A stretch of DNA of 43,717 bases, taken from Saprospiraceae bacterium (GTDB lineage Bacteria; Bacteroidota; Bacteroidia; Chitinophagales; Saprospiraceae). Shown piece by piece: positions 1-43,717 of the stretch. Location of the stretch: assembly GCA_029263015.1 (NCBI GenBank), contig JAJCYI010000017.1, positions 1 to 43,717 of the forward strand. The letters are read 5' to 3'. The stretch's first letter is position 1. Each line of letters starts with the position of its first letter. Position numbers and translations under genes: made by a program. A model generated the notes under the pieces. The model was not told where the DNA came from. It did not search any database and saw nothing but the letters and a program-made list of their open reading frames with translations.

Positions 1-23
1 ATGGATGAATGGATTTCAATCCC

Positions 24-105
24 AGACCTGTCAGGTTGTTTTTTTCATATATGGCGGATGGATTAATCCATCCGCCATATATGAAAAAAACAACCTGACA
101 GGTCT
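24..105. repeat. 82-bp perfect palindrome (41-bp arms, no loop)
   Basis: Every position from 24 to 64 pairs with 105 back to 65. The structure is nested. The outer part of each arm holds an 11-mer ACCTG(T/A)CAGGT that is itself nearly self-complementary; the inner part is a separate palindrome centred on GGATTAATCC. The same 11-mer, in swapped order, forms the arms of the palindrome at 30071-30103, so this is a dispersed family. It lies about 105 bp upstream of the first gene. It could be a transcription terminator of an upstream gene outside the window or a REP-like element; the sequence does not decide. Confidence 0.9.
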
Positions 106-210
106 CAGCTTTTGGGCAAATGCCTGACAATTCTGTTTTCCATTTTCAGGAGTTGTTTTTATTAGCCTAAATTAGTGGAGTTCATATTTATCCAGCCAAA
201 ACCAATTCCA

Positions 211-1134
211 ATGAAAAGCCTGCTCCTTTTTCCAGTCCTTCTTTTATGCTTTTTAAATTTAAAATCCCAAGACTACCAGCCGATGTCCGTGGAAGGGGCA
301 CATTGGCTGATCTTTTCCATTGTTGACGGTACGTTTGACCACCACTTCCTGTCCGTGGAAGGGGATACAGCGCTGGGTGGATTGGTGTACAAAAAAGTTT
401 ACAAGAAGAAAATCCAGAGTCAAGCATCCAGTGTTTTAGAACTGGTTCCACCTTATTTCATTGACCAGGTTTCCTTGACCGCTTTTTTAAGGGACGATAC
501 CTTGGACAGAAAAGTATATACTTATCCAACAACCAACGAATGGGGCTTTGGGGGCTGTGAACCCCTCACCGATGAACTCATCCATGATTTTTCATTGAAT
601 CCAGGTGACACCCTGAACACTTGTTTGCATACCGACCCAGCTGGTTTTCCCATCACGGTGGATTCAGTCGCTGTTCAATTTCTTTGGGGCAAAAACCGCA
701 GGACCTTTTTTCTGTCAGACGGGATTGCCAACACCGACGGCCTCGTTGAAGGCGTTGGGATCATTGGCCCATTCTGGCCAGCGCCTTCTTTTTTCCCTCC
801 TGAAAATCCTTCCATCCTGGTTGACTATTGCGTTGGCAGCGATGTAGGGTGCGGCCTGCTGCCCACTGCCACAAATGAAGTCCGAGATGATTGGGACATT
901 AACATTTACCCAAATCCTGCTGCTGGCGAAATCACAATGGAACTATCCGGCGACCTTTTTTTCCCGTTGGAAATTTCTGTCTACGACCCATTGGGCAAGT
1001 TGTTTTATCATAAAACTATCAAGGAAAAGCAGCTTTCTGTAAAATTGGACTTGGACGATTTTCCGCTTGGCCTGCTCTTGCTTTTTTTCCAGAATGAAGA
1101 AGGAATCGCAGCCAAACGGCTGGTGAAGAATTAG
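211..1134 (+). CDS. secreted protein with T9SS type A sorting domain
   Basis: Function of the main body is not recognised. From the ATG at 211 the protein is 307 residues and begins with a clear signal peptide (MKSLLLFPVLLLCFLNLKSQ). A GTG at 175 is in frame, but it would put 12 extra residues before the signal peptide, so 211 is preferred. The last ~75 residues (INIYPNPAAGEITMEL to AAKRLVKN) match the T9SS type A C-terminal sorting domain: YPNP motif, beta-rich middle, short basic end. By family knowledge such proteins are exported across the outer membrane by the T9SS and attached to the surface or released. The middle has Trp/Pro-rich beta-like sequence and paired Cys, with no catalytic motif I can name. 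Confidence 0.85.
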   Translation: MKSLLLFPVLLLCFLNLKSQDYQPMSVEGAHWLIFSIVDGTFDHHFLSVEGDTALGGLVYKKVYKKKIQSQASSVLELVPPYFIDQVSLTAFLRDDTLDRKVYTYPTTNEWGFGGCEPLTDELIHDFSLNPGDTLNTCLHTDPAGFPITVDSVAVQFLWGKNRRTFFLSDGIANTDGLVEGVGIIGPFWPAPSFFPPENPSILVDYCVGSDVGCGLLPTATNEVRDDWDINIYPNPAAGEITMELSGDLFFPLEISVYDPLGKLFYHKTIKEKQLSVKLDLDDFPLGLLLLFFQNEEGIAAKRLVKN

Positions 1135-1243
1135 GTCCTAAGTACTAGCGCTCTTTTGCCATCTGGCCCATACTGACAAAGATCAAATACTCAGCCTGCC
1201 TTTAAAGTTCCTATTTTCTTAATTTCGCCGTTCTTTTTCCAGA

Positions 1244-1272
1244 CCACAGAGAACACAGGGAAAGCACAGAGT
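1244..1272 (+). repeat. CACAG-rich short repeat, copy 1 (upstream of adk)
   Basis: Pattern CCACAGRGAACACAGGGAA..CACAGAGT; near-identical to 3643-3670. It lies about 36 bp before the adk start. Both copies are followed by an ATATTTAT stretch and then a start codon. Possibly a leader element or simple dispersed repeat. Confidence 0.6.
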
Positions 1273-1308
1273 GTATATTTATGTTCTCGTTGGCATAAAA
1301 TAAATGAA

Positions 1309-1881
1309 ATGATAAACCTTATACTATTCGGCCCTCCGGGTTCTGGCAAAGGCACGCAAGCCGCCAAATTGGTTGATAAATATCGTCTCGTACACATTTC
1401 TACCGGCGACCTCTTCCGATATGAGATGGGCAACGACACCCCACTCGGATTGGAAGCAAAGGGATATATGGACAAAGGCCAACTCGTGCCTGATTCTGTC
1501 ACCATTGGCATGTTGAAGAACAAAGTGGACAGTTGCCCCGATGTCGAAGGATTTATTTTTGATGGATTTCCACGGACCATTCCACAGGCCGAAGCACTGA
1601 ACGAGTTGCTGGAAAGCATGGACACTTCCGTATCAGCACTCATCTCATTGGATGTTCACGATGATGAAATTGTGGCCCGTCTGCTTGAACGGGGCAAGAC
1701 CTCTGGTAGGAAGGACGATGCTAATGAAGAAGTTATTCGGAAACGGATCGAGGTTTACGAGAGTGAAACCAGTCCTGTTTACGATTATTACGCGCAGTCT
1801 GGTAAGTCAATGAAAATCAATGGAATAGGGTCTCTTGATGACATTTTTGGACGTCTGAGTGATGCAATTGATAATTTATAA
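1309..1881 (+). CDS. adk: adenylate kinase (short-LID form)
   Basis: Catalyses ATP + AMP = 2 ADP in the cytoplasm. The 190-residue protein has the P-loop GPPGSGKGT at residues 8-16, the AMP-binding STGDLFR at 31-37 and DGFPRT at 85-90, the classic adenylate kinase order. The LID is the short type: between LLERGKTSGR and RKRIEVYE there are only a few residues and no Cys4 zinc site, as in short adenylate kinases. The ATG at 1309 gives a start two residues before the first beta strand, matching the family. The obg gene follows 36 bp later on the same strand, so the two are probably co-transcribed. Nothing odd was seen. Confidence 0.97.
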   Translation: MINLILFGPPGSGKGTQAAKLVDKYRLVHISTGDLFRYEMGNDTPLGLEAKGYMDKGQLVPDSVTIGMLKNKVDSCPDVEGFIFDGFPRTIPQAEALNELLESMDTSVSALISLDVHDDEIVARLLERGKTSGRKDDANEEVIRKRIEVYESETSPVYDYYAQSGKSMKINGIGSLDDIFGRLSDAIDNL

Positions 1882-1917
1882 TTTATAGAAATCATCACTC
1901 ATAAATCATAAATCTAA

Positions 1918-2922
1918 ATGGCTTCCCAGAACTTTGTTGATTATGTAAAGGTTTGCTGCCGCTCCGGCAAAGGAGGTGCTGGTAGTGCCCACTTTTTCCG
2001 TGACCGCCAGAATTCAAGAGGCGGCCCTGACGGAGGCGATGGTGGCAGGGGCGGCCATATCATCTTGCGTGGCAACACCAACCGTTGGACGTTGCTCCAC
2101 CTGAAATACCGCAAACACATCATCGCCGGAAATGGTGGAAATGGCGCTGGCTCCACCAGCTCAGGTGCTTTTGGCGAAGATGTCATCCTCGACGTACCGC
2201 TCGGTACGGTTGCAAAAAATGCCGAAACGGGCGAGATCGAATTTGAAATAACGGAACAGGGCCAAACCAAAATCATAACACCTGGTGGTAGAGGTGGCCT
2301 TGGCAATTGCCATTTTAAATCAGCTACCCGCCAGTCTCCAGAATACGCACAGCCAGGGGAAGAAGGACAGGAGGAGTGGAAAGTTTTGGAGCTAAAAGTA
2401 TTGGCCGATGTTGGGCTGGTCGGTTTTCCGAATGCAGGCAAATCAACACTCGTTTCTACCCTCTCAGCCGCTAAACCTAAAATTGCAGATTACGCATTTA
2501 CCACCCTTGTCCCACAATTGGGCATGGTGGAATATCGTGACAGCCGCTCTTTTGTCATCGCCGACATTCCTGGCATCATTGAAGGGGCACATGAGGGAAA
2601 AGGGTTGGGGCACCGCTTTCTCCGCCACATCGAACGCAATGCAACCCTGCTTTTCATGATTCCTTGCATAACCGCAGACATCAAGAGAGAATATCAAATT
2701 CTGCTGAATGAACTGGAACAGTACAACCCTGAATTGCTCGATAAACCCCGCGTATTGGCTATTTCAAAATGCGATATGCTTGATGAGGAAATGGTTGAAA
2801 TGATGAAAAAAGAGGATTACCTGCCAGAAGGATTACCTACTGTTTTTATTTCTTCCGTTTCTGGATTAGGCATTGATGAACTGAAAGATTTGTTGTGGAA
2901 AGTAATGAACGAAGAGAATTGA
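1918..2922 (+). CDS. obgE: GTPase Obg/CgtA
   Basis: Ribosome-associated GTPase involved in 50S assembly and stress control. The N-terminal Obg fold (about residues 1-160) has its glycine-rich loops, such as [13 protein letters not shown]. The G domain follows with G1 GFPNAGKST at 169-177, G3 DIPG near 216, G4 SKCD near 283 (usual NKxD; Ser for Asn is a mild variant) and G5 SSVSG near 313. The 334-residue length fits the short Obg type lacking the C-terminal OCT extension. It lies downstream of adk. The stop codon falls inside an inverted repeat shared with the gap to the convergent YqeY-like gene. Confidence 0.96.
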
Positions 2923-3002
2923 AAATTAAAAATGGAGAACGGACGGTTATAAATTGTGCTTCCACAAATTTGCAACAGCGGGGTTGATAATTTTCAATTC
3001 TC
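2914..3002. terminator. inverted repeat between convergent obg and yqeY-like genes
   Basis: GAGAATTGAAAATT at 2914-2927 pairs perfectly with AATTTTCAATTCTC at 2989-3002 (14 bp, 61-nt spacer). A second partial copy of the right arm follows at about 3004-3017. It sits between converging genes and could end both transcripts, but the stem is AT-rich and widely spaced, so it may be only a dispersed repeat. Confidence 0.4.
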
Positions 3003-3014
3003 CATTTTCAATTC

Positions 3015-3473
3015 TCAATTCCCCCCACCTGCCAGTAGTTTTTTCACTGCACCTGAGATCATCTTCCCATCGGCCTTTCCGGCCAATTCTTTCTGTGCCT
3101 TCCCCATCACCTTCCCCATATCCCTCATAGAAGAAGCACCAGTGGTTTCGATGATTTTTTTCAGGATAACTTCCAGGTCGGCCTCACTCATTTGTTCTGG
3201 CAGGTATTTTTGGATAACGGCAATTTCTTCCCGCTCAGGTGTAGCGAGGTCTTCCCGTCCTTGTTTTATGTAAATCTCTAAGGATTCCTGACGTTGTTTG
3301 ACCAGCTTTTGCAGCAATTTAATTTCGCCAGCATCGTCCAGGGCTTTTCCACTGCCATCCGTTTTTTGTAGGAGGATGGCGGCTTTGATGAATCTGATAC
3401 TGCGCTTGGCAGCGTCGTCTTTGTTTTTCATTGCCTCTTTGAGGTCTTGCATGATACGCGTCTCTAATGACAT
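3015..3473 (-). CDS. GatB/YqeY domain-containing protein
   Basis: 152 residues, the normal size for free-standing YqeY proteins. Sequence landmarks of the family are present: an N-terminal helix starting MSLETRIMQDLKEAMKNKD, the segment KRSIRFIKAAIL, then KLVKQRQESLEIYIKQGRED and the alpha-helical tail domain with EIAVIQKYLPEQMSE and a GxVMGKAQKELAGKADG-like end. This tail resembles the tRNA-binding tail of the GatB subunit of Asp/Glu-tRNA amidotransferase; the role of stand-alone YqeY is not well established. It is convergent with obg and divergent from lpxD. Confidence 0.93.
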   Translation of the reverse strand: MSLETRIMQDLKEAMKNKDDAAKRSIRFIKAAILLQKTDGSGKALDDAGEIKLLQKLVKQRQESLEIYIKQGREDLATPEREEIAVIQKYLPEQMSEADLEVILKKIIETTGASSMRDMGKVMGKAQKELAGKADGKMISGAVKKLLAGGGN

Positions 3474-3574
3474 TTTAAAACGGTTTAAGGTTTATCGGTT
3501 TTCGAGGTTGTCGGAACTGGTCGTTGCTGACCGTAATACCGTTAAACCATTATACCGATATACCATTATAAATC

Positions 3575-3582
3575 TACTTTTG
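3575..3582 (+). promoter_or_regulatory. possible -7 box of the lpxD promoter
   Basis: TACTTTTG matches the Bacteroidota -7 consensus TAnnTTTG, about 110 bp upstream of lpxD. No clear -33 TTTG was seen at the expected distance, so this is weak. Confidence 0.3.
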
Positions 3583-3642
3583 CTTTCCAACGCCGTAAAA
3601 TTATCGAAAGTTTCACTGGGTCGTATTGTGGGGAAGAAATAA

Positions 3643-3670
3643 CCACAGGGAACACAGGGAATCACAGAGT
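3643..3670 (+). repeat. CACAG-rich short repeat, copy 2 (upstream of lpxD)
   Basis: Near-identical to 1244-1272, here ending 23 bp before the lpxD ATG. See copy 1. Confidence 0.6.
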
Positions 3671-3693
3671 CTGGTAACCAATATTTATTCAAA

Positions 3694-4629
3694 ATGAAAT
3701 TTCCACAACCCATTCCAGTAAAAGACATCGCCCAAAAAATAGGAGCTAAACTCATTGGCAATGATGAATTTCAGGCCACTGGGATCAATGAACTCCACAA
3801 AGTGGAAAACGGTGATATCACTTTTGTGGATGCAAAAAAGTATTTCAAAAAATCCCTCGGATCGGCTGCGAGCATCATTATTATTAATGAAGAAGTGGAA
3901 TGTCCAAAGGGCAAGGCGCTGCTCATTTGTGAAAACCCGTTCGAGGCTTATGACGGTCTGGTACGAAAATACCGCCCTCTTCGGCCGATGAGCAGTGAAA
4001 TAGACGAAAGTGCTTTCATCCACCCATCGGCAATTATAGAACCTAAGGTGTTTGTTGGTTATCAGGTAGTTATCGGGAAAAATTGCTACATTCAAGCAGG
4101 AAGCTATATCGGTGATTTTTCACATATTGGTGACCATGTGACTATTCAAGCGGGCTGCATGATCGGCACCGATGCATTCTATTTTCAGAAAACAGAATCA
4201 GGTTTCAAAAAATGGCGCTCCGGAGGGCGGGTCGTCATCGAAGACCATGTGGACATCGGTGCTGCCTGCACCATCAACCGCGGCGTTTCGGGAGATACCG
4301 TCATTGGGGAAGGGAGCAAGCTCGACTGTCAGGTTCACGTTGGCCACGGTGCGGTGATCGGTAAAAACTGCCTCATCGCTGGACAGGTCGGCATTGGAGG
4401 AAAGGCTATTTTGGAAGACGACGTGATCCTCTATGGGCAGGTGGGCGTTGCTCAACGGGTACGCATCGGTGCAGGTGCCGTGGTCAGTGCCAAATCGGGG
4501 GTTTCAAAAAATATAGAAGGTGGAAAAGCATATTTTGGTATTCCTGCTGCTGAGATTCGGGTAAGGCAAAAGGAGTTGGCGGCCTTGCGGCATTTGCCTG
4601 TGTTTTTTAAGGATTTCTATGAGGAGTGA
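3694..4629 (+). CDS. lpxD: UDP-3-O-acylglucosamine N-acyltransferase (LpxD family)
   Basis: LpxD adds the N-linked 3-hydroxyacyl chain to the UDP-glucosamine precursor of lipid A. The 311-residue protein has the N-terminal LpxD domain (about 1-95; ATGINELHKVENGDITFVD) followed by a left-handed beta helix of hexapeptide repeats from ~100 to ~280 (IGKNCYIQAGSYIG, VVIGKNCLIAG, VRIGAGAVV). The catalytic histidine context QVHVGHGAVIG at about 213-222 aligns with QIAHNVVIG of E. coli LpxD; the second His corresponds to the catalytic base. It is somewhat shorter than enterobacterial LpxD (~340), ending in a short helix. Bacteroidota often carry more than one LpxD-like protein, so this could be a paralogue. 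Confidence 0.85.
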   Translation: MKFPQPIPVKDIAQKIGAKLIGNDEFQATGINELHKVENGDITFVDAKKYFKKSLGSAASIIIINEEVECPKGKALLICENPFEAYDGLVRKYRPLRPMSSEIDESAFIHPSAIIEPKVFVGYQVVIGKNCYIQAGSYIGDFSHIGDHVTIQAGCMIGTDAFYFQKTESGFKKWRSGGRVVIEDHVDIGAACTINRGVSGDTVIGEGSKLDCQVHVGHGAVIGKNCLIAGQVGIGGKAILEDDVILYGQVGVAQRVRIGAGAVVSAKSGVSKNIEGGKAYFGIPAAEIRVRQKELAALRHLPVFFKDFYEE

Positions 4630-4662
4630 AAAAAGGGAAATTAGAAACTGAGAAATTAGAAC

Positions 4663-5262
4663 ATGAAAATATTGAGCACCATACTTCTATTTTTGGTCTG
4701 TACTGTCAATGCTTTTTCAGGAGGATATTCTTCATGGTGGCAGCAGACGCCAGAAGGTAATATGATTGCCCATGAAAGAGCCATTAATGGTTATACTACA
4801 GGTATTGTTTGTAAAAATGCGAATGTAAAAGGTGGTTATCAAGGTCACGTCATTCCAAATTTAAAGGAATGGTATTTTTACAAAAGACATTTTATTGGTC
4901 AATACCGTGATTCATCGCAAGCCTATTTCTTCATTTTTGATGAGTCGAATTGCCAAAAAGAAATATTCACACGTCAGGAAGAATTTAAAACCCAATTAAA
5001 GAAGAAAAAACTTAAACCAGTAATATGGACACGGTGGTATAATAAAAACTATGGAGTGATTTTTACCGATGGCCATCTTGGAGATAAGTTGTTTTGCGCG
5101 TATGTACAAATGCCTTTAATAGTACTGTTTTCTCTGTTTTTTACGATAGTATTATTCAGGACAAAATTCAATATAACCAAACCAATAAATAAATTAAATT
5201 TGGTATTGGCTGGAATCTTAGTGCTCCGGATAATATTGGATTTATTTCCAAACAGTATTTAA
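4663..5262 (+). CDS. unknown membrane protein with signal peptide
   Basis: Not recognised. 199 residues: an N-terminal signal peptide (MKILSTILLFLVCTVNAFSG), an aromatic-rich extracytoplasmic part with four Cys candidates, a lysine-rich stretch (QLKKKKLKP), then two hydrophobic segments near 150-166 and 177-195, giving a C-terminal hairpin in the inner membrane. A direct repeat GAAATTAGAA lies just before the start. It follows lpxD by 33 bp on the same strand and could share its transcript, but nothing in the protein connects it to lipid A. More AT-rich codon use than the flanking lpxD suggests a different evolutionary history. Confidence 0.75.
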   Translation: MKILSTILLFLVCTVNAFSGGYSSWWQQTPEGNMIAHERAINGYTTGIVCKNANVKGGYQGHVIPNLKEWYFYKRHFIGQYRDSSQAYFFIFDESNCQKEIFTRQEEFKTQLKKKKLKPVIWTRWYNKNYGVIFTDGHLGDKLFCAYVQMPLIVLFSLFFTIVLFRTKFNITKPINKLNLVLAGILVLRIILDLFPNSI

Positions 5263-5360
5263 TGGATGCTTAGCAAATGTATTTTAAAAAAATAGGACAG
5301 CCCCTTTCAAAGCTGCCCTTATATCAGAAGATGAAATTATTCAATTGAACTCCCGCCCAT

Positions 5361-5417
5361 TCCGCCCCTTTCCGACAGGGTGGGAATTTAATTCCCACCC
5401 TGTCGGAAAGGGGCGGA
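5361..5417. terminator. 57-bp perfect hairpin, 28-bp arms and 1-nt loop
   Basis: Positions 5361-5388 pair fully with 5417-5390 around T5389. The arms are GC-rich at the outer ends (TCCGCCCCTTTCCGACAGGG) and AT-rich in the middle. It sits 5 bp after the stop of the minus-strand M23 gene and 98 bp after the plus-strand gene, between convergent genes. Position suggests a bidirectional terminator, but there is no long T-run, and the length is excessive; it belongs with the other long palindromes of the window. Confidence 0.8.
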
Positions 5418-5422
5418 TCATT

Positions 5423-6136
5423 TCATGGCCGGAAATAATGCTCTGGGTTTTCATATTTCCCATCTTTGATAACTTCATAATGCAAATGCGGTCCGGTCGA
5501 TGCCCCAGAATTGCCAACCGCCCCGATCAATGTGCCTTTTTTTACTTTTTGTCCAACCTCAACATCCATGCGTGACAATTGCGCATAAAGCGTTTTGAAT
5601 TGCTCGTCGTGTTGAATGACGATGTGCTTCCCGTAGCCTTTTTCTTGGTCTTCAACCTTGACCACTACGCCATCAGATGTTGCATAAACCGGTGTGCCAG
5701 GATCTGCCTTAAAATCTACACCGTTGTGTTTTTTCTTGACCTTGTAGATCGGGTGCATCCGCATGCCGAATGCGCTGGTGATTTTTATATCGCCATTCAA
5801 CGGAGATCTGTCAGGAGGGTCGATTTGACCGAGCAAGGTGACGGAAGCAACAACCATGAAGGTAATCAATGCTGCGAAGGATAATCTTTTCATAAACGTT
5901 TGATTTTTATTTAATAATGATAAAGTCTGTGTTTGTAATTCTTTCATTTCATCTTCTTGAAAAGCATCCAGACTTTTTTGCAGCGCTTGACTAAACAAGT
6001 TACCTGTGGTCATTTCATTCTCGATCTGGCAGCAGATATGGTCGAGGAGTTCTTCTTTCAAAGGCCCATAATCGAGACCTTTTTCCTCCAGTATTTTTTC
6101 TATGGAAACTATTTGTTGTTCGTTCAATGGATTCAT
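5423..6136 (-). CDS. M23 family metallopeptidase with PadR-linked N-terminal module
   Basis: Probable LytM-type peptidoglycan endopeptidase. The 237-residue protein has a cytoplasmic helical N-terminus (1-80; LDHICCQIENEMTTGNLF resembles the permease-prefix/DUF1700-type modules often coupled to PadR regulators), one membrane segment (~83-102) and a periplasmic M23 domain. Zinc ligands are present: HNGVD (H137, D141) and GPHLHYE (H217, H219). The start codon at 6136 overlaps the PadR stop by 4 bp (ATGA type), so the two genes are translationally coupled and probably controlled together by PadR. The fusion of a PadR-associated module with a cell-wall peptidase is less common than fusion with a permease. 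Confidence 0.85.
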   Translation of the reverse strand: MNPLNEQQIVSIEKILEEKGLDYGPLKEELLDHICCQIENEMTTGNLFSQALQKSLDAFQEDEMKELQTQTLSLLNKNQTFMKRLSFAALITFMVVASVTLLGQIDPPDRSPLNGDIKITSAFGMRMHPIYKVKKKHNGVDFKADPGTPVYATSDGVVVKVEDQEKGYGKHIVIQHDEQFKTLYAQLSRMDVEVGQKVKKGTLIGAVGNSGASTGPHLHYEVIKDGKYENPEHYFRP

Positions 6137-6471
6137 CCGGCAGCAGGTTTTGGGTTCAACAATAATTGCATGGCGCGCACGTATTCGACGAACTCATTCA
6201 CTTTGGTTGATCTTGCCGCTGTGCCAATAGGTGTGAGGCGGTAATATTTCCGTACCCGTTTGCCAACAGCTTCTTTTTCGGTGGTGAGTAGACCATTAGC
6301 TTCGAGTTTGTGCAGCGCGGGGTAAAGCGCACCTTCGGTCAATTCAAATGCGCCTTCTGATTGTTGTTTTACCTTTTGCACCATTTCGTAGCCATACATC
6401 CTGCCATGCTCAGAGAGTAGGTTGAGGATGATGGTTTTTAATGTGCCTTTTAGCAGCTCATTTGTTTTCAT
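6133..6471 (-). CDS. PadR family transcriptional regulator
   Basis: 112 residues, a stand-alone PadR winged helix repressor. Landmarks: LKTIILNLLSEHGRMYGYEM (11-30), the recognition region LTEGALYPALHKLEANGLL (44-62), a basic wing (GKRVRKYYRLTPIG) and a C-terminal dimerisation helix. It is the first gene of a two-gene unit with the M23 peptidase. Two identical 7-5-7 inverted repeats lie directly upstream of the start codon and are the likely operator, giving autoregulation. The inducer is unknown; many PadR proteins respond to small hydrophobic molecules or envelope stress. Confidence 0.93.
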   Translation of the reverse strand: MKTNELLKGTLKTIILNLLSEHGRMYGYEMVQKVKQQSEGAFELTEGALYPALHKLEANGLLTTEKEAVGKRVRKYYRLTPIGTAARSTKVNEFVEYVRAMQLLLNPKPAAG

Positions 6472-6481
6472 GTGGCAAACA

Positions 6482-6530
6482 TACCTAAGATTTTTAGGTA
6501 TAAAAAATATTTACCTAATTTTCTTAGGTA
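6482..6530 (-). promoter_or_regulatory. double PadR operator candidate
   Basis: Two copies of TACCTAA-N5-TTAGGTA at 6482-6500 and 6512-6530, with both half-sites identical in both copies and centres exactly 30 bp apart (about three helical turns, same DNA face). They begin 11 bp upstream of the PadR start codon. Exact conservation and placement support an autoregulatory operator where two PadR dimers bind side by side. Binding itself is inferred. Confidence 0.8.
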
Positions 6531-6554
6531 TGTTTAGAATTCTACAAACATAAG

Positions 6555-6583
6555 AGGTGACACCTTTCAAAAAGGTGTCACCT
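6555..6583. terminator. hairpin, 13-bp arms, 3-nt loop
   Basis: AGGTGACACCTTT at 6555-6567 pairs with 6571-6583. First of two adjacent hairpins between the PadR unit and the giant adhesin gene; no T-run follows directly, so its terminator role is uncertain. Confidence 0.55.
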
Positions 6584-6602
6584 GTGGACAAATCGCCAAA
6601 CA

Positions 6603-6635
6603 AAAAGCGACGCTTCTCGAAGAAGCGTCGCTTTT
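6603..6635 (-). terminator. terminator hairpin of the giant adhesin gene
   Basis: AAAAGCGACGCTTCT at 6603-6617 pairs perfectly with 6621-6635 with loop CGA. On the minus strand it comes 24 bp after the adhesin stop and ends in a T-run (GCTTTTTG), as expected for an intrinsic terminator. The hairpin at 25787-25819 has the same arm start (AAAAGCGAC), stem length and loop length. Confidence 0.75.
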
Positions 6636-6658
6636 GATTTACCTAACGGAAACAAAGG

Positions 6659-9600
6659 CTACCTCACCAAATGAATTCCACCTTCTTCAAAAATCTCCAA
6701 CAAGTTTCCATCACAATTCCTGATCCTCAATTCCATGAACCAAGCGAATACAGCAGGATCCATTGGTTTGTTTTTGAAATTTCCGTCCCAGCAGCCGTCG
6801 AGGTTGTTTGTTTCAAACATCATATCGCCCCAGCGGTCAAATATTTTCAATGAATAGAATTCCACGTCCAAACCGGGAGCGACGAAGCCTTGGTAACAGT
6901 CGTTCGTGCCGTCGTTGTTGGGGGAAAAAGAATTCGGCATATAAATCCTGCCTTCCAGCCCTACTGCTTCGAGACTAACGGTAACATCCTGCACCACCAT
7001 TTCACAATCATTGGTTATGCTAAATGAATATACGCCAGGGGCCGACACTGAAATGGAAGAATCTGATGAACCATCGCTCCACTGCCAGGTAACGGGCAAC
7101 TCGCTGACGACTATCGGACTTAGTTCTATTACATCGCCGCATTCCATCATGCGATCCTCTATTTCCACTGCAATTGGTGGGATCACGGGAATGGCGACAG
7201 GTTCTTCAAACTGGCAATCGTTGTCATCCTGCACATGAATGGTGTATGCCCCAGGGTCCAATTGATCGAAAACAAGACCAGTCTGGAAGTTTTGACCATC
7301 AAGGGAAATGAAGTACGGCGCAGTGCCACCTTGCAAGTTTTGCACTTCAATTTGACCGTCCGTGCCATTCCAGCAGATTTCACCTGCCAGCACATCAAAA
7401 GTGACTTCTGGATATTTTGAAACGCTGACTTCGATTACCGAGTCGCAACCAAACTGGTTGGTTTTGACCACAATAATATCATCGCCCTCAAATAACTGTT
7501 GCCCATCGTAATCAATGGACTCGCCGCCGCAAACTTGCAACGCCACCGTCGTTGAATCCACAGAAGCGGCCATAACAGTTACCGAAACAATGGAGTCGCA
7601 GCCATTCACCGTGGCAAATGTGAAGTCCTGCTGATCGCCTGGAAAGAGTTGAGTGCCATTGAAATCAATGAAAGAATTTTCGCAAGCCGTCAATTGCATG
7701 TTTTCAGAACTGGCAAACCACTCGACTACTGTCACTTGCACCACTGAATCGCAGCCATCTTGATCCGCTAGCGTGAAATCTTGTTGGTCGCCGGGGTCAA
7801 GATCGACGCCATTGTATGAAACAGTCGTTCCTGTACAGGCGCCTAATTCAAGCTGGGTCGTATCGACTGGAATTGCATTGACGGTCACGATAATGGTAGA
7901 ATCACAGCCATCAACAGAAGTGAAAACCAATGTATCGATTTCCCCTGCCGGAATGAAGACACCATTATATAGGATGCCATCGCCCTCACAGGCTACAAAA
8001 TTCTCATTGTTCGTTTCGGGTAGGCAGGCATTGGTCAGCAACCAGTCAAACTGTTCTTCGACATCGCAGCCAACAATATCAATATTGGTGTCCACAAAAT
8101 AGGCCTGCCAGTTGTTCGGCAGGTTGGCGGTGTCCAAAACAACGACATAGCCATTTGCCAAAATATTGTTGAAAATATAAGCTCCTAAGCCACTGGTTAC
8201 GGTATCGAGATTGACCGTGCCATCGGTCAGGATAATATCGATACCGCTCACCAAAGTGTCTGGCCCATCAATGATCCCATTTTCGTTTACATCGAAATAG
8301 ACGTTTCCAAAAATGTCCCCAAAACCAGGAACGAGATCAATGTTCAGCATATCGGAAACGGACTTGCAACCATATATATCAACCATTTCAACATAATACT
8401 CGCCGCTCTGGTCAAATACAGGTTCGGCCAGAGTACCGTTCGGCGCAGCGAGTGGCGTATTGTTGAAAAACCATTGAAATGAAGAGACCAAAGGCATGTT
8501 CGGCAAGCACATCGTATCAGGCGCACAGCGAGTATGACAACCCGTTGGGATGTTGTCAATATCAGGTGCGTTGTTCACCACGACCTCATTACTCCTGCTT
8601 TTGCAGCCAAATTGATTGACCGCTTGCGCAAAATAAGTCCCACCTGCGATTACCATAATCGAGGTGCCCGATTCACCAGTATTCCAGCTATAAATATTAT
8701 TTGGATCTGGAGTATCGACGAGCAAGGTTGCCGTATTGTTTTCACATAAAAACCCAGAAGGGATCGAAGAAATCTGCACGTCGGGTTTAGGGTTTACTAT
8801 TATGTTGAACGGTCCTTCTTCGCTGGTGCAGCCAGTCGTGTTGTCGGTGACGGTGACGGTAAAATCATAAGTCCCGACATCCAGCAAGTTGTCCCGTTCT
8901 TCAGTGAACGCTATTTCATCGCCACCCTCGCCATTTGACCAAACATAACTATAGTCCAAACTACCCTGAATAACCAAGTTGACATCCTCTCCTTCGCACA
9001 CCGTGTAGTTGTTTTCAAAAAACGCAACGGGTTGCCCAAATTCATTATACTCCACTGCTTTGATGATGCCGTTTGGCTCACCAAAAACATCCACCACGGC
9101 ATCCGCAGGCGAATAAGTACAGCCTTCCGCATCGGTCAACGTGACGTCGTAAACGCCTGATGTGGAGGTAGTTATTTGATTGACTTGATCGTTGGTACTC
9201 CACACATAATTAATTCCACCAGGAGGTGCTGTAAGTGTAACATTATCGCCCTCGCAGATAGGGGAGGGTTGGGAGAAAGCAATGTCCCCGCCGAGCATAT
9301 TCGGTTCTACCATCACGATTTCAGAGAAAGTTGTAGAACAACCAAAAATATTGGTGGCTGTCACTGAAACAGTATAGGCGCCTGGAGCGTCAAATTCGTG
9401 ATAAGTGTCCAAGTTGGCTGAACCATTGGCATCACCACTGCTGGGATCGCCAAAATTCCACAATACATCTATTGCATCAGCAGACACGTTGGCACTAAAT
9501 GGAAGGGCTGTATTCTCGCAAGTTTGAGCTGGAACAAGAAAATCAACCATCGGCGGATCAAAAATGGTAACATCTTTGGAAACGGTGACTGCACAACCAC

Positions 9601-12600
9601 TGGCCTCGGTAATGGTCAGGCTAACAGAATAGGTGCCGGGCAGTTGGAACACGTGGCTGGGGTGCTGATCCGTCGAAGTATTGAGCGGGCCGCTTGCTGG
9701 ATCATCGAAATCCCAACCCCAGCCAGTAATGGTAGCGAAAGGCATTTTTTCTGAAATATCGGTGAACGGGATGGGGATGCCGGGACAGGCCGTTTCAAAA
9801 TCAAAATCGGCGGCTGTCAAAATGGTGTCCTGCTGCAACTGCCCGGCGAGGCAGGTGCCGCCGGGGTTGTCGAGGTCGGGGACAAGCCCCAAAAATAAAA
9901 TTGGATAATAGCCTAGGCCGGAGAAAGTGTGCGAGGGGTTTTCCGCGATGGACAAATTATTGGCGCCGCTCCCTGGGTCGCCAAAATTCCAATTCCAACT
10001 GCCGGGCACATCGTTGGTGCTCGTGTTGATGAAATTATGGGTCGGGCAATCGGCTGTGTTCTGTATTTCAAAAGAAATAGTTCCTCCCGCATTGCAACTG
10101 CCTGGAATCGTGCCTCCACCCGCTCCGCAAACACCATTGTTGCACGAGCCGCCAGCCGATGCACAGTCTGCAATGAGCAGGGTGTTGGAACTATTGGTGC
10201 AGCCGTTCTGGTCGGTAACAATCACAGAATACGTGCCGATGGAATCGGTGGGAAAATAAGGCGAATTGACTCCCGCGGGAACGCCATTGGCAGTCCACGC
10301 AAAATCATAACCGTCCTCGGTGGTGGAGGCCGTGATGGTCACAGATGGCCCCCCTGGGCACAGTCCAACATAGATGGGCACCGAAATGGTCACGGCCGGC
10401 AGCGGCAGTTCAAAAATATCGAATGAAGTGCTTCCCGCGCAGCCGTCTTGGTCAACCACCGTCAGGTTATAAAAGCCAGCGGGCAGGTCGGGGTTCGGGA
10501 GGGTGGAAACGAGCAGGCCGTTTTCGTCCAGCCATTCGTATGAAACAAATGGGGCAGTGGTGCTGACTGCTGCCAATTCATTTTTGCATATTTCATTGGG
10601 GTGAATCACTTGTGGGTCAGGTAGTGGCAGCACGTCCACGTTAATATTTTCGATCGCTGCGCAAATACCCAAGCTCACGGTTGCGGGTCCAGCACTGTGC
10701 CAAACTACCTCGATGTTTTCTGTGCCCTGCCCATTGACGATCGTGCCCCTGTCTGCGGGGGAGATGCTCCAGGAGTAGTCCACATTTTCAAAGACAGGCG
10801 CCGAGTACATGCCCGTTTCTTCCAGACAAACCTCGTCGTTCCCTGTCACCTGATACGCTGGTATTTCATTGATAGTCAATGAAATAGGGTCAGAAGTACA
10901 AGCCTGACCAATAGTCGAAGTCTGCGTTACCATCACTTCATAAGGTGGAACCGGCCCCCAGGTCACATTGGCGGGGTCGCCATTGGAAGTGCTTGGCGTA
11001 CCACCGACAAAAGCCCAACTGAAATCATGGAGCGGAAGGCCATTTGCGGTGTAGCTGTATGTCTGGCCAGGGCAAATTTCAACCGTGCCATCAATACTGG
11101 TGACAGGCTGAGGGGCTTCGGTTAGTTTTACAAAAATGTCGTAATCATCATTACAGAAATTGGCGGGATTGGCAGCTTCGGCGTGAACAGTATAACTGCC
11201 TGGCGTGAAATTCCAATCAATGCTAACCCCCGGCGCTGGGCCTCCTGTCCAAACAACAGTGCCGGCAGTGTCAATTAATTCCCAATTGCTGTTTATCGGC
11301 AGATCGGTAATGGAATTAAAGCTCCGGTAGTCAGCCGAACTATTTTCACAAACCTCGATAGGGCCTTTTAGGTAAAATGATGGCACAATATCCACTTCTA
11401 AAGTGTCCCTGCCTTCGCAGCCGAGATAGCAGTTGTTGAATTCTACTATGACGCGTTGTGGGTTGTTCATATTTGCGTTGCCATACCAATTGATGGTCAC
11501 GCGTTCCGAACCTTGTCCCCCGACGATATTGCCAGATCCGTTCACCGACCAGGTAATCTCAGTTCCCTGATAATTGGGAATATGATATTCTTCCGTGCTG
11601 CCCTCACAGACTTTGTCACGCCCAAGGATTTGCACCGCATCGGAGACAATGGGGATCGGCACCACGTTCGGAATGTTGCAGACATTTCCTGCACAGCCAC
11701 TCACGTCAAGCGAAACAAATCCTTCAGGTCCGGCAGTCCATTCTACCGTAATAAAATTATCTACTGGGCCGCCGCCATCCAGCACTGTCCCAGCACCAAT
11801 AATGCTCCAATTATAAGTGCCGCAGCTCACATCCGTTGAGTAGGTCACGGAATTGCCTTCGCAAACCGTGCCCACGCAATTGATCTCCGCCACATCGGCG
11901 GCGAGCACATTTATTTCCACAAAAGTCGTATCACTACAAAAGCAGGCATTCCGTGCTATCAGCGAAACAGTGTAGTTCCCAGGGGTGGGATAGGTATGAT
12001 TCGGCTCGAACTGGGTGGAAGTATTGAGGTCGCCAAAATCCCAGATATAAGAAGCAGCGCTTTCACTGTCATTTTGAAAATAAACCGTTTGCCCTTGGCA
12101 AATTTCAATGACGTTGTTGACTGCTGACGGAGTGGAAGCAATCATTGCTTTGGGTTCTTCGAGGATTTCCACGCAGAGGGAACTTTCGCCGGAGCAAGAA
12201 AGAGTGGGATCAAGACAGGCTATTTCAATACTGACCGTATCCTTGCATCCAAAGTCGTCTTCTAAAATTATGGAATACAGTCCTGGGCATAGGCCATCTT
12301 GGGAAAGTGTTGATGATAGGCCATTGTTCCAAGTGACCATGAAAGCGGAGTTGAGTGCCAACGCCACCGGCTCCACTTCGATATAACCGTCACAGGTGTT
12401 GCAATCCGTGGCATGAAGAATCTGCACAGGATTCAAGGTTATGAAACACTCAAAATCGGTACCTACAATGTCAAACTGGCAATTTGCCATCTGGCCTGAA
12501 ACATCGGTCACTTCAATGAGATAAGTGCCAGTTTCTAGTAAAGAAAAGTACAAGCTGTCATTGGTAGAAAAATTCATCACCTGATTAGGGCCTGTCAACA

Positions 12601-13294
12601 CTACCTCAAAGGGGGGCGTACCTCCAAGTATATTGAGGTAGCCTTCTCCTGTGCCCAAGTCTGGATTATTATTAGTGTACTGCGTCATGCCGCAAAAGAT
12701 CTGCAATGGCTCCGATGTGCCACTCCCTCCACCAACTGTCGCTGTCACTTCCCCTTGTCCGGGAGCGCCCCAGTCAACGGTTACTGAATTGCCGTTGATG
12801 GTGAAATTTTCTGCGCCCTGCACCGCCCAATCAACCAACATCCCAGGCGGTACATCGGTCGCTTCATAAGTTGCTGAGTTGAAAGCACATATCCGGTCGC
12901 AAGTGGTCAAGCTGTCTGGGCAGGCAGCGGAGGTGGAAATGATGATGGGGTTTGCCACTGTGGTTACTTCGATAAAAATCTGTGTCTCAAAATCAAACGT
13001 ATCGCCCTGTTGAGTTATGGCGATTCCAGTGACTATTAGGAATATCCCATTTGGGTCGTCAGCACATATCGTAACTATTGTACCACTATTAATTATCGCG
13101 CCTCCATTTGATGTCCAATCGGCAACTTCGATGAAAGCAGTCGAGTCAAGTAAAACCACCTCATACGTTGCACATTCGCCTAAACATAATTCTGGCGGAC
13201 CAAAAATAGTGGCATCTATTTGGGCATTGGAATAGCTTACATTGAGAAACCAACAAACAGAAAAAAGCAGGGATAAACGCAGTAATTTTTTCAT
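6659..13294 (-). CDS. giant PKD/SprB-repeat adhesin with T9SS type B sorting domain
   Basis: 2211 residues from the ATG at 13294, which starts a clear signal peptide (MKKLLRLSLLFSVCWFLNVS); an in-frame extension to 13396 lacks support. It is a repetitive cell-surface protein. PKD domains are visible near 420 (WDFGDLNTS), 1105 (WNFGDPGSG), 1198 (WDFDDPASG) and 1281 (WNFGDPSSG), separated by many Ig-like blocks with paired Cys. Near 1650-1720 is an SdrD B-like segment (GNVYFDVNENGIIDG), at ~1760-1955 a four-fold GCDS repeat, at ~1965-2035 an SprB repeat (TAPYFISLDGQNFQTG). The last ~95 residues (PNSFSPNNDGTND, DRWGDMMFE, GGIHLVR) are the gliding-motility CHB / T9SS type B sorting domain. Likely role: adhesion or gliding. 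Upstream on the same strand is a PorE-like gene (315-bp gap), possibly one unit. Confidence 0.92.
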   Translation of the reverse strand: MKKLLRLSLLFSVCWFLNVSYSNAQIDATIFGPPELCLGECATYEVVLLDSTAFIEVADWTSNGGAIINSGTIVTICADDPNGIFLIVTGIAITQQGDTFDFETQIFIEVTTVANPIIISTSAACPDSLTTCDRICAFNSATYEATDVPPGMLVDWAVQGAENFTINGNSVTVDWGAPGQGEVTATVGGGSGTSEPLQIFCGMTQYTNNNPDLGTGEGYLNILGGTPPFEVVLTGPNQVMNFSTNDSLYFSLLETGTYLIEVTDVSGQMANCQFDIVGTDFECFITLNPVQILHATDCNTCDGYIEVEPVALALNSAFMVTWNNGLSSTLSQDGLCPGLYSIILEDDFGCKDTVSIEIACLDPTLSCSGESSLCVEILEEPKAMIASTPSAVNNVIEICQGQTVYFQNDSESAASYIWDFGDLNTSTQFEPNHTYPTPGNYTVSLIARNACFCSDTTFVEINVLAADVAEINCVGTVCEGNSVTYSTDVSCGTYNWSIIGAGTVLDGGGPVDNFITVEWTAGPEGFVSLDVSGCAGNVCNIPNVVPIPIVSDAVQILGRDKVCEGSTEEYHIPNYQGTEITWSVNGSGNIVGGQGSERVTINWYGNANMNNPQRVIVEFNNCYLGCEGRDTLEVDIVPSFYLKGPIEVCENSSADYRSFNSITDLPINSNWELIDTAGTVVWTGGPAPGVSIDWNFTPGSYTVHAEAANPANFCNDDYDIFVKLTEAPQPVTSIDGTVEICPGQTYSYTANGLPLHDFSWAFVGGTPSTSNGDPANVTWGPVPPYEVMVTQTSTIGQACTSDPISLTINEIPAYQVTGNDEVCLEETGMYSAPVFENVDYSWSISPADRGTIVNGQGTENIEVVWHSAGPATVSLGICAAIENINVDVLPLPDPQVIHPNEICKNELAAVSTTAPFVSYEWLDENGLLVSTLPNPDLPAGFYNLTVVDQDGCAGSTSFDIFELPLPAVTISVPIYVGLCPGGPSVTITASTTEDGYDFAWTANGVPAGVNSPYFPTDSIGTYSVIVTDQNGCTNSSNTLLIADCASAGGSCNNGVCGAGGGTIPGSCNAGGTISFEIQNTADCPTHNFINTSTNDVPGSWNWNFGDPGSGANNLSIAENPSHTFSGLGYYPILFLGLVPDLDNPGGTCLAGQLQQDTILTAADFDFETACPGIPIPFTDISEKMPFATITGWGWDFDDPASGPLNTSTDQHPSHVFQLPGTYSVSLTITEASGCAVTVSKDVTIFDPPMVDFLVPAQTCENTALPFSANVSADAIDVLWNFGDPSSGDANGSANLDTYHEFDAPGAYTVSVTATNIFGCSTTFSEIVMVEPNMLGGDIAFSQPSPICEGDNVTLTAPPGGINYVWSTNDQVNQITTSTSGVYDVTLTDAEGCTYSPADAVVDVFGEPNGIIKAVEYNEFGQPVAFFENNYTVCEGEDVNLVIQGSLDYSYVWSNGEGGDEIAFTEERDNLLDVGTYDFTVTVTDNTTGCTSEEGPFNIIVNPKPDVQISSIPSGFLCENNTATLLVDTPDPNNIYSWNTGESGTSIMVIAGGTYFAQAVNQFGCKSRSNEVVVNNAPDIDNIPTGCHTRCAPDTMCLPNMPLVSSFQWFFNNTPLAAPNGTLAEPVFDQSGEYYVEMVDIYGCKSVSDMLNIDLVPGFGDIFGNVYFDVNENGIIDGPDTLVSGIDIILTDGTVNLDTVTSGLGAYIFNNILANGYVVVLDTANLPNNWQAYFVDTNIDIVGCDVEEQFDWLLTNACLPETNNENFVACEGDGILYNGVFIPAGEIDTLVFTSVDGCDSTIIVTVNAIPVDTTQLELGACTGTTVSYNGVDLDPGDQQDFTLADQDGCDSVVQVTVVEWFASSENMQLTACENSFIDFNGTQLFPGDQQDFTFATVNGCDSIVSVTVMAASVDSTTVALQVCGGESIDYDGQQLFEGDDIIVVKTNQFGCDSVIEVSVSKYPEVTFDVLAGEICWNGTDGQIEVQNLQGGTAPYFISLDGQNFQTGLVFDQLDPGAYTIHVQDDNDCQFEEPVAIPVIPPIAVEIEDRMMECGDVIELSPIVVSELPVTWQWSDGSSDSSISVSAPGVYSFSITNDCEMVVQDVTVSLEAVGLEGRIYMPNSFSPNNDGTNDCYQGFVAPGLDVEFYSLKIFDRWGDMMFETNNLDGCWDGNFKNKPMDPAVFAWFMELRIRNCDGNLLEIFEEGGIHLVR
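7425..8000 (-). repeat. four tandem 'GCDS' protein repeats in the adhesin
   Basis: Within the adhesin, four ~48-residue units share the pattern: Cys-x-G, YNG or FNG, PGD/EGD, then GCDS followed by a V-V-x-V strand. The second and third units even share DPGDQQDFT / FPGDQQDFT. The pattern points to recent internal duplication of a small Ig-like module, each with two Cys probably joined as a disulfide. Confidence 0.7.
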
Positions 13295-13609
13295 CAGAGA
13301 TAGAGAGTTTTGTTTTGGACTTAAGACTTTTAAAAAGCCCATTAATCGGATTACGCATTTGGACGCTTCGGCATGTACACGCTCAAGCAAAAGCACACAC
13401 GCATAGATGCGTCACGTCATCAATATTTTCCAACAATCGCAGACAAGGAAGTTATATTTACGCACGAACCAAAGAAGTGAGGAGTAAAACTACGAGCCTT
13501 TTTAAACGGATGCAAATGCCAACATTGGGTTTGGAGGATTTTTGACAAAAATGGGGTGTTTGGTGGAGTCCTTTTTATGTCAATGAACCTGTCAGCAACT
13601 ACCCACACT
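13295..13609. other. 315-bp gap between PorE-like and adhesin genes
   Basis: No convincing gene, RNA or strong hairpin. Short reading frames here lack coding character. It may hold a promoter for the adhesin or be a long spacer of one transcript; no good TAnnTTTG box with a matching -33 was found. Confidence 0.5.
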
Positions 13610-15676
13610 TTATTTTTTTCTCTCAATAAAATTGGATAAATTAGGGTATTCGTGCAAATGCTGAACCGCAGTTTTTTTGGTGAGTTCCCAGCCGTTGAGG
13701 AATGGGACAGCTTCGGCGTCTTGAAAACCTAATTCCAACAATTCCTTTTCCGCTTCGAGGGCAGCTGACCACGAAAGTTGGATGCCGGGGATGAACTGTG
13801 ACTGTTTCGTTGCTGGATTTTGTAGTAACATGCCATCAGGGAAAAACTGCAAAAGTTCGTCGATCATGGCATTTCCTTCCACAGGCGCCTGTACTTGATA
13901 AACGAGGCCGGTCATGGCGGTTTTTAAAAATTTTGCCTGAAAAGAGCGCTCACCATTATTGGTTTCTTTCACTAATACGGGCAGGACTTCTGGGTTGGCG
14001 ACGAAAGGTTCAACCCTGTGGGATTCCCTCTTTTTCATTGGGTAAGATGCACCCACATTCAACAGCCTGATCTGGTGCAATGGAACATTTGCCTCTTCCA
14101 TAAAATCTTTTATTTGTTGGAGAACTGGCCTTGTTGGGAATTGCCCATTGTCGGTCGGGCCAGCGTGGGCAACAAAGGTCATTTTGAGTGTTGGATAAGT
14201 TTTGAGCCAAAGTGAAAGGTATTCCAACTTGGGCAACATTTCATCGGGCAAGGGCATGAAAGGGTTGGAAAAAGGCATCGGCCCAATCTCTATGTAGTTT
14301 GCATCTTCGATGCCTATGTTTCTTTGTAGCGAATTATGGAATTGAGATGCAGCGTTCACATTTTTCACCAGATGAAAAGCAACGGGATCGGACGTGTAGA
14401 GTTGTTTTCCCCTACTTTCGTGAAAGTTAGCCTGAAATAAATCCTGCCCTCCAAGCCCCGATTTTCTGGAAGATGAAAAAAAGCCCGAACGGCCATTGCC
14501 CAAGAGGGAAAAATAAGCATCATCATCAGCCGAATTGAACGGGATTCCCATGTTTTCGGGCGGTGTCCAATTGGCTGTCCTATCCAAAAAATAGGAATGC
14601 AAAATATCGTAGCCTCCTATGCTTTTGCGAGCATTATTGGTGCTGAAATAAAAATTACGCCCATCGGGGGCGAGGTGTGGCGACCGTTCATCATAGGCGG
14701 AATTAATGCTGGGGCCGAGGTTCTCCGGTGTCGTCCAGCCATGCTGGGTAAGTGTTGTTATATAAATATCGAGACCACCAAAACCTCCTGCCCGTCTGCT
14801 GGCAAAAAGCATAATAGTGTCATTAAAAAATTGCAGATCACAATCACCCTCCCACGCCCGAACAGGGCTCTCTAATTTCGGATACAGCAGGTTTTTATCA
14901 AACATGTTTTCCGAAAAAGTATCCACTAACATATCGCCGCTAAAAAGTGTGTTTCCCCGAAAAAAATAGAGGTGATCGCCAGTTTTGCCGAATGTTTGGA
15001 CAACCTCTTGACTTGACGAGTTAATGACCAGGCCAAGGGGCAAAGGGGAATCCCACGCACCTTTGTTTTCAGTAGTTGTATAAATATCAAAAGATGGTTC
15101 GAACGTGCTGCCTTGCCGGTCACGGTTTGAGGAGAAATAGATGATATCGGTGTAATTAGGACTTGGTAATGGCTTGAAATCATCCACAACGGAATTGACC
15201 GAGCTACCCAAATTGACGATATCAGCGACTGAGTTTATTCTCCGTATTTTCAAGCCAGTGGCACAACGCAAAATGTCGTCTTTGACCGCTGCTCGAAGCG
15301 GATGTTTAAGGCCTGCATTTTTCAAAAATATTTTATAAAAGCTGGTTGCCTTATTAAAATCTAACTGGATGTGGTAGCATTTGCCGAGATAGAGGTATGC
15401 TCCTATCGGAGCACTGTTCTTTGCATTGAAAGATTGGTAAAAATAATCTTGGGCTTCCGCCAAATTATTGGTTTCAAAATAGCAAATGCCAATGCGGGTG
15501 AGCGTAATTGGTTCATCAGGATTGTGAACATTTAACTTGAGATAGGCTTCCAGCGACTGTCGGTACTCTTCTTTCTCAAAAAAGTCAGCTGCCATCCTTT
15601 CTAATTCTTCATTGCCTTGTGAAATCAAGAATTTTGGGCAAATAAGAATAGCACATATTAGGAAAAACAGCTTCAT
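13610..15676 (-). CDS. PorE-like TPR/PD40 protein with degenerate OmpA-like domain
   Basis: 688 residues with a signal peptide (MKLFFLICAILICPKFLIS). TPR-like helices occupy ~25-150, then PD40/WD40-like propeller blades ~165-420 (YFSSNRDRQGS near 178, YFSTNNARKSIGGYDI near 345, GFFSSSRKSGLGGQDL near 402). At ~455-545 there is an OmpA-like fold (LSLWLKTYPTLKMTFVAHAG) but the expected peptidoglycan-binding Asp/Arg (GHTD..RA) are altered. The end (AEKELLELGFQDAEAVPFLNG) resembles the SPOR-like tail of Bacteroidota OmpA proteins. This order matches PorE, a T9SS accessory that anchors the machinery to peptidoglycan. Loss of the usual OmpA residues suggests altered or lost cell-wall binding. The neighbouring giant adhesin may be its partner (inference). 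Confidence 0.8.
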   Translation of the reverse strand: MKLFFLICAILICPKFLISQGNEELERMAADFFEKEEYRQSLEAYLKLNVHNPDEPITLTRIGICYFETNNLAEAQDYFYQSFNAKNSAPIGAYLYLGKCYHIQLDFNKATSFYKIFLKNAGLKHPLRAAVKDDILRCATGLKIRRINSVADIVNLGSSVNSVVDDFKPLPSPNYTDIIYFSSNRDRQGSTFEPSFDIYTTTENKGAWDSPLPLGLVINSSSQEVVQTFGKTGDHLYFFRGNTLFSGDMLVDTFSENMFDKNLLYPKLESPVRAWEGDCDLQFFNDTIMLFASRRAGGFGGLDIYITTLTQHGWTTPENLGPSINSAYDERSPHLAPDGRNFYFSTNNARKSIGGYDILHSYFLDRTANWTPPENMGIPFNSADDDAYFSLLGNGRSGFFSSSRKSGLGGQDLFQANFHESRGKQLYTSDPVAFHLVKNVNAASQFHNSLQRNIGIEDANYIEIGPMPFSNPFMPLPDEMLPKLEYLSLWLKTYPTLKMTFVAHAGPTDNGQFPTRPVLQQIKDFMEEANVPLHQIRLLNVGASYPMKKRESHRVEPFVANPEVLPVLVKETNNGERSFQAKFLKTAMTGLVYQVQAPVEGNAMIDELLQFFPDGMLLQNPATKQSQFIPGIQLSWSAALEAEKELLELGFQDAEAVPFLNGWELTKKTAVQHLHEYPNLSNFIERKK

Positions 15677-15716
15677 TTGAAAATACGGCTTTTGACAAAA
15701 TAGTGGAGTAGAAGAA

Positions 15717-15724
15717 CAAATTTA
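15717..15724 (-). promoter_or_regulatory. -7 box candidate for the PorE-like gene
   Basis: Minus-strand TAAATTTG fits TAnnTTTG and would place transcription start about 35 bp before the ORF. A -33 element is not clear; the LytTR-type site at 15737-15766 covers that position, so binding there could block or replace it. Confidence 0.4.
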
Positions 15725-15736
15725 AGGTTTCTTTAC

Positions 15737-15766
15737 ACAGTTATTCATCCAATCTACACAGTTACA
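15737..15766 (+). promoter_or_regulatory. LytTR-type binding site upstream of the sensor kinase
   Basis: Direct repeats ACAGTTATT and ACAGTTACA separated by exactly 12 bp (21-bp periodicity, two helical turns), the classic spacing and core (compare AgrA-type ACAGTTAAG) for LytTR regulators. A TA at 15799, 33 bp after the site, starts a weak -7-like TACTTTAC; transcription would then begin just before the GTG at 15826. The next gene but one encodes a LytTR regulator, so autoregulation is likely. The site also sits in the upstream region of the divergent PorE-like gene. Confidence 0.7.
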
Positions 15767-15825
15767 GGTTTATCGTTTAAAACATGTTCAGAAAACTGTA
15801 CTTTACCCCCAAATAATAAAAACCT

Positions 15826-16317
15826 GTGCGCTACCTTTTCATCGCCATAATCTTGCTGGCTTCCAAAGCATCAATTGCCCAAGAACCAGCTTATATCCAC
15901 TATGGTGTAGAAGATGGCCTCCCCAGCACATTGGTCTATCACATGTTGCAGGACAAGAAAGGGTTTCTTTGGTTTGCCACGGACAAGGGTTTGGCTCGGT
16001 TTGACGGTACGCGTTTTAAGGTTTATACTATGAAAGATGGGCTACCGGATCCGGAGGTCCTCTATATGTTTGAGGATAGCCAGGAGCGTTTATGGTTGTC
16101 TTGCTTTCAGAAGAAACCTTGTTATTTTCAAAATGGTGAGTTTCATACGGCGGAGAATGATACTTTGTTGAGTAAGTCAGAAATGAAAACTGGGATCTAT
16201 ACTTTTTATGAAGACAAAAACAGCTTTATCTGGATTGCAAACCGAACAGATAAATTTTGCATCGTGAAAAAAAAAGTCATTAGTTGCTATTATGGTATTG
16301 TCGGGGGGGGGCTATAA
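15826..16317 (+). CDS. propeller sensor histidine kinase, N-terminal part (frameshifted)
   Basis: First 163 codons of a sensor that continues at 16284-18848 in another frame. GTG start at 15826 gives a signal peptide (MRYLFIAIILLASKASIAQ) and then periplasmic two-component-regulator propeller blades: YGVEDGLPSTLVYHMLQDKKGFLWFATDKGLARFDG is cut here into the motifs DGLPS, GFLWFATDKGL and RFDG, repeated as DGLPDPEV and RLWLSCF. The frame ends in a TAA just after a run of nine G at 16303-16311. One extra G would join it to the downstream frame without a stop, giving a protein of about 1007 residues. So this is either a sequencing/assembly error, a phase-off variant, or a recent mutation. Confidence 0.8.
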   Translation: MRYLFIAIILLASKASIAQEPAYIHYGVEDGLPSTLVYHMLQDKKGFLWFATDKGLARFDGTRFKVYTMKDGLPDPEVLYMFEDSQERLWLSCFQKKPCYFQNGEFHTAENDTLLSKSEMKTGIYTFYEDKNSFIWIANRTDKFCIVKKKVISCYYGIVGGGL

Positions 16318-18848
16318 AAAAAATGGGAAAGGTAAACGATAGAATACTTGCAACAACTTGGAACAATATATATGATATTACAGACCCAGATAGCCCCTTT
16401 CATCTCCTACATATAAAACGTCCATATAACTACATTAGCCCTTCCATTTCCTTTAGCAACAATCAAATAGATTATTGTTTTTCTTCAAGCGGAATTACAA
16501 TCAAATATGAAAATCACGAACCAGAGATAATTAAAAGAACTTACAGTGTGCCTTTCTCTCAAAATTTTAATTCCATTATTGAAAGTAGCAATATCTGGAT
16601 ATGTCCCCATTCAACATCAGGAGGAGCATTTAAAATCAACAATGAAAACGAAACGAATGGAAGACCAAAGTTATACCTTAATGAAAAACAAGTATCAATT
16701 GTATTTAAGGATTCAATGAATGCTTTGTGGTTTACCACCTTGAATGAGGGGGTTTTTGCCTTGCCCAAAAAGACACCAATATTATATAATAGAACAATGA
16801 GTCCCGTTCTTAGGTCAAATAATATAACAGCATTAACCTTGCTTCCCGACAGCCGAATAATATTTGGCGACACATTTGGAAACATTTATTCCTTCATCAA
16901 AAATAATAAGAATATTGCCCTATTGAAAAAGGATGTAAACCAAAACAGGGTACGCCAAATCATAGCGATGCAAGATTCTTCATGGTTGGCCGTTTTAAAC
17001 AAAAATCTAATTGCTGAATTTAAGGAAGTTAAAATTAAATACAAAAATACAAAAAATGGCCTGCCTTGGCTTTCTTCATTCGGGGCATTAAAATATGCAC
17101 TCAACGATGATATTTATACATGGATATGTACACATCACAGCTTGGTTTACTATGATGAAATAAACCAACCAGCAACATTAGTGATAAGTAACAATCGAGT
17201 TACGTCTATTGGTAAAGATAACGAAGGTGATTTGTGGGTGGGCAGCAATGACGGCCTGTTGTCTTCACGGGACAGTTTTAAAATAAAATGGGGGAACAGA
17301 TTCAAGCCATTGCAGGGTCAAATCCCAGATATTAAAAAAGCAGACCCTGGTCAGTTGTGGGTTGTTACACCTGAATTTGGTCTCCTTCGGGTTCAGGTCC
17401 AAAATGGAGCAGTAATAAACCTAGAAATAATAAACGACCTGATCCCAACCCCAATAGAAAACATCAAAACTCTTTTCAGAGAAGATAATGGAAAATTATG
17501 GATGGCAACCAATAATGGTGTTTACAGTATAGATCAAGATTTAAATACGCACCATTACGACATGAGTGACGGCCTCCCAACCAATGACGTAAATGCTGTC
17601 GCTGTAGATCAGGACACACTTTGGGCAGCCACCGTAGCTGGTCTTTCAAAAATTCAACTCAACCAACCAATTGAAAGCAATAACTTCCCGACATATATAT
17701 CAGGATTAACATACAACTTGGATGAGAATGATTATGAATTTGATTTAATTTACCGTCAAAAAAAATCTATTACTTTGCCTTCTGGCACTTCGATGTTGGA
17801 AGTGCAATTTTCTGGCCTACACTTTAACAGCCAAGGCAACATTACTTATGAATACATTGAGGAGGAAAAATCGCTGTCTTTTCAATGGTTGACATGGAGT
17901 AACCTGGCCAGTAATTTTCATTCAGATAAAGACACCTCCATAATAAATGGCCACTCCCGAAATTTTGGGATAGACCCTCCAACTGGCACGTTTGAAACCA
18001 GGGTAACTGCCATCTCCAAAAATGGTGTACGTAGCCGACATCCTGACACATTCACTTTTACTATACTGCCTTACTGGTATGAGACAATTTGGTTTAGCAT
18101 CCTAGTTACAGGCGTGATCCTATTTGTAATATGGCAATTCTATTTGAAGTTCACTGCTGTGAAACGACTGCAAAGAGCGGCTACGGATTTACAGTTACAG
18201 GCAATAAAGGCACAGATCAACCCACATTATATTGGGAACAGTATCAACGCAATACAGCAATTTTTTTACCCTCCAAACCCCAATAAGGCAAGTCAGTACA
18301 TCTCAACTTTCACTTATATACTGCGCCAAACGATGCACCTCGCAGAAGTGCCTTTTATTCCGATAAAAGAAGAATTGGGCTTTATAAGCAGTTATCTGGA
18401 AATGGTGCAGCTCCGTTTTGAAAATCGCTTTCAATATAAAATAACAGAAATAGGAGGCTTGTCTCCAGATATGTCTTTCCCGGCCATGATCCTCCAGCCC
18501 ATTTTGGAAAACGCGACCATTCACGGGCTTGCCATCCAGGGGGCTTCTATACTGAGCGTGGATTTTCACATGTCAGGAAAATTCTTGATTTGTTCTATTA
18601 CTGATAACGGAATTGGCATCAATATTTCAAAAGAGAGGAAAAAAGCAAAAAGCAAAAAGCGGGTATCAAAAGGCATTGAATTGCTCAAGAAAAAAATATT
18701 CATTTTGAATAAAATGTATGGCATAAAATTAAAGCTTGATTTTCAAGATTTATCTGAAAATCAAGCTGGTAGTCATGGGACAAAAGTCACAGTTTCTTTT
18801 CTCCATAAAAAAATTACACAGGTAACTTTCAATGAAAAAAAAGATTAA
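16284..18848 (+). CDS. propeller sensor histidine kinase, main part (LytS/YpdA type)
   Basis: Continuation of the preceding frame; the genuine residues begin just after the G9 tract (AIKKMGKVN), while the first nine codons are out-of-frame sequence. If expressed alone it could start at the ATG at 16323 but would lack the signal peptide. Propeller blades run to ~480 (DGLPTNDVNAVAVDQD near 430), followed by a Y_Y_Y-like beta domain (~490-595), a membrane segment (~600-622) and a PF06580-type kinase core: phospho-acceptor H in AQINPHYIGNSINAIQ (~644-658; usual NPHFLFN is changed to NPHYIGN), N box ENATIHGL (~742) and DNGIGI (~773). It overlaps the LytTR regulator gene by 17 bp, so the pair is one operon and a cognate system. 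Confidence 0.85.
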   Translation: MLLWYCRGGAIKKMGKVNDRILATTWNNIYDITDPDSPFHLLHIKRPYNYISPSISFSNNQIDYCFSSSGITIKYENHEPEIIKRTYSVPFSQNFNSIIESSNIWICPHSTSGGAFKINNENETNGRPKLYLNEKQVSIVFKDSMNALWFTTLNEGVFALPKKTPILYNRTMSPVLRSNNITALTLLPDSRIIFGDTFGNIYSFIKNNKNIALLKKDVNQNRVRQIIAMQDSSWLAVLNKNLIAEFKEVKIKYKNTKNGLPWLSSFGALKYALNDDIYTWICTHHSLVYYDEINQPATLVISNNRVTSIGKDNEGDLWVGSNDGLLSSRDSFKIKWGNRFKPLQGQIPDIKKADPGQLWVVTPEFGLLRVQVQNGAVINLEIINDLIPTPIENIKTLFREDNGKLWMATNNGVYSIDQDLNTHHYDMSDGLPTNDVNAVAVDQDTLWAATVAGLSKIQLNQPIESNNFPTYISGLTYNLDENDYEFDLIYRQKKSITLPSGTSMLEVQFSGLHFNSQGNITYEYIEEEKSLSFQWLTWSNLASNFHSDKDTSIINGHSRNFGIDPPTGTFETRVTAISKNGVRSRHPDTFTFTILPYWYETIWFSILVTGVILFVIWQFYLKFTAVKRLQRAATDLQLQAIKAQINPHYIGNSINAIQQFFYPPNPNKASQYISTFTYILRQTMHLAEVPFIPIKEELGFISSYLEMVQLRFENRFQYKITEIGGLSPDMSFPAMILQPILENATIHGLAIQGASILSVDFHMSGKFLICSITDNGIGINISKERKKAKSKKRVSKGIELLKKKIFILNKMYGIKLKLDFQDLSENQAGSHGTKVTVSFLHKKITQVTFNEKKD
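16303..16311 (+). repeat. G9 homopolymer at the frameshift
   Basis: Nine G in a row, with nine A at 16267-16275 and eight A directly after. Such tracts are prone to slipped-strand change and to sequencing error. G10 restores the sensor reading frame; G9, as here, ends it after 163 codons. Confidence 0.9.
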
Positions 18849-19593
18849 TGTGCTGTTGGTTGATGATGAAATAGGTGCTATCAGGACACTGAAAGGAATG
18901 CTTCAGAAATACTTTCCTCAAATCAATGTCCTCGGTACTGCGCAGACTGTAAATGACGGCGTTCAAAAAGCATTGAAACACATTCCAGACCTGGTATTTC
19001 TTGACATAGAAATGCCACCCTTTGGTAGCGGTTTTGATTTTTTGGATAGGTGTAAAGGCATTAAATTTGGAATCATCTTCACAACGGCCTTCCCGGAATA
19101 CGCAGTTAAAGCAATCAATGATATTCAACCTTGGGCATATCTTGTCAAGCCATTCAGTGTCGATAGTTTAAGGAAAGCAATTGAAAAAGCAGAAGAAAAA
19201 ATTAAAGCTATAGAAGAAAAAAATCCAAATCGCTTAAAACAAACCAGTCTCATTGTTCCAGATTTCAGGAAAGGGAAGGTTGTTGTTCCTGCAGCGGATA
19301 TCATATATTGCCAAGCTGACGGTTCGAGCGCCGACATTTATTATCTAAAAAACAAAGAAGTTGTTTCAATTGGCATTTCCAAAATTTTGAAAGTCCTTGA
19401 ATCTCAACTTCCAAAAGATTCTTTTTTTCGTAGCCATCACAGCTTTTTGGTAAACCTCACATTTGTTGACAGATTAAAACAAACTGGAAGGAATGGGCGG
19501 GTATATTTAAAACATAATATAGATGTACCGCTTTCAGTTTTAAAACGGGATATTTTCTCAAAAAAATTGTCTGCTTTTCACCACCCCGAATAA
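18832..19593 (+). CDS. LytTR family response regulator
   Basis: 253 residues. The receiver is complete: acidic pair D11-D12, phospho-acceptor D58 (VFLDIEM), T84 (FTTAF) and K106 (VKPF). A linker of basic/acidic helix (~110-140) leads to a LytTR DNA-binding domain (~145-250; DIIYCQADGSSADIYY, FFRSHHSFLVNLTFVDR). By family, it binds paired 9-bp direct repeats about 12 bp apart; such pairs occur upstream of its sensor gene (15737-15766) and downstream of itself (19698-19727). The start overlaps the end of the sensor gene, implying translational coupling, so the frameshift in the sensor need not stop expression of the regulator. Confidence 0.95.
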   Translation: MKKKINVLLVDDEIGAIRTLKGMLQKYFPQINVLGTAQTVNDGVQKALKHIPDLVFLDIEMPPFGSGFDFLDRCKGIKFGIIFTTAFPEYAVKAINDIQPWAYLVKPFSVDSLRKAIEKAEEKIKAIEEKNPNRLKQTSLIVPDFRKGKVVVPAADIIYCQADGSSADIYYLKNKEVVSIGISKILKVLESQLPKDSFFRSHHSFLVNLTFVDRLKQTGRNGRVYLKHNIDVPLSVLKRDIFSKKLSAFHHPE

Positions 19594-19697
19594 AGGTTTG
19601 GGGATATTTTGCTTGACTACTTTAGGGTTTGCACAAAACCTATTATGGCGCAGAATAAAACCTATCGTGTTCAGTGTGGCGCTGAGATAAAATTTGC

Positions 19698-19727
19698 ACA
19701 GTTACTAATCCAAACGTCACGGTTACT
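19698..19727 (+). promoter_or_regulatory. second LytTR-type binding site
   Basis: ACAGTTACT and ACGGTTACT separated by exactly 12 bp, same orientation and design as 15737-15766. A perfect -7 box TAACTTTG (19760-19767) starts 33 bp after it, the same distance as the weaker box at the sensor gene. No protein gene follows on the plus strand before the terminator at 19911-19940. Confidence 0.65.
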
Positions 19728-19759
19728 AGTTTGTCCTACCTGCCAACAATTTTACTGAT

Positions 19760-19767
19760 TAACTTTG
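19760..19767 (+). promoter_or_regulatory. -7 promoter box of the candidate small RNA
   Basis: TAACTTTG matches TAnnTTTG exactly. The nearest TTTG (19730-19733) is 26 bp upstream, somewhat far for a -33 element, which would fit a promoter that depends on an activator such as the LytTR regulator. Confidence 0.5.
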
Positions 19768-19773
19768 ACTCAT

Positions 19774-19940
19774 CGAAAATCCAGGATAATTGACCTAAAG
19801 ACCATTAACAACAACCCCATTTAAACTGCAATTTATTTTATCGGCGAAAACACTCATCTTTCTTTTTTATAAGGCATTGAACACGCCTATTAATTTCAAA
19901 AAACCATACCGAAGCCTCCCCCCAGAGGCTTCCTTTTTTT
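19774..19940 (+). ncRNA. candidate LytTR-controlled small RNA
   Basis: Predicted from context only: an upstream LytTR-type site, a -7 box and, about 165 nt later, an intrinsic terminator (8-bp GC-rich stem plus T7). The stretch contains no ATG or GTG in any plus frame, so a small protein is unlikely. The tail (GAAGCCTC..GAGGCTTC, T7) is typical of small RNA 3' ends. Targets cannot be read from sequence alone; the 5' boundary is estimated from the -7 box. Confidence 0.35.
19911..19940 (+). terminator. intrinsic terminator
   Basis: GAAGCCTC (19911-19918), 6-nt loop, GAGGCTTC (19925-19932) and T7 at 19934-19940. It stands between the convergent LytTR regulator and E2 genes. Confidence 0.85.
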
Positions 19941-19963
19941 GTTCCAAGTCCTGACAATAATTT

Positions 19964-21289
19964 TTACACCTCCCTGTTTTTATCGAAATCTTCAAGGTAG
20001 TCACCGATCCGCCGTAGAAATGATCCGCCAAGAAATCCATCAACTACCCGGTGGTCGTAACTCAACGAAAGGAACATCATTTGCCTCACAGCAATCAAGT
20101 CTCCATATTCCGTTTCCACAACGGCAGGTTTTTTACGGATAGCGCCAGTAGCTAGTATGGCAACTTGTGGTTGGTTAATAATTGGTGTGCCCATTACATT
20201 TCCAAAAGTTCCGACATTGGTAAGCGTAAAAGTTCCACCTTGGATGTCGTCAGGTTTGAGTTTATTGTTCCTTGCACGGCGAGCCAGGTCATTCACGTTC
20301 TTTGCCAAGCCAACAAGGTTTAGTTGGTCAGCAGCCTTAATGACTGGGACGATCAGATTTCCTGATGGAAGGGCGGTGGCCATACCGATATTCAAGTCTT
20401 TATGGACTAATATCTTGTCATTTTCCATGGAGATATTCACCATTGGATAATCCCCGATTGCTTTAACCACTGCTTCCACAAAAATGGGTGTGAAAGTTAT
20501 TTTTTCGCCATATTTTTGCTGGAACGATTCTTTGTTTTTGTTCCGCCATTCGACGATACCCGTGACATCCACTTCCACAAAAGAAGTAACATGGGGAGAA
20601 ACCCGTTTCGACATGACCATGTGATCTGCAATCAATTTCCTCATGCGATCCATTTCCACAATTTCCACTGCACCGCTAACGCTGGTTGTCGGTTTTTGCG
20701 CCGTTATCGTTGCCGTCTGCGGTATTGAGGTGCCAGCGTGGGGCTGACCACTGGTCCTGTTCTCCAAATAGGACAATATGTCTTTTTTGGTAAGTCGACC
20801 ACCTTTACCACTACCTGGTACTTGCTCTAATTCTGCTACACCTATATTCTCTGCTTTCGCAATATTTTTCACCAATGGGGAATAAAAACGGCTTCCCGAA
20901 ATTTTCACTCCTGTGGCCGGCTCTGGAATATTGGCCCGTGCAGCTGTAGGTTGTGCCTCTGCTTTCGCAATAGCCGTTTTATGGCCGTTTGACGAAGCTA
21001 CTGGTTCTTCTTGTGGCGGCAACCCCTCATCTGGAGCAGGAGCTTCACCTTCTGTGGCAATAACAGCGATGGCTTTGCCGACTTCTACCACATCGTTTTC
21101 CTGAAAAAGGATTTTTGAAAGCACTCCAGCCACTGGGGAAGGTACTTCTGAATCTACCTTGTCAGTAGCAATTTCAAGAACGGTCTCGTCCACATCGATC
21201 GAATCGCCAACATTTTTCACCCATTTGAGGACAGTTGCTTCTGTAATACTTTCACCCATCTTGGGCATTATCAATTCTATTTGAGCCAT
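19964..21289 (-). CDS. 2-oxoacid dehydrogenase E2 (dihydrolipoyl acyltransferase)
   Basis: E2 core of a branched-chain-type 2-oxoacid dehydrogenase complex; transfers the acyl group from E1 to CoA through lipoyl-lysine. 441 residues: one lipoyl domain (1-78) with the lipoylated lysine K44 in ATDKVDSE, an Ala/Glu-rich linker, the E1/E3-binding domain at ~133-170 (SPLVKNIAKAENIG), a second linker, and the acyltransferase domain (~210-440) ending with the catalytic SYDHRVVDGF (His near 412). The likely partner is the fused E1 at 27379-29385, 6 kb away on the opposite strand, so E1 and E2 are unlinked. Substrate (branched-chain versus pyruvate) cannot be settled from sequence by eye. Confidence 0.93.
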   Translation of the reverse strand: MAQIELIMPKMGESITEATVLKWVKNVGDSIDVDETVLEIATDKVDSEVPSPVAGVLSKILFQENDVVEVGKAIAVIATEGEAPAPDEGLPPQEEPVASSNGHKTAIAKAEAQPTAARANIPEPATGVKISGSRFYSPLVKNIAKAENIGVAELEQVPGSGKGGRLTKKDILSYLENRTSGQPHAGTSIPQTATITAQKPTTSVSGAVEIVEMDRMRKLIADHMVMSKRVSPHVTSFVEVDVTGIVEWRNKNKESFQQKYGEKITFTPIFVEAVVKAIGDYPMVNISMENDKILVHKDLNIGMATALPSGNLIVPVIKAADQLNLVGLAKNVNDLARRARNNKLKPDDIQGGTFTLTNVGTFGNVMGTPIINQPQVAILATGAIRKKPAVVETEYGDLIAVRQMMFLSLSYDHRVVDGFLGGSFLRRIGDYLEDFDKNREV

Positions 21290-21609
21290 AATTTGATTAT
21301 TTTTTCAGTTGCTTGGTCAGGTTATAAAATTCACGGCAACAAGTTGTTCAATTGTCGATCAGGTAAATTGCAAGCGCAAATTTAGCGAAATTGGGACTGT
21401 CCTTTTATCATTGCCAAATTTTATTTCAATACAGGTGTTGAATTCATCTTGCCAGCAAATTATACTTTGCGGATTAGCCATAAGCAATAAGATTGTTCTT
21501 AAGGAAATGAGGAGATAGGCAACATGAACGCCAACCAAATTGTGGTAGAAAAAGAAACGGCGAGCTTGATTCCACTCGGATCAAAAGACAACTAAAGGCT
21601 CACGAAAAC
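21290..21609. other. 320-bp gap with a possible 23-codon ORF
   Basis: Near the E2 gene it holds that gene's likely promoter box (21377-21384). At 21524-21595 (+) a short frame MNANQIVVEKETASLIPLG... of 23 codons has a good ribosome-binding sequence (AGGAG) 10 bp upstream, but no recognisable function; it may be the head of a decayed gene or chance. Confidence 0.3.
21377..21384 (-). promoter_or_regulatory. -7 box candidate for the E2 gene
   Basis: Minus-strand TAAATTTG, about 90 bp upstream of the E2 start, followed by GCGCTTG just as at 22529-22536. No -33 TTTG at proper spacing was seen. Confidence 0.35.
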
Positions 21610-22500
21610 TTACCTGAAATTCACAAAATCTTCAGGATTTATTGGCTTTCCCCGATGCCACAATTCAAAGTGCAAATGGGGGCCATCCGTCAACTCGCCC
21701 GTGTTGCCAATAATGGCAATAGCTTCACCGCCCCTCACGTAATCGCCTACTTTTTTCAACAATGCAGAATTGTGTTTGTAAAAAGTAACAATATTATTGG
21801 TGTGCTGGATGGCGAGGGTATTCCCGGTTTCCATTGTCCAATCTGATGCGATGACCCAGCCATCAAGAGCGGCCTTGATCGGGGTGTTTTTGGGAGCGAT
21901 TATATCGACACCAATATGGTCGCCCGCGTCAAATTTCAGGCTGACTGATCCAGAGATAGGTGGTGTGAAATACATTTGCTCCATAGGGATGTCGTGTGGC
22001 GATACGTTAACAGGCGTGATTGATTGGTTCCCAGTTACATCTCGGATCATTTCCATTTCCACTTCTTTACGCAAATGCTCGTCCTCTTGCACCCTTTCCA
22101 CAGGTTCTTCTGAGACCTCTTGATTAGCTTGGTTCTCAGGTGGGGATTCAGCAGCGTATTCTACCTCGCCGACCAGCAAGCGTCGTATGCCTTCATTGTA
22201 CCGTTCTTGCTGCCGAGCAAGTTGTTCCAACGAATCCAGATCTTTGTAAATCTTAACAAGTTCTGCACTATCTGCGCCATTAAAGCCAGGTATCATTCTT
22301 TTCATGGGTGTATAAGCAACAATCAATACCACGGCAATGGCTACCAAAACCACCAAACTGCTAATCGCGATATAAACATTCATCAGTGTCAACTTATAGG
22401 ACGCCACTTCCTCCAAGGACTCTTCATTGCGGACCACCAACCGGTAGGGGTCTTGCCACCGCTCCCACCTACTTCGTTCTTGCTTATTTTCGTCTGCCAT
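21610..22500 (-). CDS. M23 family metallopeptidase, single-pass membrane
   Basis: Probable cell-wall endopeptidase or divisome/LytM-type regulator. 296 residues: basic cytoplasmic head, membrane segment ~43-63, a periplasmic coiled linker (LDSLEQLARQQERYNEGI), an acidic Glu/Pro-rich stretch and a C-terminal M23 domain. Zinc ligands look intact: HIGVDI (His near 193 and Asp four on) and GPHLHFELW near 278. This architecture is common as a stand-alone 'peptidase M23' in Bacteroidota. It is divergent from the sprE-like gene and the promoter region between them is 264 bp. Confidence 0.9.
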   Translation of the reverse strand: MADENKQERSRWERWQDPYRLVVRNEESLEEVASYKLTLMNVYIAISSLVVLVAIAVVLIVAYTPMKRMIPGFNGADSAELVKIYKDLDSLEQLARQQERYNEGIRRLLVGEVEYAAESPPENQANQEVSEEPVERVQEDEHLRKEVEMEMIRDVTGNQSITPVNVSPHDIPMEQMYFTPPISGSVSLKFDAGDHIGVDIIAPKNTPIKAALDGWVIASDWTMETGNTLAIQHTNNIVTFYKHNSALLKKVGDYVRGGEAIAIIGNTGELTDGPHLHFELWHRGKPINPEDFVNFR

Positions 22501-22502
22501 TA

Positions 22503-22536
22503 TTTGTTATCAATTGCTTATAATAAAATAAATTTG
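22503..22536 (+). promoter_or_regulatory. promoter candidate for the SprE/PorW-like gene
   Basis: TTTG at 22503-22506 and TAAATTTG at 22529-22536, 22 bp apart; close to the Bacteroidota -33/-7 design (usual spacing about 19-21). It would leave a ~220-nt leader before the TTG start at 22765. The rest of the gap shows no gene. Confidence 0.35.
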
Positions 22537-22764
22537 CGCTTGGTTAGTTGGAGATGTGCGCAGGTTTTTATCGAAACACCTTGTAAAACTTGACGTAAAA
22601 TTCGCAATTCAACTTTACAATGATGAACGATGGGCGAGGAATGATGAATAAAAGTGATATTTTTAACATTTTTTCATGCAAATCCTCCAAATTTATAAGG
22701 ATGCCAAAGCAACTGTCCCGCTCGTATTTCATCATTTTACAGTGCATTATAAAAATTACCAGGT

Positions 22765-25758
22765 TTGAGAAAGTTTAACACTTCACTTGTTTTCATATTG
22801 TCTTTTCTGATCTTCTCAGGTTGTGTCACACAAAAGAAGAAGAATGATGTCGGACCCGTAGGCAAAGGTTACCACAACATGACTGCCCGATACAACGGTT
22901 ATTATAATGCCTCCAACCTCCTTTTGGAAAGCCAGGTCGAACTTGAAACACAATACAAGGACAACTACTATAAAATCCTGCCCATTTATAAATATATGGC
23001 TGCTGACAACCCTAAATCGGTTGCGGAACCTTTAGACATTGCCATCGTGAAAGTGACGACTATTGTTGCACTCCACGAACCTGCCAGATGGGTGGACGAT
23101 TGTTACCTCCTCGCAGGGCAGGCTCAGTTCTTAAAGCAAGAATACGAGACAGCCGAAGAAACCTTTGAATACCTAATCGGTGAATTCAGTCCGCAAAAAA
23201 TGCAGGAACGTGATGCAATTTCAAAAGCACACCGCAAGCGGAGTAAGGTTGTTAAAAATTCTATTAAAAAAGGGGAGAAACCTACCGTGGACGAAAATGG
23301 CGAGAAGGTGAAACTGACCAAGAAGGAAAGGGCCAAACTGGCGAAAAAAAAGAAAAAGGCCCGGGAAAAGGAAAGGAAACAAAAGCAAAAAGAGATCAAA
23401 CAAAGAAGAAAGGCGAAGAAAAAAGGTAAAAAACCGGAAGCCAGAAAACCTACCCCAAAAGAAGAAGAGAAAAAAGATGAAAAGCTGACCGAAACACCTC
23501 AAGAAGAACTTGACGACTTACCCCGTTTGCCCAATGGCTACCCAATGCCCGGATCTGTCCGATTGGGGGATATCGAAACCACCATTGAAGATGGCGAACC
23601 TGAAAACTATACTTTCAAGCACCGCCCTGCCTATCAGGAAGGAGTGCTCTGGCTGGCAAGGACTTATATCGAAAGAGACAATTTTACCAATGCCGACCGG
23701 CTGCTTTCAAGGCTCGAAGCGAACACTGCCACGCCGATTGACATTCGCCGGGAGGTGGATATTGCCAGGGCCTACTATTTCATGAAACAAAAAAAATATG
23801 ATCAGTCGATAATGCCTTTGCAGACTGCTATTGCTTCAACTAAAGATAACTTATTGAAAGCTCGGCTGAATTTTATTATTGGCCAATTGTATCAGAGGTC
23901 CAATCAAAGCAATGCTGCCTACGCCGCGTTTGAAGAAGTCATTAAAACCAAGCCTGATTTTGAAATGGCCTTTAATGCCAGGCTCAACCTTGCTTTGGCC
24001 GGTGGCGCCAGTTCAGAAGAAGAATCGCGTAAGAAGTTGGATAGAATGCTGAAAGACGAAAAAAACCAAGAATTCAGCGACCAAATATATTTTGCTTTTG
24101 CTAACCTTGATTTGCAAAAAAACAATAAAAAAAGTGCCATTGAAAACTTGGAACTTTGCATTGAAAACAGCTCTCGCAACGCAGCGCTAAAAGCAGAAGC
24201 ATACCTTATGTTAGGCGACCTTTATTATGAAGATGAAAATTATGTGGATGCAAAACAAAACTATAGTAGTGCCCTGGGCTTGCTCAACGAAAAAGATGAA
24301 CGGTATGAACGGGTAAAAGTACTTTCCGAAAACCTTACAGGAATCGCCTATAATATTCAGGATATATTCTTACAAGACAGCCTGCTCCGCATCAGCCGGA
24401 TGACGGAGGATGAAAGGTTTGAACTTGCACTACAGATCAGGAAAAAACAAGACGAGTTGCGACTTGAAGAAGTCAGAAGACAAGCAGAAAATAATGCTAA
24501 CTCCGCCTCGCCAGGAGGCCCAGTACAAAATCAATCCAACCAGTCCAATTTTTGGGCATATGACGATCGGAAGCTAAAAAAAGGAGTAAGGGAATTTCAA
24601 CGGCTTTGGGGTACGAGAGCGCTTGATGATAATTGGCGGCTTTCCAATAAAGCTTCATTTTCTGATGTTGAAATTGTACAAGCTGGAGAAAAATCTAGCC
24701 CACTTACCAAAGAAGAGGTGGATGAATTGTTCAAGAATGTCCCAGGAACCCCCGATGAAATCGCAGCTGCCAACCGCTTGATCGAGGCAGCGATGTTCAA
24801 CCTTGGCACCCTGTACCGGGACCGGTTGAAAAATTATGAAAAAAGTGTAGAAACATTACTTGAATTGCTCAATCGTTACCCTGATACGCAGTACAAGCTC
24901 GATGCACTTTATTACCTCCACCTGGCCTATCAAGATATGGGAGACCTGAGCAATGCCCAGATTTATTATGATAAAATAGTGAACGGTTATCCCAATACAA
25001 ACTATGCGCGGTTGCTAAAAGACCCGAATTTTGCTCTTCAGGTTAACTCGAAAGAATCAAAATTGACTAATTATTACAATGAAACTTATTCGATTTTTGA
25101 ACAACGCCAATTCCAGCAAGCAACTGACCGCATATCCAAAGTAGGCGAAATGTTTGGCAGCACAAACAAGCTACAGCCTCGGTTCTCGTTGCTCCACGCC
25201 ATGTGTATTGGTAATCTGGAAGGAAAAGAAAAATATGTCGAAGCCCTGAAACAAGTCATTGCCAAACATCCTGATGAGCCTGAAGCCAAAACAGCCCGCG
25301 AAATGCTCCGCAACCTTGGGGTAAGAGTTAATAGTGGCCCTGGTCAGCAACGTGACCTGCCAACTGGTGCTGGACAAGTAGGCAATTATAAAGTGGAATA
25401 TGACCAGTTGCACTATGTGATAGCGGTTTTCAAAAATGAAGTTTCCCTCAATGATGCCAAAGTGGCTGTCAGTAAATACAATAGTAAATACCACAGCCAG
25501 GACAAACTGAGGATGAATAATATTTATCTCGGTTCTGGTGAAAACAAACACCCTATTGTGGCCATTCGCCGCTTCAAAGACAGGGACGACGCCATGGACT
25601 ATTACGATGGCGTTCAGAAAAACAAGAGAGACTTCTTGGATGAAAAAATCTTCAAGTATGAATTATTGGCTGTCGGGCAAAGCAATTACCGTGAACTCCT
25701 CAAGTCCAAAAACCTAGACGATTATAGGGAATTCTTCGAGTTGAATTACTTAGATTGA
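22765..25758 (+). CDS. T9SS/gliding lipoprotein, SprE/PorW-like TPR protein
   Basis: 997 residues, starting at TTG (no ATG nearby; the signal peptide begins at once: MRKFNTSLVFILSFLIFSGC with lipobox Cys at residue 20). SprE/PorW-like features: the N-terminal block GYHNMTARYNGYYNASNLLLES, followed by long TPR arrays (YETAEETFEYLI, YDQSIMPLQTAIAS, YEKSVETLLELLNRYPDTQYK) through most of the length. By family, PorW/SprE is an outer-membrane lipoprotein linking the trans-envelope T9SS motor to the Sov translocon. An unusual very basic, low-complexity insert (Lys/Arg/Glu) occupies ~150-240. The C-terminal ~120 residues form an SPOR-like fold (YDQLHYVIAVFKNEVS). It is followed by a PorG-like gene on the opposite strand. 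Confidence 0.9.
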   Translation: MRKFNTSLVFILSFLIFSGCVTQKKKNDVGPVGKGYHNMTARYNGYYNASNLLLESQVELETQYKDNYYKILPIYKYMAADNPKSVAEPLDIAIVKVTTIVALHEPARWVDDCYLLAGQAQFLKQEYETAEETFEYLIGEFSPQKMQERDAISKAHRKRSKVVKNSIKKGEKPTVDENGEKVKLTKKERAKLAKKKKKAREKERKQKQKEIKQRRKAKKKGKKPEARKPTPKEEEKKDEKLTETPQEELDDLPRLPNGYPMPGSVRLGDIETTIEDGEPENYTFKHRPAYQEGVLWLARTYIERDNFTNADRLLSRLEANTATPIDIRREVDIARAYYFMKQKKYDQSIMPLQTAIASTKDNLLKARLNFIIGQLYQRSNQSNAAYAAFEEVIKTKPDFEMAFNARLNLALAGGASSEEESRKKLDRMLKDEKNQEFSDQIYFAFANLDLQKNNKKSAIENLELCIENSSRNAALKAEAYLMLGDLYYEDENYVDAKQNYSSALGLLNEKDERYERVKVLSENLTGIAYNIQDIFLQDSLLRISRMTEDERFELALQIRKKQDELRLEEVRRQAENNANSASPGGPVQNQSNQSNFWAYDDRKLKKGVREFQRLWGTRALDDNWRLSNKASFSDVEIVQAGEKSSPLTKEEVDELFKNVPGTPDEIAAANRLIEAAMFNLGTLYRDRLKNYEKSVETLLELLNRYPDTQYKLDALYYLHLAYQDMGDLSNAQIYYDKIVNGYPNTNYARLLKDPNFALQVNSKESKLTNYYNETYSIFEQRQFQQATDRISKVGEMFGSTNKLQPRFSLLHAMCIGNLEGKEKYVEALKQVIAKHPDEPEAKTAREMLRNLGVRVNSGPGQQRDLPTGAGQVGNYKVEYDQLHYVIAVFKNEVSLNDAKVAVSKYNSKYHSQDKLRMNNIYLGSGENKHPIVAIRRFKDRDDAMDYYDGVQKNKRDFLDEKIFKYELLAVGQSNYRELLKSKNLDDYREFFELNYLD

Positions 25759-25786
25759 GTTTCCAGGATGGTTAGGGGCCATACCC

Positions 25787-25825
25787 AAAAGCGACACTTT
25801 TTAGAAAAGTGTCGCTTTTTTTATA
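25787..25825. terminator. bidirectional terminator hairpin
   Basis: AAAAGCGACACTTTT (25787-25801) pairs with 25805-25819, loop TAG, with T-run after and A-run before. It separates the convergent SprE-like and PorG-like genes. Same arm start and geometry as 6603-6635. Confidence 0.85.
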
Positions 25826-25861
25826 CACACCAGTTTTTCTGAACCAATAACCATTCCCCTA

Positions 25862-26653
25862 CTACTTCAAATTCATCCCCAACGTTAGTCCAAAAAACAT
25901 ATACCAGTCGTTTTTGTCTGGGTTGCCTCGCTGTGCTTTAGGAGTAGGCAAATCAGGCCCAGTAGAGTCCACTTCCAGCACTCGGTACGACAATTGGGTG
26001 CGAATATCAAGTTGCTTGCCATCAACACCGCCAATCAAATCGGCTGGATAGGAACCACTCACATCGTCCAAGTAATCTGTGAATGTTTTACGGAATCCGA
26101 CTTCTATGCCAAGGCTTCCCATTCCGTTAATTTGGAGTTTCATTCCTGCTCCAAATGGAATCACAAACTGGAAGAGGCTATATTCGATACCTTCAGTTCT
26201 ATAATGATGTAGATCGTAAGTGGTGTCGTCTAGTTCAGTATATGGTGTAAAATACATACCGGCCAAGCCGGCAAAGACATATGGAGAGGCTCCATATGCC
26301 CCCTTCCTTATCTTGAAAAAACTATACTCTGCTAGCGTACTTATTTCAAAAATATCAGCATGAAAGTTAAGGTTGCGTTTCCATAAACCACTTCCAACTG
26401 AAGAATTGGCATCGTCGCCAGTGAGCGTCCCTTTCATAAATTGGAATTTAAGCCCAAACCGGTTGCTGGTTTTTTTTCGAAGATAAAAACCACCAGCCTT
26501 GTTGAATTCTAGTGGTTCCACAAACCTTTCGGTCAGGTCACCTGAATAATGTGTGATCCCAAACAAGAAACCTACCTCATCAAATTGGGCATGTACTTGT
26601 ATGGGCAGCATGCAAATGCCTGCCGCCAGGAGCAGTAAAGATATTCGTGTCAT
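25862..26653 (-). CDS. DUF6089/PorG-like outer-membrane beta-barrel protein
   Basis: 263 residues with a signal peptide (MTRISLLLLAAGICMLPIQVHAQ) and repeated amphipathic beta strands ending in an aromatic/Leu C-terminus (FGLTLGMNLK). The early motif FDEVGFLFGITHYSGDL and the later PYVFAGLAGMYFTP and FGAGMKLQI / GIEVGFRKTFTDYLDDVSG are typical of DUF6089 proteins, the family of T9SS component PorG. Its neighbour across the terminator is SprE/PorW-like, which supports a T9SS role, though DUF6089 also includes proteins of unknown role. The barrel loops could bind the periplasmic PorK/N ring as known for PorG; that is inference. Confidence 0.8.
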   Translation of the reverse strand: MTRISLLLLAAGICMLPIQVHAQFDEVGFLFGITHYSGDLTERFVEPLEFNKAGGFYLRKKTSNRFGLKFQFMKGTLTGDDANSSVGSGLWKRNLNFHADIFEISTLAEYSFFKIRKGAYGASPYVFAGLAGMYFTPYTELDDTTYDLHHYRTEGIEYSLFQFVIPFGAGMKLQINGMGSLGIEVGFRKTFTDYLDDVSGSYPADLIGGVDGKQLDIRTQLSYRVLEVDSTGPDLPTPKAQRGNPDKNDWYMFFGLTLGMNLK

Positions 26654-26806
26654 AATTAATCGGTTTTGAGCATCGGTTAAATATCGACTTCACGATCCTT
26701 GCCGATTCCCTTCTTGCCGGCAGACTGGTTTTGCCCATAAATCGTAACCCTTTTATTTGACCGATATTTAGAATAAAAAGTAATCCGTGTTATTTGAGCT
26801 AAGTAG

Positions 26807-26957
26807 TTAGGAAATAAATAAGATACCCGCTAAAGCGCCGTAATTTTTAAATAGGAAGAATTTTAAAAACCGCACATAGCCAAGCTATGTAAGGATTTTT
26901 AAAGGTTTTCATATTTAAAAAGAACAAGTTTGAGTGGGTAGGTTATTTTTTTCCTAA
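26807..26957. mobile_element. 151-bp MITE-like inverted-repeat element
   Basis: The whole element folds back on itself. The outer 15 positions match at 14 (TTAGGAAAtAAATAA against the reverse complement of 26943-26957), pairing continues in patches, and the centre CATAGC-CAA-GCTATG at 26875-26889 is exactly in register. No coding frame inside. No clear target-site duplication. It lies in the gap between the PorG-like gene and E1. Structure supports a non-autonomous element or a large structured RNA-encoding repeat. Confidence 0.6.
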
Positions 26958-27002
26958 TCCCTAAAGACCTTTTCATCAATCAGTTACGCCATTATTTTTT
27001 TA

Positions 27003-27146
27003 ATGGTTTACGAACAACGGTCTGTTGTCATTTCAGGAAACTTGCCCGAACATGCGCATGGATTACAGAAATTAAATATTGAACTTAATTGGATTGCATC
27101 ACTGGGAAGACAGAGGTATAGGATATGCTGGAAGGTGTGTAATTAA
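27003..27146 (+). other. possible 47-codon ORF
   Basis: Frame starting MVYEQRSVVISGNLPEHAHG and ending in KVCN. It has no recognised domain and no good ribosome-binding site. The gap 26654-27378 otherwise holds only the MITE-like element and the E1 promoter. Confidence 0.15.
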
Positions 27147-27297
27147 AGGAATGTTGAGGCCAATGCGGGTAAAATAGGTGCTAATTTGGATATGAAAACG
27201 GTGGGAATGATCTGTAAATATATTTCTTAAAATCCGGCCAGTCAAATATTAATAAAATTTATTATAAATAACTCCTTTTCGATGCCCCCGGCCTTAC

Positions 27298-27324
27298 TTG
27301 GATTCATTTATAAACTTATATTTG
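27298..27324 (+). promoter_or_regulatory. promoter candidate of the E1 gene
   Basis: TTG at 27298-27300 and a perfect -7 TATATTTG at 27317-27324 (16-bp gap, a little short), 55 bp before the E1 start. Confidence 0.5.
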
Positions 27325-27378
27325 CCGCCCTTTTGTGAATAATTCAATTGAAAAAGAAAACCCAAAATTCCCAAGCCC

Positions 27379-29385
27379 ATGCTAAGTGTACCGACACATA
27401 AAATTTCATTTAAGAAAGGCAGGCTGTCCAACAAAGTGTTGCTCGACCTTTATAAAAGGTTACTGCATCCCCGCCTGATCGAGGAAAAAATGCTGATCCT
27501 GCTCCGGCAAGGGCAGATTTCCAAATGGTTTTCTGGGATCGGCCAAGAAGCCATTGCGGTCGGAGCTACAAATGCGCTTGAGCCAGATGAAATGATTTTC
27601 ACCCTCCACCGCAACCTCGGCGTTTTCACTTCCCGCGATGTCCCGATGGAAAAACTTTTTGCGCAATGGCAAGGCAAAAAAGCAGGGTTTACAAAAGGCC
27701 GTGACCGCTCTTTCCACTTCGGTACGTTGGAGCATGGCATCGTTGGTATGATTAGCCATCTGGGTCCACAACTTGCCTTAGCTGATGGGGTTGCCCTGGC
27801 TCATAAAATAGGTGGCGAAAAGAAGGTTGCCCTCGCTTTTTCTGGTGATGGAGGAACAAGTGAAGGGGATTTTCACGAAGCACTGAACGTCGCAGCAGTT
27901 TGGGAGTTGCCGGTTATTTTCCTGATAGAAAACAACGGCTATGGTCTTTCCACTCCGACCAAAGAACAGTTCCGTTGTGAAAATATCGCCGACAAAGGCA
28001 TCGGGTACGGCATGGAATCGCATATTCTCGATGGCAATAATGTTTTGGAAGTTTATGCAGCTATTAAAAAAATAGCTGCCGACCTTCGCAAAAATCCCCG
28101 GCCTGTTTTGGTTGAATGCAAAACCTTCCGGATGAGGGGACATGAAGAAGCATCGGGTGTGAAATATGTACCAAAGGAACTGATGGATACTTGGGCAGCT
28201 AAAGACCCTATTGCTAATTATGAAAGCTTCCTTTTGGAAAAAGGCATTTTAACGAAAAAAGAAATTGTAAATATTCGCAAGGAAATAAAGTCTGAAATCA
28301 ATACCGCTTGGCAAGCAACTGTCGCTCTACCTATCGTCGCATCCACTATCGAAGAGGAAATGGGTGATGTGTATGCGCCAGTGAGCAGTGAGCATTTGGC
28401 AGTGAGCAGCGGGCAGTCGGATAAAACGGAAAAGCGGTTTATTGATGCCATTTCGGATGGGCTGCGTTTGGCCATGCAGCGGCACGACAAGCTCGTGTTG
28501 ATGGGGCAGGACATTGCCGATTATGGTGGGGTTTTCAAAATAACGGATGGTTTCACCAAAGAATTTGGCAAAGCGCGGGTGCGGAACACACCGATTTGCG
28601 AAAGCGCCATTGTCGGCACTGCACTCGGGTTGAGTTTGAAAGGGTACAAAGCCATGATGGAAATGCAGTTTGCCGATTTTGCGACCTGTGGCTTCAACCA
28701 GATCGTAAATAACCTTGCAAAAACCCATTACCGTTGGGGAGCGAATGCCGATGTAGTCATCCGGATGCCAACAGGTGGGGGTGTGGGCGCCGGCCCTTTT
28801 CACTCGCAAAGCAATGAGGCATGGTTCACCCATACACCGGGGCTTAAAGTCGTGTACCCAGCCACTCCGTACGATGCAAAGGGGCTTCTGTTGGCAGCTT
28901 TTGAAGACCCTAATCCCGTTATGTATTTTGAACACAAGGCACTTTACCGCAGCCTGACCGATATTGTTCCAGATGAATTTTATACTGTTGAAATTGGAAA
29001 AGCGAACGTAGCAAAGGAAGGAGCTGGATTGAGTATCATCACTTATGGAATGGGTGTACACTGGGCATTAAAAATTGTAGAAGAAGAAGGAATCGATGCC
29101 GAAATCATAGATTTGCGCACCCTGCTTCCACTTGATTATGAAATGATAAAAATGAGTGTTCAAAAAACCAACAAGGCGCTTGTGCTGCACGAAGACACAT
29201 TGTTTGGGGGACTTGGAGGGGAGATCGCTGCACATATTGCGGAGCACTTGTTCGAGCACCTCGACGCACCTGTGATGAGGGTCGCCTCACTTGACACTCC
29301 AATACCGTTCGCTCCGTCGCTCGAACAAAATTTCCTCCCCGTTGAAAGGCTGCGGGAACAATTGCGGAAATTGGTGGAATATTGA
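27379..29385 (+). CDS. 2-oxoacid dehydrogenase E1, fused alpha and beta subunits
   Basis: Thiamine-diphosphate enzyme that decarboxylates a 2-oxoacid and passes the acyl group to E2 lipoyl. 668 residues: alpha half (1-~320) with the ThDP motif GDGGTSEGDF at 156-165 closing with ENNGYGLS at 184-191, and the beta half (~352-668) starting KRFIDAISDGLRLAMQRHD with GQDIADYGGVFKIT, the E1-beta pattern (YKAMMEMQFADFA) and a C-terminal transketolase-like domain. Alpha/beta fusion of this kind is known in Bacteroidota. The joining linker (~333-350, Ser/Glu/Gly) is encoded by a repetitive CAGTGAGCAG DNA stretch. Its E2 partner is probably at 19964-21289. Confidence 0.94.
   Translation: MLSVPTHKISFKKGRLSNKVLLDLYKRLLHPRLIEEKMLILLRQGQISKWFSGIGQEAIAVGATNALEPDEMIFTLHRNLGVFTSRDVPMEKLFAQWQGKKAGFTKGRDRSFHFGTLEHGIVGMISHLGPQLALADGVALAHKIGGEKKVALAFSGDGGTSEGDFHEALNVAAVWELPVIFLIENNGYGLSTPTKEQFRCENIADKGIGYGMESHILDGNNVLEVYAAIKKIAADLRKNPRPVLVECKTFRMRGHEEASGVKYVPKELMDTWAAKDPIANYESFLLEKGILTKKEIVNIRKEIKSEINTAWQATVALPIVASTIEEEMGDVYAPVSSEHLAVSSGQSDKTEKRFIDAISDGLRLAMQRHDKLVLMGQDIADYGGVFKITDGFTKEFGKARVRNTPICESAIVGTALGLSLKGYKAMMEMQFADFATCGFNQIVNNLAKTHYRWGANADVVIRMPTGGGVGAGPFHSQSNEAWFTHTPGLKVVYPATPYDAKGLLLAAFEDPNPVMYFEHKALYRSLTDIVPDEFYTVEIGKANVAKEGAGLSIITYGMGVHWALKIVEEEGIDAEIIDLRTLLPLDYEMIKMSVQKTNKALVLHEDTLFGGLGGEIAAHIAEHLFEHLDAPVMRVASLDTPIPFAPSLEQNFLPVERLREQLRKLVEY
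28379..28417 (+). repeat. CAGTGAGCAG-type repeat inside the E1 linker
   Basis: CAGTGAGCAGTGAGCA followed six bases later by GCAGTGAGCAGCGGGCAGT. It encodes the alpha-beta linker and resembles the short tandem filler found between genes elsewhere here. Confidence 0.75.
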
Positions 29386-29465
29386 GTTGGTGAGTTGGTG
29401 ATAATATAATTTTGTAATTGACTTTCTTTTAATTGTTTATGTCGAAAATATAATTTCGAACCAAA

Positions 29466-29497
29466 AACCCTGAACCCTGAACCCTGAACCCTGAACC
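29466..29497 (+). repeat. tandem repeat AACCCTG x4
   Basis: Four perfect 7-bp units plus AACC, in the 151-bp gap between E1 and the receiver gene. Another small duplication GAGTTGGT x2 lies at 29384-29399, overlapping the E1 stop codon. Confidence 0.95.
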
Positions 29498-29536
29498 AAG
29501 AACAAAACCTTAAACCTATTTATTCACAGAAACACT

Positions 29537-29935
29537 ATGACGATTTTGTTATGTACGACTGAAGGCTTCCTGCTCACGTCACTTGAATACCGCTTCCGCA
29601 AAAACGGATGGAATTTGGTAGTAGCCCACAGTGCTGAAGATGCCTTGGAAACTGCAAAAAACCACCATCCAGACTTATTGATTGTTGACCTTCAACTATC
29701 TGATTACCAAGGATTGGACATTGTTCAAAATGTATTGAAACAAATAAATCCTGATATCCCGGTATTGGTTGGAGCGCCGTTGAGCGAAGACGGCATGATG
29801 ATGGAAGGACTGAGGCTCGGAGCCAAAGATTTTATCATCGCGCCATTCAGGCCAGACGAATTGATTATGCGGATTCGGCATTTGCTCGGTTTGCAATCCA
29901 AAGCTAGCAGTACGCAGTCTACGGAAAGCAATTGA
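29537..29935 (+). CDS. degenerate receiver-domain protein
   Basis: 132 residues with the CheY-like fold and no output domain. D51 (LLIVDLQLSD) matches the phospho-acceptor, but the acidic pair is missing (CTTEG where DDE is usual), the conserved Thr/Ser in strand 4 is Gly (LVGAPLS) and the Lys before PF is Ala (APFRPDEL). So phosphorylation chemistry is probably lost or changed; it may act as a pseudo-receiver binding partner. The C-terminal tail (SKASSTQSTESN) is low-complexity and encoded by repeat-like DNA. It stands alone between E1 and rfbA with no kinase beside it. Confidence 0.85.
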   Translation: MTILLCTTEGFLLTSLEYRFRKNGWNLVVAHSAEDALETAKNHHPDLLIVDLQLSDYQGLDIVQNVLKQINPDIPVLVGAPLSEDGMMMEGLRLGAKDFIIAPFRPDELIMRIRHLLGLQSKASSTQSTESN

Positions 29936-30070
29936 GTTAGTGCGGTGATTAGTAAATAGCTGATTAGTGATTAGTCAGCTAAAGCATTGAGAGTGAAATA
30001 TTTGTCCAAAAACAAATAGTCAACTAATTACGATTTGTACCTATAGGTTTGGAATGCGGCGGACAGAAAA

Positions 30071-30103
30071 AGACCTGACAGGTTTGCAAAACCTGTCAGG
30101 TCT
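30071..30103. repeat. 33-bp palindrome of the ACCTGACAGGT family
   Basis: 15-bp arms (30071-30085 with 30089-30103) and GCA centre. Each arm has ACCTGACAGGT or its complement, as in 24-105. It lies 23 bp before the rfbA ATG; an in-frame ATG at 30054 would translate through it, which is a reason to prefer the start at 30126. Confidence 0.9.
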
Positions 30104-30125
30104 GGCCACAGAAACTAATTCAAAA

Positions 30126-30989
30126 ATGAAAGGAATCATTCTCGCCGGAGGACTCGGCACTCGCCTTTACCCATTGACCCTCGCCGTCAGTAAACAAATG
30201 ATGCCTGTCTATGACAAACCGATGATTTACTATCCATTGTCCACGCTAATGCAGGCTGGAATCAAGGATGTGCTCATCATTTCCACACCTTATGATCTGC
30301 CCAATTTTGAGAAGCTATTGAAAGATGGAAGTGACATAGGTTGTAACTTTTCTTATGTGGCACAGCATGACCCAAATGGGTTGGCACAGGCATTTGTACT
30401 GGGAGAAGAATTTATCGGCGGCGACAGTGCTGCATTGATTTTAGGCGATAATATTTTCTATGGCGACAACATGCCAAAACTGATGCAGGACAGTGCAGAC
30501 CCTGATGGTGGCGTCATTTTTGCCTATCAGGTGGCAGACCCCGAAAGATATGGCGTCGTTGAATTTGACGACAATTTCAATGCCCTCACTATTGAAGAAA
30601 AGCCAGCGCAGCCAAAATCCAATTACGCAGTTCCCGGCCTTTATTTTTACGACAACCAAGTCGTTGACATTGCAAAGAACCTCCAACCCAGTCCGAGGGG
30701 CGAATACGAAATCACCGATGTGAACAAGATATACCTCGAAATGGGCAAGCTCAAAGTGGGCGTGCTCGGTAGAGGGGTAGCTTGGCTCGATACAGGCACA
30801 CACCATTCCCTAATTCAGGCTGGACAATTTATCCAGGTGATCGAAGAAAGGCAGGGACTGAAAATCGGCTGTATCGAAGAGATCGCCTGGGAAATGGGCT
30901 TCATCGGCGATGGACAGTTGGAACGGCTGGGGCACAAATTTGCAAAAAGTGGTTATGGTGAATATTTGCTGAAACTGCTGAAGATGTAA
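30126..30989 (+). CDS. rfbA: glucose-1-phosphate thymidylyltransferase
   Basis: Makes dTDP-glucose from glucose-1-phosphate and dTTP, first step to dTDP-L-rhamnose and other deoxysugars. From the ATG at 30126, 287 residues, the normal RmlA size, starting directly [18 protein letters not shown] with the nucleotide loop GGLGTR at 8-13, then [25 protein letters not shown] near 107, [20 protein letters not shown] and [13 protein letters not shown]. These are diagnostic RmlA motifs. No other dTDP-rhamnose genes (rfbB, C, D) are beside it, so the pathway is dispersed. Confidence 0.95.
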
Positions 30990-31143
30990 AATGATTTTTT
31001 ATTGTATATAAAATCCTCGTTTTCAACAAGTAACATTAAAAAACCGTACCCTCCCTTTAACATTATACGGTGTGATTTTTGTTGATAAAAGTATTGGCCA
31101 AAGCGCCAAATCAGATTCGAACAAACACTGTTACATAAAAGAG

Positions 31144-32004
31144 ATGAAGATGAACATCAGCGCTCACTTGCGTAAAAATATGATTGGGATTGGCCTTCTC
31201 AGTACCATTCTTGTACTTTTTTGCCTTCTCAGCAGTTGTCAGGGAGATCCCATTGAAATCCCCCAGGAAGATGTTTTCACCAAAGAGAAAAGGGAACAAT
31301 TGGGCAGCTTGCTGATGAACGACATCCTGGCCAGCAACGAATTCCTACCGCAACTGCCACCATACGATACCTCCATTTATTGGTATGTCCAGACCCTTTA
31401 TTCGCAAGCTTCCAGCATCATGCAGTTGGACAAACATTCACCAAGCGACAACCGTTGGACAAAAGACTGGGAGATTTTCATAATAGACAATAACGAGGCG
31501 AAACACGCTTATACACTGCCTGGCGGCAACCTGTTTATCACCACTGGTATGCTAAAAAATTTCAAAAAAGAATATGAACTATATTCTTTCCTCACCTTCG
31601 AGGCAGTCCTCATGAACGAGGGACACCTGCTCGATCTGCTCAAACAAGAATACAACTCGCTGACCTTGCTCAACCTCATTGAGGGCAGGCCCACTGCCAG
31701 CGGAATCACGATCCAAGACCTGGCCCAGGATTTCCCAGACCTCGTTTTCGCGGCGGATGCCGTAAAAGAGACTGATCAGGAGACCGTCAGTTCCATCTGC
31801 AATACGTCCATCCTCGAATCTACAGGGATCAATCCTTCGCTATTCAACCCTGATTTCCAAGATGCCCTTTGGCTGACTACCCGTGAATCGTATGGTAACA
31901 GGGCTACCGTCATTCAAGGTTTTGCCGATGATAATGTGGGTGACTGTGGCCACAACCTTGGTTCAGGAAATTACCAACGGTTTGTGCTGGATGTGCTGGA
32001 GTGA
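31144..32004 (+). CDS. lipoprotein resembling a catalytically dead M48 peptidase
   Basis: Start chosen at ATG 31144, which gives a short basic head, hydrophobic segment and lipobox LLSSC (Cys near residue 32); an in-frame GTG at 31072 gives a poor extension. 286 residues. The block KHAYTLPGGNLFITTGML (~120-137) is the hallmark strand of M48-family lipoproteins (usual NAFALPGGYIFV). The following helix, where HExxH should be, reads FLTFEAVLMNEGHLL: the Glu stays, but both His are replaced (F and M). So zinc binding is probably lost and this may be a non-catalytic homologue with a chaperone- or scaffold-like role. The C-terminal third (NPSLFNPDFQDALWL) has no known domain. Confidence 0.7.
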   Translation: MKMNISAHLRKNMIGIGLLSTILVLFCLLSSCQGDPIEIPQEDVFTKEKREQLGSLLMNDILASNEFLPQLPPYDTSIYWYVQTLYSQASSIMQLDKHSPSDNRWTKDWEIFIIDNNEAKHAYTLPGGNLFITTGMLKNFKKEYELYSFLTFEAVLMNEGHLLDLLKQEYNSLTLLNLIEGRPTASGITIQDLAQDFPDLVFAADAVKETDQETVSSICNTSILESTGINPSLFNPDFQDALWLTTRESYGNRATVIQGFADDNVGDCGHNLGSGNYQRFVLDVLE

Positions 32005-32021
32005 AAAGTGCTTTCACTTTT
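32004..32021 (+). terminator. short hairpin over the stop codon of the M48-like gene
   Basis: AAAAGTG (32004-32010) pairs with CACTTTT (32015-32021), then T's. Weak AT-rich terminator candidate. Confidence 0.4.
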
Positions 32022-32045
32022 TGATTCCAATTCCTACGTTTCAGG

Positions 32046-32078
32046 AGATATATCAAATTTTTGAAATTTGACATATCT
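32046..32078. repeat. 33-bp near-palindrome
   Basis: AGATATATCAAATTT pairs with 32064-32078 with one A.C mismatch. Same length and arm size as the rfbA-proximal palindrome, different sequence; followed by GGGTTTTT, so it may also act as a terminator. Confidence 0.7.
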
Positions 32079-32224
32079 GGGTTTTTCCTTTCTCTTCTTT
32101 CCATAAGATTTTGGCAAACGGGCTGACAATTGCTTTTTACTATACTGGCTATTGGGCGAGTGGTTGCTTTTTAGTGTAATTTAAGGCTTGTTTAATATCC
32201 ATCGATGGCTAAAAACTAACTTCC

Positions 32225-33784
32225 ATGAAGAAGCTACTGTTCGTCATTTTTCTGGTTCAAGTATTCAATGTCGCTGCCCAGGAGACCTTCAACAAGCGCA
32301 TGCGCTACGGCTTTCCGGCAGCCGTGATGACCAGCGTCGTCCCAACGGATAGTTTCTACTATGCAACTTCCATCATCGCCGATTCTGTCCCCCCATACCG
32401 GACGGGCAATGCATTCCTCAAGTTCGGCTTGGACGGGGGACTGCTGGACATAAAGACCCTAACTGACACGGAAAAGACCTATGAGGCCTGGTTTGACAAC
32501 TTTGTCCAATTGCCAGGTGGAGGGTTTGCCGTACAGGGCTACTCGTTTGATTCCACTACCAGTTCCATCTTGATAAGGTACGGTACCGATGGGGATACCG
32601 TTTTTGTACGTTCCTATTTCAACCCTTTTTCGCCCGCTTTTGAATTCATACAGCCGAGGGGCGGGCTGGTGGCATGCCAGGACGGTGGGTTTCTGCTTGC
32701 GAACGCTGTCAGGACAAGCAGTTCAAACCTTGAGAACTACCTCATCAAAACGGACAGCCTGGGGAACACGGAATGGGACAGGGTATATCTGAACGGCGAC
32801 TGGGACCGGCCCCAGTCACTGCTCGCTGCACCTGACGGCGGTTACATCGTGGGCGCCATCCAGACGAACGACAACGTGGCCGTCAGCGATTTTATCTACC
32901 GCTGCCACATCTTCAAGGTGGACAGCCTCGGCAACCCGGAATGGGACTACCTCACCCCGGAAGGGCTGGGCCTGCGGGATGCCGCCAACGACATGGTGCT
33001 GCTAGACGACGGCAGCTTGGTCGTGGCCTCGGGTATTGGGCATGAGCAGGAGAGGTCTTCGGTCAATGTCGTTTATTTTGAGAAGACAGTATTCAGGCTG
33101 TCCCCCGACCGGGAACTGGAATGGGAAATAAAATTTCCCGATGAAGATACGACTAGTTGGTCAAGAACGACCAAAATTATCAAGTTGTCAGATGGGAGCG
33201 GTTTCCTATTGGGCGGGATGGCCTACGAGGAACTCCCGGCACCAATGAACTTTACTGTCCGTGGCTGGCTGGCCAAAATATCCAATGAAGGAGGTGTCAT
33301 TTGGACCCGTCAACACGTTTATTTGGATGATGGCGAGGACGAGCATGGGATATTTGACCTAAAAGAAACCCCAGATGGGGGTTTTATAGCCTGTGGGGAA
33401 GCAAGGGATTGGGAAAGTGGAACAACCTATCCGCAACAGGCCTGGCTTTTGAAACTCGACGAACACGGCTGCCTCGTGCCCGGCTGCAACCTGGTGGATG
33501 ATGTGGACGAAGCTGCCATGCACCGGATAGAAATAGCGATCTACCCAAACCCGGCCTCGGACTACCTGAACTTCCAGTTGCGCGGCAGCGGCATTTCAAA
33601 AAGCGGGGAGTTCCGCATCGTGGACGGAGAGGGTAGATTCGTCAAGTTGTTCCCGGCGAGGGTGCATGCAGGGAACACCTTTACCGTCCCCGTGTGGGAC
33701 TGGGCTGCTGGTGTTTACTTTTTGCAGTATTTGGATGGGGAAAGGAATGTGATTATTTGGGACAGGTTCATTGTTTCACATTAG
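32225..33784 (+). CDS. secreted propeller-like protein with T9SS type A sorting domain
   Basis: 519 residues: signal peptide (MKKLLFVIFLVQVFNVAAQ), a body of six or more similar ~50-residue blocks with the pattern 'D-S-L-G-N-x-E-W-D' and 'PDGGYIVGA' (for example DSLGNTEWDRVY, APDGGYIVGAIQ, DSLGNPEWDYL, TPDGGFIACGEA), typical of beta-propeller secreted proteins of Bacteroidota, and a type A sorting domain (IEIAIYPNPASDYLNFQL to the end, ~430-519). Function otherwise unknown. GC-richer codon use than the neighbouring M48-like gene is visible by eye. Confidence 0.88.
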   Translation: MKKLLFVIFLVQVFNVAAQETFNKRMRYGFPAAVMTSVVPTDSFYYATSIIADSVPPYRTGNAFLKFGLDGGLLDIKTLTDTEKTYEAWFDNFVQLPGGGFAVQGYSFDSTTSSILIRYGTDGDTVFVRSYFNPFSPAFEFIQPRGGLVACQDGGFLLANAVRTSSSNLENYLIKTDSLGNTEWDRVYLNGDWDRPQSLLAAPDGGYIVGAIQTNDNVAVSDFIYRCHIFKVDSLGNPEWDYLTPEGLGLRDAANDMVLLDDGSLVVASGIGHEQERSSVNVVYFEKTVFRLSPDRELEWEIKFPDEDTTSWSRTTKIIKLSDGSGFLLGGMAYEELPAPMNFTVRGWLAKISNEGGVIWTRQHVYLDDGEDEHGIFDLKETPDGGFIACGEARDWESGTTYPQQAWLLKLDEHGCLVPGCNLVDDVDEAAMHRIEIAIYPNPASDYLNFQLRGSGISKSGEFRIVDGEGRFVKLFPARVHAGNTFTVPVWDWAAGVYFLQYLDGERNVIIWDRFIVSH

Positions 33785-33796
33785 CTGATTTTTTAA

Positions 33797-33845
33797 TTTT
33801 GTCTGACTTCGAGGAAGTTCTGAACTTCCTCGAAGTCAGACAAAA
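33797..33845. terminator. 49-bp perfect hairpin, 24-bp arms and 1-nt loop
   Basis: TTTTGTCTGACTTCGAGGAA... at 33797-33820 pairs completely with 33822-33845. It lies 13 bp after one gene and 7 bp before the end of the converging PorP/SprF gene. T- and A-runs at its ends make it a good bidirectional terminator. Confidence 0.85.
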
Positions 33846-33851
33846 AAACCC

Positions 33852-34802
33852 CTACCAAAAGAACCTCGGATGATGTACTCCCGCTCCATCCTGCACAAAA
33901 GAATATTCCAACATCATTTCAAAAGTACCTGCCGTTTGTTGTTGCAACCCATTGATAGACAGGTCGTAAGCGAGACCCGCGTTGAGTTTTTGGTTAAGTT
34001 GGTATTGGCACATCAGCACCAGGGCATCTCCGGCGGTGGCTACTTTTGATTGCCCCCAGCGCAGGGTCGCTCCCGTCCACAAGCGGCTGTTTTCCAGAAA
34101 GCCAATGCTGAAATGCAGATCGAAATTCGGCGGGGCATTTTCCACCAATCTGGCAGCAAAGGCAGGGCGCATCCGCAGGTTGGCCGTCACAGGGATTATC
34201 CAGCCAGCATTCACGAAAAGGTGAGGCGTGGTGCCAGTGAAATCACTGACGATCCCCTGGTATTTTTTTGTAAAACCTTTCTCCAAAAGATACGGTACCG
34301 CCACTCCGGCAAAAAAACGGTCATTCTCAAAATGCACCCCAGCCCCCACATTGAAAAGCGGAACTGACGCATTCTCCCCGACAACCTGATCTGGCCTTTG
34401 GGTGATGGTCTGCACCTCGTCCCAGTCTGTACGCTGCTGGCGGTAACTGCCGTGCATGCCGATTCCCACCACACTGCTGCCAAAGCGAATGCGGTAGGCA
34501 TAGGCCATATTGATATAGGTGCTGTTGAAAAAGCCGATCCGGTCGTTCACCAAAGTCAAACCAAGCCCTACTTTATTGGCAAAAAAAGGAGCATTGAAAC
34601 TGAGTACCTGCGACATCGGTGCACCTTCCAGCCCGACCCATTGCTGTCGGTGGAAGGCTGACAGTGTTGCCTGCCCCTGACTCCCGGCTGCACCTGGATT
34701 GGACAATGTTTTTTGATAAAAAAACTGGGAAAAGAGTATTTCCTGCTGGGCGTGGGTGACCAGTGAAATGGAAAGGAAAAATATGGTGTAGAGTATTCTC
34801 AT
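33852..34802 (-). CDS. PorP/SprF family T9SS outer-membrane protein
   Basis: 316 residues with a signal peptide (MRILYTIFFLSISLVTHAQ) followed at once by the family's start pattern EILFSQFFYQKTLSNPGAAG and an outer-membrane barrel (FNAPFFANKVGLGLTLVNDRIG, INMAYAYRIRF, GVAVPYLLEKGF). PorP/SprF proteins couple specific type B adhesins to the T9SS. The gene follows the giant CHB adhesin by 97 bp on the same strand, the sprB-sprF type pair, so it probably serves that adhesin. Confidence 0.94.
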   Translation of the reverse strand: MRILYTIFFLSISLVTHAQQEILFSQFFYQKTLSNPGAAGSQGQATLSAFHRQQWVGLEGAPMSQVLSFNAPFFANKVGLGLTLVNDRIGFFNSTYINMAYAYRIRFGSSVVGIGMHGSYRQQRTDWDEVQTITQRPDQVVGENASVPLFNVGAGVHFENDRFFAGVAVPYLLEKGFTKKYQGIVSDFTGTTPHLFVNAGWIIPVTANLRMRPAFAARLVENAPPNFDLHFSIGFLENSRLWTGATLRWGQSKVATAGDALVLMCQYQLNQKLNAGLAYDLSINGLQQQTAGTFEMMLEYSFVQDGAGVHHPRFFW

Positions 34803-34840
34803 GCGAAGTTTTTGAGTATTTGAGTTCCTGGGGGTTTGAG

Positions 34841-34903
34841 TTTATAAGTTTATAAGTTTATAAGGGTCTCTTGACTCAAACCCTCAAAAACTCAAACCCT
34901 CAC
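34841..34903. repeat. tandem repeats in the adhesin-sprF gap
   Basis: TTTATAAG x3 at 34841-34864, then ACTCAAACCCTCA twice (34874 and 34890), the second running into the adhesin stop codon. A GGGTTTGAG at 34832-34840 is inverted relative to these, so a hairpin is possible. Confidence 0.85.
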
Positions 34904-37900
34904 CTCAGCACCGCCACATAACCTTGCAGCACCGTGCCTGCACCATCATTTAGCGAAAGCTGATAAAAATAGGTGCCTGCGGGTAATGGCTCGCCATCAT
35001 AAGTGCCGGCCCAATCATTCTGATAATTATTGTTTTCAAAAACAGGATTGCCATATCGGTTGAAAACCACCAGCGAACTGCCAGGGTAAACGGCGGTGCA
35101 GGGTATCACAAAAGTTTCACTTTCTCCGTCGCCATTGGGTGAAATGAGATTGGGGACAAAACAATCGGATGGGTTGGTATTTCCACCGTCAATGAGCAGT
35201 CTGACAGGAGCGGTACTGCACAGGTCTGGGCAGGTGGCCGAACAAATCCGATAGCTGAAATCATCCTCTCCAAACACATTTGGATAGGGGCGGTAAATAG
35301 CCTGTCCATCGGCATCGACGAGCAATTCCCCTTTATTGGGTGATTCAAAAACACGCACTTCCCATTCTCCCGTACTTGCTATTTCATCATTTTGCAAAAC
35401 GTCCAAAATGGCTGCGGTATCGCTCATGGCAATCGTCAGTTCATCAGGGTGTGCCGTTATTTTTTCATAAAAGACAATGGTTGTGTCAGCGCTGGAATAA
35501 TCACAAACAGGGTGGTTGATTTCCCAAACGAAATAATTGGCACCGGGCACAAACGAATTTGCTTCGGTCAGTGGCTGATTGGGCTGTACCAAAAAACTAC
35601 CATTCAACGAAGTCCATTTTCCCTGACCAACGGAAGGCGTATTTCCCGAAAGGAAAACCAATTCCTCCTCCTCACATATCACTTGTCCATCACCAGCAAA
35701 CGCCTGTACTACTTCAGCGGCGACCACTTCCAATTCGAACAATGGTGAAGGTTCAGAACTGCAACTTGCCACTTCTGAAATGGCGTAATAAGTCCCTGAT
35801 TGTCCCTCCAGAATTTCATCCAAAGTAAAAGAAGGTACCGTCCCGGTCTCAATAAGGGTATTGTTTTGAGAGAAGTAAAATTGAAATACAGCTCCAGGTT
35901 CGGCATTTGCAATGGTGAAAGTAGCCTCCGTGCCAGCACATACTTCCGATGGGCCAGACAGGATGGGTTGTTGGGGAGCTTGGTTGATATAAACTGTTGT
36001 GGATTCGGAGAAAACAGTAGAACAGCCAGGCAAGCTAACGTTTACCAAGTAATTGCCAGATTGATTCAAATTGATATTAGAAATGATTGGTGCGTTGCCG
36101 CTTGACTGGAAGCCTGCTGGACCAAACCAAGTGTAAATTGCCCCAGGGATCAGCGTGGCTTCCAGTAGCACCTCGCCACCCTCACATGCTGGTGATGCGG
36201 CATCGGTCGAATTGGCTGCCTCCAAAGCTGAACCAATCCCCAAAACAGTCACTGCCACCAGATTGGATGCAGGTGGCTCGCAACCATCCACGTTGATTTT
36301 TACGAAATAAATCCCTGAATTAGAGGGCATTAAAGCATTTAAAAAATATGTTGGGACGACAGTTGTTCCGAGTAGTAAGTCGGTCGTTCCATCATTGAAA
36401 TACCAATCGTATTGCACATTCCCAGCGTAAGCCGAGGCATCCAATTGCAAATTTTCGCCCTGGCACAGTGTATTTGAAGAAACGGAAATCTGTGGCGGTT
36501 GCGGCATTTCGACATAATCCACGACCACAGATTGTGATGGCGAAAGGCAACCTTCTGCTGATTCAAGTTGGAGCGTATATGCCCCCTCATTTTGCGCTTG
36601 TAATACGCCAATGGTTAAATCAAATGGGCCGTTTGGACTGGCCACGCTGGAAAAACTGAACCCTCCTGGCCCTGTCCAGGCATATGAAATATCACCCTGG
36701 ACAGGTGCTGTATTTGAGCCGGAAAGCAACACTGGAGAACCCTCACAATAGCTACCACCGCCAATCAGGTCAGAGATAATTGGTTGTGTCTTGGTTAAAA
36801 TAGTCGTGTAATCTTTGGCTTCTGAATCGCATCCGCTTGTTGTTACAGTCAGTTCAAATTCGGTGGTATCATTGATAGTAAGCAATGGATTTTGTTCAAA
36901 AGAAATCACTTGGGGCTGCCCGGTCATGCGCCAGATATACGAGGCATCGCTACTGGGTGCTGCAAATAACTGTCCTGCCGAACCTGGGCAAACAGCCCCA
37001 CTATTTTCAGCATCGGCAACTGGCATTGGTTTGATTTCCATGGGAATGGGGTCCGATAACTTTGATTCACAGCCGTTTACATTAGTTTTTACTAAAAATG
37101 GCGGGATGGTCACAGGGTCGGTTGCGTCCAGTTCGAGCGTTTCACCCCCGGTGCCGATGGGGTCGCCCAATCCATTTATCCATTGGTAGGACACGGTGCC
37201 GAGCAGGGTTGGATTTTGCACCACCAACAAGATTTCATCTTCTGGGCACACGGGGCTGTTGCCCGCCACCTGTGGCGCATCTGGCACAGGAAGTATGCCG
37301 TCCACCAGCACGGAGTTGGATGCAGTGCAGCCATTGTCGGCGGTAACCGTCAGGGAGTATGCGCCCACATCATCAAATTCCGTATTGAAAATGAGCGGGG
37401 TCTGCGAATCAGAAGTAAAGCCACTTGGCCCGGTCCAATGCCAGGCGACGATGCCGTTGGTGTTGGCGAAAAAATTCAGGCTCGACCCCTCGCAGGGAAA
37501 CGAAAGAATGAAATTCGGCTGAGAGACTGGCTTTTGCAGCACCTCCACCATCAGTTCTGATGATTCAACTTCGCAAGCATCTACTTGCACTTCCATCTGA
37601 TACAGACCAGCATCGTTGTTCTGTACTGCATTGAGATTCAATTGATTAGAAGTGGCCCCAAAAACAGGATTGCCATTTTTGAACCACTGGTAGCTTACTT
37701 GGAAATCGTCGTAAGGAGCTACGGACATCTGAATATTCCCTCCAGGACAAACTGCGCCTGTACTTTGGATATTTGGTGCTGGTACAGCATCCACCACTCC
37801 GCTTATTTCAAAAGGGGAAACCGCTGTGCAGCCGTGGATATTGGTCACTTCCAACTGGTAGCCACCATTACTCAGGGCATTTGCGTTTGTTATTATTGGG

Positions 37901-40110
37901 TTCTCCACCTGTGATGAAAAAGCATTGATGCCCGACCATTGATAGGACAATCCCATACCACTTGCATTGGCCGATAGTTGAATATCTTCTGGAGAGCAAT
38001 CGGCTGCCAATTGGTAATCATAAACAGGATATGCCGCAGGTTTTGGGTGCAGGGCAACCGTAGTGCTGGCGATATTTTCAGACACACATCCATCCACCTC
38101 TACTTCCAGCACGAAAGTCTGCTCGGAAGTCACATTGGTTAGCATTGGTTCGGCCTGAAAAGAAAATATGTCATTATTGCCCTGTTTTCGCCAGCGATAA
38201 ATTGCATTAGTAATTGGCACAGCAGAAAGCTGCGCATCCTTGCCGAGGCATACTGGGCCATTGTTGGTACCAAAAGCTTGGGGACGGTCTTTGATTGAGA
38301 TGAGCTTTTCATCGCTCTCCGCCACACAGCCATTTTCGTCGGTTAATCGTATTTTCCAACTACCATTCAGATAAGCGGGATGGCCTGTTTGTAAAATGGT
38401 TGTATCGTTGGTAGTTGTCAGGCCCGGCAAGGCAAGTGTGCTTATACTTTGACCCGCAGGACCGATCCATTCATATTTAGCACCTGCCACGTCCGTGCTC
38501 AAGATCAGTTCTTCGCCTTTGCAAATGGGCGCATTACTGATAAGGGTCGGCACATCGGCAAGGTCGGTTATTTCTATTGCTGCATTAGCGGTTGCCACAT
38601 CGCAACCGGGCACATTTACCGTCAAGGAATAATTGCCTGTCTGGAAAATGTTCACGTCAAAAAGCACGGGGTCGGGTATGTCAGAGGAGAATCCCAGCGG
38701 TCCCAGCCATGTGTAGTTTGTGCTCAAAGGCATGTTGACAGGGGACGTAATTTGCAAAGCGAGGTCATCGCCTTCACAGGCTTTTTCCGGAAAACCCAAT
38801 TGCAGGTCAATCTGGGTTTCGGCTTGCAATGTGACAGGGGCGGCGGCCTTCTGGGCCTGGCATCCAAAATAATTGCCTCTTACTATTGGCTCATAAATGC
38901 CAAGTTGCAAATCGTTGAACAGGGGGGAAGCCTGCCAAGACTGTCCTCCGTCGATGCTGTACGCCATACTGTCTGCACCCTCGGCATCAATATTTATGAA
39001 GCCATCATTCTGCCCAAGGCAAACTATTGGTCCTGAAGCTGTTATATCATTTATCGAAATGGCTTCGTCTGTAAATTGACAACCAGAACAGGCTGCTGCA
39101 CCATCACCAAAAAGGCAGACTGGCTGTGGAAAAACGGCACCGGCAAGCCATGCTTGCTGCCCGATATTTGCATTTTGAGAATTGGGGGGCAGGAACGGGT
39201 CGCCGGAGTTTTTTACCAAAAAAATGGAATCACCCTGGCAGCTACCGCCATTGCCGAAACGCAAAATTGGTATTTCGGCACCTTGTGCCAACGGCAGTGG
39301 CTGGCCACCAAGGCCGACCATATTTATTTGGATGTAATCAAAACCTGGCTCCTCCAATGGAGCATCGAAGCGGGACACTCCGAAAAAAGTAAGTCCACTT
39401 GGTTGCAGGTTTTCGAGGTCGTGTATCTGGAAATAATTAGTCGGCACTTTTATGGCAACGCGGAGGGATTGCAGAGCTGTAGTGTCGGCAATTCCGTTTC
39501 CAGTGAGCAAGCTGATTTCATAAAAATTATCGGGCTGCAACGCCAATTTATATTTCAAACCACAATCCAAAAATGTCATGCAATCTGCTTGTCCCACCGC
39601 GTAATTACTGATGTATGCCTCGCCACCTGCACCTTCCACCACAAGACTTTGTCCGACAGGAATGTTCAAAGAATTTGGCATAACAAACGGGTCGTTGCTC
39701 ATATCCATAAGCTCGAAAGCGCCGAGGCAAGCATTGGCATTTTCAAAAGAAAAAAGTGGGATGGCCTGGTCTTTATAAAAACTGGAATCGGCAGTGGCCC
39801 CGATCAATTCGAACAGAAAATAATCAGCACCAGCGTTTTCGATAGGCTGTTCGATAAAATGGGTCAGTTCCCAATGGCCGAGATAGCTCTGCAAGTTGTT
39901 GACCTGCATTGCATTGTGTGGCACGACAACTGTTAGGGAAGAACTATGGAGGAGGTTATCAAGTGGCGGTAGCCAGTCCGATTGTGGGCGGACGAAAGCG
40001 GTATAGGTCTTTCCATCAGCCTGAAGTTGCAAGCTGAATTCGGCTTGTGCACCAAGCCTGACCACGATCATTGTCAAAAGGGAAAATGTCAGTAAGTGTA
40101 GTTTCATCAT
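34900..40110 (-). CDS. giant Ig-like adhesin with T9SS type B sorting domain
   Basis: 1736 residues from the ATG at 40110 (signal peptide MMKLHLLTFSLLTMIVVRLG; an in-frame extension to 40152 looks spurious; ATG at 40107 also possible). Two cohesin-like modules lie at ~25-170 and ~190-330, each containing NDPFVMPNS / GDPFLPPNSQ near its end. Then an SprB-like segment (YSIDGGQSWQASPLF) and about a dozen Ig-like blocks with Cys pairs and the pattern 'PVCPGGNIQMSV..YQWFKNG' over ~370-1540. Near 1545-1640 a Big_9-type domain (DVLQNDEI, FGEDDFSYRIC). The final ~85 residues (LISPNGDGESETF, VFNRYGNPVFE, YFYQLSLNDG, VLR) are the CHB/type B sorting domain. A PorP/SprF gene follows. Likely surface adhesin; ligand unknown. 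Confidence 0.92.
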   Translation of the reverse strand: MMKLHLLTFSLLTMIVVRLGAQAEFSLQLQADGKTYTAFVRPQSDWLPPLDNLLHSSSLTVVVPHNAMQVNNLQSYLGHWELTHFIEQPIENAGADYFLFELIGATADSSFYKDQAIPLFSFENANACLGAFELMDMSNDPFVMPNSLNIPVGQSLVVEGAGGEAYISNYAVGQADCMTFLDCGLKYKLALQPDNFYEISLLTGNGIADTTALQSLRVAIKVPTNYFQIHDLENLQPSGLTFFGVSRFDAPLEEPGFDYIQINMVGLGGQPLPLAQGAEIPILRFGNGGSCQGDSIFLVKNSGDPFLPPNSQNANIGQQAWLAGAVFPQPVCLFGDGAAACSGCQFTDEAISINDITASGPIVCLGQNDGFINIDAEGADSMAYSIDGGQSWQASPLFNDLQLGIYEPIVRGNYFGCQAQKAAAPVTLQAETQIDLQLGFPEKACEGDDLALQITSPVNMPLSTNYTWLGPLGFSSDIPDPVLFDVNIFQTGNYSLTVNVPGCDVATANAAIEITDLADVPTLISNAPICKGEELILSTDVAGAKYEWIGPAGQSISTLALPGLTTTNDTTILQTGHPAYLNGSWKIRLTDENGCVAESDEKLISIKDRPQAFGTNNGPVCLGKDAQLSAVPITNAIYRWRKQGNNDIFSFQAEPMLTNVTSEQTFVLEVEVDGCVSENIASTTVALHPKPAAYPVYDYQLAADCSPEDIQLSANASGMGLSYQWSGINAFSSQVENPIITNANALSNGGYQLEVTNIHGCTAVSPFEISGVVDAVPAPNIQSTGAVCPGGNIQMSVAPYDDFQVSYQWFKNGNPVFGATSNQLNLNAVQNNDAGLYQMEVQVDACEVESSELMVEVLQKPVSQPNFILSFPCEGSSLNFFANTNGIVAWHWTGPSGFTSDSQTPLIFNTEFDDVGAYSLTVTADNGCTASNSVLVDGILPVPDAPQVAGNSPVCPEDEILLVVQNPTLLGTVSYQWINGLGDPIGTGGETLELDATDPVTIPPFLVKTNVNGCESKLSDPIPMEIKPMPVADAENSGAVCPGSAGQLFAAPSSDASYIWRMTGQPQVISFEQNPLLTINDTTEFELTVTTSGCDSEAKDYTTILTKTQPIISDLIGGGSYCEGSPVLLSGSNTAPVQGDISYAWTGPGGFSFSSVASPNGPFDLTIGVLQAQNEGAYTLQLESAEGCLSPSQSVVVDYVEMPQPPQISVSSNTLCQGENLQLDASAYAGNVQYDWYFNDGTTDLLLGTTVVPTYFLNALMPSNSGIYFVKINVDGCEPPASNLVAVTVLGIGSALEAANSTDAASPACEGGEVLLEATLIPGAIYTWFGPAGFQSSGNAPIISNINLNQSGNYLVNVSLPGCSTVFSESTTVYINQAPQQPILSGPSEVCAGTEATFTIANAEPGAVFQFYFSQNNTLIETGTVPSFTLDEILEGQSGTYYAISEVASCSSEPSPLFELEVVAAEVVQAFAGDGQVICEEEELVFLSGNTPSVGQGKWTSLNGSFLVQPNQPLTEANSFVPGANYFVWEINHPVCDYSSADTTIVFYEKITAHPDELTIAMSDTAAILDVLQNDEIASTGEWEVRVFESPNKGELLVDADGQAIYRPYPNVFGEDDFSYRICSATCPDLCSTAPVRLLIDGGNTNPSDCFVPNLISPNGDGESETFVIPCTAVYPGSSLVVFNRYGNPVFENNNYQNDWAGTYDGEPLPAGTYFYQLSLNDGAGTVLQGYVAVLR

Positions 40111-40728
40111 AGAGACTGTTGCAGCCGCCAACAGCAGTTCACAGCTCGGCAATTCAGCAATTTGGTCGTTTACCGATACTTATAGGCAAACGGTCGAGCT
40201 GCCAATTGTCGAGCCGTAATTTGCTGGCTGAAATACCTTTACCGACAAAAGAAGGTTGGTTTTTAATCTAAATAAAATGTTCAAAAAAAAATGGAAAGTA
40301 AGGGGCTTTAGGCGCCCACGGGATTATTATTCAGTCATCAAAAAGCAATAAATATGCCGGAGATACAAATATTAAAATTTTAGATTTGAAATTGAAAATA
40401 TAAATGAATTTAACATGAGGTTTGGATTAACTTTGCATGTAAATTATGCTGACTTGAAACCGAAGTATCAAAATCCTGATCAGGTAATTTTTTTTCTTTC
40501 AGGATTAGTACCAGCGTTACTTGTTGAAACAAGTGAATGGGTTTGAAATATTGAAATAATGAAATAAAAAAGCAGCCGATAAAAACGGAAATTATTTAGG
40601 CTTGACTACTTATATGTCGCTAGCCATTTATTCGATCTGTCCTCTCGGATGCAAAAAATCAAGAACCACAATAAACGCCGATAAGAACAAAAATCAACCA
40701 GCCCACCAATTTCTAAAACATTGAGACA
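40111..40728. other. 618-bp divergent gap
   Basis: AT-rich, no convincing gene. A -7-like TAACTTTG lies at 40428-40435 (+), without a clear -33 partner, and a small hairpin ACTTGTT-GA-AACAAGT at 40519-40534. The likely promoters of the adhesin (left) and the 40729 gene (right) must be here but cannot be placed well. Confidence 0.5.
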
Positions 40729-41367
40729 ATGAAAAAAAATACAATTCTATTGCTTTTTGCCATGCTTGCGGTGTTCCGTTCAGAAGCCCATGTGACCCTT
40801 AACAACCCTGAAGGAGGGGAGTCGTTCAGCCCGGGCGAAACGGTGACCGTGGAATGGCAAATTACTGTTGCCCACGATTTGCAGAATTGGGATTTGTTCT
40901 TTTCCAGTAACGGTGGGGGGACGTGGGAAGCAATTAAAATGGATATTATCCCTGATAGTTTTGAACCGGGCGCTGTTATGACTTTTGCCTGGCTCGTGCC
41001 ATTACCTCAAACATTCCAAGGTCAAATCAGGATAGTGATGGACAACGAAGAAACCGATTATGAAGACATCAGCGGGAATTTTACAATTGCGCCCTTAACT
41101 GGTACTGATGAAGCATTTGTCCCAGATGGGATCAATGCTTACCCTAATCCAATGACCGATCATGCAACTTTGGAATTTGACAACGCTGGGCACGAAAGCC
41201 ATGTCCTGATACTTTACGATACGCAAGGACGACTTGCAAAAGCAATAATCAATATTACGACCGACAAAGTGAGGATCAATGGCACGGACTTGTCAGCGGG
41301 ACTGTATTTCTATCAACTGTGCACCAAAAGAAGAATTCGTGCAACTGGTAAATTGGTGATTAAATGA
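40729..41367 (+). CDS. secreted protein, Kre9/KNH-like domain plus T9SS type A sorting domain
   Basis: 212 residues: signal peptide (MKKNTILLLFAMLAVFRSEA), then a beta-sandwich segment (~21-125) with HVTLNNPEGGESFSPGETVTVEW, QNWDLFFSSNGGGTWEAI and GQIRIVMDNE, which resembles the Kre9/KNH-like (Ser-Thr-rich GPI-anchored) domain common in small Bacteroidota secreted proteins. The last ~78 residues (NAYPNPMTDHATLEF, LYDTQGRLAKA, GLYFYQLCTKRRI, GKLVIK) are a T9SS type A sorting domain. No enzyme motif. Stands alone; the gap downstream holds two inverted-repeat elements. Confidence 0.88.
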   Translation: MKKNTILLLFAMLAVFRSEAHVTLNNPEGGESFSPGETVTVEWQITVAHDLQNWDLFFSSNGGGTWEAIKMDIIPDSFEPGAVMTFAWLVPLPQTFQGQIRIVMDNEETDYEDISGNFTIAPLTGTDEAFVPDGINAYPNPMTDHATLEFDNAGHESHVLILYDTQGRLAKAIINITTDKVRINGTDLSAGLYFYQLCTKRRIRATGKLVIK

Positions 41368-41498
41368 AATGTACTGAATGATACCTTGCAATCCTTGGTC
41401 AGGATGTCGCTTTCTTTTTTGACCAAAAAACCGAACATATCCATCGTCCTTGCAATTTCCTGTGCCCTTGTTTGGCAGGTAAAAAATCCAGGCAGACA
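41368..41498. other. spacer with possible decayed coding sequence
   Basis: No intact gene. The minus strand about 41392-41480 reads as protein-like RAQEIARTMDMFGFLVKKES, without start or family; it may be a gene scar next to the MITE-like element. Low certainty. Confidence 0.2.
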
Positions 41499-41499
41499 T

Positions 41500-41661
41500 T
41501 AGACATCTTTCCTAAATAACTATAAGTCAGCTAAACAGTCTTTTTCCGTCATACTTCGTTATTTTTTTCAGCAATAGCTTCGGCAATTCCTTCAAAAAAT
41601 GCCTCGTCTGACAAAAAAATCCTTGTTTCCATGCCTTAAATTTATTTAGGAAAGATGTCTA
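41500..41661 (-). mobile_element. 162-bp MITE-like element with 20-bp terminal inverted repeats
   Basis: Perfect 20-bp terminal repeats: TAGACATCTTTCCTAAATAA at 41500-41519 and its complement at 41642-41661. ATT occurs just outside/at each end (41498-41500 and 41661-41663), compatible with a 3-bp target duplication. Inside, minus strand 41632-41549, is a 27-codon frame METRIFLSDEAFFEGIAEAI... with start 9 bp from the terminal repeat; it looks like the N-terminus of a lost gene. This fits an internally deleted insertion sequence. Confidence 0.75.
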
Positions 41662-41697
41662 TTATTGTTTCCCCACATCTCTTTGTAAAAGAAAATA

Positions 41698-41771
41698 AAT
41701 AACTTAGACCAACTCAATAAGCGTGACTTATTATTTTATTCAGACCTTCGTTTCACATGGTCTAAGTTATT
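41698..41771. repeat. inverted repeat AATAACTTAGACCA with 46-nt interior
   Basis: 14-bp perfect arms (41698-41711 with 41758-41771); the interior holds a smaller hairpin AATAAG-CGTGA-CTTATT at 41716-41732. It ends 27 bp before the stop of the minus-strand gene at 41799 and may shape its 3' end, or be a small mobile repeat. Confidence 0.65.
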
Positions 41772-41798
41772 GATTTCACTTTTCTTTGACGCAAAGAA

Positions 41799-43562
41799 TC
41801 ATTCTTTTACCATCAATTTTCCGCTGCCCAGCCGTCGCCCTTCCGCAGACAGCACCCAAAAATAAAGTCCTTTCGGTACGCCCCACAGCGGCAGGGTGAA
41901 ATACCCTTGTCCGCCCGGCAGTGCCCATTCCTTTACCTTGCGCCCCGCCACATCGTACAGCGAAAAAATGACAGCGCCCGTGCCCGGCAGGCGGTACTGC
42001 AACAGGAACTGCCCGCTGGCGGGATTGGGAAAAACGGCTACCTTGCCCAGTGCCCCCGCTTCCAAAGTGCCCACCACCACCATCGTGTCCACCTTTATCC
42101 ACCGACAATAGGTGTCCTCGTCTACTTCGTTCCGCACCGTTTGGCAGACGTAATATTCTCCAGGTTCACTATATGTATGAATAGGATTCCTTACAGCACT
42201 GCCATTTCCTTCACCAAAATCCCACTCCCATTCCTCGGGTCGATAATTGGAGTTGTCGGAAAAGGTGACTTCGAGTTCTTCGGTGAAATAGGTGAACCCC
42301 GCTAGTGGGTGGTTGTCCAGCCCGAGGGTGTCGCAGGGGCTGCCGTCCAAAGGGCCGAGGCGGTAGTTGGGGAAGTTGGGGACGGACTTGTCGTTGAGGT
42401 TGGGGAGGTTGATGGAATGCTGGGCGAGGTGGCTGGCCATGCCGTACTGGTTGGGGGTGTTGATGACGTGCATGACAGTGTCGGACACACCAGATGATAT
42501 ATAGATTTTCCCATCTGGGCCGATTTGAGGTGTGCCAAACAATGCATTGGACCAATATGAAATGTAGCCATCATACTCACCCACAAGGGTTTTTGTTGGT
42601 TCTATTTGCGGGTTTGAAAGATCATACTGCCAAATCAATTTGTTAGTGATAACATACAAATACCTTGAATCAGGCGACACGGCTGCACCACCATACAGAA
42701 AGCTCGTATCGTTCACTTCAAAATGTTCCAAGTGGGTAAGTGTTCCGGTGCACCTGTCGAAGTCATAAATGTCTATGGCGTTCCATGGATCGAAACGGAC
42801 ATCCTGCCGGATGTACTTTGTGCCATCAGGAGAGAAGATAGCATTGCCAACAGAACCGTGATCAAGATCAATCGGAGGGCCTGGTGTTTGCATCCCCTCA
42901 TGTAAAACGCCTTCTGGTGTCAATAATAAAGTATGATAGGAGGAATTCGGTTCATACCTTTCAGCCACAGGCATCCACCAGTCCCTGCCGTTGGCGTGTT
43001 TGGCAGCAGACAATTTCCCAGTTGCCAAGGTATCAATTATCAGTTTTTCGTCTTTCAGGATTACTTTGCCAAGACCGTTGTTCTGGGACATGTCAACAAT
43101 GGAGCGGGACAATTCTGGGATGTGTGAATTTAGGCCTCCTGCATCGAAGTCCACAGGCTCATGAAAAATATAAAAAAGGCTATCATTTCCAAGGGCAGGC
43201 AGTATCAGTAAAGCTTGAAGTACATTTAGGCCAGAGAATCCCAGGGTAAAATCAATATCCGTGATGTCATTTCCATTTTCCATTATGTGATGGGATGCAT
43301 CTATTATGTCAATTCCATTTGTATAAAATAATAGATTGCCTTCTGCATTACTGATTGATGCGTTTGCTTTGAATAAATCTATGACGGACGCTCCCTCCGA
43401 GATGTACAGGCTGTCATTTTCGAAGTTAAAAACCGTCCTTCCCAAGTCAGGATGGGGTGTGCCAAAATCATATCCCATGATCCATGTGTTGTCATGCTTT
43501 TGCCCAAACAATTGGATTGTTACTACTAACTGAATCAGTGCTATAAAAATTGAATACTTCAT
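41799..43562 (-). CDS. secreted propeller/PKD protein with T9SS type A sorting domain
   Basis: 587 residues from the ATG at 43562 (the upstream in-frame TTG at 43568 adds two residues only). Signal peptide MKYSIFIALIQLVVTIQLFG. A long beta-propeller body follows (FNFENDSLYISEG, NAIFSPDGTKYIRQD, GGAAVSPDSRYLYVI, PQIGPDGKIYIS), then a PKD domain near 440-475 (WEWDFGEGNGSAVRNP, HTYSEPGEYYVC) and a type A sorting domain (VAVFPNPASGQFLLQY to SGKLMVKE, ~510-587). This order occurs in many T9SS cargo proteins. An insertion sequence ends about 18 bp upstream of the start codon, so its native promoter has been separated; any expression now depends on the IS end. Confidence 0.9.
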   Translation of the reverse strand: MKYSIFIALIQLVVTIQLFGQKHDNTWIMGYDFGTPHPDLGRTVFNFENDSLYISEGASVIDLFKANASISNAEGNLLFYTNGIDIIDASHHIMENGNDITDIDFTLGFSGLNVLQALLILPALGNDSLFYIFHEPVDFDAGGLNSHIPELSRSIVDMSQNNGLGKVILKDEKLIIDTLATGKLSAAKHANGRDWWMPVAERYEPNSSYHTLLLTPEGVLHEGMQTPGPPIDLDHGSVGNAIFSPDGTKYIRQDVRFDPWNAIDIYDFDRCTGTLTHLEHFEVNDTSFLYGGAAVSPDSRYLYVITNKLIWQYDLSNPQIEPTKTLVGEYDGYISYWSNALFGTPQIGPDGKIYISSGVSDTVMHVINTPNQYGMASHLAQHSINLPNLNDKSVPNFPNYRLGPLDGSPCDTLGLDNHPLAGFTYFTEELEVTFSDNSNYRPEEWEWDFGEGNGSAVRNPIHTYSEPGEYYVCQTVRNEVDEDTYCRWIKVDTMVVVGTLEAGALGKVAVFPNPASGQFLLQYRLPGTGAVIFSLYDVAGRKVKEWALPGGQGYFTLPLWGVPKGLYFWVLSAEGRRLGSGKLMVKE

Positions 43563-43579
43563 AATCAAAATAAAAGCCT

Positions 43580-43717
43580 TAGAGTATGTTTTAAAATTTA
43601 ATTCTGAATTCTTGAAAGAATGATATCAATAAATGTGATCTGGACAAAGGCCGCAGAAGATTCAGGGGTTTTCTCGTAATCCTTGCTCAACCTCCGGAAG
43701 AAATTGAACCATGCAAA
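43580..43717 (-). mobile_element. end of an IS5-like insertion sequence, cut by the window
   Basis: Contains the transposase 3' end and, between its stop and the next gene, a likely terminal repeat AGAGTATGTTTTAAAATTTA (43581-43600). The outer boundary near 43580 is estimated. The rest of the element lies outside the window. Confidence 0.6.
43598..43717 (-). CDS. IS5-like family transposase, C-terminal 39 residues (partial)
   Basis: Reading out of the window edge: FAWFNFFRRLSKDYEKTPES, SAAFVQITFIDIILSRI, then stop. This is the characteristic end of IS5-family DDE transposases (WxxxxRRLxKDYE followed by an 'AFIxIAxIxIILxRL' helix). Too short for the ORF to be called on length. The DDE catalytic residues are outside the window, so activity cannot be judged. 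Confidence 0.8.
   Translation of the reverse strand, partial: FAWFNFFRRLSKDYEKTPESSAAFVQITFIDIILSRIQN

What the first reader, a model, noticed from the sequence alone, without database searches (positions are those of the whole stretch)
19698..19940. Candidate LytTR-regulated small RNA behind the two-component operon
A 9-12-9 direct repeat with the LytTR core (ACAGTTACT / ACGGTTACT) is followed 33 bp later by a perfect TAnnTTTG box and, ~150 bp on, by a GC-rich stem plus T7. The stretch has no ATG or GTG, so a non-coding RNA made under control of the adjacent LytTR regulator is the simplest reading. A second site of the same design and spacing precedes the sensor gene. I know of no described small RNA of this kind in the group.
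Basis: partly seen in the sequence, partly recalled or inferred. Interest (0 to 1): 0.75.

Follow-up and report, generated by a model that had tools for sequence, protein, structure and literature searches.

The report
LytTR-controlled small RNA in Saprospiraceae
Right behind the genes of a bacterial sensor-regulator pair sits a short stretch that looks like a gene for a regulatory RNA switched on by that regulator; the same arrangement recurs in related bacteria, much like the agr and Fas systems of Gram-positive bacteria.

Summary
Supported, on sequence evidence only. The 9-12-9 LytTR-type repeat (19698-19727), the TAACTTTG box after 32 bp, a stretch without ATG or GTG, and a terminator are all there. 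The same unit lies 10-213 nt behind the LytTR gene in 9 of 9 same-genus genomes that have this gene with sequence beyond it: repeat pair, TAnnTTT box at 32-33 bp, a stretch of about 140-210 nt with GGCGAA and ACCA motifs, and a hairpin. Four of 14 genus genomes lack regulator, RNA and promoter at the thresholds used. One copy (G006) was found by RNA model first; site and LytTR gene end were then found beside it. Similar units occur divergent from the kinase in another genus, and behind LytTR genes in two more. In seven other genus genomes this promoter is the only match to the composite site, so the RNA may be the main output, as proposed for FasX. The repeat centre falls near -60 of the predicted start, as for AgrA. 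No Rfam match in the window; no such RNA seen in the papers searched. Transcription, LytTR binding and targets are untested; a trans-acting regulatory RNA is the likeliest, inferred function.

The parts
15737..15766 (+). LytTR-type repeat pair (9-12-9) of the sensor kinase promoter
   Evidence: a weaker site before the kinase in 6 relatives
15799..15806 (+). -7-like box TACTTTAC, 32 bp behind the repeat pair (4 of 6 fixed letters of TAnnTTTG)
15826..16317 (+). sensor kinase, first open frame (Reg_prop); frame broken at a run of nine G
16284..18848 (+). sensor kinase, second open frame (Reg_prop, His_kinase)
18832..19593 (+). LytTR response regulator (Response_reg + LytTR)
19698..19727 (+). LytTR-type repeat pair of the RNA promoter
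19760..19767 (+). -7 box TAACTTTG
19772..19940 (+). predicted non-coding RNA, about 169 nt (start placed by the -12 to -5 position of the box in F. psychrophilum; not measured)
   Evidence: PMC9723704 passages
19843..19853 (+). conserved motif A, GGCGAAAACAC (GGCGAA in 9 of 9 genus RNAs)
19897..19906 (+). conserved motif B region, CAAAAAACCA (ACCA in 9 of 9, 49-67 nt behind motif A)
19911..19940 (+). terminator hairpin and T run; the stem covaries between species

Best explanation
A gene for a non-coding RNA of about 170 nt (about 140-210 nt in relatives). Its promoter has a LytTR-type tandem site centred near -60 and a -7 box, with no -33 TTTG that I could see by eye. The LytTR regulator encoded just upstream, once phosphorylated by its Reg_prop/His_kinase partner, most likely binds the site and activates transcription; it probably also acts on its own kinase promoter through the weaker site at 15737, giving feedback. 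The RNA ends at an intrinsic terminator, and its mostly unstructured body with two conserved motifs most likely acts in trans on mRNAs. Shown here: the anatomy, its conservation and co-occurrence, the lack of a shared open frame, terminator covariation. Inferred: binding, activation, transcription, feedback, mode of action.
For: Site, box, RNA-sized stretch and hairpin behind LytTR in 9 of 9 genus genomes with room. G006 was found by RNA model (E 1.1e-8), then its site and LytTR gene end. 4 of 14 genus genomes (G002, G003, G005, G012) show neither LytTR gene (E <= 1e-45), RNA (E <= 0.1) nor composite promoter. Box 32 bp from the site in 8 of 9, 33 in one. Terminator stem: 5 of 8 pairs have changes on both sides with pairing kept, slid controls 0. 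No shared frame: motif spacing 49-67 nt in all three phases, own RNA without ATG/GTG. The next gene is convergent in own and, by likeness of sequence, in G008, so the RNA cannot be a leader there. A similar unit lies divergent from the kinase in L069, L070, L072 and, by position, in G413; behind a LytTR gene in G029; and behind a 32%-identical LytTR gene in G092, found by pattern.
Against: No transcript, binding or mutant data. With a model built without it, the window's RNA scores 31.2 bits (E 4.5e-5 in 64 kb), no better than a false match in L109 (31.0 bits), so RNA similarity alone does not prove it. G010's RNA is not found by either model; it rests on site, box, motifs and terminator. In G010 one frame is open right through (81 codons from a TTG). 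L070's hairpin lacks a good T run and the strict scan missed G008's terminator. The G029 site is weak (score 13.9 against 49-63 in the genus), and its RNA holds several ATG. The own kinase has a frameshift at a nine-G run, so the system may be off or variable here. No pairing with kinase or LytTR mRNA stood out.
Confidence: 0.82

Rival explanations
1. The transcript is the mRNA of a very small protein, in the window started from a non-ATG codon.
For: Seven of nine genus RNAs hold an ATG or GTG behind the box, and G010 has a frame open right through. In two genomes of another genus (G142, G221) a weak LytTR-like site at the divergent place is followed by small GG-leader peptide genes.
Against: The own RNA has no ATG or GTG; the open frames of the nine RNAs are unlike one another; motif spacing changes in all three phases. 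Conservation lies in A-rich motifs and a terminator.
Confidence: 0.07
2. It is a leader or attenuator of the next gene rather than a free RNA.
For: In seven of the nine genus genomes a same-strand gene follows: a lipoprotein-like one, read by eye, in G007, G004, G009, G001, G013, G006 and a helix-turn-helix-type one in G010; also in G092. Part of the stretch between terminator and lipoprotein gene is alike between species.
Against: In own and G008 the next gene is convergent; elsewhere a terminator lies between, and a TAATTTTG-type box precedes the lipoprotein gene in several (by eye).
Confidence: 0.06
3. The site, box and hairpin are separate features: a spare LytTR site and the ordinary terminator of the kinase-regulator operon.
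For: A terminator between convergent genes is ordinary, and the hairpin could also serve the operon mRNA.
Against: The order and rough spacing of site, box, motifs and terminator are kept in nine genomes with diverged sequence and three kinds of downstream neighbour; in another genus a similar unit lies on the other side of the operon, where no operon terminator is needed.
Confidence: 0.05

Closest known systems
fasBCAX of group A Streptococcus (FasA regulator, FasX sRNA)
   Same: A sensor-regulator locus with an sRNA gene as its last member and effector; [quoted passage not shown] FasA is proposed to act exclusively there (PMC12675982, passages including the abstract). Here too the RNA promoter is the only composite match in seven of the other genus genomes.
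   Different: Gram-positive; two sensor proteins; -35/-10 promoter. That ComE-like regulators are LytTR proteins is recalled; the word LytTR does not occur in that text.
agr / RNAIII of Staphylococcus aureus
   Same: LytTR regulator AgrA; paired direct repeats with the promoter-proximal ones centred at about -60; activation of both the operon and an adjacent effector RNA (PMC4227749, passages).
   Different: RNAIII is transcribed divergently and encodes delta-hemolysin; agr uses a peptide signal (recalled). The divergent layout resembles L069-L072 more than the window.
VirSR / VR-RNA of Clostridium perfringens
   Same: Two-component system and regulatory RNA named together in 32 papers of the library (search listing and abstract starts only). 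That VirR is a LytTR protein acting on paired repeats before VR-RNA is recalled.
   Different: As recalled, VR-RNA is not placed beside virSR; different phylum and promoter type.
Small RNAs of Bacteroidota (GibS of B. thetaiotaomicron; Rfp18 of F. psychrophilum)
   Same: sRNAs in bacteria with TAnnTTTG promoters; several B. thetaiotaomicron sRNAs are AT-rich and little structured, and Bacteroides has no obvious Hfq or ProQ (PMC7366714 and PMC9723704, passages).
   Different: 'LytT' does not occur in PMC7366714 nor 'LytTR' in PMC9723704; no adjacent LytTR system is named in the passages seen. Rfp18 is said to fold strongly.

Membership tests
LytTR-activated promoter | paired direct repeats about two helical turns apart, upstream of the core promoter | tested here: met
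   21-bp start-to-start spacing, box 32 bp on; centre 19712.5 is about -59.5 of the predicted start, AgrA about -60
LytTR-activated promoter | a LytTR protein binds it | not testable with these tools
   LytTR domain present in the adjacent gene, E 2.7e-13; binding not measured
Independent bacterial sRNA gene | own promoter and intrinsic terminator | tested here: met
   (sequence level only)
Independent bacterial sRNA gene | no conserved open reading frame | tested here: met
Independent bacterial sRNA gene | conserved between species | tested here: met
   the held-out score of the window's own copy is modest
Independent bacterial sRNA gene | a discrete transcript is made | not testable with these tools
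   no expression data held
RNAIII, FasX, VR-RNA or any Rfam family | match to the curated RNA model | tested here: not met
   no family reached its gathering score in the window; whether each of these RNAs has a model in the library was not checked, and relatives were not searched
agr/Fas-like circuit (works like) | regulator controls its own operon and an adjacent effector RNA | tested here: inconclusive
   sites at both promoters in own and six relatives, the kinase site weaker; regulation not measured
Trans-acting base-pairing RNA | complementary target mRNAs | tested here: inconclusive
   only kinase and approximate LytTR mRNA start regions tried in 7 genomes, strongest z -1.98 of 14 tests; genome-wide target search not run

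The most novel reading that the evidence does not exclude
In this branch of Saprospiraceae the LytTR two-component system is a dedicated RNA switch: apart from self-control, its main and in most species only strong target is one adjacent RNA. The regulated 'effector slot' can move (behind LytTR in one genus, divergent from the kinase in another) and change content (a class I lanthipeptide-like peptide set in a third), so RNA and peptide effectors replace each other under one control module.
Probability: 0.3. Interest if true: 0.78.

Novelty: new variant of a known kind. Interest (0 to 1): 0.66.

Why it matters
Regulator-plus-adjacent-RNA circuits of this sort are known from Gram-positive pathogens. 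Finding the layout, with the same repeat-to-start geometry, in Bacteroidota known here only from genome assemblies, mostly metagenome-assembled, suggests either that it is older and wider than thought or that it arose more than once. It also gives a concrete handle, one RNA per genome, for finding out what Reg_prop/LytTR systems of this phylum do.

Tried and rejected
LytTR-like repeats as a dispersed mobile repeat: the own genome holds five sites with at most 1 mismatch to the 9-12-9 pattern, and these five are also its only fits to the composite repeat+32+box pattern, with 0, 0, 1, 3 and 3 mismatches. Of the other 27 places with 2 mismatches, 11 are ATGGTTA tandem runs on C50 and C123.

RNA model hits without a LytTR site: 10 weak genus hits (E 0.0015-0.092) and 8 family hits outside own (E 4e-5 to 0.0095) have no promoter match in the loci fetched; I take them as chance or shared terminators. 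L109 overlaps the end of a coding frame (read by eye).

More distant LytTR relatives: a general repeat+box scan of 17 loci (L075-L088, L074, L098, L099) gave only combinations without the LytTR core; L089-L097 were not scanned.

Pairing of the RNA with kinase or LytTR mRNA: 14 tests, z from -1.98 to +1.63. A repeated CACGCTC motif in the 5' part: 14 in nine RNAs against a shuffled mean of 2.0 (maximum 7 in 300), but 12 of the 14 lie in G004, G006, G007 and none in the own RNA, and the motif was chosen after looking: a lead only.

Full report
What is there. The region lies between a LytTR response regulator gene (18832-19593; Response_reg E 1.7e-12, LytTR E 2.7e-13) and a convergent 2-oxoacid dehydrogenase E2 gene (19964-21289, minus). 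It holds ACAGTTACT-12-ACGGTTACT at 19698-19727, TAACTTTG at 19760-19767 and a hairpin with T7 at 19911-19940. No Rfam family reaches its gathering score in the window. The second pair, 15737-15766, precedes the kinase start with the same 32-bp gap to a poorer box.

Own genome. A pattern search gave five good sites (0-1 mismatch): the two in the window, C89:31071, C24:3108 and C139:45199. These five are also the only places in the own genome that fit the composite repeat+32+box pattern with up to 3 mismatches (0, 0, 1, 3, 3). The three outside the window precede genes: a Kelch/SprB-repeat protein (C89), a protein without Pfam match but with a signal-like start (C24), and a protein without Pfam match (C139). 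Of the five, only the site at 19698 has no gene behind it.

Genus. Of 14 genus genomes searched with the LytTR protein, 9 have a match at E <= 1e-45. In G011 the gene runs to the contig end; in the other eight (own included) the site lies 10-213 nt behind the LytTR stop codon. The box stands at 32 bp in seven and 33 bp in G001. Behind it comes a stretch with an exact GGCGAA, an ACCA 49-67 nt later, and a hairpin with T run (strict scan positive in seven of these eight, G008's only in the fold). A model of seven of the eight RNAs (R1; G010 was left out for its long insertion) found one more, in G006 (E 1.1e-8). Upstream of it sit a site and a box at 32 bp and the end of a LytTR gene (44% identity over 71 residues). 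So 9 of 9 genomes with room have the unit. G002, G003, G005 and G012 (4 of 14) show neither the LytTR gene at that threshold, nor the RNA (E <= 0.1), nor the composite promoter.

How exclusive the target is. The composite pattern with up to 3 mismatches has 12 places in the 14 genomes, against 1 for the reversed pattern. Eight are the RNA promoter, one in each of eight genomes (G001's is missed because of its 33-bp gap); the other four are the own kinase promoter, C24, C89 and C139. The kinase promoters of six relatives carry weaker sites (position-weight scores 15.5-34.8 against 49.1-62.6 for their RNA promoters). Pattern and weights were drawn up from known sites, so their recall of those sites is no test; their silence elsewhere is.

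Held-out test and its limit. A model from five RNAs (R2) finds G006 (62.4 bits), the window's RNA at 19839-19938 (31.2 bits) and G008's (27.2 bits), but also a false match in L109 (31.0 bits), and it misses G010. Similarity of the RNA alone is therefore modest; the case rests on its combination with place, promoter and terminator. On the seven-sequence alignment the terminator stem has 94.2% standard pairs and 5 of 8 pairs with changes on both sides; 4 and 3 of 500 shuffles reach these values, and versions slid by 1-3 columns give at most 48.1% and 0.

Coding potential. The own RNA has no ATG or GTG. The open frames of the nine RNAs are unlike one another, and the motif spacing covers all three phases. 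In G010 one frame is open right through (81 codons from a TTG), with no counterpart in the others.

Beyond the genus. In three contigs of relatives (L069, L070, L072) a strong site points away from the kinase gene and is followed by a non-coding stretch sharing CTCTGTATC and a CxCCxAAA-like motif; two of three end in a good hairpin plus T run. L069 and L072 carry the same 70-bp site sequences as G410 and G412 of genus g63, and G413 of that genus has a site whose position fits the same layout, with a hairpin behind it; the genus of L070 was not established. G029 (genus g17) has a weaker site behind its LytTR gene, a box TATTTTTA at 32 bp and a 12-pair hairpin with T run about 245 nt on. G092 (genus g79), found by pattern, has the site, TACCTTTG at 32 bp and a hairpin with a run of nine T behind a LytTR gene 32% identical to ours, with no kinase among the frames of 150 codons or more in the 7.5 kb fetched; its RNA too lacks ATG and GTG. 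Across 398 family genomes the pattern has 22 places against 3 control places. Of the 10 outside the genus, four lie beside LytTR systems as just told, two lead into genes with signal-like starts (G137, G262, by eye), two in G402 have no match to our LytTR protein or kinase end within the 19 kb fetched, and two (G148 and a third in G402) were not examined. An earlier family search for the LytTR protein at E <= 1e-45 found it in only 4 of 199 genomes, own included.

How it probably works. In F. psychrophilum the TAnnTTTG box lies at -12 to -5 (PMC9723704, passages), which puts the start near 19772 and the repeat centre at about -59.5. The promoter-proximal AgrA repeats are centred at about -60 (PMC4227749, passages). 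I therefore infer activation by phosphorylated LytTR protein, with feedback on the kinase promoter. The RNA body is A-rich, and the consensus structure shows only the terminator; little structure is noted for several B. thetaiotaomicron sRNAs (PMC7366714, passages). Action on mRNAs in trans is the likeliest use; no target is known. Tests for pairing with kinase or LytTR mRNA were negative.

Comparison and novelty. The circuit resembles fasBCAX most closely (PMC12675982, passages including the abstract) and agr/RNAIII in promoter geometry and feedback. I searched the paper library for LytTR with small RNA and Bacteroidetes (1 paper), LytTR with response regulator, sRNA and downstream (5 papers), Saprospiraceae with small RNA and two-component (0), and at least four of five Bacteroidetes/sRNA/two-component terms (127 papers, of which 12 were listed). 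By titles and abstract starts none is about such an RNA in this phylum; the one paper, seen in passages, mentions LytTR and sRNAs separately. The library lacks most subscription papers.

Noticed in passing
window 16303-16311: The sensor kinase is split into two overlapping frames at a run of nine G (eight A follow shortly); ten relatives have one stop-free frame of 1000-1076 codons. Sequencing error, phase variation or a real lesion cannot be told apart.
   Followed up: partly
window 19628-19660; L040, L043-L052 (G010): Behind the LytTR stop lies one end of a small MITE-like element. G010 has 12 matches to this end, some of them inverted pairs of one element; single matches also in G001, G012, G013 and two in G009. 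In the window only a remnant is seen.
   Followed up: partly
L140:2520-2877 (-), L141:1251-1616 (-): In genus g129 a weak LytTR-like site divergent from the kinase leads to two small GG-leader peptide genes in each genome; one of the three scanned matches a class I lanthipeptide leader model at E 7.5e-4, below its cut-off. No good box at 32 bp from the best site.
   Followed up: partly
L058:2354-2564, L067:6861-7064, L108 (G006 RNA): The variable 5' part of these three RNAs repeats CACGCTC-like units 3-5 times, which could mean a sponge or several pairing sites; not seen in the own RNA.
   Followed up: partly
L158:3325 (G262), L159:3897 (G137): The same LytTR composite promoter precedes genes with signal-like starts in other genera, which may mean wider LytTR regulons of secreted proteins.
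   Followed up: no
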